A program made the position numbers and the translations under genes. DNA of 35,459 nucleotides from a virus. Positions 1 to 35,459 of this stretch are shown piece after piece; position 1 is the first letter of the stretch; each line of letters starts with the position of its first letter. The stretch spans positions 1 to 35,459 of IMG/VR virus record IMGVR_UViG_3300022198_004726; one strand, written 5' to 3'. Under the pieces are notes generated by a model, which saw only the letters and a program-made list of their open reading frames with translations, was not told the DNA's origin and made no database searches.

Positions 1-3000
1 TTGGATTATTCGTACCTATACCAACATTACCATTAGAGGTAATTCTCATTTTTTCTGATAAACTACCAGAATTTTCAGTAACAAAGAATAAATCAGAGTT
101 ATTTACACTTGGCAATTCCATACCAATTCTTGCTCTACCCGTTGAAGTACTATGAGATTCGAATCTTATATCTGCAAAAGTATCACTTGTAGTATTATTT
201 GTATTTATAATTCGTACAGTTGCTCCCTCTTGATCTGCTGTTCCATCATAGGCAGTAGCAGTTGAGTTGCTCATTGTAAAAGAAGCAAAAGTTGGAGTAG
301 ATGTTCCTGCATCTAAATAATCTTCTATTTTTGTATTTAATGAAGCAGAAACAGCTTGATTTGAAGCATTTCCTAAAAATATATCGCCATCATCTAAATT
401 AGGTGTTGCGTTAGTTCTTCCTGCACCCTGTACACTAAATGTCATATTAGTATTGGGGCTAACTCTAACTGCCCTACCTAAGTTTTGAATAAGATTGCTT
501 TCGCCTGTTGGTGGAGTATTTGTAATCTTACCTGCTTCTGTGGCACTAATATATAAGACATCATTGACGTTTAATGTCACTCCAGTTTCTATGTTATTTG
601 AACCTGAAGTATCAATACTATCTAGTGTACCTAGAACAGTCATTTGTCCAGTTGCATTATTATTAATATTGGCTCTTACTATACCAACCGCAGGCATAGT
701 TGATGCACTATTTGCTCTTGCTAAAGCTACTGTAGGCGTATCACCCGATAAACCTGTAACATAAACTGCTTGTCCTTTGTAGATGGTGCTTCCTGTAGTA
801 TTGCGAATAGGTGTTTGAATTGCACCATCAATATCACCTATTATTTCATCTGTAACTGTTACGTTATTGAATGTGACATTACCAGTAAAAGTTTGTCCGT
901 TTAATGCTCCACTTGCTAATTCGCTTACACCTATTGCGTTTGCTGCGATTTCACTTGAACCTACGGCGTTTGCTGCAATTTCACTTGATCCCACTGCGTT
1001 TGCTGCAATGGAAGCTGAGACTACTGAATTTACTGCAAGTTGAGTTGTTGTTGTAATTTGATTTATTTCAACTTCAATATTATCTGTACCGCTCGGAGGA
1101 GCCGATGTAAAACTTAAAGTTGTTCCGCTAACTGAAAACTCACTCTTTTGCTGATAAACTCCGTCGATAAAAACATTAATATTATTTTCATGCTGTGGGT
1201 TTATACTAAGTGTAAAATCAGTTGTTGAAGCATCACCACTAAAATTATTAATTATGTTTGCTTTACCTGTAATCACACCTGAAATTGTGTATGCGATTAC
1301 TTTTGTTCCATTTGCTGGAGCAGTATCAAAGGTAAGAGTTGTTCCACTTGTTGAGAAAGAATCTCTATTTTGATATACACCATCAATAAATACGATTAAA
1401 TCTGTTTCTGCCTGTGGAGTTGTTGAAAGTGTAAATCCTGTAGTTGAACCATCTCCACTAAATTCATTATGTGCAAAACCACCACCTGTTGTAACTTGGT
1501 GAAAATGCATAACTTCTACGCTTGTTCCATTTGGTGGAGCTGTGCTAAAAGTTATATTTGAACCGCTTGTGCTATATGTGCCTTTTTCTTGATAGACACC
1601 ATCAATAAATACCATTGTATTGTTTTCGCTAAGAATGGTATTTCCAGTATCAAATGTTACGGTTGATCCGTCTCCTGTGATTTCATCAACATCTACTTGT
1701 TGATTAAAACCGTAGCCTCCGCCACCAGAAGAACTAATTGTTTGATTTGATACACTTGTTATACGACCATCTGCATCTACTGTAATTTGTGGAGAAGCAG
1801 TTGAAGAACCATATGTTCCTGCTGATACTCCAGAAGATGCAAGTTGAGTTGATCCCACTGCGTTTGCTGCGATCTCGCTTGAACCTACAGCATTTTCAGC
1901 TATATGTCTTGCTAATACTGCATTACTGGCTAGATAGGCACTTGTTACTGCGTTTGCTGAAAGTCCTCCGCCTGTTGCTGTAATTGTAAGAGTATCTGTA
2001 GAAGCATTTGTTCCTAGCGTAATTCCACTACCTGCAGCAATTGTTAAAGTATCAGTTGTTGAATCTGCAACGATATCACTCTGACCTGAGACTGCAATAG
2101 TACTAAATAAATTTTGTGAACCACCTCCACTTACTGTGGTAAAGGAAAGTGTTCCTGCACCATCAGTAGTTAATACTTGCCCGCTTGTTCCATCTGTAAC
2201 ATTAAGCTCATCAATTCCTACTGAGTTTGAAGCTATTTCACTAGAGCCAACTGCATTTGCAGCGATTTCACTTGAACCAACTGCATTAGCTGCTATTTCT
2301 GTCGCAGTTACTGCATTTGCCGCTAATCCTGAAATAGCTGCTGTAGTTGCTGAAGTTATACGACCGTCTGCATCAACCGTAATAACAGGTACTGCACTAG
2401 AAGATCCATAAGAAGCAGCGGATACACCACTTGCTGCTATTTCTCTTGCTGTGATTGCATTTGCAGCGATTTTTGAACTTGTTACTGAGTTAGTTGCAAG
2501 TTCTGAACTTGTAACTGCATTTGCAGCGATTTCTGAAGTTGTTACTGCATTTGCAGCGATCTCTGAACTACCTACAGCATTTGCAGCGATCTCTGAACTA
2601 CCAACAGCATTTTCTGCTATCTTTGCGCTTGTTATAGCATTATCTGCTACGTCTGCTTCAATTACAACTCCACTAGATATATGTGCAGAAGTTATAGAGT
2701 TTGCGGCAATCTCAGAAGTTCCAACAGCGTTTGCGGCGATTTCGGAAGAAGTTATGGCATTTGCTGCGATTTCGCTACTTGTTACTGCATTACTTGCTAT
2801 TTTAGCACTTGTTACTGAGTTTGCGGCTAATTGATCCTCTACTATTGTACCTGCAATTGAAAATGATCCTGACCCCATTAAAGAGTGTGAAGAACATTGA
2901 TAGTATAAAACCTGAGGAGTACTGGTAGTTACTGCTATTTGAGTATATGCACCACTGGAACCTGCTGTTCCATTTGTAGTAACTCCAGTTGTAAAAGAAG

Positions 3001-3394
3001 TTGTTTTGTTACTTTCGTAATAAAATCTAAGTGGGTGACCTGTGTTTGATGAATCTGATTGGTCAAATCTATAAGTATTTCCTGGTGTTAAAACAAGAAA
3101 AGGTCCTTCTAACCCATCTAATAAGAATCCGTCAGAAGAACCATTGCCATATTCAGGGTGCGCAGCAGTCTTGGTGTCAACTGTAACAGTGACATCAATC
3201 TGTGAATCATACTCATTCAAATATTCTGGGGTATAAGCAGTGATAGTATCATTACCATCAGTACCATCTACATATCTTCTTAAGAAGAATAAGCCATCCT
3301 TAGTATTAAGAGCTATTTCTCCTAATGCTAGATTGCTAGTTGTAGGTTTAGACCCAGAGGTATTTGACCTCTTAAGTTTAATTGTTTGCGCCAT
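1..3394 (-). CDS. Large tail fibre protein, MAQTIK type, 3' end outside window
   Basis: The reading frame is open from the ATG at 3394 (preceded by AAGGAATT) to base 1, giving 1131 codons without a stop, so the gene is cut by the window edge. Visible modules in order: an N-terminal anchor (MAQTIKLKRS, then LALGEIALNT) shared with the next fibre gene; a cupredoxin-like segment at about residues 85-180 with H120, C167, H170 and M173; decapeptide repeats at about 185-315 and again in shorter blocks; VDADGRITS motifs; three tandem copies of a GDGST...VFIDGVYQ module at about 565-770; a region with GQAVYVTGLSGDTP; and, at the edge, MRITSNGNVGIGTNNP. That last motif in phage fibres usually precedes a C-terminal intramolecular chaperone (peptidase S74 type), which would lie outside the window. 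The role is inferred: trimeric host-binding fibre on the tail tip. Confident as a fibre, unsure of the receptor. Confidence 0.88.
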   Translation of the reverse strand, partial: MAQTIKLKRSNTSGSKPTTSNLALGEIALNTKDGLFFLRRYVDGTDGNDTITAYTPEYLNEYDSQIDVTVTVDTKTAAHPEYGNGSSDGFLLDGLEGPFLVLTPGNTYRFDQSDSSNTGHPLRFYYESNKTTSFTTGVTTNGTAGSSGAYTQIAVTTSTPQVLYYQCSSHSLMGSGSFSIAGTIVEDQLAANSVTSAKIASNAVTSSEIAANAITSSEIAANAVGTSEIAANSITSAHISSGVVIEADVADNAITSAKIAENAVGSSEIAANAVGSSEIAANAVTTSEIAANAVTSSELATNSVTSSKIAANAITAREIAASGVSAASYGSSSAVPVITVDADGRITSATTAAISGLAANAVTATEIAANAVGSSEIAANAVGSSEIASNSVGIDELNVTDGTSGQVLTTDGAGTLSFTTVSGGGSQNLFSTIAVSGQSDIVADSTTDTLTIAAGSGITLGTNASTDTLTITATGGGLSANAVTSAYLASNAVLARHIAENAVGSSEIAANAVGSTQLASSGVSAGTYGSSTASPQITVDADGRITSVSNQTISSSGGGGYGFNQQVDVDEITGDGSTVTFDTGNTILSENNTMVFIDGVYQEKGTYSTSGSNITFSTAPPNGTSVEVMHFHQVTTGGGFAHNEFSGDGSTTGFTLSTTPQAETDLIVFIDGVYQNRDSFSTSGTTLTFDTAPANGTKVIAYTISGVITGKANIINNFSGDASTTDFTLSINPQHENNINVFIDGVYQQKSEFSVSGTTLSFTSAPPSGTDNIEVEINQITTTTQLAVNSVVSASIAANAVGSSEIAANAVGSSEIAANAIGVSELASGALNGQTFTGNVTFNNVTVTDEIIGDIDGAIQTPIRNTTGSTIYKGQAVYVTGLSGDTPTVALARANSASTMPAVGIVRANINNNATGQMTVLGTLDSIDTSGSNNIETGVTLNVNDVLYISATEAGKITNTPPTGESNLIQNLGRAVRVSPNTNMTFSVQGAGRTNATPNLDDGDIFLGNASNQAVSASLNTKIEDYLDAGTSTPTFASFTMSNSTATAYDGTADQEGATVRIINTNNTTSDTFADIRFESHSTSTGRARIGMELPSVNNSDLFFVTENSGSLSEKMRITSNGNVGIGTNNP
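1085..1700 (-). repeat. Three tandem GDGST/VFIDGVYQ modules within the fibre gene
   Basis: Inside the partial fibre gene, three consecutive segments of about 65-70 residues each carry GDGST (or GDAST), then F-D/T-L, then (V/M)FIDGVYQ, and end with a (T/S)APP-like turn followed by GT. They are in-frame protein domain repeats. Such modules recur in fibres of marine phages, and their function is not known to me. Confidence 0.7.
2451..2840 (-). repeat. 30-bp in-frame repeats coding a decapeptide (about 13 units)
   Basis: About 13 consecutive 30-bp units code variants of the decapeptide NAVTSSEIAA. Shorter blocks of the same repeat occur near 910-1040, 1850-1960 and 2220-2330. The period is exactly ten codons with no spacer DNA, so this is a protein repeat, probably an extended trimeric shaft, and not a CRISPR array. 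Confidence 0.8.
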
Positions 3395-3440
3395 ATTTAT
3401 GGAATTCCTTGCTATGCGTATATACGCAGAAATTTATTTA

Positions 3441-5051
3441 TTAGGAGAATGTTCCTCCATCAATTGTGCTTGACCAAGCTACTGTATTGTTTGCTCCAAC
3501 TTGTAATATTTGACCAACGCTATTTGTAGAATCATATGTTCCAATAGCAAGTCTTTGGTAACCTGTGTTTGCACCATTTGTGCTTCCAAAGATTAAATCA
3601 CCAGTTGCTGTTTGAGTAATACCTTTAATTCTAAGAGCATCACCAGAAACTTCAATAGTTTGACTATCTACGTTTACATCAAGTGTGTTACCAGTTTTGC
3701 TAAGAGCGTCTCCTGCTGTGATCTGTCCAGCACCTGAGAACTGAGCAAAAGTTAAGTTGGTTGTACCAACAGTAATTGAACCGTCAGTTGTAAGTACAAA
3801 ACCACTATCAGCATTTGTTGTACCTTCTTCAACGAAAGTAAATAGTCCTGAAGTTACTTCTGCATCTGCATCACAGTCGGTGGCTCTTGTCATTGTTGAT
3901 GACGAACCATTCCATATATAAATACCGTTTTGTGAAGCAGTTGACTGAGATTTTACAAGAACTCTGTCACCACTTGTAAGAGAGATACCATCTATAGAGG
4001 CACCTGGGTTTGTTAAATCTATGCTACTTGTTGTTGCAACTCTTACTGAATCTTTAAAATCAAGTCCAGTTTTTACTGCATCAACATATTCTTTTGTTAC
4101 AAGTGAGCTAGAACCAAAACCAGCTCTATCTTTATACCCACTTGGTACTACAACTGTTCCTGTGCCATTTGGGCTAAGAGTTAAATTACCATTTGAATCT
4201 GTTGTAGAAACTGTGTTGCCATCAATTCTTACATTGTCAACATCTAATTGAGTAACACCAGAAAGACCACCACTTGTTAAAGTAGCTGTGCTGTCTGTAA
4301 AAGTTGTAGCGGTAATAGTTGTACCAGTAATTGCTCCTGCTGAAGCTCCACCAATAGTAACACCATCAATTGTTCCACCATTAATGTCTACAGTTGTTAC
4401 TGTACCACCATCTGAAACTGTAGAACCACTAAAGTTAATTGTACCACTTGCGGTTAAGTTTGTAAATGTAGCAGCACCTGCTGATGCTCCTCCAATAGTT
4501 GCACCGTCAATAGTACCACCATTAATATCAAAGTTTGAACCTTCGATTTCAACTGAACCAGCTTCTAATTTTTTGCCTAATGTGATCTTTTCTGCTGAAT
4601 TTGTTGTATCAAATGTTAAATAAGCATTTGCACCTTCTGTAATTACAAAAGATGTTGCACTATTGTCGATAATACTTAATTCAGTTGCTTGTGATGTAAT
4701 ATCAATTGCGCCACCTGTTAAATCTAAATCTAGGTTTGCAGCAGCGACTATATCTACATCTCCACTTCCAGATGTAATCGAGTTTGCTCCGATTGTTAAG
4801 TTAGCAGTTAGTAATTGATCGATTTTGCTGTTGCTATCTACGATAATTGCTGAACTTGCTGTTAATGTTCCTGCAGTATGATCAAGTAAGTTGACATACG
4901 TGGCACCACCAATTATAGAGTTAGTAGAGCCTGAAGCAGGTCCGATGAATAGCTTATCCGAACTAAACGAATACGCTAATTCACCCGCACCAAGAGCGCT
5001 GGAAGGAGCGGCTGCGGTGGTACTTCTTTTAATTTTAATTGTTTGTGCCAT
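3441..5051 (-). CDS. Tail fibre protein, MAQTIK type, complete
   Basis: A 536-residue Ser/Thr/Gly-rich beta protein. It begins MAQTIKIKRSTTAAAP, nearly the same anchor as the larger fibre downstream, and has the same LGAGELAY-like turn after it. Two copies of an INGGTIDG(A/V)TIGGASAG element lie near residues 175-245, typical of repetitive beta-helical fibre shafts. The C-terminus ends in IDGGTFS, resembling the end of the neighbouring 120-residue protein. The ATG at 5051 has AGGAAG 6 bases upstream. It lies between a small tail protein (5075-5437) and the partial fibre. Virion location and adhesin function are inferred from composition, position and family resemblance; no receptor can be named. 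Confidence 0.82.
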   Translation of the reverse strand: MAQTIKIKRSTTAAAPSSALGAGELAYSFSSDKLFIGPASGSTNSIIGGATYVNLLDHTAGTLTASSAIIVDSNSKIDQLLTANLTIGANSITSGSGDVDIVAAANLDLDLTGGAIDITSQATELSIIDNSATSFVITEGANAYLTFDTTNSAEKITLGKKLEAGSVEIEGSNFDINGGTIDGATIGGASAGAATFTNLTASGTINFSGSTVSDGGTVTTVDINGGTIDGVTIGGASAGAITGTTITATTFTDSTATLTSGGLSGVTQLDVDNVRIDGNTVSTTDSNGNLTLSPNGTGTVVVPSGYKDRAGFGSSSLVTKEYVDAVKTGLDFKDSVRVATTSSIDLTNPGASIDGISLTSGDRVLVKSQSTASQNGIYIWNGSSSTMTRATDCDADAEVTSGLFTFVEEGTTNADSGFVLTTDGSITVGTTNLTFAQFSGAGQITAGDALSKTGNTLDVNVDSQTIEVSGDALRIKGITQTATGDLIFGSTNGANTGYQRLAIGTYDSTNSVGQILQVGANNTVAWSSTIDGGTFS

Positions 5052-5074
5052 AATTTCTTCCTATCTTTTGACGC

Positions 5075-5437
5075 CTAGAATTGTCCTCCATCTAGGTTGT
5101 CCATTGTATCCGTTGCTGATGCAAGGGGTACGAATTCAAATACGTTAGAAGATGTTTCTCTGTATACTTTTAACTCATCATCATCAGTATCGTACCAGAG
5201 ATCTCCTTCACTAAGTTGTGCACCAGAAGGTGCTGAATCTTGTTTCCAAAGTTGGTTTGCTAAATGGGCGATAGCATTTTGTAAATTACCTCCACCCCAT
5301 GTTCCAGTAGCAGCAACAGTAATATCAATTGCGTCACCACTAATTGTAACTAAATCATAAGTAGTATTTACAGTAGTAATTGTATTTTCTAATACTACAT
5401 CATTTACTATTTCTTGAACGGTTACGCTGATTGCCAT
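5075..5437 (-). CDS. Small tail or fibre accessory protein
   Basis: A 120-residue protein with an N-terminal beta-rich part containing ATGTWGGGNLQNAI, and a C-terminal half with EGDLWYDTDDDELKVY. That pattern is common in phage fibre and neck-fibre proteins of marine phages. It ends in LDGGQF, echoing the IDGGTFS end of the next gene. Its ATG overlaps the TAA of the upstream gene as TAATG, so translation is probably coupled. No catalytic motif is visible. I infer a structural or adaptor role at the fibre base; the exact role is unknown. Confidence 0.72.
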   Translation of the reverse strand: MAISVTVQEIVNDVVLENTITTVNTTYDLVTISGDAIDITVAATGTWGGGNLQNAIAHLANQLWKQDSAPSGAQLSEGDLWYDTDDDELKVYRETSSNVFEFVPLASATDTMDNLDGGQF

Positions 5438-5772
5438 TATCGTGTTACTTCAGGTTTTACTGTTATGGTTCCTTCCATAAGTCGAGTAACTGAACCTGCA
5501 CTTGATTCAATTTCTAAATCATAAACATAAATTCCTGGAGTAAGAGCGGCAGTAGAGGTTGCGCTAGCAGTAACATTTAGTTTTCCTTGTGCAGCATTTG
5601 CAACTACAACTGTAAAAGAAAGAGCAATAGTGGCTGAGTCATGGGTTGAACGCATTTGCATTCGTCCTGAATACCCAGATAAATCCATAGCTGTATTATT
5701 ATCTTCCACAGTCAATTGGCGACTAAATGTCGATCCTTGATCTAATGTGAAATTGTATGTTCCAGCTGCCAT
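5437..5772 (-). CDS. Small beta-sandwich virion protein, first gene of fibre unit
   Basis: A 111-residue, predicted all-beta protein: TYNFTLDQGSTFSRQLTV, then AMDLSGYSGRMQMR, then a TPGIYVYDLEI strand pattern. This layout resembles small phage proteins with a BppU-N-like domain that link fibres or receptor-binding proteins to the tail; that assignment is from memory of the pattern. The start at 5772 is well supported by GGAGG 9 bases upstream and by a consensus promoter ending 24 bases before the ATG. It is the first gene of the leftmost transcription unit and overlaps the next gene by TAATG. Confidence 0.72.
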   Translation of the reverse strand: MAAGTYNFTLDQGSTFSRQLTVEDNNTAMDLSGYSGRMQMRSTHDSATIALSFTVVVANAAQGKLNVTASATSTAALTPGIYVYDLEIESSAGSVTRLMEGTITVKPEVTR

Positions 5773-5795
5773 TTCTTTATACCTCCAATGTCTTA

Positions 5796-5825
5796 ATTAT
5801 AACAAAAAAATACACCTGATGTCAA
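5796..5825 (-). promoter_or_regulatory. Consensus sigma-70 promoter for fibre genes
   Basis: On the minus strand TTGACA occupies 5825-5820 and TATAAT occupies 5801-5796, with an 18-base spacer. Both hexamers match the consensus exactly. It lies in an 84-base gap between two genes. Transcription would begin near 5789, leaving a very short leader before the GGAGG and the ATG at 5772. Two other promoters in this window have the same hexamers and the same spacing. Confidence 0.88.
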
Positions 5826-5856
5826 GCATTAAATTTTCAATGTTAATCGATAGCCC

Positions 5857-6048
5857 TTATGATTTAGGATATTTGTCTTTAACTGCTTTTAGTTCTGTGT
5901 AAAAAGATGTTAATTTTGCTGAATCACCAAACACTCCATCATCTATTGCATGCCAAAAAAGATCTAACTGTTCTGCTATGCTTGGGTATTCAGTTTTTCT
6001 TGCTTGTGAATATGTATATGTTTTTGTTAAATTTTTATCCAATGACAT
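5857..6048 (-). CDS. Small helical tail-associated protein (EYPSI...VKDKYPK type)
   Basis: A protein of about 63 residues starting MSLDKNLTKTY, with EYPSIAEQLDLFWHAIDDG in the middle and AVKDKYPKS at the end. That combination recurs in small proteins coded beside phage tail fibre genes. I chose the ATG at 6048 because GGAG lies 9 bases upstream; an in-frame ATG at 6063 would add five residues. It overlaps the end of the upstream gene by 14 bases. It is the last gene before the promoter at 5796-5825. Function is unknown; a fibre assembly or accessory role is inferred from context only. Confidence 0.7.
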   Translation of the reverse strand: MSLDKNLTKTYTYSQARKTEYPSIAEQLDLFWHAIDDGVFGDSAKLTSFYTELKAVKDKYPKS

Positions 6049-6469
6049 GACTTGCATCTCCATAAACTATTATACTAAAAGTATAATCTATATATTTATC
6101 TTTTGTTAATTTAAAATTAAAAGTTCCTGCATTTGTACCTGTTAAACTAAGTGTGCCATCAGCAGGTATAGTTCCAATACTTGTATTATCTACATAAACT
6201 GTTGTACCTTCTGGAATACTAGTAACATTCATTGTGTCCCCTAGCATCATAAATGTTGCGGGAAGACTTGGTGTAAATTGTCCATAAGCAACAATATCTG
6301 TTCCATCTTCATTAACATAATATAAATCAATAGGTGGAAGTGTGTCTACAGTAATCTGTAAATGTGAAAGTCCATCTTCTGCTTGATTGTCAATTACACT
6401 TTGAGGAGTATCATTTATAGTTCCCCAAATTATTTTTTTATCTGAATTGTAAAATATATGATAGTCCAT
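6035..6469 (-). CDS. Tail accessory protein with PEGA-like C-terminal repeat
   Basis: A 144-residue protein. The N-terminus (MDYHIFYNSDKKIIWGTI) resembles the opening of phage tail-fibre assembly or adaptor proteins. The C-terminal half, about residues 75-140, has IPEGTTVYVDNTSIGTIPAD followed by a GTFNFKLTKDKY strand, a small Ig/PEGA-like beta repeat. It follows the MANR paralogues and precedes a small helical protein that starts inside its last codons. GGAG-type ribosome binding sequence precedes the ATG. A structural role near the fibres is inferred. Confidence 0.65.
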   Translation of the reverse strand: MDYHIFYNSDKKIIWGTINDTPQSVIDNQAEDGLSHLQITVDTLPPIDLYYVNEDGTDIVAYGQFTPSLPATFMMLGDTMNVTSIPEGTTVYVDNTSIGTIPADGTLSLTGTNAGTFNFKLTKDKYIDYTFSIIVYGDASHVIG

Positions 6470-6477
6470 TTTTTCTC

Positions 6478-7323
6478 CTATACAAATGGTGAGTCTGTGT
6501 TAAAAATAATATAAGCATAATAAATTGCTTGTCCTGCAAAATTTGATGAATGTGTTGTGGAAAAATTGTAATACTCCCGATAACTTCCTCCATTGCAAAT
6601 ATTTGTTATACTTAAATTAGTTGTTGTAGTTTGATAATAACATCCTTCTTCATAATCAAGCTCCCACTCATTAAAAGGTTGTCCGTTTCCTGTCCAAATA
6701 TGGTCGTCTATAAATCTATTATGCGTATAAGAACCTGCCCCATAACTAAGTGTGTAGGGTGGAATATCTCCATTATATGCTTTGTATACGTTTGTAGCAT
6801 ATGCAGGGGCGCCCCCTCCACTTGCAGTACAAGTTGCACTGTTAGATGTATAATACCCCCCATTTGTTACTGTTACACTGCTTACAGAGCTTCCGCTAAG
6901 TGTTGCAGTTGCAGTAGCTGCAATTAATTGTCCAGGTCCAGAAAAAGTAAGAGTTGGAGCAGTTACATATCCTGATCCTCCACTTGTTACAGTTACGCTT
7001 ATTACGGTATAAGCTTGAGTAAATTGATTGAAAAATAATGTTACACTAAAAGTTGCAGTACTTGTTGGGTTTCCTAGTACACAATTTGCTGCATTTGTGT
7101 AAGTTACTTCTACAAAAGGTCGAAATCCTAGTCCATGACTAAAAGTTCTCGTAGCTCCTGCGTTTAATATACCTTGTCCTCGTGCTGCTACATTGAATCC
7201 TTTTACAGCAGAATTTGAATCAAATATAAGACTAGAAGAAGTACTAGTAACATCTTGTCCCGCTCTACTCACATAAAGACCATAGTCTGAGCCTCTTTGC
7301 CCTAATAATACTCTATTTGCCAT
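6478..7323 (-). CDS. MANR-family tail protein, 281 residues, with GGSGY module
   Basis: The first 45 residues (MANRVLLGQRGSDYGLYVSR...) match the starts of the next two genes upstream, so this is the third member of a tandem paralogous set. After the shared anchor comes a HGLGFRPFVEVTY element, then an inserted GGSGY/GGYY glycine-rich beta module (about residues 105-175) with TAPTLTFSG. The tail ends in aromatic-rich sequence (YREYYNFSTTHSS). The GGSGY module also occurs near the N-terminus of the tail tube protein at 22154-23707. The start overlaps the previous stop as TAATG. I infer a fibre or tip decoration protein with a common anchor and a variable outer part. Confidence 0.68.
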   Translation of the reverse strand: MANRVLLGQRGSDYGLYVSRAGQDVTSTSSSLIFDSNSAVKGFNVAARGQGILNAGATRTFSHGLGFRPFVEVTYTNAANCVLGNPTSTATFSVTLFFNQFTQAYTVISVTVTSGGSGYVTAPTLTFSGPGQLIAATATATLSGSSVSSVTVTNGGYYTSNSATCTASGGGAPAYATNVYKAYNGDIPPYTLSYGAGSYTHNRFIDDHIWTGNGQPFNEWELDYEEGCYYQTTTTNLSITNICNGGSYREYYNFSTTHSSNFAGQAIYYAYIIFNTDSPFV

Positions 7324-7724
7324 TAAAATAAACTCGTGCCTGGTATTCCCTTAAAAAGAAATATATTAATTGTCTGTGTTCCTACAGTATTGGTGTCATA
7401 AACTCCCGCATAACTTGATGCCAATGTGGTGGATAAAGTTGAACCAGAACTAAAACTTGTTGTTAGTGTATCAGTTCCTTCTGCAATAAAAAAGGAAGTT
7501 TCTCCTGTAGCTGTAGTCACAGAAGTACTATTATTTACAGTACTTCCTGCAGTTTGATTTATACTAGAAATTTGATCTAATACTATGGCATGGTCTACTT
7601 GATCAGCACTATTTGTAGAAAAAAGTAACTCATCATTTGCACAAGTTAATACATCACTTCCTGAACGACTCACAAATAAACCATATTGTGAACCTCTTTG
7701 TCCTAATAATAATCTATTTGCCAT
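7323..7724 (-). CDS. MANR-family tail protein, 133 residues
   Basis: The shortest of three tandem paralogues. It starts MANRLLLGQRGSQYGLFVSR and keeps the GSDVLT element and a short LLFSTNSAD strand. The remaining roughly 90 residues are Ser/Thr-rich beta sequence (ETSFFIAEGTDTLTTSF) unlike the other two members. Its stop overlaps the start of the next paralogue. No enzyme motif is visible. The best reading is a small virion decoration or tip protein attached through the common N-terminus. Function is unproven. Confidence 0.66.
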   Translation of the reverse strand: MANRLLLGQRGSQYGLFVSRSGSDVLTCANDELLFSTNSADQVDHAIVLDQISSINQTAGSTVNNSTSVTTATGETSFFIAEGTDTLTTSFSSGSTLSTTLASSYAGVYDTNTVGTQTINIFLFKGIPGTSLF

Positions 7725-7727
7725 AAT

Positions 7728-8333
7728 TTAAGTCCATAAATTTTCCGTATTTCCTAAAGTTGGATGATTTGTTAATGTTTGTGTACTGCCACTTCCATCT
7801 AAATAACTACTGCCCATAAATCCATAAGCACAAGGTATTCTCAATACAAGAAATTTTGTTGCAGCACTCGTACGAGAATGAGAAGCCAAAGCAAAAGAAG
7901 TACTAGTTAAATAACCATAACTTCCACTATTATATGCATCATCATGAGTAATCCATCCATCTCCTCTGGTTGTTTTTGGTGTGATAGAAGTATTTGTAAG
8001 TTCCCAATTTGCTGCTTGATTATTTATTATTAAAACATCATCATCTTCTTCAAAATTTGTAACGAAAAAATCTTCATGTATTACTTTGGTTCCTTCTTCT
8101 ATAATAAAATACATAGGAATATAAGTTAATGTAGCCTTTGAACCACTTGTCCAAGTTATAGTAGAAGAAGTTCCTGAAGTGCTTCCTCCTGCATATACTT
8201 GTCCTGTTCTTGGTTTAGTGGAATCAAATACAAGATTTTGTGCAGAAGTAGTTAAAACATCACTTCCTTCTTTAGAAATTTTTAATCCGTATTGACTACT
8301 TCCTAAATTTCCTAGTAATACTCTATTTGCCAT
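7728..8333 (-). CDS. MANR-family tail protein, 201 residues
   Basis: First of three tandem paralogues, starting MANRVLLGNLGSSQYGLKIS, followed by GSDVLTTS and LVFDSTKP. A beta-rich region with YIPMYFIIEEGTKVIHE occupies the centre, parallel to FFIAEGTDTL in the 133-residue paralogue. The C-terminal part (DGWITHDDAYNSG..., then RIPCAYGFMGSSYLDGSG) is unique. The gene sits directly after the 2OG-Fe(II) oxygenase (stop and start abut) and is therefore probably in the same transcript. A virion surface role is inferred from family, repetition and position. Confidence 0.66.
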   Translation of the reverse strand: MANRVLLGNLGSSQYGLKISKEGSDVLTTSAQNLVFDSTKPRTGQVYAGGSTSGTSSTITWTSGSKATLTYIPMYFIIEEGTKVIHEDFFVTNFEEDDDVLIINNQAANWELTNTSITPKTTRGDGWITHDDAYNSGSYGYLTSTSFALASHSRTSAATKFLVLRIPCAYGFMGSSYLDGSGSTQTLTNHPTLGNTENLWT

Positions 8334-8876
8334 TTATCTCCACCTTGGCCCTTCTGCCCAGTTTACAAGTGATCTTCTTGTTCCTTTTGTTACTGTTGTT
8401 ACTCTATGTGTTAAATAACTTGGAAAAACTAATATGCTTCCTTGTGTACGAAAGCCTTTTGGTTGCTCTATTCTTTGGAATTCAAATTCTCCGCCTTCAT
8501 AATCATTTGGGTTAGAAAGTTGAATTACTATTGAAAGTTTTCTATCAAAAGATTTATCTGATACCCAATTAACATCATAGTGCCAGTCATAAAATGAACC
8601 TTCTGTATACACTCCGTATTGTGTATGTGGTATATACTGCATATCTACTGCAAATGCATTTCTATTTGCTTCATTAAAGTAGTAATGTATTAATTTATGT
8701 ATATCAGGATCATTTATAAAAGCTACTTGTGTATCTCTCATACTTTTATCTGCTTTATAATCAATACTTGAAAAGATGGTTGCATCTTGTTTTGGGTACT
8801 GATCACATTTAAATATTATTTCTTCACATTTTTCTTGGGGAAGTACTCCTTCCCATAATTGCCAACAATTTCTCAT
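8334..8876 (-). CDS. 2-oxoglutarate/Fe(II)-dependent dioxygenase, prolyl-hydroxylase-like
   Basis: A 180-residue single-domain oxygenase of the double-stranded beta-helix fold. The metal facial triad is visible as H99 and D101 (WHYD) and H157 (LTHRV). R167 lies ten residues after H157, where the 2-oxoglutarate carboxylate is bound. The YEGGEFEF turn at about 126-133 and VTKGTRRSLVNWAEG at about 162-176 are typical of PiuC/PKHD and prolyl 4-hydroxylase-type proteins common in marine phages. The expected reaction is hydroxylation of a substrate with decarboxylation of 2-oxoglutarate to succinate. The start codon lies 2 bases after the stop of the gene for a tail protein with about 75 collagen-like Gly-X-Y triplets. 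Prolines of that protein are an attractive but unproven substrate. Confidence 0.9.
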   Translation of the reverse strand: MRNCWQLWEGVLPQEKCEEIIFKCDQYPKQDATIFSSIDYKADKSMRDTQVAFINDPDIHKLIHYYFNEANRNAFAVDMQYIPHTQYGVYTEGSFYDWHYDVNWVSDKSFDRKLSIVIQLSNPNDYEGGEFEFQRIEQPKGFRTQGSILVFPSYLTHRVTTVTKGTRRSLVNWAEGPRWR

Positions 8877-8878
8877 TT

Positions 8879-11800
8879 TTAATCCACTATTATTATTCGT
8901 TTATTTACACCATCCAATATAATATTTCCTGTACTAAAAGCAGTGGAAAGTTCTGTAAAACTTGTTCCACTTCCACTATATCTAAATACTCTGTTTGAAA
9001 GTATATGAAAGAAAATATCTCCAGATCTAGCAATTCCATCACTAGAAACTGATTGGATAGCACTTACTTTTGCACTGTCTGAAGGAACGCTTGTTGCACT
9101 TCCATTCGTATCAAATGCTATTACTGCACCTGCAGCTCCTGCGGGTCCAGTAGGTCCTGTAGCTCCTGTAGCTCCTGTCGGTCCAGTAGCTCCTGTCGGT
9201 CCAGTAGCTCCAGTAGGTCCAGGTACACCTGTTGGTCCTGGGCCACCTGTAGGTCCAGTAGGTCCTGTTGCTCCAGTAGGACCATCCGCTCCAATAGGTC
9301 CTGGGCCACCTGTAGGTCCTGTAGGACCAGTAGCTCCAGTAGGTCCATCGGCTCCTTGAGGCCCTGGATTTCCAGTAGGCCCTGTAGGTCCAGTAGGTCC
9401 AGTAGGTCCAGCGGGTCCTTGAGCACCAGGAGGTCCAGCAGCTCCAGTAGGTCCAATAGGACCAGTAGCTCCTGTAGGACCAGTTTGTCCTAGAGTAAGT
9501 AAAGGTGAGCCCATATCTCCAGAAGTTAATGAACTTCCAGAAGAGCCCGTACCTATAATTGTATGTGTTACTCCAGTTACGCCCCCACTTACTTGTGTTG
9601 CGTTTGCATAAAATCTATTTGTTGTTGAATCATCTATAACATACCAATAACTACTTGTTCCATTATAGAATGTTGGAGTAAGTTTTGTCATATCTGCAAT
9701 AGCTGAAGAGCCGTCTGCAAATACTTGTACCCATACACTTGAACCTGCTGATTCTGGATTTGTTGTTGAATTTGTTATTGATGTTACTGCTGCCCAGACT
9801 TTACTGTTATAACTTACTACATCTGCAAGAGCATAATTACTTCCTGATGCCCAAGCACTTATAGAAGGAGAAGTATCTAGTATTGTTTCTGATGCTGCTG
9901 AATAGAATAAGAATGTACTTAAACCATCAGGTCCTGCAACTCCAGTTGGTCCAACAGCTCCTGTAGGTCCAGAAGGCCCAATAGGCCCAGTAGGTCCATC
10001 AGGTCCTGTAGGGCCAGGATTTCCTGTTGGTCCAGTAGGTCCACCAGGTCCAGGAGCACCATCAGGTCCAGTAGGTCCAGTAGGTCCTGTGGGTCCAACA
10101 GGTCCGCCAGGTCCAGGAGCACCATCAGGTCCTTGAGGACCAGGATCCCCAGGAGGCCCAACAGGTCCGCCAGGCCCAGGAGCTCCAGTAGGTCCTTGTG
10201 GGCCAGTAGGTCCATCGGGTCCAGTAGGTCCAGTAGGTCCATCATTTATAATTCCTATTGGAATTTCTGTTGTAAAAGTTTCTCCACCTTCTGTTAAAGT
10301 TATAACAACTTTTTTAGGAGTTGAATCATATTGAGCACTACTCGCATCTACTGTTGCAGATGTTCCTGTTGCAGTGGTGCTTCCACTTGTAAAAAGTATA
10401 TCTGTTTGTGAACTTCCGTTTGATTCTTTAATTTCAAAACTAGGAGTTCCTGTTAAATTCTGTAAAGTTACTTGTATAGTAACATCTTGGGTTGCGCCAC
10501 TAGGATTCAGAGCATTTGTACTATCAAATTTAAAGTTTATAGAACTTACATTTGTTAACAAAGCTGGAGAAAGTATTTTTGATGTTCCTGTAACTCCACT
10601 TGTTACTCCGCTAGGGTGATAAGGTGAGTGTGTTATTTGTGGTTTGTTATTTCCTTTTTGTGCAGTTCTTCTTGTTCTTACCCAATAATATTTAGTTCCT
10701 GCTTCTGCTGTTGTATAAGTAAAATTATTTTCATTATCTGAAACAAAAATTAAAGTTGCATTTGCACGATTGTTATCGTTTGATGCCCATACTTCAATAT
10801 CGTCACTTTCATCTACAAATCCTGTTGGATTTGTCCAAGTTAATATAACACTTCCTGGTTTATTTGTAGTAGCAGCTAGTCCAGTTGGAGTTCCTGGTAA
10901 CTTTAAGGGAGCTGCTTGAGTTGCTGTTTCTTGTCTTAATTCACTTGCTCTTTGTGCAGTAATTACATAAATACTATTATCATACTCTCTTGCTTTTACT
11001 TGTACATTACAGTTATCATTAAAATTTAAATTTTCAATTCTAAATAGTTTTTGAGAAAACCCAAAAGGTTCATAAGTTACTGCTATAACTTGCCCTGCTT
11101 TTAATAATATTCCTTTTGGTCCTAGAGTAAATGATATTTCTCTACTGTATCGACTTTGTATTAATTCTTTTTCACAACCAATACGCGCATTATAATAGTT
11201 TGTAATACCTGAGTATTCCCATTGTCCTGTTTTTACTACATTTCTATCTGCTTTTAGGTAGTCTGAGTTGAAGAAAGATACACTTCGTGATCCAAAATTA
11301 TTTTGTGGATCTTGAATACTTGCTTTTATTGTATTTTTTGAAGTTCTTTGTGAATTATCTGAAAGAGAAATACTACCAATTATATCACTAGAATCAATAT
11401 ATTCTGGGTTTACGTTCCAGTCATAAGTTACTGAATTAAAAGTATTTGAAGTTGCAGGAGTTGCTACTTGAGTTTCTACATCAAGAACGTATTTACCTCC
11501 TTCATAAGAAAGTAACCCATTAAAATGTGATAAAAACGCATTTACATTTTCAAATAATGATTTATTTGTATCAATTATAAAATTAGTTTGATGTCTTGTT
11601 ACAAAACATTGTTTGTGATGCTCCCATCCAAGATATCTCCAGTATTTAATAAAGTCTGCAGAATATAAAGAATATTCTATGCCCTGTACACCATTTACAG
11701 TAACATTTGAAGGACCACTTCCTGATACTTTATTTAAGATGTAAGTACCTGCTGAAACTGCTTCTAATCCACTTATAGTTCCACTTGTATGACTTGGTTT

Positions 11801-14800
11801 TGTAGCTTTATATCCTCCAGAAGTTACTTTGTAAACATTTCCATCTGTCGTTATTATATGTTCTCCGACTACATAATTAATATAATTTTGATACTCTCTA
11901 GTAAATTGATGAGACATTTTTTCAAATGTAACTTTAGAAATAATAGAGCCATCAATTTGAGCTGTTGTGATAGATTTTACAGTACCAGAAGCTACATGAG
12001 TTCCTGAACTTGTTCCATCACTTGTTAATTTATAGACATCACCTACAGCAATACTGCTTTCATTCGCATTTAAATATAAAGTTTGGTCTGAACGAACATC
12101 ACAAAGTTTTGCAGAAGCTTTAAAAGAAGCTAAATCAATATCATTATTAATATCTAGTTTTTTGCCATAACGATTGCTTGAAAGATAATCAAGTAATTGC
12201 ATAGCAGGATTATTACCTGCTCTCTTATCAGCAAATGTTCCTTCTATTGTAAAAGTAAGTCCTGCATCATGATTTGCCTCTGTAAGAGTTACAAAAGGCA
12301 TTTCAATTTCTATTCTTTTATTTGTTGCATCAAAGCTATCAATTATTCTTGATTCGCCTGTTTGATCAATAGTTATAGTAGCACCCTCTAATTCTGCAGA
12401 AGAAGTAAAGTTTGTTAAAGCTCCGCCAACTCCACCAAAATAGAAGTTTCTATTTTTAAACATTTCAATAGTAAGAACATTGCTTATACTTCCAATTGCT
12501 GTTCCACCATTAAGTGCGGAATCATATTTTGCATCAAGAGTAATTGTATCTCCTGACCAAGTTCCTACAATACTATTATCTGCTAAATAACTTAGTGCAC
12601 TTACTCCATTTACTTTAAATGCATAACTTACTTTTGCAGGTGAATTTGCAATTTCATCAGTGTAACCAGCTTTTAATAAATCTGCAGCTGCTGTACTAAA
12701 AGTTAATTGAATTTGATTTGATCCATTTACTGCAACTGAACTTGGAGTTTGAGTATAAAGAGCAAAATTTGCACTATCTACCGATTTATGATTCCATGTT
12801 CTCATATGCCAATAGTTTGCACCAGATTTAAGTCTTAAATAAGTATAAGCTGGTACCCCATTGCTTTCATCAAGATCAGGAGTTTGATCTAAAATAAATC
12901 TATAATGTGTTGTTCCTCTACTTGTAGATAGTAAATATTTATGTAATATTCTAAATGAAGTATCAGAAGGAGTTCCTTCTACATTTGTTTGTGTCCAGGT
13001 TGATCCATCAGTACTTCTTTCTATAGTAACATCGTCACCTTCGTTAAAATTTGTATGACTATCACTTGAACCTATTATAGAATCTGGTAAATATGAATTA
13101 TCATAATTATAATTTTCAAAAACTTTTCCTTTGATTGTATATTCTATTTCTGGAACTGTTGTTTGATCTTCTGATATTACATAAGCACCTACTACATAAG
13201 CTGTATCAAGTAATCTATGATCAGGCCCCCAATAAGGAATATCTGAATCATAGTAATCTGCTTGTCTTTTAAATCTACTTCCATCACCTGTACCTTCTGC
13301 CTGAGTTACTAGCATACTTGAAGCTTTTTGAGTAGATCTTCCTGCAAAGAAAGTTAAAGATAAACTATGAGGGCTTTGAATTTCTGCCCATTGTTGATGT
13401 TGTAATCCTAAAGCATCTGATGCGGTTAGATTTGGAGCAGAACTACTTACAATAGTTTGATAGTGTGCATCTGTTTGTCTTGTTAAATTTTTTAATATAT
13501 TTGCTCTTGATTCAGGATCATCGCCAGCAGAAATTTGTTTTGCTTGATAAAATTGATCAGAAGTTGTTGCTTTTGCTTCACTTACAGCATAAGAAGCAGT
13601 ATCGTCGCCACCTACAGTATCCCCTTGGTCCGCTCTGCCATAGCACTGCAATTGACTATTATCTTTATCAGTACCAGTAGACGCATTTCTTACGTCAAAG
13701 TCAGATTTATCAGTACAAATAATTGGAACACCGTCTACATAAAAATTATAGATACCATGCACCTCTCCTTCTGAAAGGGCATGAACAACATAGACTATAT
13801 TAGAAGCAGTTGATTTTGTATCTGCAAAAATAGGTATACCTGCTATTCTTTGAACCCCATACACTACTGGAAGAAACTTTCCTTGTAATCCTATAGTAAG
13901 ATCAACTTCATTAATATCTTCTATGGTTTTACGAACTTCTACAAGTTTTGTTTGTCCTGTTATTCCTGCTACACCCCCACGTTTTTTTGTTTTATAAGTT
14001 ATCTCTTCACGAAAAGTTGAATAGTTTGCAATTTGATTGAGAGTTGTTTCTGCATGTAAAAATCCAAGATCATAAGCATATTCAGGTCTTACTGCTGCCT
14101 CTGGGTTGGGTCTTCCTTTTGAATCTAATGCTCTATGAACTTCATCAGTTGTCATTCTTCCTGTTACAGCTGCCCAGTCTGCCCAATGACTTGACAATGA
14201 CCACTTTACTCTACTTCCAGTAGGACTTTCTTCTATTGAACAAGAAGATACTATACCTTTAAATAAAAGTATGCTTGTATTCCCCAGCAAATCTCCTGTT
14301 TCTGGATCAATAAATATTTTATGTATAAATACTTCTCTATTTAAAAAGGAAGGATTTGCTAAACTTACTCCACTTCTATCAAGTAAAACCGCTTTAAGTT
14401 CTTCTGATTCTAAAGTGATTGTTACCCCCACACTTGTATCTGTAGGAAATGAAGTATCGTCATCTGAATCATTACCTGTTGTGGCAAGCGCCATTGTTAG
14501 ATTATTATTGGAAAATCCAGTTATAATATATGTTACATTTGAGGCGCCTGTAGAAAAGGTGCCTGAGTTTTTTGTTATTTTTACTTTATCGCCTTCACGA
14601 AATCCGAAGTCAACTAAATCTGTTCGATCTTTATCGTTGTGAAAAGTTGAATCTACAGTAAAAGATGAAGATCCAAAGTCTCCAGTTATAGATACAGAAG
14701 TTCCTAAATGTTCTCCTGCAAGAGTTAATCCTACACTTATTGCACGAGGAGAAGTTGTTTCTGAATATTGTCCAACAGAAAGAACACGATTCGCTCTATA

Positions 14801-15028
14801 AATTTGAGATCCATTTGCATTTCCATCTTGATCTACGCTTCCATCATTAAAACTAATGTCACGACTTGCATCTGTAAAATATGCATAACGATTTGCATTT
14901 GTACGAAAGTTTGGTGAGTTAGGATCAATATCAAAAGGTCTTTCAAATTTTATTAGATGCGCGTACTCAAAGTCACCATTACTAACTAATAGTTCTTCAA
15001 TGCTAGTGTCAATGCTGCGTTTTGCCAT
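8879..15028 (-). CDS. Tail hub/tip (host specificity) protein with collagen-like arms
   Basis: A 2049-residue protein, largest of the window. Residues 1-330 resemble a distal minor tail protein ([10 protein letters not shown], later [12 protein letters not shown]). From about 380 ([12 protein letters not shown]) to about 1370 there is a gpJ/hub-like part ending in [21 protein letters not shown] fibronectin type III-like domain follows at about 1375-1465 (PTGLAATT...VILTWTNP). Then come two collagen-like Gly-X-Y arms at 1597-1701 and 1847-1966, separated by a region with [17 protein letters not shown] that resembles a chitin-binding (CBM5/12-like) motif. The C-terminal head covers about 1967-2049. 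It starts by TAATG overlap with the distal tail gene. By position it is the central hub and host-recognition protein; that it fuses gpL-like and gpJ-like parts is my inference. Confidence 0.85.
9131..9490 (-). repeat. Collagen-like Gly-X-Y repeat, second arm (40 triplets)
   Basis: Forty uninterrupted Gly-X-Y triplets in frame, mainly GPT and GAT with a few GAD, GPQ and GNP. The 9-bp unit makes the opposite frames artificially open and leucine-rich. Collagen-like segments in phage fibres form trimeric triple helices. Confidence 0.95.
9926..10240 (-). repeat. Collagen-like Gly-X-Y repeat, first arm (35 triplets)
   Basis: Thirty-five in-frame Gly-X-Y triplets, rich in GPT, GPD and GPG and containing an internally repeated [11 protein letters not shown] block. 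It is separated from the second arm by about 145 residues of globular sequence. Proline occupies many X positions and some Y positions (GAP, GPP, GDP, GNP). Confidence 0.95.
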
Positions 15029-15741
15029 TAGGGTTGAGCCTCCTCAAGTTGTAGGCTGAATTGGTATAGATTATTTGTTCCAAGAGAATACTCTTGAACA
15101 TCACTACGTTGAATTACTCTAAAAGTAGGGTTTGTATAAATAATTGTTGATCCACTTGTAACATCTTTTTCTATAGGAGGAACAACATACAATCTTCTCT
15201 CATCTGTAGAATCTAGAGCAGAATCTGTTGAAAGTTTATTTGTTGAATCTGCAACTCTTACTATTTGATAAATTTTCTTATGATTGGAATTTGAGGAATC
15301 TGAGAAATTAAACATGTCACCTGGACGCAATCCTCCAGTGACACTGTCCATTCCATTTATTAAAAAATTTGTATCCCCTGATGTAATACTGCCCGAAACT
15401 GAAATTGTTCCACTCGTTGATGTTCTTGGTGACGAATACTGTGGTAAGACAACAAAAAATGGTTTTAATCGCCCTCTTTTTTCCATTAAAAAATTATAAA
15501 CGGGTTCAAATTCATTTCGAGTCATAGGATTATAAGTAATATCTATGACCCAGTGTTGAGCAACGATGCTTCTTGTAATTACACGACCAGAGTTTGTTCT
15601 TGATATAGAAACAGGTTGTTCAGAAGAAAATTTAACTGAAGCAAATCCTGGTCCAGCAACCCCGCTTGCAGAATTTTCTCCTGCTTCTGTTATTTTATAA
15701 TTGGGATCAGGTAATCTATCCGCAAAACTACTAAATGCCAT
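15028..15741 (-). CDS. Distal tail (minor tail) protein
   Basis: A 237-residue protein placed between the tape measure and the hub, where siphoviruses code their distal tail or gpM/Dit-like protein. The N-terminal half has [20 protein letters not shown] and a [11 protein letters not shown] segment. An internal domain (about 110-200) holds [11 protein letters not shown], a small beta-barrel-like insertion, and the protein returns to [20 protein letters not shown] at the end. Both ends overlap neighbours by TAATG. The role, joining the tail tube end to the hub, is inferred from gene order and beta composition. Confidence 0.75.
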
Positions 15742-18700
15742 TATCCATTGCCCCCATAAACTGCTGGATCAACTGATTCTAGGAATCCTTCACCATTTGC
15801 ATTTGCTGCTTCTCTTATCATTCCTATGATATTTCCTCTTTGTGTGTATAACATGTTTTGTACACTTTGTCCATCTACTGCATTAATTGTAAAGTTGACA
15901 TTTGTTTCTCCTTTACCAAGTGCGTAGTTTGGTGTAATTGAAGTACCTCCAGGGAATGTTGCTACTTCAGGTCCGTTTTCTCCGACTACTACTGAGTTAG
16001 TACCCATATTATAGCCTCGTCGACCCATTGCAGCTCCTGGGAAACTTGCTCCAGCTCCTCCAAGATTTTGTCCTGTTGTTCTTCCTCCTCTCAGATAGTT
16101 AAGCTCTCCAGAGGTTGCTCCTTGTGAAACATCAACAGCATTTGATCTTCCGCCAATACTCAAAGCTGTATTTACTGCTTGAGGTTCATCTCCCCCACCG
16201 CCTTGAAATTGTTGTCTTTTGATAATTGCAATTTGTGCAAGACCCATAGCTAGTTGTAATCCAGCAAGTATCGGTCCAATTATTGGCCCAAGTTCTAAGG
16301 CTCTTGTAACACCTAACGCTGTACTAATAATCGCAGAAGCAATATCCATTTTCTTCTTCTGTTCAAAAGCTTTTCTCTGGATCATTTCTTTTTTCTTTTC
16401 CATTGCTCTAATTTTTGCAACAGATTCAGCAGATTTACCATCTCTTTTCTTTTCTGCTTCTATTTGTTGATCTATATTTGCGACTTGTGCTTTTGCTGCA
16501 GCTTGTTGAATTGCTCCAATTGCTAGGATTGCATTTCCTACAGCTGCCATTCCCTCTGCACTTGCAAGACCTTTATCTTTAATTACATCAAAAGAAGATG
16601 CAAGAGTAAATAATCCTTGCTGTGCTACAGAAATTAATTCTCCTTCTGGGCCTAATGCTTCTAATTGTTCTCTCATTGGTGCAAGAGCATCAGTCATTAA
16701 TTCTAATCTGCCTTGTACAGTTTTTCCTGCATTTGTTTCACTTTCTATTTTGGCAGTATCAAATGCATCTCCTACATCTGCAAAAATTCCTCCTTGCAGT
16801 CCTTCAAATCGACTTGCTCCTACAGTTGTTTGATCGCTTTCTGCTTGTTTTATTTTTTCCTTTGTAATATTTTGCTGAATTCCTAATTGTTCTTTAAGAC
16901 CTGATATTAAAGTAGTTTGAGCATCCCCAACAATTCCTTCAGCAGTTAGTCTTATTTCTGCAATTTTTATTTCAAATTCTCCTCGAGATTGCATAAGAGC
17001 AAGTTCATCTTTTAAGAACTTAACTTTATCTGCTGCTGCTTTAATCTCTGCTTCTAATTTTTGAGCATCAGATAGTTTTCCACCTCTTCCTGCTTTAATA
17101 TTACTTAAAATTGCTTCATTTTTTACAGTAGTTGCTAGAGTACTATTTATTTCTCTAGTTAATCCAAGTTGTTCTTTAAGCAAATCATTTTTTGCAAGAC
17201 CCATCATTGCTAGTCTTTCTTCTGCACCTATTTCAGCAACTTGTTCTTTTCTTAATTCATTTCTTTGCTCAAGTAGTTTTGCATACTGTCCTTGCTTTTC
17301 TGCATCTAAGTTTGCTATTTGTTCTTCTGTAAATCTTGCGCCTTCAGCTAACCCAAGTCTTTGTTCTTGGAATTTAATTTCATTTGAAAGTCTATCTTGA
17401 TTAATCTGTGATTGTCTATTTGCTAGGTCTATGCTAAGTCCAACAGAAGCTTCATTTGCTTTATTATATTTGTTTACAGAAGCTTCCTGTGCTTTTAATA
17501 TATCAAGTCTTGCTTTATCATATAGCTGTGCTTCTACTATTGCATTTACAAGTTTTTCAGCATCTGCTAAAGATTTTTTATATGCTTCTCCTAATTTATA
17601 TTCTTCTCTAACTTGTGCTTTAAGTTCCTCTGTAAGTTCTACTCCATAAGATTGTAATATTTCAAACTCTCCCTCTACCTCTTTTAGAATTTGTTTTACT
17701 CCCTCCCCATTTTCTACAAAATCTTTAAATGCTCCTGATAACCCTGCACCTTCTTTCCCTTCTAGTATATCTATTATTGCAGAGCTTGATAAAGTACCTT
17801 CAACCTCTTTTATATTTCCATTTATTTCTTTAAGAATACTTTGAAAAGTAGAAAATCCTGTCTTTTTTGTAAAAGTATTAAAAAATTCTGCTATTTTTTC
17901 ATTACTGTTTTGAAAAGCTTCTCCTAATCCTGAAGTTGCAGTTTTATTTGCTACAGATTGTTTTGTGCCTTCTTTTAAAGCTGCTCCTAATAATTCTTGG
18001 TACTCTACACTTGTAATTACTCCATCGTCTAAAATTCCGATTTCTTTTACCAATTCTGCAAGTGAACCATTTAAACCTACAATATTTCCATCTGCATCTC
18101 TTGTTGCGTTGGCTATAGATTCAGCAAACTGATTTATATTATCGGTACCTAAAAACTCTGATAACTCTCTAGAAGCTTCTCCAGTTCCTCTTAATACAGT
18201 TTGAAAACTTTCAAATTCTGCACTTGTAGAGGCTACTGACCCAAATATATTTAATGTTGCTGTATTTGCTGCTTTTTTCCTAGATTCTGCTAGTGCATCG
18301 AGTTCTCCAGTGAGTCTTTGAATTTCTGCTGCATTTGTATTTTCATCAATTAATGCTATGGGTTCTATTCCTGAGTCCCTATTTAAAAAATTTATAGTTT
18401 TAATTATTAAATTAATAAAAGGAGCAAGATCTTGTTGCATTTTTAATACTGCAATTTTAAAATTAATTGATAATCGTGTAAATGCGCCCTCAAAAGGAGC
18501 AAACATTCTAGCCATTTTCATGCCAATAAATTCTATCTCTCTTCCTACTGTATTAAGTAGTTTTCCAAATATACCTACTTCTTCATTTGCTTTTTGTTGT
18601 TGATCTGTTTGTTCTTGTGTTGCTTTTATTAATTCTTCAACAGCATTTCCTGAAGCCACAACTTGTTCTTTTGCACTTCTAGTTGCTTCTGCTGCAGCTG

Positions 18701-20453
18701 TTTGATTTTCTGCAAAAAACTTTGTTTGTTTTCCTAATCTTTCGTTTGCTTTTTCTAAGGCGGAAGACTCTCTTGCATATCCTGCAAAGAACCCTATGGC
18801 TTTTTTAACTCCGACAATGAGTAAATCAATTACAAGTAATAATTGACCAATAACAGGAATTGCAGTAAATAATCCTTTAATAGCAATTCTTCCTGTAAGT
18901 CCAAAAGCTTGTAAACTTAAGCCTGCACGATTTAATCCTTTGCCTAGAAACCCTAATTTAACCCCGAATACGTCAGTAGCTAGCCCTGCTGCTTTTTGTT
19001 CATTTATAAATCTTTTGTTTGCTCTACTAGATAATTTAAACGCTTCAAGATATCCTTTTACACCCCCTTTTCCTGGTTTATCTAGTCTATTTAAAATAGA
19101 TGCTCCTCTTGCTTCAAATTTTCCTACAGAAGTTGCTCGAGGTACATCTCCTTCTTGCCCCTGCCTTTGAAGTGCAAGATTTAATAGTTTTTCTTCTTGT
19201 GCAATTCTTATTTTTGCTTGATCTATTCTTTTCTGTACTAGTTGTACATTTTTTATTTTGCCCGCTGCTATTTTTGCTTCGGAATTTAGTACGTAAGTAT
19301 TTAAAGCAACTGTTGAGGCTTTTAGTTCTTCTACTGTAAATTTTCCAGATTTAATAATTTTATTGTTTGTTGCAAAAGCTCCTCCAATACCTTTAATTCC
19401 AGGAAGTGATCTTGCTAAAGAATTTACTTGTTCATTTATTGCTCTCTGTTGTACACTCACTAATCCTAATGCATTTGCGGCAGCTACTTTTGCTTTATTA
19501 GCAAATTGCCCCAATATAGGAAGTGCTTGAGAAACTATACCTTTTGTAAGTACAGCAATAAGACCTGCTAAAGCTAAAGTATTTTCAGAAAGAAAATTAG
19601 CGAGAGGTCCTAAAAGTTTGTTGAATATATCGGTGAAACCTCTAGCAAGATCTGCTAAAGAGGCGGCGAGTTTGTCAAAGGGAGAAACATCTACTGCTGC
19701 TCCAACTTCAGAGAATTTTCTTCTACCTTGATCAATAATTTCATTGGCAAAAGCTTGTCGTTGTTCAAATCGAGTTAGTTCACTTGTTGCTTTTCCTACA
19801 GAAGCTGCATATTTTGCTGATGCATCATCTAGTCTTACAAAGATACCTAATTCGTCAAGAATTTCAGGTTCTAGTTTAGCAGCACCTCTTGCAAGCCTAT
19901 CAATCGCATCTCCAACATCTCGTCCAAGTGCGATCGCTGCTGATCGTGCTACTTCTGCTAACCCTTCTAGCTGAGCTCCGCTAAATGAAGCCGAAGCTCC
20001 TACAGAAGCTACTCTTAAAGCGTCATCTAAAGCTATCGCTTCACCAGCTGCTTCTTTTATTCTATCTGCTAGTAATGTTAAATTTTTACCTGAAGCGTTG
20101 CCAAGAGCTTCTAATCCTGAAATAAGTTGTTCTACTTGTGAAGCTCTTCGTAAAGCATTGAAAGCTGCAGTAGCAGCAAAGACGTTAGCAGCAAGAGTCG
20201 CGTAAGCACCTACAAGACCAGAAGAACCTGATCCAATAGTTTGGTTCATTTTTGAAAAACTTTTTGATCCTGCTAAATTACTTTGATAAAGGGATTTATT
20301 TTGTTTGTCGAAATCTTTAGATTTTTTAGTTCCATCATCCATAGCCTTGCTAGTGCCTTGAACACTTTGTGCAAGTTTTTTCTGTTTTCCTTGAACTATT
20401 TCGAAGCCTGTAGCGGTTGCCTTGACTTCAAATACGACTCTATCTCCTGCCAT
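15741..20453 (-). CDS. Tail tape measure protein
   Basis: A 1570-residue, mostly helical protein with long Lys/Glu/Ala/Gln coiled-coil stretches (for example around 990-1250). It has hydrophobic segments near the middle (NTLALAGLIAVLTKG; IPVIGQLLLVIDLLIVGV) and in the C-terminal quarter (ALELGPIIGPILAGLQLAMG). The C-terminus has VVGENGPEVATFPGG, the usual end of tape measures of this type. The N-terminal third has ARGAAKLEPEILDELGIFVR, also seen in marine phage tape measures. At the customary 0.15 nm per residue it predicts a tail of roughly 235 nm. It follows the two assembly chaperones, with a TAATG overlap. Identity is confident. Confidence 0.95.
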   Translation of the reverse strand: MAGDRVVFEVKATATGFEIVQGKQKKLAQSVQGTSKAMDDGTKKSKDFDKQNKSLYQSNLAGSKSFSKMNQTIGSGSSGLVGAYATLAANVFAATAAFNALRRASQVEQLISGLEALGNASGKNLTLLADRIKEAAGEAIALDDALRVASVGASASFSGAQLEGLAEVARSAAIALGRDVGDAIDRLARGAAKLEPEILDELGIFVRLDDASAKYAASVGKATSELTRFEQRQAFANEIIDQGRRKFSEVGAAVDVSPFDKLAASLADLARGFTDIFNKLLGPLANFLSENTLALAGLIAVLTKGIVSQALPILGQFANKAKVAAANALGLVSVQQRAINEQVNSLARSLPGIKGIGGAFATNNKIIKSGKFTVEELKASTVALNTYVLNSEAKIAAGKIKNVQLVQKRIDQAKIRIAQEEKLLNLALQRQGQEGDVPRATSVGKFEARGASILNRLDKPGKGGVKGYLEAFKLSSRANKRFINEQKAAGLATDVFGVKLGFLGKGLNRAGLSLQAFGLTGRIAIKGLFTAIPVIGQLLLVIDLLIVGVKKAIGFFAGYARESSALEKANERLGKQTKFFAENQTAAAEATRSAKEQVVASGNAVEELIKATQEQTDQQQKANEEVGIFGKLLNTVGREIEFIGMKMARMFAPFEGAFTRLSINFKIAVLKMQQDLAPFINLIIKTINFLNRDSGIEPIALIDENTNAAEIQRLTGELDALAESRKKAANTATLNIFGSVASTSAEFESFQTVLRGTGEASRELSEFLGTDNINQFAESIANATRDADGNIVGLNGSLAELVKEIGILDDGVITSVEYQELLGAALKEGTKQSVANKTATSGLGEAFQNSNEKIAEFFNTFTKKTGFSTFQSILKEINGNIKEVEGTLSSSAIIDILEGKEGAGLSGAFKDFVENGEGVKQILKEVEGEFEILQSYGVELTEELKAQVREEYKLGEAYKKSLADAEKLVNAIVEAQLYDKARLDILKAQEASVNKYNKANEASVGLSIDLANRQSQINQDRLSNEIKFQEQRLGLAEGARFTEEQIANLDAEKQGQYAKLLEQRNELRKEQVAEIGAEERLAMMGLAKNDLLKEQLGLTREINSTLATTVKNEAILSNIKAGRGGKLSDAQKLEAEIKAAADKVKFLKDELALMQSRGEFEIKIAEIRLTAEGIVGDAQTTLISGLKEQLGIQQNITKEKIKQAESDQTTVGASRFEGLQGGIFADVGDAFDTAKIESETNAGKTVQGRLELMTDALAPMREQLEALGPEGELISVAQQGLFTLASSFDVIKDKGLASAEGMAAVGNAILAIGAIQQAAAKAQVANIDQQIEAEKKRDGKSAESVAKIRAMEKKKEMIQRKAFEQKKKMDIASAIISTALGVTRALELGPIIGPILAGLQLAMGLAQIAIIKRQQFQGGGGDEPQAVNTALSIGGRSNAVDVSQGATSGELNYLRGGRTTGQNLGGAGASFPGAAMGRRGYNMGTNSVVVGENGPEVATFPGGTSITPNYALGKGETNVNFTINAVDGQSVQNMLYTQRGNIIGMIREAANANGEGFLESVDPAVYGGNG

Positions 20454-20779
20454 TATCTTTTTCTTTTCAATTTATCATACTCAGCTTTTAATTTTTTCTG
20501 AGCTATTTCGATTGCTCTACTGTCTAACCACAGTACTGTTTCAAATACAAATTCTTTTTGATGTTTTTCTATTGAATAATTTTTAAGTAAAAATTCAAAA
20601 TTAGTATAATCTTTCCCAATATATCCTATGTCTGGAAAGATTCTATCGCCCATGCTATAAAATATATTTACTGCATCAATAACTAAAGGAGGAAAATCTT
20701 CCCAGTCAGGGGGGCATTTTTCCCAATCAGGCTCCTCCCCCATTTGCTCCATCATGTCCAAGTATTGATCCTTGGACAT
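20453..20779 (-). CDS. Tail assembly chaperone, downstream part (gpT-like), likely made by frameshift
   Basis: A 108-residue acidic protein from the ATG at 20779, with EEPDWEKCPPDWEDFPPLV and a helical Lys-rich end. It sits exactly where lambda gpT lies, between the gpG-like chaperone and the tape measure, and ends by TAATG overlap with the latter. Its frame is open upstream of the ATG as far as the stop at 20855-20857. The extra stretch (LYKKLRLFLDNKDVG) reads as natural protein sequence. The ATG lacks a clear ribosome binding site. I therefore infer that the working product is mainly a fusion with the upstream chaperone made by a +1 (or -2) frameshift. Confidence 0.8.
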   Translation of the reverse strand: MSKDQYLDMMEQMGEEPDWEKCPPDWEDFPPLVIDAVNIFYSMGDRIFPDIGYIGKDYTNFEFLLKNYSIEKHQKEFVFETVLWLDSRAIEIAQKKLKAEYDKLKRKR

Positions 20780-20789
20780 GCCTACATCT

Positions 20790-21239
20790 TTATTGTCCAG
20801 AAATAGGCGGAGTTTTTTGTACAGATTTTGTTTGTTTTGGGCTGCGAAAGTTTTCTAAGTCAAAGACTACCTCGTTGAGCCAATTATCAAATTCAGAAGA
20901 ATTTTCAACTAAAGACTGTGCATTTTCTTCGGAATATTCCATTTTAGCTTCAGGATCTTGTCCTTTTAGATCAACAAGAAGTAAATCTTCTAAATAACCT
21001 AATTTTAATCCTTTCCAATTTTTTACAGTTGCTCTTGTAAATTCAATAATAAATTTATCATCATTTAGCTCATCTTCAAACTGACGAGTTTTACGATTAA
21101 ATTTATTTACAGTACATCTTTTTCTAAGATTTACTAATTCTTTTCTTGATAGGTTTGCTAATTCTACTTCAAAACCTTCAAGGCCTGGGAAATCAACCCA
21201 TGTGGTTTTACTATCCACTAATAGTTGTTTTAAATCCAT
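20790..21239 (-). CDS. Tail assembly chaperone, upstream part (gpG-like)
   Basis: A 149-residue protein starting MDLKQLLVDSKTTWVDFPGL, with a helical core (LSRKELVNLRKRC; FIIEFTRATVKNWKGLKLG) and an acidic C-terminal half. This is the pattern of phage tail assembly chaperones that bind the tape measure during assembly. GGAG precedes the ATG at 21239. It follows the second tube protein and precedes the gpT-like frame. The last 20 residues (KQTKSVQKTPPISGQ) are low in structure and coincide with the zone where a frameshift would join the two frames. Confidence 0.82.
   Translation of the reverse strand: MDLKQLLVDSKTTWVDFPGLEGFEVELANLSRKELVNLRKRCTVNKFNRKTRQFEDELNDDKFIIEFTRATVKNWKGLKLGYLEDLLLVDLKGQDPEAKMEYSEENAQSLVENSSEFDNWLNEVVFDLENFRSPKQTKSVQKTPPISGQ
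20792..20854 (-). promoter_or_regulatory. Candidate +1 (or -2) ribosomal frameshift zone
   Basis: The upstream chaperone stops at 20792-20790. The downstream chaperone frame is +1 relative to it and closed by TAG at 20857-20855, so a shift must happen inside this zone. The best slip point is the run of six A at 20818-20813 (0-frame CAA AAA ACT). A lysine tRNA could re-pair one base forward, giving VQK then LRLFLDNK. An AGC CCA AAA stretch lies further upstream. No experimental data are available here. Confidence 0.6.
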
Positions 21240-21248
21240 TTATTTCTC

Positions 21249-22151
21249 CTAATATGAAATTAAAGTTGATAAGTCTGCAGGGTTTGTTAATAATCTAAAA
21301 TCAAACGTCTGCGTAAATGCTTCTGCAACATTTGTACGTTTTGTAAATCTACAACTTGTTAAATTTGCATCAAAAAACGTACTTTCATCCACAAGAGTTT
21401 TTAATCTTACTCCTGTATCTGTATTAAAAGTTTGTAATGTACTTGAATTATTACTTGTTAAATACTGAGTAATATTTCCAGATATAACTCGTCTATCTAA
21501 AGTATATCCTGAAGGGTACATTGCATTTGAAGCACTTGTAACTGAAAGACTGTTTTGTAATGTTTCATAAGGTGTCCAAGCTATTTCATTTTGTATACTT
21601 AATGTTGCAGATATTAAGTTTGATACATCTGAACCGCTTACTTCAACATCAATCAGCGATAAGGTGGGGGTTCGTGTGGCACTTGCAGATTGCAGTGTGC
21701 CAGGAAGTGAATAAGTTTCATCTCCTACGCGTTCTAATTTTTGCCCTTGCCCATTCACTGATAAAATTAACGGTGAACCTTTATTTAAATTAAATTGTCC
21801 ATCTGTTATAATACATTCATTCAATTTAAAAGTGCTTTCGCCAGTTACGATATAAAGATCAAAACTTTTCATATTTGATCCACTACTATCATAATCGACT
21901 AAAAGATCTAGCACGATAGATTCATCTTTTTCTTTTGTAAGATGAACTGCAAAACTAAAGTCCGCAGGATTAGCTTTTGTTATACTTGTTCCCTGTGACA
22001 TCTTTGTTTGATCATGCAAAGTCTTTACTTGGTATGCATCTTCCGCAAATGTCTGAGAAAACGATACATCGGGAGTCGTTTTTAAATTATAGCGACTCCC
22101 TCCGTATACGAGGTGTACACTACTTTCTCTAAGAAAGTTGTACTCTGCCAT
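21249..22151 (-). CDS. Second tail tube-like protein (paralogue)
   Basis: A 300-residue beta-rich protein whose layout parallels the upstream tube protein. Shared points are a DVSFSQ element near residue 29, a (T/P)ADFSFAV segment, FKLNEC at 108-113 (YRLNEC in the paralogue), a TPYETL segment, and RRVISGNITQYL near the end (RQVSGSLTMYL in the paralogue). The two genes are 2 bases apart. The shared features indicate ancient duplication. This copy may form a tube end, an initiator ring at the tail tip, or part of a mixed tube. Structural role is secure; its division of labour with the other copy is unknown. Confidence 0.75.
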   Translation of the reverse strand: MAEYNFLRESSVHLVYGGSRYNLKTTPDVSFSQTFAEDAYQVKTLHDQTKMSQGTSITKANPADFSFAVHLTKEKDESIVLDLLVDYDSSGSNMKSFDLYIVTGESTFKLNECIITDGQFNLNKGSPLILSVNGQGQKLERVGDETYSLPGTLQSASATRTPTLSLIDVEVSGSDVSNLISATLSIQNEIAWTPYETLQNSLSVTSASNAMYPSGYTLDRRVISGNITQYLTSNNSSTLQTFNTDTGVRLKTLVDESTFFDANLTSCRFTKRTNVAEAFTQTFDFRLLTNPADLSTLISY

Positions 22152-22153
22152 TG

Positions 22154-23707
22154 TTAGACAGTATAATTTGTTGCGTATTGAGAATCAGAATGTGATCTTG
22201 ATCCTTTATACTTAACAGTCATCTCATCTCCAGTCAAGAGATCTGTTCCATGAGCAGAAAACTCTACTGATGTTGAAATAAGATCAGCAACTTCTATAGT
22301 TGGTACTTGTAAGTGAGCTCTAGGAATATCAAACTCTACAACTGGTGTATCGCTTGATCCGCCGCCCATAAATAAACTCATATTAAATGAATTACTTACT
22401 AAGTCTGTAGCTGCTGCTAAGTCTGTTAATAATTGGTTTGAACCATTTGATTTTGTATCTAAATACATTGTCAAAGATCCTGAAACCTGTCTGGCTCCTG
22501 TAAAGGATCCAATTGGTTTGTCAACGATACCAAGTGTTTCTGGTGTTACATAAGTAACATTATTAGCTATAGTAATTGAGCCACCAGTAATATTAATATC
22601 ATAAGTTCTTGTATCTAAACCATTTGAAGCTGCTCCTCCACCTTGTGAAGAATCAACAGCAAGTGTTAGAGTTGAAAGTTTGTTTCTTAAGTAATCAGCA
22701 TCGTCTGGACCAGTTGAATCAGCATAGTTATAACCTTCTACATAAGTTGCAGTAGTTACACTTGTATCTGTTGAACTTGGTTTTGCATGTAATACTTTTG
22801 ATGGATCTTCAATAGCTGTTGTAACTTGGTCAATAGTTGTTGCATTTCCTGACCATGTTATTTGAGCAATTCCATCAATTGAAAAATCAATCTCTGCTTG
22901 GTTAACTTGACATTCGTTTAATCTGTAAGTTGTGTTTTCAAGAGCAAAGAAAATTGTTAGTTTTAACAATTCATGGTGCTCTGATCTTTCAAAAGTTACA
23001 TCTGCATCACTTGAGTCACAAGTTACTGCTGCTTGAGAAGTTCCGCTTAAAGAACCTCCAGTAATATCTTTACCAGCAATAGATGCCCATAAGATGTTTT
23101 CACACATATCATGAGTACCACTTGTTCTCCAGCTATTAGTACCATGTTTGAAAGGTCTTACATATGTACCAAATGACCATTCTGCAGGAGGTAAAGAATC
23201 ATTAAATCTTTTTGACCCACGATTAGGGGTAGCACCAGCTTCATTAATAGTAATGTCTGTTGCCTCACTTCCTTGAGAGAAGCTGTATCCATCTAATACG
23301 CCAATTCTAAAAGTATTTACATTTGTTCCATGCCCTTTGAAAAGACCTGTTGCAGTTCTAGATCCTTGTGCAGTAGTAGTGCTTGTAACACCATTTACAA
23401 CTGCAGCGAAACCAGTACCACTTGCACTAGCAGTTGATTGATCAACTGTATCGTTATCGGCATAACCAGTTCCTCGGAAATTATTTGGTATATACACTTC
23501 AGTTACAGCACCTCCAGATACAGCAGCAACTATACATTTTGCTCCTGTTCCAGAACCTGATGTTGTGCCCAAAGTAATAACCTCTCCTACGACATACCCT
23601 GATCCACCTGTGAAACCATCTAAAGTTACGATAGATCCACCGCTAGCATGTACTCCGTTTACAGAGCTGACAAATACCTTGGTATTTCTCGATAAATTTA
23701 AAGCCAT
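22154..23707 (-). CDS. Major tail tube protein with inserted GGSGY module
   Basis: A 517-residue beta-rich protein in the tail tube position, after the tail terminator and before the chaperones. The core has GYSFSQGSEATD at 140-151, PAEWSFGTYVRPF at 174-186, YRLNEC at 261-266 and RQVSGSLTMYL in the C-terminal third. Residues about 31-108 form an inserted glycine-rich module (GGSGYVVGEVITLG, then FRGTGYADNDTV) related to a segment in the fibre protein at 6478-7323. It probably projects from the tube surface. The protein is longer than most tube proteins because of this insertion. GGAG precedes the ATG at 23707 by 9 bases. Confidence 0.8.
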   Translation of the reverse strand: MALNLSRNTKVFVSSVNGVHASGGSIVTLDGFTGGSGYVVGEVITLGTTSGSGTGAKCIVAAVSGGAVTEVYIPNNFRGTGYADNDTVDQSTASASGTGFAAVVNGVTSTTTAQGSRTATGLFKGHGTNVNTFRIGVLDGYSFSQGSEATDITINEAGATPNRGSKRFNDSLPPAEWSFGTYVRPFKHGTNSWRTSGTHDMCENILWASIAGKDITGGSLSGTSQAAVTCDSSDADVTFERSEHHELLKLTIFFALENTTYRLNECQVNQAEIDFSIDGIAQITWSGNATTIDQVTTAIEDPSKVLHAKPSSTDTSVTTATYVEGYNYADSTGPDDADYLRNKLSTLTLAVDSSQGGGAASNGLDTRTYDINITGGSITIANNVTYVTPETLGIVDKPIGSFTGARQVSGSLTMYLDTKSNGSNQLLTDLAAATDLVSNSFNMSLFMGGGSSDTPVVEFDIPRAHLQVPTIEVADLISTSVEFSAHGTDLLTGDEMTVKYKGSRSHSDSQYATNYTV

Positions 23708-23770
23708 TTTGCTTTCTCCGTTTTACTTTGGAAAGGGTGTGGCGACATTTTTATGTGCCTTACCTGTTTC

Positions 23771-24223
23771 CTAATATCGTATTCGAACTGCCATTTCTCC
23801 AATTCCTAGAGGAGCAATAACTCCTTCATCGGTACTAATACTTCCTATAGTTAAAGAAGTGGTAGTTTTATTAGGTGTGACAGTATCATCATACACTAAA
23901 TTATCATTATTGTCGATAACTCTTTCGATATCTTCTAACAATAATGCTAAAGTTTCTTGAGCGTCGTTTTCATCACGAATATATGCTCTAATTGTTATAT
24001 CTAGTAGTCTCCACTTAAATTCGCCAGGTTGATATTCTCTAAATTCGTCCCCTGCTACTACACATATTTTTGGATATTGTTGTATTTCATCCAAAAATTT
24101 TAAATGTCCATCTACATTATTAAAAACATTTGCGTTATAAGGAGCATTTCCATCAATTCCTTTTAACTTGTCTACTAAAGCATCAACTACTTTTTTTCTT
24201 GCTGTTCTATATGTTGATGCCAT
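23771..24223 (-). CDS. Tail terminator / tail completion protein
   Basis: A 150-residue protein starting MASTYRTARKKVVDALVDKL with a central YPKICVVAGDEFREY strand and RDENDAQETLALLLEDIERVI helix, typical of gpU or HK97 gp11-like tail terminators. It is coded between the neck protein and the tube protein, the normal place. The ATG overlaps the previous stop as TAATG. It is expected to cap the tube and join it to the head-tail connector. A 63-base gap separates it from the tube gene. Confidence 0.78.
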   Translation of the reverse strand: MASTYRTARKKVVDALVDKLKGIDGNAPYNANVFNNVDGHLKFLDEIQQYPKICVVAGDEFREYQPGEFKWRLLDITIRAYIRDENDAQETLALLLEDIERVIDNNDNLVYDDTVTPNKTTTSLTIGSISTDEGVIAPLGIGEMAVRIRY

Positions 24224-25713
24224 TATACTCTCCTAAGTGTAAATTTCATTTGAAGTTTTTCAGCTGCAATTTCTCTTATACTTCTTTCTATCAACGGTCT
24301 TGGGTCATAACTTGCTGAATATCTACCTCCAACTTCAAAGGTTTCATATGGATTTTTTTGGTATGTATAGTCCATATGCAATTGACCGTTTTTAATATTT
24401 GCATTTACTACTTGTGCTGATTGTGCAAATCTACCTGTTCTATTTTCAAGGGTAGGTCTACCCATATTCTTTTCTACTTCTTGTGTTAATCTTGAATTTA
24501 TAAAGGCTCTAATTGTAAAAGCACTTTCATTAAAATTAACTCCTTTTTCAGCAGGTTGAGGAGAAGTATTTAAACTGATTGGACCTAGACCTCTTATTTT
24601 ATGTGTTGTCTTTTTATTTTCCCACTCAGCTGTTTGTGTTTTTGAAGTATTATTTCTATTTTTGCCTTTTCCTTTATATTTTGTTCTATTTTTTGCAATT
24701 CCTTTTCTATATAAAGGTAGTAGAGATTTATCCATTACTAAACCTCTTGCAAGAGCTTCTACAAATGAGTCTGAACCTTCTCTTTGTGTAAATCCTTGTG
24801 CACTAGCTAATGAAATTTCTTTTGTTAACTCGTCTTGGATATATCTTCTTAGATCCCCTAAAACTTTTCCTATATCTCTGGCATCTTCTCCCGAAGTTTG
24901 ATTTTGAACTTGGTTTTTAAACTTACTTTCTAAATCTGTTTTAACGACAAAAGTACTATTAGGTTTTCTTACTAAAGATCCGTCTCCTGAAAAAACTACA
25001 AACTTATCTACTGCATTAAGATTTAAATTAAATTTACTTAAATCTTGTTTAATTTTTCTAGCAATTTCGTTTTTGACTTTAGAGGCATATTCTATATCTC
25101 CTCCTTCGTCTCCTGCTCTTTTGTACCTATCATCATCTAATGATTCTGCTGCTTTTACAAAGGCACTTCCAGCAAGTTCTTTTACTGATTCTCTATGTCC
25201 TATATCGAATAAAGCACCAGGACTTTTTACTGAAGCTCCTGCTTTTTGTAATATATCTAAAAATTGTTTTGCTTCTCCAGTTGCAAAAACTTCATCTAAT
25301 ACTTGTTTTTTAAGTTTTGCAAGTTTACTATATACGTCTTGTACTGCATCTTTGTTTAATTCATACAATAATATTATTTCATTGTCTGTTGAAGTAACTG
25401 TTAAAGTATAGTTTTTTTCATTTACATTAACAATACTAGCAAAAGTTTTAAAAATTTTCTCTGCAACTTTATCTTTTAGTCTAATTAATTCTGGAGAAGT
25501 TACTATAAGTTCTCTTTTCCCTTGTAATCTTTTAGAAGTTTGAATTTCTCCTAGTTCTTTTTTTATTGTTGCTTTGTCAATTTTAAATTCATGACTAAAC
25601 TTTTTTACAAACTTACGAAAAGGGTCCTTAGAACCCCCTTGGTCGGCTCCAGGCGGTTTAAATATTGCCTTAAATATTCTTTCAAAATCAGTATTTAATT
25701 GTTGTAAAGCCAT
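24223..25713 (-). CDS. Neck / head-closure structural protein with gp10-like C-terminus
   Basis: A 496-residue, Lys-rich, largely helical protein. The last 110 residues (GRPTLENRTGRFAQSAQ, then DYTYQKNPYETFEVGG and DPRPLIERSIREIAAE) resemble HK97 gp10-type neck proteins that link connector and tail. The long N-terminal part has repeated helical stretches and a Lys/Asn-rich linker (about 348-365). This is far larger than the usual gp10 (100-200 residues), so the N-terminal 380 residues are an added domain of unknown role. Both ends overlap neighbouring genes by TAATG. Assignment rests on position plus the C-terminal pattern. Confidence 0.7.
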   Translation of the reverse strand: MALQQLNTDFERIFKAIFKPPGADQGGSKDPFRKFVKKFSHEFKIDKATIKKELGEIQTSKRLQGKRELIVTSPELIRLKDKVAEKIFKTFASIVNVNEKNYTLTVTSTDNEIILLYELNKDAVQDVYSKLAKLKKQVLDEVFATGEAKQFLDILQKAGASVKSPGALFDIGHRESVKELAGSAFVKAAESLDDDRYKRAGDEGGDIEYASKVKNEIARKIKQDLSKFNLNLNAVDKFVVFSGDGSLVRKPNSTFVVKTDLESKFKNQVQNQTSGEDARDIGKVLGDLRRYIQDELTKEISLASAQGFTQREGSDSFVEALARGLVMDKSLLPLYRKGIAKNRTKYKGKGKNRNNTSKTQTAEWENKKTTHKIRGLGPISLNTSPQPAEKGVNFNESAFTIRAFINSRLTQEVEKNMGRPTLENRTGRFAQSAQVVNANIKNGQLHMDYTYQKNPYETFEVGGRYSASYDPRPLIERSIREIAAEKLQMKFTLRRV

Positions 25714-26324
25714 TACTTGTGTACTTTATAAAAATCAAGTATTCGTTTAATATGGTCTGGGAACCCAATATTCTCTTTCAGACTTGTAGAAACTTGATTC
25801 TGTATCGAAGCACCTGCGATAGTTAGTCTGTCTTTTCTTTCATCTTTTAAATAGTATTTTACTAAATCAAAACATGCTAGTTTTAAATCTTCTGGAGTAG
25901 ATGAATACCCTGCGGTATACACTACTTCTACTGCTTTTCTTCCTTTTGGAAAGAAAGCGTCTCCAGTTGCTGTTGTTCGATAAATAGTATCTCGCTCAGT
26001 ATCGATAGTATACTCATACTTCCCACTGCCGTCAGAGTTACCAGTTATCAAAGTTATATAACTGTCTGCTTGTCCTGCTCTTTCTTTTACAGAAGTTACA
26101 CTTACTAGAGGACTTTCGTCTACTAGAATTGCATTGGTGTAAGTGTCATAGATATCAAAATATTCTGTTTTACTTGTAGAATAATAATCTATGATACTAG
26201 TCCCGCAGTAAGTTTTTACTGCTTGACTTATAGCTGGTATAATAACATTTATTTTGGCATCCTCACTAACACCTGTGAGTCCTGCAAAATCTTTGTACTG
26301 TTGTATTGTTATTAAATTTGCCAT
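25713..26324 (-). CDS. Head-tail connector protein (gp6-like)
   Basis: A 203-residue protein with the N-terminal helical start of head-tail adaptors (LITIQQYKDFAGLTGVSEDAKINVIIPAIS), a YCGTSIIDY turn, beta strands in the middle and a helical end (LKLACFDLVKYYLKDERKD). It matches HK97 gp6-type connectors in size and layout and lies directly after the capsid gene, beyond a terminator hairpin. It should form the ring docking below the portal. No promoter was found between terminator and gene, so expression probably depends on read-through. Confidence 0.82.
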   Translation of the reverse strand: MANLITIQQYKDFAGLTGVSEDAKINVIIPAISQAVKTYCGTSIIDYYSTSKTEYFDIYDTYTNAILVDESPLVSVTSVKERAGQADSYITLITGNSDGSGKYEYTIDTERDTIYRTTATGDAFFPKGRKAVEVVYTAGYSSTPEDLKLACFDLVKYYLKDERKDRLTIAGASIQNQVSTSLKENIGFPDHIKRILDFYKVHK

Positions 26325-26327
26325 AGT

Positions 26328-26355
26328 TAAAAAGTGGGGCGATAGGCTCGCCCCA
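26328..26355 (-). terminator. Intrinsic terminator behind the capsid gene
   Basis: On the minus strand an 8-bp stem (TGGGGCGA with TCGCCCCA), loop GCCTA, is followed by C and five T. It sits between the capsid stop (26382) and the connector start (26324), in the direction of transcription. On the plus strand no T-run follows. It would reduce expression of tail genes relative to capsid protein. Confidence 0.82.
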
Positions 26356-26381
26356 AGCCATGTTATCCGTTAAGGGATCAA

Positions 26382-28439
26382 TTATGCTGATTTGTACATA
26401 AATGCCCACTTAGAAGTTGCACCATCGATAAGATCAATGAAGCCAAGTCTTTGTGAAGCTACAAGTACTCTTCTCTGATTAGCTACTTCGTAATCTGACT
26501 CAACAGTCACACCACGTAGTCTTGGCATCACATAGTTTCTTGTGTAGACAGCTACTGCACCAAATTTTGCTGCAGCTTTTGTTGCGAATTCGTCACAGAG
26601 TAAAACTCTTGATCCGAATACCTGTCCGATTTCACCAGAAAGTTTTGTTGCCAAATCGCCAACTAGGTTAGCATCTTGGAATTCAGCGTCTTCTAGCAAG
26701 TTGTAATATACGTCTTGTGATACGACATAAACTACGTCTTGTGGGTTAACGCCATATTTACCCATATTCTTTCTTAAAGTAAGAAGGTCAGCGGCTGTTA
26801 CAGAGTCAGAAGCTGAGAAAGTTCCTGCTGGCTGTGTGTAGTCACTGTCATTTCTTGCTAAGTGTAATAGACCTTCAAAAGAAGCACCGCCAGTACCGAA
26901 AGCACCGTCAGCATCGTCACCTGCTAGAATAGCATTCTCGATGGCTCTTGCGTGTGATCTTACCATTGATTCTCTGATTAGAGGAAGAATTGGTAAAATT
27001 GCATCTTCTTCAGTTTCATTACCTAAGTATGATTGTGAAATAAGTTTCTTGGTTGAAAGAGTTCTTTCAGTCATAGTTACCCCACCGAATGGTGCGCCAT
27101 AAGTGTCGCCTCTTTCAGCTAAGTTACCTGTTGGTGATGAACCAGAAGCTGTTTGACCTGAAGCGAATTCAGCGTAACCACTATCTGGTAAAATTGGGAT
27201 AATCATGTTTGCAGAAGTCATGGTGATCTCTCTAAATAGAGGGGCCAAGACTAATTCATTTTGAATATCTCTTTCGATATTTGTTGAAACAACTTGCTCG
27301 AAATCAGCAGATGAAACGCTTATACCTGAGTGTGCGTTTACTTTTTGCATAATATCTTTAGCATATTTGTTTTCCCAGCCTTTGCCTGTGGCAAGACCAG
27401 CAAATTTTGCATCAATAATATCTCTTTCAAAAGCTTTTTTCCAGTCGCCTTCACCTTTTCTATCAGAGAAAACTCTTTTGCTTTCTCTAATTTTCATGAT
27501 TTCTTCTGATTTTTCTGCTAATTGAGCTTCTAAAGATTTGACCACTGACTCTAAGTTAGAGTAGTTGGAGTCAAGTCTTTTCTCAACATCTTGCATCAAT
27601 TTTTCAGCGCCTGATAGTCCAGCTTGAACTATAGTTTTTTGCTCTTCTTGTTTTGCTTCCTCAGCGGCTTTTTGAACCTCAGCTTCTTGAGCAGCTTTTT
27701 CAGCAGCTTCCTCAGCAGCTTTTTGCTCAGCAGCCTTTTGCTCGGCTTGTTTCATTGCGATAGAAGCAGCAGTATCTTCTGCAACTTTTTTAGCAAATGC
27801 TTCAAGATCGAACTCGGGTTTGCTTACAGGAGCTTGTTTTTCATTTGACATATTAGTCTCCATTTCTTGGGCTATTGCCCCGTTTGGCTGCTCAATTTCA
27901 ACAGCGTCTGCTGAATCGTTTGAGTTAGCCTTGTAAAAAGATTGCTTATACTTATTATATGCTTCCATAGAATCAAAAGACTTTGCCATTCCAAAGGTTG
28001 CCCCTTGGTTGCAAGGTACTGATACTACTGAAACTTCAAAAAGTTCCGCGTCCTTTATTCTGTATCCATCGGTCTCTGTCATGTAGTCAGCATCCTTAAC
28101 ACGGAAACCGACAGAAAAAGCCCCAAGGACACCATCTTTAATTAGTTGTGTTACATCACCTGCAGCTTTAGATATCTTTGCAGATATTTCTAAACCTTGA
28201 TCTGTAACTTTTAAATCTTTTGCTCTACCGATTGGTTTATCGTAGTTGTGATTGAAAAGAATAATTGGATTATTTTTAAAGTTTTCTAAACCGCCTTTAG
28301 TCCATGCTTCTGTTTCAATAATGTCTCCAGCTCTATCTATACCATTTGTGCTAGCAGAACCTTTGATTTCGACTCCTCCATCATCAGTTTCACCCAATGA
28401 TTTAAAAGTGCTAGTCCAGTGATAGATTTTATTCGACAT
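26382..28439 (-). CDS. Prohead protease - scaffold - major capsid protein fusion
   Basis: A 685-residue protein with three parts. Residues 1-150 are a U35/HK97-type prohead protease: catalytic His64 (FNHNY) and Ser109 (GAFSVGF), with ELFEVSVVSVP at 132-142. Residues about 205-325 are a charged Ala/Glu/Lys/Gln coiled coil, equivalent to the scaffolding delta domain. Residues about 330-685 are an HK97-fold capsid protein (ISVSSADFEQVV; DVVYVVSQDVYY; GSRVLLCDEFA; end SKWAFMYKS). In HK97 these functions are in two genes. An internal ATG with a good GGAG (27851) could produce scaffold-capsid alone. The start at 28439 overlaps the previous gene by 11 bases. Confidence 0.92.
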   Translation of the reverse strand: MSNKIYHWTSTFKSLGETDDGGVEIKGSASTNGIDRAGDIIETEAWTKGGLENFKNNPIILFNHNYDKPIGRAKDLKVTDQGLEISAKISKAAGDVTQLIKDGVLGAFSVGFRVKDADYMTETDGYRIKDAELFEVSVVSVPCNQGATFGMAKSFDSMEAYNKYKQSFYKANSNDSADAVEIEQPNGAIAQEMETNMSNEKQAPVSKPEFDLEAFAKKVAEDTAASIAMKQAEQKAAEQKAAEEAAEKAAQEAEVQKAAEEAKQEEQKTIVQAGLSGAEKLMQDVEKRLDSNYSNLESVVKSLEAQLAEKSEEIMKIRESKRVFSDRKGEGDWKKAFERDIIDAKFAGLATGKGWENKYAKDIMQKVNAHSGISVSSADFEQVVSTNIERDIQNELVLAPLFREITMTSANMIIPILPDSGYAEFASGQTASGSSPTGNLAERGDTYGAPFGGVTMTERTLSTKKLISQSYLGNETEEDAILPILPLIRESMVRSHARAIENAILAGDDADGAFGTGGASFEGLLHLARNDSDYTQPAGTFSASDSVTAADLLTLRKNMGKYGVNPQDVVYVVSQDVYYNLLEDAEFQDANLVGDLATKLSGEIGQVFGSRVLLCDEFATKAAAKFGAVAVYTRNYVMPRLRGVTVESDYEVANQRRVLVASQRLGFIDLIDGATSKWAFMYKSA
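27849..27861 (-). promoter_or_regulatory. Internal ribosome binding site and ATG for scaffold-capsid product
   Basis: Within the fusion gene GGAG at 27861-27858 is followed after six bases by ATG at 27851 (residue 197, MSNEKQAPV). It falls exactly between the protease domain and the coiled-coil scaffold. Initiation here would give a 489-residue scaffold plus capsid protein without protease. Confidence 0.6.
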
Positions 28440-28710
28440 CTTCTTTCTCCGCTTTCTTAGCAGGTGCTTTTTTAGCTGCTGCTTTTGGGGCGGGTTTTGG
28501 AGCTGGTGCTGGTGCTGGAGCTACTTCTACTGGATGTCTTTTTTTCATCGCAGATAGTACTCTTGTCCAAGAACCAAATGCTCTTCTTAGAAGATAGTCT
28601 TTAACTGGTACATCATTTCCAAACTCTTTGTAAGTAGGTAGATCCATAGTTTCTACGCCCTTTTTAACAAAGAACTCAGATAATGCTTTTGCCATCATAT
28701 CTTTTGTCAT
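28429..28710 (-). CDS. Small FGSW protein with AP/AK-rich tail, between portal and protease
   Basis: A 93-residue protein. Residues about 22-58 (LPTYKEFGNDVPVKDYLLRR, then AFGSWTRVLSAMKKR) match the spacing of homing-endonuclease-associated helical repeats, which end in a FGSW-x-x-(V/A)L pattern and bind DNA. The last 35 residues are an Ala/Pro/Lys-rich flexible tail like those of histone H1-like proteins. It begins just after the portal stop and overlaps the protease-capsid gene by 11 bases. The domain match is from memory of the motif; a DNA-binding or packaging role inside the head is inferred. It could also be an assembly factor. Confidence 0.6.
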   Translation of the reverse strand: MTKDMMAKALSEFFVKKGVETMDLPTYKEFGNDVPVKDYLLRRAFGSWTRVLSAMKKRHPVEVAPAPAPAPKPAPKAAAKKAPAKKAEKEDVE

Positions 28711-28711
28711 A

Positions 28712-29929
28712 TTAATTTCCTTCGCTTGGGGGAGTCTCTTCTGGTCTTCCGCCCTGTTCTGGATTTGCTGCGGAACCTGCTATGTTTGCAGGAACTCTTG
28801 GTTCATCAAATCCTGGTACTGGATCTTTTCCTAGCGCATCCCTTGCTTCATTTGGGGAAATAATTCCTGTATTTACAAGAGTGGCATAGTAAGCTGCTTG
28901 GTCTCTTAATTCTGGTTGTAAAGCAGGTATTCCTGTTACATCTTCAGAAAGCTTAAAACCAAAGAATCTTTCCAATCCGTATTTTAGTTTTCTAACAATA
29001 GGTAACACAGTTTCTAAGTAATAAAGTCTGTGGTTTGGTCGAATATTCGCATTATTACCACCATCAAAAAGAATTGGTGGAATACCCATTGCTTCTAGAA
29101 TAATTCTTTCATTTGCTTTAATAGACTCTTGGAAGTCTAATTCTTTAAAGTTAATATTTGTTAAACTATCAACTGTTAAACCACCATCAAGAATAAGGGG
29201 TCTACGACCTCCTGTATTTGGATTATATCTCATACTCCATGCTTGTAACATTCTTTCTTTAATTTTCTCAGAAAGAGTGTTTGGTGATTTAAGTACTAAA
29301 CCTGGTACAGCTCCGTTTTTAAAGAAGTTGTCCTGAAAATTTCTCATGCTGCCAAGTAACTGCATAGTTCTATATGCTGGTTTTAATCTTGGAACTCCTC
29401 TATATATGGAGTTAAAGCTGTTTTCTTTTATGTGTATAATTTCATTTACACTATAATCAATACTGTTGTCATAACTATACTTTTCAATATAGTTTTTGTC
29501 GTCTGAATAAATTGTTACTTTATCTGCTGGTAAATGATAGAGATGTGCTCCATCGTAGTAAATAAATATGTTACCATCGATAAGTAAATCAATAATTAGA
29601 TTTCTTTTAAAAGTACTAACATCTTGAAAAGGGTTAGGCTCTATGTTTAAAAGTAAATCAAGTCTAGACTTACGTAAATTTTTAATTATGTTATTAACGC
29701 CTAAAATCTGATTTCCTACAGAGAAAGGTATTTCTGCAACATCATCTACAATCATGTTTACAGCACGATTAACTATTTCTAATGTTTCGTAGGCATTTCT
29801 ATAATTTGTTACGATTTCACGGGAATCAATTGTCATTCCCTCGTTGCGGGAAATGACATACTGAGCAGGGTTGAGTTTTTCGTCATCAACCTCTGGGTTT
29901 CTTCCTATTAGTCTGTCATACCATGCCAT
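28712..29929 (-). CDS. Portal protein, HK97 type
   Basis: A 405-residue protein starting MAWYDRLIGRNPEVDDEKLN. It carries the usual portal blocks: NAYETLEIVNRAVNMIVDDVAEIPF at about 46-70 (split by a short turn), LLIDGNIFIYYDG, IIHIKENSFNSIYRGVPRL, and the C-terminal GIISPNEARDALGKDPVPG before a Pro/Gly/Glu-rich end. These are typical of Phage_portal (HK97) proteins, which form the dodecameric DNA entry channel. The ATG at 29929 lies 14 bases inside the end of the HNH gene. Confidence is high. Confidence 0.93.
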   Translation of the reverse strand: MAWYDRLIGRNPEVDDEKLNPAQYVISRNEGMTIDSREIVTNYRNAYETLEIVNRAVNMIVDDVAEIPFSVGNQILGVNNIIKNLRKSRLDLLLNIEPNPFQDVSTFKRNLIIDLLIDGNIFIYYDGAHLYHLPADKVTIYSDDKNYIEKYSYDNSIDYSVNEIIHIKENSFNSIYRGVPRLKPAYRTMQLLGSMRNFQDNFFKNGAVPGLVLKSPNTLSEKIKERMLQAWSMRYNPNTGGRRPLILDGGLTVDSLTNINFKELDFQESIKANERIILEAMGIPPILFDGGNNANIRPNHRLYYLETVLPIVRKLKYGLERFFGFKLSEDVTGIPALQPELRDQAAYYATLVNTGIISPNEARDALGKDPVPGFDEPRVPANIAGSAANPEQGGRPEETPPSEGN

Positions 29930-30287
29930 ATTTTTCTCTCTGTTTCTCGACCCAATTTCTTTGTTTCTCTGCTGTAATCAATTTGGGTCGTTTTCCGTAA
30001 ATTGAGTGTAGTCGTAAGTGATGCGCATGGCAGAGAGTTGTTGCGTAATCATAAATCTTGTCATTATTTTCATCAATAAAGACTTCGCGAATCTCTAGTA
30101 TTTCTTGCTCATTCTCTATAGTTATATTATTCTGTTTTAGCCAAGTTTCTAGTAGTTCGGTGAGTCCGTAAAAATGATGAAAATCTAAATCTTTGTTACT
30201 ACCGCAAATATAACAAGCATTTGCTTTTTTATATTGTGATTTAGCTTTGTCTCGTACATATTTTACTAAATCTCTTTTTAAGTTCAT
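29916..30287 (-). CDS. HNH-type protein between terminase and portal
   Basis: A 123-residue protein with a zinc-type HNH arrangement: C25-x2-C28 (CYICG), D35-F-H37-H38, then C86-H-A-H89-H90 and H94 (CHAHHLRLHS). The region between (residues 40-80) is longer than in compact HNH nucleases. HNH proteins coded beside terminase genes in HK97-like phages help the large terminase cleave DNA. That is the likely role; a homing nuclease is the alternative. It is the first gene after a consensus promoter and has a short leader (about 13 bases). Confidence 0.82.
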   Translation of the reverse strand: MNLKRDLVKYVRDKAKSQYKKANACYICGSNKDLDFHHFYGLTELLETWLKQNNITIENEQEILEIREVFIDENNDKIYDYATTLCHAHHLRLHSIYGKRPKLITAEKQRNWVEKQREKYGMV

Positions 30288-30306
30288 AATTATACTCTTA
30301 TTTAGA

Positions 30307-30336
30307 ATTATATCAAAAACTCACATCATATGTCAA
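30307..30336 (-). promoter_or_regulatory. Consensus sigma-70 promoter for HNH/portal/capsid genes
   Basis: TTGACA at 30336-30331, TATAAT at 30312-30307, spacer 18 bases, on the minus strand. It lies in the 72-base gap between terminase and HNH. The -10 ends 19 bases before the ATG at 30287. Confidence 0.88.
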
Positions 30337-30359
30337 GAACTGTTTTTCAGTTGGTCTTG

Positions 30360-31661
30360 TTAAAACGTAGTGGCTGTAGTCTCGAATGTATAGAGAGCGT
30401 ATCGTAAAGCATCTGCCATATGAGATGACATATCATGTTTTGGTTTTTCTTTTAATAAATTAGGATTTGGATCCCATTGATACTGGTCTAGGGATATAAG
30501 TGCGTGTTTACATTTTTGATCTACAATAAGTAAATCATTGTCTACTATTCCAGCGACATGGGAGATTCCATCAAGCACTGATTTCTTTGCATTAATAGTA
30601 GAAATGTCATAATTTTGAGCAAAGTCATATCGAGTTTGCTGGGCTGCAGAGTCAATATAGATAAAGTCAATTCCCCACTTATCTACAAGTTTTCTTATTT
30701 CTGCTGCGTGTTGTTCGGTTGTTCTTTCTGCGTTTAAATATTCATCTACTAAGTAGTACTTTTGTTCTTCCCAGTCATATGCTATAACACAGAAGGCTGT
30801 TGGATCTTTATAACCAACATCAAGTCCTGCAAAGACATCCATATGTCTAGTTTCAAATTGTGTTAAATCTGCAGTACATTTTTCATGATTAAATGCCCAG
30901 ATCTGACCTTCAAATACATTAAAGTCTGCCATGTATTCTTGGTTAAATTCTGCTTCGGACATTGTCTTTTTTGCTTCTTTAATATCTTCTTCTGATACAC
31001 GAGGATTTTCGTGGTAAGTAGCTTTTATACTACACCATTCTGGAAATTCATCTGAAAATCCTCGATAGTAGAACTCTGCAAAGTAATTGTTTCTTCCCCT
31101 TGGGGTAGAAATAAAAATAGCTTTGGAGTTTTCTTTATCGAGTGTTGGCCGAAGTGCCACATTGAAAGCATCTCTACCATCAGTAAGTGCAGCTTCGTCG
31201 AAGATGATTAAGTCATAAGATCTACCAACTACAGAGTCTACTTGATTAATAGACCCCATTCTTATAGTTGATTGATTTGAAAGTTCAATAACTTTATCTT
31301 TTGCGTTATCTCTTGTTACCTCTAAGTCAAAATGCTTTATAAGATTTCTTTGCAAGTCAAATGAGATTTGAGATAATGAGTAGTTGGGTGACATTAATAG
31401 AACGTTTGAATTTGGTACTAAACATACCAATTGTCCTATAATATTTGAAATGTATGTTTTGCCTTGGCGACGAGAGACCGCCGCACAGACAAAACGATAT
31501 TTTGGATTATTAATTGCGTTTATAATCGCAGTTTGAGAGGAGTTAGGGACGACCCCTAATAAGTCTAGATACCCTTCAATGGGTAGTTTAATGAAACGAT
31601 TCTCAGGATTTAACTCCATGAGATAGTCGTGTACAATATCTGTACGGCTTATCTCGATCAA
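30360..31661 (-). CDS. Terminase large subunit
   Basis: A 433-residue packaging ATPase/nuclease. ATPase motifs: Walker A-like SRRQGKT at 63-69, Walker B LIIFDEA at 151-157 and coupling motif STPRGR at 185-190. The RNase H-like nuclease has D281 (GLDVGYKDPTAF), D337 (FIYIDSAAQQ) and D417 (SSHMADALRYAL). The protein pulls DNA into the prohead and cuts concatemers. The start appears to be TTG at 31661, overlapping the previous stop as TTGA; the first in-frame ATG (31619) has no ribosome binding site and would drop 14 residues. Identity is certain; the start is less so. Confidence 0.96.
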   Translation of the reverse strand: MIEISRTDIVHDYLMELNPENRFIKLPIEGYLDLLGVVPNSSQTAIINAINNPKYRFVCAAVSRRQGKTYISNIIGQLVCLVPNSNVLLMSPNYSLSQISFDLQRNLIKHFDLEVTRDNAKDKVIELSNQSTIRMGSINQVDSVVGRSYDLIIFDEAALTDGRDAFNVALRPTLDKENSKAIFISTPRGRNNYFAEFYYRGFSDEFPEWCSIKATYHENPRVSEEDIKEAKKTMSEAEFNQEYMADFNVFEGQIWAFNHEKCTADLTQFETRHMDVFAGLDVGYKDPTAFCVIAYDWEEQKYYLVDEYLNAERTTEQHAAEIRKLVDKWGIDFIYIDSAAQQTRYDFAQNYDISTINAKKSVLDGISHVAGIVDNDLLIVDQKCKHALISLDQYQWDPNPNLLKEKPKHDMSSHMADALRYALYTFETTATTF

Positions 31662-31900
31662 TGTAAGGTCTCTTTGTTAAATAAGTTAAAAGGGTCATCG
31701 GAATCAAAAATTCCATATTCTTTGCAGACTTGTAGCATATAAAGATATGCACTACAAAGTTCTGCCATATTTTGTTCGGATTGATTTAAAGTTATACCTT
31801 TAATTTCTCGTTGTTTTAACTTTGTTAAAACTTCTTCAGCTTGTAAGCAAATACTATCTAGCCAAACGGTTCTTGCGTCTATAACTTTTGGTATTGTCAT
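31658..31900 (-). CDS. Small protein in terminase small-subunit position
   Basis: An 80-residue helical protein (ARTVWLDSICLQAEEVLTKL; LNQSEQNMAELCSAYLYMLQ) ending in an acidic DSDDPFNLF segment. It is sandwiched between a basic protein (ATGA overlap) and terminase large subunit (TTGA overlap), the normal location of a small subunit. It is short for that role and no helix-turn-helix is evident, so terminase small subunit is only a context guess. It may instead be a packaging accessory protein. Confidence 0.6.
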   Translation of the reverse strand: MTIPKVIDARTVWLDSICLQAEEVLTKLKQREIKGITLNQSEQNMAELCSAYLYMLQVCKEYGIFDSDDPFNLFNKETLH

Positions 31901-32241
31901 CTTTTCCTTCTTTTGATTCCTCGAACATATTTCTGAGATTTAGGTGGTAATTTTTTCTTACCGCCTTTCCCAGCCCATAAAAACTTATCCGCCCAGTATG
32001 CAGGAGATTTTCTTCCTCTAGCAATATTCTTACGATGTCTTGCTTTGAAAGATTTTCTTGCTTCTGGACTATAATTATGCCCCATTCCCTGGGCACCGAA
32101 GCGAATGACTTTAATTTTGCCATTCACTTTTGTAGCAACCACAGCTTTCTTTGTTGGGTGCTTAGGGGTCATCTTAGGTTTATTTAACCTTGTTAGACCT
32201 GCCTTTTTTAGTCTTGCTTTTTCGTTTGCTGTCAGTGCCAT
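31897..32241 (-). CDS. Basic conserved phage protein (RFG...ARKSFKARH...YW type)
   Basis: A 114-residue strongly basic protein: MALTANEKARLKKAG, then PKHPTKKAVV, IRFGAQGMGHNY, ARKSFKARHRKN, SPAYWADKFLWAG and a Lys/Arg-rich end. I recognise this as a family recurring in marine phages; no function is established to my knowledge. The conserved aromatic, Arg and His residues suggest nucleic acid binding. It is preceded by two hairpins and followed by an ATGA overlap with the 80-residue gene. Possibly carried in the virion or acting in packaging; both are speculative. Confidence 0.78.
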   Translation of the reverse strand: MALTANEKARLKKAGLTRLNKPKMTPKHPTKKAVVATKVNGKIKVIRFGAQGMGHNYSPEARKSFKARHRKNIARGRKSPAYWADKFLWAGKGGKKKLPPKSQKYVRGIKRRKR

Positions 32242-32255
32242 TTAAAATAATATTT

Positions 32256-32297
32256 ACGACTTTATTAAGTCGTCCTGCTTTCATAAGTTTATGAAAG
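32256..32297 (-). promoter_or_regulatory. Two adjacent hairpins in the leader of the 114-residue gene
   Basis: In the 72-base gap 32242-32313, a perfect inverted repeat CTTTCATAA / TTATGAAAG (32297-32278) is followed by ACGACTT / AAGTCGT with a 4-base loop (32273-32256). A second ACGACTT copy lies just upstream, so an alternative pairing is possible. No proper T-run follows, so a processing or regulatory structure is more likely than a terminator. Confidence 0.45.
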
Positions 32298-32313
32298 TCG
32301 TCATGTAAAATAT

Positions 32314-32583
32314 TTATCTTCCGCGTCTCGGTAATATTCGGCTTGCACCCTGTTTTCCGAATCTTGCTGATTTAGGAGTAACTGTTTTACCAAATCTTGG
32401 TCCGATTGCCTTCGGAGCTGCGCCATAAAAACCACCTGGTGTGGTCATTGGAGACTTAGTATTTACATAAGTTCCTGCTGCAGCATTAAGGTCTCTAGTG
32501 AGTCCTCTTTTTAGTACATGTTTTCTTAATTTAGATGTTCCATGAACGCTTGGTCCAACTAAAAATCCACCTTGTCTTGCCAT
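32314..32583 (-). CDS. Basic protein of unknown function
   Basis: An 89-residue protein, rich in Gly, Arg, Lys and Pro: MARQGGFLVGPSVHGTSKLR, a short KHVLKRGLTRDLNAAAGTYV helix, then GGFYGAAPKAIGPRFGKTV and an Arg-rich end (LPRRGR). No known domain is recognised. It is part of the run of small basic genes upstream of the terminase and is followed by paired hairpins. The glycine/arginine nature suggests binding to nucleic acid or another acidic partner. The start has the usual close spacing with the previous stop (1 base). Confidence 0.65.
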   Translation of the reverse strand: MARQGGFLVGPSVHGTSKLRKHVLKRGLTRDLNAAAGTYVNTKSPMTTPGGFYGAAPKAIGPRFGKTVTPKSARFGKQGASRILPRRGR

Positions 32584-32584
32584 T

Positions 32585-32746
32585 TTATTGTCCTATGCTT
32601 TCTAAAAGCTCTTGGCATTGCTGCCCTTTATTTAATCTATATCTTATTTCTTGATATACGGTTAATCTGTTATCTAATGCATGTTTAAATTTATTCGATA
32701 AATTTAAGATATGTAAAAGTTCTTTTACAACTTCATGTCTGTTCAT
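32585..32746 (-). CDS. Small helical protein, 53 residues
   Basis: An uninterrupted 53-codon frame fills the space between two other small genes: MNRHEVVKELLHILNLSNKF, then DNRLTVYQEIRYRLNKG, ending LESIGQ. It starts 4 bases after the previous stop and ends 1 base before the next ATG, the same packing as its neighbours. It is predicted to be almost wholly helical. Unlike the surrounding proteins it is not strongly basic. Function unknown. Confidence 0.6.
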   Translation of the reverse strand: MNRHEVVKELLHILNLSNKFKHALDNRLTVYQEIRYRLNKGQQCQELLESIGQ

Positions 32747-32750
32747 ATGC

Positions 32751-33032
32751 CTACTTTTTCTTTCGGCTTCTCCGTTTTGTAAAAGTTTTCACAAACGTTG
32801 GCTTACCACCAATTCCTTGTGCTTTACTTCGTTTGCGGCGAACTGCCGATCTTTTCTCTGCTGCTGACATCTTTGATGCTACTCTTGCAGGGACACATTT
32901 CGGGTAACCACCTCTAGCAGTTCTTGCTTTAGGTCTACCACATGGTTGGTATTTTCCTTTCTTTTTAGGTCGGCTAATATCCACCCATTTTTCTTTAAAC
33001 CATTTAGTAAGTCCGCCTCTAGGTTTAGCCAT
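32751..33032 (-). CDS. Basic conserved phage protein (KWVDISRP...YPKCVP type)
   Basis: A 93-residue Lys/Arg-rich protein from ATG 33032: MAKPRGGLTKWFKEKWVDIS, then QPCGRPKA, RGGYPKCVPARVA and SAAEKRSAVRRKR. The W-V-D-I and Y-P-K-C-V-P elements mark a family recurrent in marine phages; I know of no established function. Two Cys in Gly/Pro-rich contexts could bind metal. An in-frame TTG at 33041 would add three residues. The start overlaps the previous gene by 8 bases, and AAGGAG lies directly before the ATG. Confidence 0.75.
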   Translation of the reverse strand: MAKPRGGLTKWFKEKWVDISRPKKKGKYQPCGRPKARTARGGYPKCVPARVASKMSAAEKRSAVRRKRSKAQGIGGKPTFVKTFTKRRSRKKK

Positions 33033-33264
33033 CTCCTTCAAGTCCGTTCGACAAATAATTTGCCGCTGAGACTACTTCATACTCTGAGATTGCTAGTTTA
33101 TTTGTCCACCACGTTGGTAAACTTTGTTCTGGGTCTACATTATCAAGAATCATCTGACAATGAGACATGATTGTTTTGCAAGCATTTATTGCTGAAGCTC
33201 CATCAGTATGACCATCTTTTTCGATCATTCTGAATTTGCCATCTTTTGTTAAGATTGCTTTCAT
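33025..33264 (-). CDS. Small conserved protein (PTWWTNKLAIS type)
   Basis: A 79-residue protein: MKAILTKDGKFRMIEKDG, then INACKTIMSHCQMILDNV, and LPTWWTNKLAISEYEVVSAANYL. The tryptophan-rich helix WWTNKLAIS is a signature of a small family widespread in marine phages near structural genes. Function is not established to my knowledge. It starts within an ATGA overlap with the 61-residue gene and ends 8 bases inside the next one. It is not basic, unlike its neighbours. Confidence 0.74.
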   Translation of the reverse strand: MKAILTKDGKFRMIEKDGHTDGASAINACKTIMSHCQMILDNVDPEQSLPTWWTNKLAISEYEVVSAANYLSNGLEGDG

Positions 33265-33446
33265 TTTCTTTTTCCCATGCGATATTTACCGCCTCTTGCT
33301 TTATAAGTTTTTACTAACCATCCATTTGCATATGCACTTGGATAGACTTTAAATTTTCGTTTTGCTTCAGCTTTTACTGTTGCATATAGTCTGGGATTTG
33401 TTGGTACTGGTTTTTTCTTAGCGCTTTTTCTTTTTCTTACTGCCAT
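33261..33446 (-). CDS. Very basic 61-residue protein (YPSAYANGW type)
   Basis: Start at ATG 33446 (MAVRKRKSAKKKPVPTNPRL). The body carries AEAKRKFKVYPSAYANGWLV and ends in ARGGKYRMGKRK. I count 21 Lys/Arg and one acidic residue in 61. The K-F-x-V-Y-P-S-A-Y-A-N-G core recurs in small marine phage proteins. A longer frame back to 33542 exists but would lie almost entirely inside the preceding 48-residue gene, so I reject that start. The overlap with that gene is 29 bases. Nucleic-acid binding is inferred from charge only. Confidence 0.75.
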   Translation of the reverse strand: MAVRKRKSAKKKPVPTNPRLYATVKAEAKRKFKVYPSAYANGWLVKTYKARGGKYRMGKRK

Positions 33447-33564
33447 TCTTCTTATACCCAGAAGCGTAGATCGCTCTGCCTTGGGCTTCTGCCTCTTTCT
33501 TTGTCTTAAAGACTTTTCCAGATTTTCCCCACTTATACCCACCTTTAACTTTCATTACTGGCAT
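33418..33564 (-). CDS. Lys-rich 48-residue protein (GGYKWGKSGKVFKTKKEAE type)
   Basis: A 48-codon frame starting MPVMKVKGGYKWGKSGKVFK, with AEAQGRAIYASGY and a run of Lys at the end. I count 17 basic and 2 acidic residues. The pattern of two short strands around GYKWG-SGKV followed by a K-x-x-A-E-x-Q-x-x-A-I helix is a small fold common in phages. It starts 1 base after the previous stop and overlaps the 61-residue gene. It resembles the 56-residue protein at 34297-34467 (GVFKFKWDGEVHGFTKKENAE), so the two may be paralogues. Confidence 0.75.
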   Translation of the reverse strand: MPVMKVKGGYKWGKSGKVFKTKKEAEAQGRAIYASGYKKNGSKKKKKR

Positions 33565-33565
33565 T

Positions 33566-33865
33566 TTATTTTCTCAACTCCTGTATAATTACAGGCTTAG
33601 GCAAGGTCGGTGGGTGAGACCATTTATACGCGCATTTGGTCTGAATACTATTTCGTGTATTCACGATTTCATCAATCTCACTAAGAGTATAGTCATCACC
33701 CACCTGATAAAAGATCACCTCCCAAGGTTCTTGTTCCCAGTTCATCTCGAAAAGTGTTAATATTTCGTAATCAAAAGGAACAATCTTTGTCGTGCCTTCT
33801 ATAAAAGAGTCATAGAAAGAAGGATTGACAGGTTTTTCAACTCTGAAATGGTCTAGCCATGTCAT
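33566..33865 (-). CDS. Protein of unknown function, about 99 residues
   Basis: From ATG 33865 the protein begins MTWLDHFRVEKPVNPSFYDS and contains FDYEILTLFEMNWEQEPWEV and YKWSHPPTLPKPVI. It is acidic and aromatic-rich, unlike the basic neighbours. A GTG at 33907 would extend it by 14 residues into the Lys-rich micro-ORF; I prefer the ATG because GAGAG lies about 10 bases before it. No family recognised. The following 48-residue gene starts one base after its stop. Confidence 0.65.
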   Translation of the reverse strand: MTWLDHFRVEKPVNPSFYDSFIEGTTKIVPFDYEILTLFEMNWEQEPWEVIFYQVGDDYTLSEIDEIVNTRNSIQTKCAYKWSHPPTLPKPVIIQELRK

Positions 33866-33881
33866 ATACGGAAAACTCTCA

Positions 33882-33944
33882 TCAGTATCCTTGTTTTTTC
33901 TTTCCACGTTTTTTCTTTTTCTTTCCAGAATGGTGCATTGGCAT
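33882..33944 (-). CDS. Lys-rich micro-ORF, 20 residues
   Basis: MPMHHSGKKKKKRGKKKQGY followed by TGA. The ATG at 33944 has AGGAGAG with ideal spacing, placed just after the stop of the Cys-rich gene. Eleven of 20 residues are Lys or Arg and there is no acidic residue. It matches the composition of its neighbours. It could also be a leader peptide that couples translation to the next gene, whose ATG lies 16 bases beyond its stop. Too short for certainty. Confidence 0.45.
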   Translation of the reverse strand: MPMHHSGKKKKKRGKKKQGY

Positions 33945-33954
33945 AATTACTCTC

Positions 33955-34116
33955 CTATGTCCACCGAGGTGGTTCCTCGGGGCACTCTGCCCATCTTAAC
34001 TTAGTCTTGAGAGGCATAAAACAATAACATATTTTGCAAGTTTTCCACCTTTTATCTAGGTTTGGACATTTCTTGCAAATCTCATACCGTTCCTGGTGAG
34101 ATAGCTTTTTCTTCAT
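33955..34116 (-). CDS. Cys-rich 53-residue mini zinc-ribbon protein
   Basis: MKKKLSHQERYEICKKCPNL, then KTCKICYCFMPLKTKLRWAE and CPEEPPRW. Cysteines at 14, 17, 27, 30, 32 and 45 in C-x2-C...C-x2-C-x-C...CP spacing indicate one or two zinc sites. The C-x-C-F-M...K...CPxxxW layout matches a small phage/bacterial family (DUF6171-like, by memory). It begins with an ATGA overlap with the previous gene. Role unknown; such zinc proteins often contact nucleic acids or other proteins. Confidence 0.7.
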   Translation of the reverse strand: MKKKLSHQERYEICKKCPNLDKRWKTCKICYCFMPLKTKLRWAECPEEPPRWT

Positions 34117-34295
34117 CGAATAGATGACGGTAGCTTACTTCTCTTTTTGCGTTGAAGATTTGTTTTTCTTGCCATCAGTTTTTTAATTCTTGTTGACAAT
34201 TCTTGATTATCTTCAGATCCTTCGCCTTCTACTATCTTGCCTACTTCTGCTTTCGCAACTGCTTTTTTCAAAGCGTCTTCAATACTATTAGACAT
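34113..34295 (-). CDS. Small charged helical protein, 60 residues
   Basis: MSNSIEDALKKAVAKAEVGK, then an acidic VEGEGSEDNQEL stretch and a basic tail (RIKKLMARKTNLQRKKRSK). The amphipathic N-terminal helix, acidic linker and basic tail suggest a binding protein. No family recognised. It ends in an ATGA overlap with the zinc-ribbon gene and starts 1 base after the previous stop. Confidence 0.68.
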   Translation of the reverse strand: MSNSIEDALKKAVAKAEVGKIVEGEGSEDNQELSTRIKKLMARKTNLQRKKRSKLPSSIR

Positions 34296-34296
34296 A

Positions 34297-34467
34297 TTAT
34301 CCTTTAAATCTATTTAGTGCTGCTTCAGCGTTTTCTTTTTTAGTGAATCCATGAACTTCTCCATCCCACTTAAATTTGAAAACACCATTCTCTTCAAAGA
34401 TAACGCCATCTTCAACTTTTTTAGTCTTAGTGGCTTTTATGTCTTTTGTTTCATAATCTTTTTTCAT
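34297..34467 (-). CDS. Small protein, 56 residues (GVFKFKWDGEVHGF type)
   Basis: A 56-codon frame: MKKDYETKDIKATKTKKVED, then GVIFEENGVFKFKWDGEVHG, then FTKKENAEAALNRFKG. Two short beta strands around FKWDGE and a final A-E-A-A helix resemble the 48-residue protein at 33418-33564. It fits precisely between its neighbours (6 bases after the upstream stop, 1 base before the next ATG), which supports it as a real gene. Function unknown. Confidence 0.68.
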   Translation of the reverse strand: MKKDYETKDIKATKTKKVEDGVIFEENGVFKFKWDGEVHGFTKKENAEAALNRFKG

Positions 34468-34473
34468 ATTTAT

Positions 34474-34671
34474 TTACCCATGTAGTGACAATATTGTCAA
34501 AATTACTGTTGCTCCGCCGACGATTATACCGCCAGCGCAAGTTATTAAAATCATTTCTATTCTTTTGATATTTTCTTCCATATCATCGAATTTGTTGAAC
34601 GCAGTTTTCCAACGTTCTGCACAAACGGCTTCGTGTTTTGCTAGGTCTGCTGCGACTTGGTCTGAGTTCAT
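34474..34671 (-). CDS. One-TM small protein, holin-like candidate
   Basis: A 65-residue protein with a charged N-terminal helix (KHEAVCAERWKTAFNKFDDM, then EENIKRIEM) followed by one hydrophobic span at about 40-62 (ILITCAGGIIVGGATVILTI) and a tiny tail. Marine phages often have such a protein near packaging or lysis genes; the arrangement resembles XhlA-like or class II-type holin helpers. No endolysin is seen in the window, so a lysis role is only plausible. It is the first gene after the promoter at 34715-34744; AGGAAA precedes its ATG. Confidence 0.65.
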   Translation of the reverse strand: MNSDQVAADLAKHEAVCAERWKTAFNKFDDMEENIKRIEMILITCAGGIIVGGATVILTILSLHG

Positions 34672-34714
34672 GATTTATTTCCTAAATACCTTGAAATATA
34701 CATTTCTAATCATA

Positions 34715-34744
34715 ATTATAACAAAAAGAGAGGTCGAATGTCAA
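34715..34744 (-). promoter_or_regulatory. Consensus sigma-70 promoter for small-gene/terminase unit
   Basis: TTGACA at 34744-34739, TATAAT at 34720-34715, spacer 18 bases, on the minus strand. It starts 3 bases after the stop codon of the cyclase gene. The leader to the ATG at 34671 is about 37 bases. No terminator for the cyclase gene is visible before it. Confidence 0.88.
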
Positions 34745-34747
34745 GTG

Positions 34748-35459
34748 TTATTTTCTGATGGTATAGATTTTGATGGGCTCTGTCTTTCCTTTTACAATTA
34801 CCTCATCTAAATATTCGTAATCATAACCATCAACTAAACTATACTCTGAAATTATAATTCCAACATCATATTCTTTACATAGACTTTCTAAACGAGCAGC
34901 CAGATTAACGGCGTCCCCAAGCACACTATAGTCAAAGCGATTGGAGCTACCGAAGTTTCCCACCACGCAAGTTCCTGTGTTGATTCCGCCTCCTGTATTA
35001 ATTTCATCCAAACCCTCTTCTTTGAGTTTTTCATTTAATTCCTTTAATGACTGTTTCATTTCGATAACAGCGTCTGTTGCATGTTTCACTTGATCTTCAT
35101 CATCAAGTGGTGCTCCCCAAAATGCCATGATACAGTCTCCCATATATTTATCAATAGTTCCACCATGTTTCATAATAATTTGAGTTTGATTATCTAAAAA
35201 TCTATTTATTAATTTTGTAAGACCTTGTGGGTCTTTTTGATATTTTTCTGAAATTGGTGTGAATCCTCGAATGTCAGAAAAAAGAAAAGTGAGTCGTTTA
35301 GTCTCCCCACCCAATCTCAGCAACGTTGGGTCCTCCTGTAATTTTTTTACTAACTCTGGAGATACATACGTTCCAAATTGTTGTTTAATTCTAAGTTTCT
35401 CGAAATATGTAGTCATGAAATTACGGAAACTTTCAATACTCCAGAATAAAAACCCGATA
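34748..35459 (-). CDS. Class III adenylate/guanylate cyclase, 5' end outside window
   Basis: A complete class III cyclase catalytic domain. Numbered from the ATG at 35416 (222 residues to the stop): metal Asp48 (FSDIRGFT) and Asp94 (YMGDCIMAFW), substrate Lys90, Ser164 in the base-recognition place normally held by Thr or Asp, and transition-state Asn171 and Arg175 (NLAARLE). GTYVSPELV at 15-23 is the element usually found between a membrane segment and the cyclase domain in CHASE2-type enzymes. The frame stays open upstream of that ATG to the window edge (GFLFWSIESFRNF), and the ATG has no ribosome binding site, so the gene probably continues to the right. Expected product is cAMP. Whether this is a phage gene or a host/other neighbour cannot be decided here. 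Confidence 0.88.
   Translation of the reverse strand, partial: IGFLFWSIESFRNFMTTYFEKLRIKQQFGTYVSPELVKKLQEDPTLLRLGGETKRLTFLFSDIRGFTPISEKYQKDPQGLTKLINRFLDNQTQIIMKHGGTIDKYMGDCIMAFWGAPLDDEDQVKHATDAVIEMKQSLKELNEKLKEEGLDEINTGGGINTGTCVVGNFGSSNRFDYSVLGDAVNLAARLESLCKEYDVGIIISEYSLVDGYDYEYLDEVIVKGKTEPIKIYTIRK

Follow-up and report, generated by a model that had tools for sequence, protein, structure and literature searches.

A conserved candidate internal start preceded by a covarying RNA element in the fused protease-scaffold-capsid gene of uncultured T5-related phages

Introduction

Each phage head requires hundreds of capsid subunits (775 in the capsid of T5; PMC5292684), whereas the number of proteases needed is presumably much smaller, and the protease has to be inside the shell. 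A gene that joins protease, scaffold, and capsid in a single reading frame raises the question of how these needs are reconciled. Such a gene is present in a 35,459-base record from an uncultured tailed phage, which is referred to here in its entirety as the window. It had been suggested in an initial annotation that an internal start codon yields the capsid-bearing portion alone, along with a small amount of the fusion. The evidence assembled below leads us to regard it as very probable that this is a nested gene, in which internal initiation gives a 489-residue scaffold-capsid protein and the full-length fusion delivers the protease into the prohead. This arrangement would meet both needs, the fusion being packaged in the role of a capsid subunit while the dose is set by internal initiation; since ribosomes would also start midway, much capsid and little protease could be made. 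If this is true, annotation of the gene as encoding a single 685-aa capsid protein is wrong about its main product.

Organization of the Fused Gene

The protease, the scaffold, and an HK97-type capsid domain occupy one 685-codon frame (Table 1), a reading of the initial annotation that is borne out by Pfam, by AlphaFold2, and by fold matches to the capsids of DT57C and T5. Pfam assigns residues 37-158 to Peptidase_S78 and residues 385-666 to Phage_capsid, and the His64 and Ser109 that had been singled out in the protease are unchanged in 47 of 47 diverse relatives. In the AlphaFold2 model (mean pLDDT 67.5) the protease extends to residue 172, scaffold helices span residues 212-320, and the capsid begins at residue 333, with pLDDT values below 50 at all but one of residues 168-226. 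Searches of the PDB by sequence and by fold both rank the capsids of DT57C and T5 highest, and the profile match to a 458-aa T5-type capsid protein spans the scaffold too. When the 299-aa T5 capsid chain 5tjt is aligned with the fusion, its residue 2 falls opposite residue 367, which would place the N-terminus of the mature capsid protein near residue 366. The start of the fusion overlaps the 3' end of an upstream gene of 93 aa by 11 nt.

Table 1. Features of the fused head gene, in window coordinates.
Feature	Position	Strand	Basis or remark
Fused gene (prohead protease, linker, scaffold, HK97-fold capsid)	26382..28439	(-)	One frame, 685 codons
Shine-Dalgarno sequence of full-length fusion, GGAG, 7 nt from ATG 28439	28447..28450	(-)	Sequence
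Protease domain, S78 family, residues 1-172, His64 and Ser109	27924..28439	(-)	Pfam PF04586, AlphaFold2
Low-confidence (disordered) linker, residues 173-211; codons hold RNA element and internal start	27807..27923	(-)	pLDDT
RNA element, 5' part	27886..27930	(-)	Compensatory changes; invariant rare codons GAG183, CAG184
P1, GGCU with AGCC	27930-27927 with 27889-27886	(-)	G-C/A-U changes
P1b, CUCAA with UUGAG	27924-27920 with 27895-27891	(-)	A-U/G-C changes
P2, CAGC with GCUG	27913-27910 with 27905-27902	(-)	C-G/U-A changes
3' hairpin P3, GGGC (27880-27877), loop AAUA, GCCC (27872-27869)	27869..27880	(-)	Compensatory changes at 3/4 pairs; loop variable
Internal Shine-Dalgarno sequence, GGAG	27858..27861	(-)	Kept in 157/157; spacing 6 nt
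Internal start codon ATG (M197)	27849..27851	(-)	Kept in 157/157; aligns with separate T5-like capsid starts
Predicted nested product, 489-aa scaffold-capsid (coordinates with stop)	26382..27851	(-)	Sequence reading
Scaffold (delta-domain-like) helices, residues 212-332	27444..27806	(-)	AlphaFold2 helices 212-320; PDB profile match
HK97-fold capsid domain, residues 333-685	26385..27443	(-)	Fold matches to DT57C and T5 capsids

The Internal Start Site in the Near Family

The internal site reads as had been described, with GGAG at 27861-27858, the six-base spacer ACTAAT, and the ATG of residue 197. Its location had been given as exactly at the border of protease and scaffold, which is fair, because M197 falls within the low-confidence stretch of residues 168-226, between the end of the protease (172) and the first scaffold helix (212). 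The frame of the 489-residue remainder is likewise confirmed, the product itself being a prediction from that frame. A check of conservation among related fusion genes, which the initial annotation had called for, was carried out on a near family of 157 distinct fused relatives (72-100% identical) collected in three IMG/VR scans; the GGAG and ATG are invariant in all of them, and an SD-like site with an ATG recurs at the same border in more distant clades (see below), so that the loss of conservation named beforehand as a refutation was not seen. In comparison, the Shine-Dalgarno (SD) sequence upstream of the entire fusion is much more variable across relatives (GGAG, GGAA, GAGG, AGGT, and GGGG).

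Conservation of this kind might reflect the encoded protein rather than the nucleotides. It could be proposed that only the full-length fusion is made, so that all capsid subunits bear a protease, which frees itself by autoproteolysis, and that the GGAG and ATG are coincidental or belong to a conserved protein motif, E-T-x-M-S, that serves for example as a site of cleavage. Fused genes with a processed capsid are known, the record of Lactococcus phage c2 giving a mature protein start at codon 206, and members of the near family do retain E-T-x-M-S at the protein level. However, the residue preceding the conserved GAG varies between Met, Thr, and Lys (ATG in 110, ACG in 43, and AAG in 4 of the 157), whereas the third-position G of its codon is constant, even though ACG makes up only 2.8% of the Thr codons in these genes; this argues that selection acts on nucleotides. 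GAG itself is used at codon 194 in 157/157, against 26% in overall usage, and the codon pattern is unchanged in 44 clusters sharing less than 90% identity. The Ser codon after the internal ATG is TCA in 156 of 157, and the strongest synonymous constraint in the gene lies mostly just 5' of M197, around residues 166-200. These frozen synonymous sites, the retention of the SD and ATG in distant clades that lack the protein motif, and a covarying RNA that a fusion-only scheme would leave unexplained make it very unlikely that the full-length fusion is the sole product.

The frame is open throughout in 80 of the 80 nearest relatives. Stops were seen in two relatives, and could be sequencing errors or real: L178:2501-4567 (+) carries a single TGA at protease codon 113, with its internal start and capsid frame open, and L142 has a stop at codon 580. 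A nearly invariant GAC-N6-GUC, folded by RNAalifold as a 3-bp stem, brackets the start codon (27858-27847, minus strand).

The Internal Start Site in Distant Clades

A profile scan, together with one of GTDB genomes, yielded more distant relatives, with capsid identity down to 34-44%, and 24 representatives with pairwise identity below 80% were compared. An SD-like site with an ATG was found at the protease/scaffold border in 23 of the 24 (21 automatically and 2 by eye), a count that is favored somewhat because the first SD-preceded ATG within a stretch of 50 residues was accepted, and that overstates independence because members of a clade are related. There are few ATGs in any 50-residue stretch, so chance explains little of this result. 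The last representative, L275, has only a weaker GAGAG. For background, the other in-frame ATGs of 24 diverse fused genes number 314, and just 18 have an SD-like 4-mer at a working distance; a chance SD was rejected on the basis of this rate together with the conservation.

Linker length and protein sequence differ widely among the distant clades, in which MDPKEL, MENND, or MNPED replaces the protein motif while the SD and ATG are kept. In the 24 representatives the region of the SD and start is predicted to be more accessible than elsewhere (0.57 vs 0.42, p = 1.6e-7).

A Structured RNA Element in the Linker Codons

A conserved RNA structure, which did not feature in the initial annotation, spans 70 bases upstream of the internal SD and reveals a folded RNA hidden within a coding region. 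Stems P1, P1b, and P2 are followed by hairpin P3, a short spacer, and the SD. Among 32 diverse aligned sequences, pairing holds in 95.9% of cells and six base pairs show compensatory changes; double changes occupy 38 cells compared with 13.5 in shuffles, none of 500 shuffles reaches 38, and pairing falls to 20-40% when the partners are slid by 1-3 columns. P3 occurs as GGGC/GCCC, GGGA/UCCC, GAGGA/UCCUC, and CCGC/GCGG, P1 as GACU/AGUC in L021 and L273-like genes, and P2 as CAGU/ACUG in L258-like genes. Codon choice is fixed as well: residue 190 is encoded by TCC, 4% of Ser codons, in every case in which it is Ser, and by GCC, 5% of Ala codons, in every case in which it is Ala. Relative to synonymous recodings, the lowest folding z of the gene (-3.5) belongs to the segment starting at residue 166. 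A second well-folding segment, with z about -3 against synonymous recodings, covers residues 101-127 in the protease-coding part (28140-28060, minus strand).

No match to Rfam 15 was obtained at 27800-28000 up to E = 1. A covariance model of the element (R1) finds it only at the capsid gene, a second match in the window (17490-17593, E = 0.5) having been dismissed as noise; among the split genes of T5-like phages R1 gave no matches.

Inverted repeats covary in DNA too, and covariation by its nature cannot separate RNA from DNA, so the conserved stretch might act as an internal promoter or protein binding site that gives rise to a separate capsid transcript. Since its position follows that of the SD and start codon even where clades have unrelated sequences, and inspection by eye revealed no suitably spaced -35 and -10 sequences, a role in DNA is considered highly improbable. 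The location of the structure between two domains in coding sequence also brings to mind programmed frameshifting, whereby free protease would be released in the linker with the RNA as stimulator. The SD and ATG, however, are 3' of the structure, and there is no conserved slippery site or out-of-frame stop; the spacers ACTAAT or ACTGAT would provide -1 stops, but 49/157 relatives have ACA at the codon concerned. Frameshifting is consequently given next to no weight.

The distant clades differ in sequence, but in most of them a hairpin closes 1-9 bases before the SD. Compared with synonymous recodings, the 36-base stretch folds more stably in 24/24 representatives (mean z -1.65), the excess in hairpin rank outside the close clade being modest (KS p = 0.024). 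No clear hairpin precedes the SD in L250, L251, and L262. A further possibility is that the folded element serves mainly to process or stabilize mRNA, with an upstream nuclease cut producing a capsid-only mRNA that has a protective 5' structure and on which the internal SD is used. The compact fold immediately ahead of the SD would be in keeping with a protected 5' end, and such a scheme is compatible with internal initiation; however, three distant clades without the hairpin keep the SD, and processing as the main function is judged unlikely, though it deserves consideration.

The GCUG of P2 may alternatively pair with the downstream CAGC (GCUGUU/GAGCAGC, 27917-27886, minus strand), and because it can pair with either flanking copy of CAGC, two mutually exclusive folds are possible. 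The alternative fold is thermodynamically good, but compensatory changes favor P1 with P2. It may be speculated, with some reservation, that the RNA embedded in the coding sequence is subject to regulation, for instance through binding of a phage head protein or a switch between pairings, and sets the protease-to-capsid ratio over the course of infection. If this rather unlikely suggestion is true, the element would define a new family of RNAs controlling capsid dosage, one carried by abundant uncultured phages.

Proposed Expression and Assembly

The sequences themselves show the fused frame, the conserved internal SD and ATG, and the covarying RNA structure. From these we infer that both proteins are made, and likewise their ratio, their co-assembly, their cleavage, and an action of the RNA on translation. 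Ribosomes starting at 28439 would produce the full protease-scaffold-capsid fusion, and those starting at 27851 on the same mRNA would produce the scaffold-capsid protein. The internal product would build most of the prohead, and the fusion would co-assemble by way of the scaffold and capsid domains that the two have in common, carrying the protease inside. The protease would then remove the scaffold and itself by a cut predicted near residue 366, so that a single mature capsid protein remains. The linker RNA stops only a few bases short of the SD. Its probable effect is to hold the SD and start codon free of pairing and to help ribosomes load there; instead, or also, it may be a processing or stabilizing site.

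Comparison With Other Nested and Fused Genes

Nested protease genes are familiar from other viruses. In lambda C/Nu3 an in-frame start is nested in the protease gene, and in herpesvirus UL26/UL26.5 the long form has the protease and the nested form only the assembly part. The herpesvirus genes follow an equal logic, but with separate transcripts, for scaffold only, and in a eukaryotic virus. With lambda C/Nu3 and Mu I/Z the present gene has in common an N-terminal protease and a conserved in-frame internal start with an SD at the domain border; in Mu I/Z and Mu-like phages this start gives the C-terminal part of the protease gene alone (PMC4378225). The nested product of lambda and Mu is scaffold only and the capsid is separate, whereas here it would comprise the scaffold and the major capsid protein. 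The covarying RNA before the internal start is a further difference from these phages.

The protease of Salmonella phage Gifsy-2 is ClpP-like, whereas that encoded here is of the Peptidase_S78 family. As here, protease, middle region, and capsid share one gene in Gifsy-2, its tripartite capsid gene (Effantin et al. 2010, as listed in PMC8538268). Fused protease-capsid genes are also described in Rhodobacter RcC phages (PMC8601537) and in Paracoccus prophages and Lactococcus phage c2 (PMC6536676); the Paracoccus fusions have ClpP-type proteases, unlike the S78 protease here (PMC6536676), and the passages on the Rhodobacter RcC and Paracoccus fusions report no internal start (PMC8601537, PMC6536676).

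In gene l5 of phage c2 (L313:9418-10860, plus strand), codon 131, a possible internal start, is an in-frame ATG accompanied by AAAGGAG and located at the protease/coil border. The site is kept in the c2-like phages examined despite nearby indels, and a similar one is present in the distant relative GE1. The c2 gene thus resembles the present one as a protease-coil-capsid fusion with an SD and ATG at the equivalent border, but it differs in its unrelated capsid, its long 11-nt spacer, and the lack of a hairpin adjoining the SD. The similarity of the site offers a cultured system.

No report of a nested start for the major capsid protein within a protease-capsid gene was found in the open-access literature, a search that does not amount to proof of absence. 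Nested protease/scaffold genes and protease-capsid fusions are already known, and the apparent novelty lies in a major capsid protein that is itself nested, with a structured internal start ahead of it.

Fused and Split Head Genes

The fused gene occurs across a large group of T5-related phages that are uncultured and mostly marine. Among cultured phages the closest are T5-like (Demerecviridae), all with less than 60% identity, and tblastn covers both their protease and their capsid. These proteins (the protease and the pb8 head protein) are homologous to those encoded here, and the gene order of terminase, portal, small gene, protease, and capsid is similar; in all T5-like examples examined, however, protease and capsid are two genes. 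M197 aligns with the start Met of the separate T5-like capsid gene, and the T5-like protease stop is found 8-20 nt before the capsid ATG, adjoining the SD, so the split and fused arrangements differ mainly by that stop. The proposal of internal initiation made in the initial annotation hence gains strong support, at the level of sequence comparison, from the conservation of the site, from the constant third-position G's and rare codons, and from this equivalence of M197 with a T5-like capsid start.

All distant relatives with both domains have them fused, save the T5-like group, which is split throughout, and the capsid tree shows one change between the fused and split states, which in an unrooted tree may be read as either fusion or fission. 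The tree suggests that little beyond a stop ahead of an existing start separates the fused from the split head genes, which would make gene fusion and fission easy. The Moraxella Mcat phages and Salmonella phage 118970_sal3 had been suspected of carrying fused genes and were set aside, being annotated with separate ones.

Longer fusions of 761-1040 codons in one frame occur in L252:416-3535, L261:899-3547, and L257:1622-3904 (plus strands), in which protease, scaffold, and capsid are preceded by an extra N-terminal domain with a match to Hva1_TUDOR; L276 looks similar to these Hva1_TUDOR-bearing genes.
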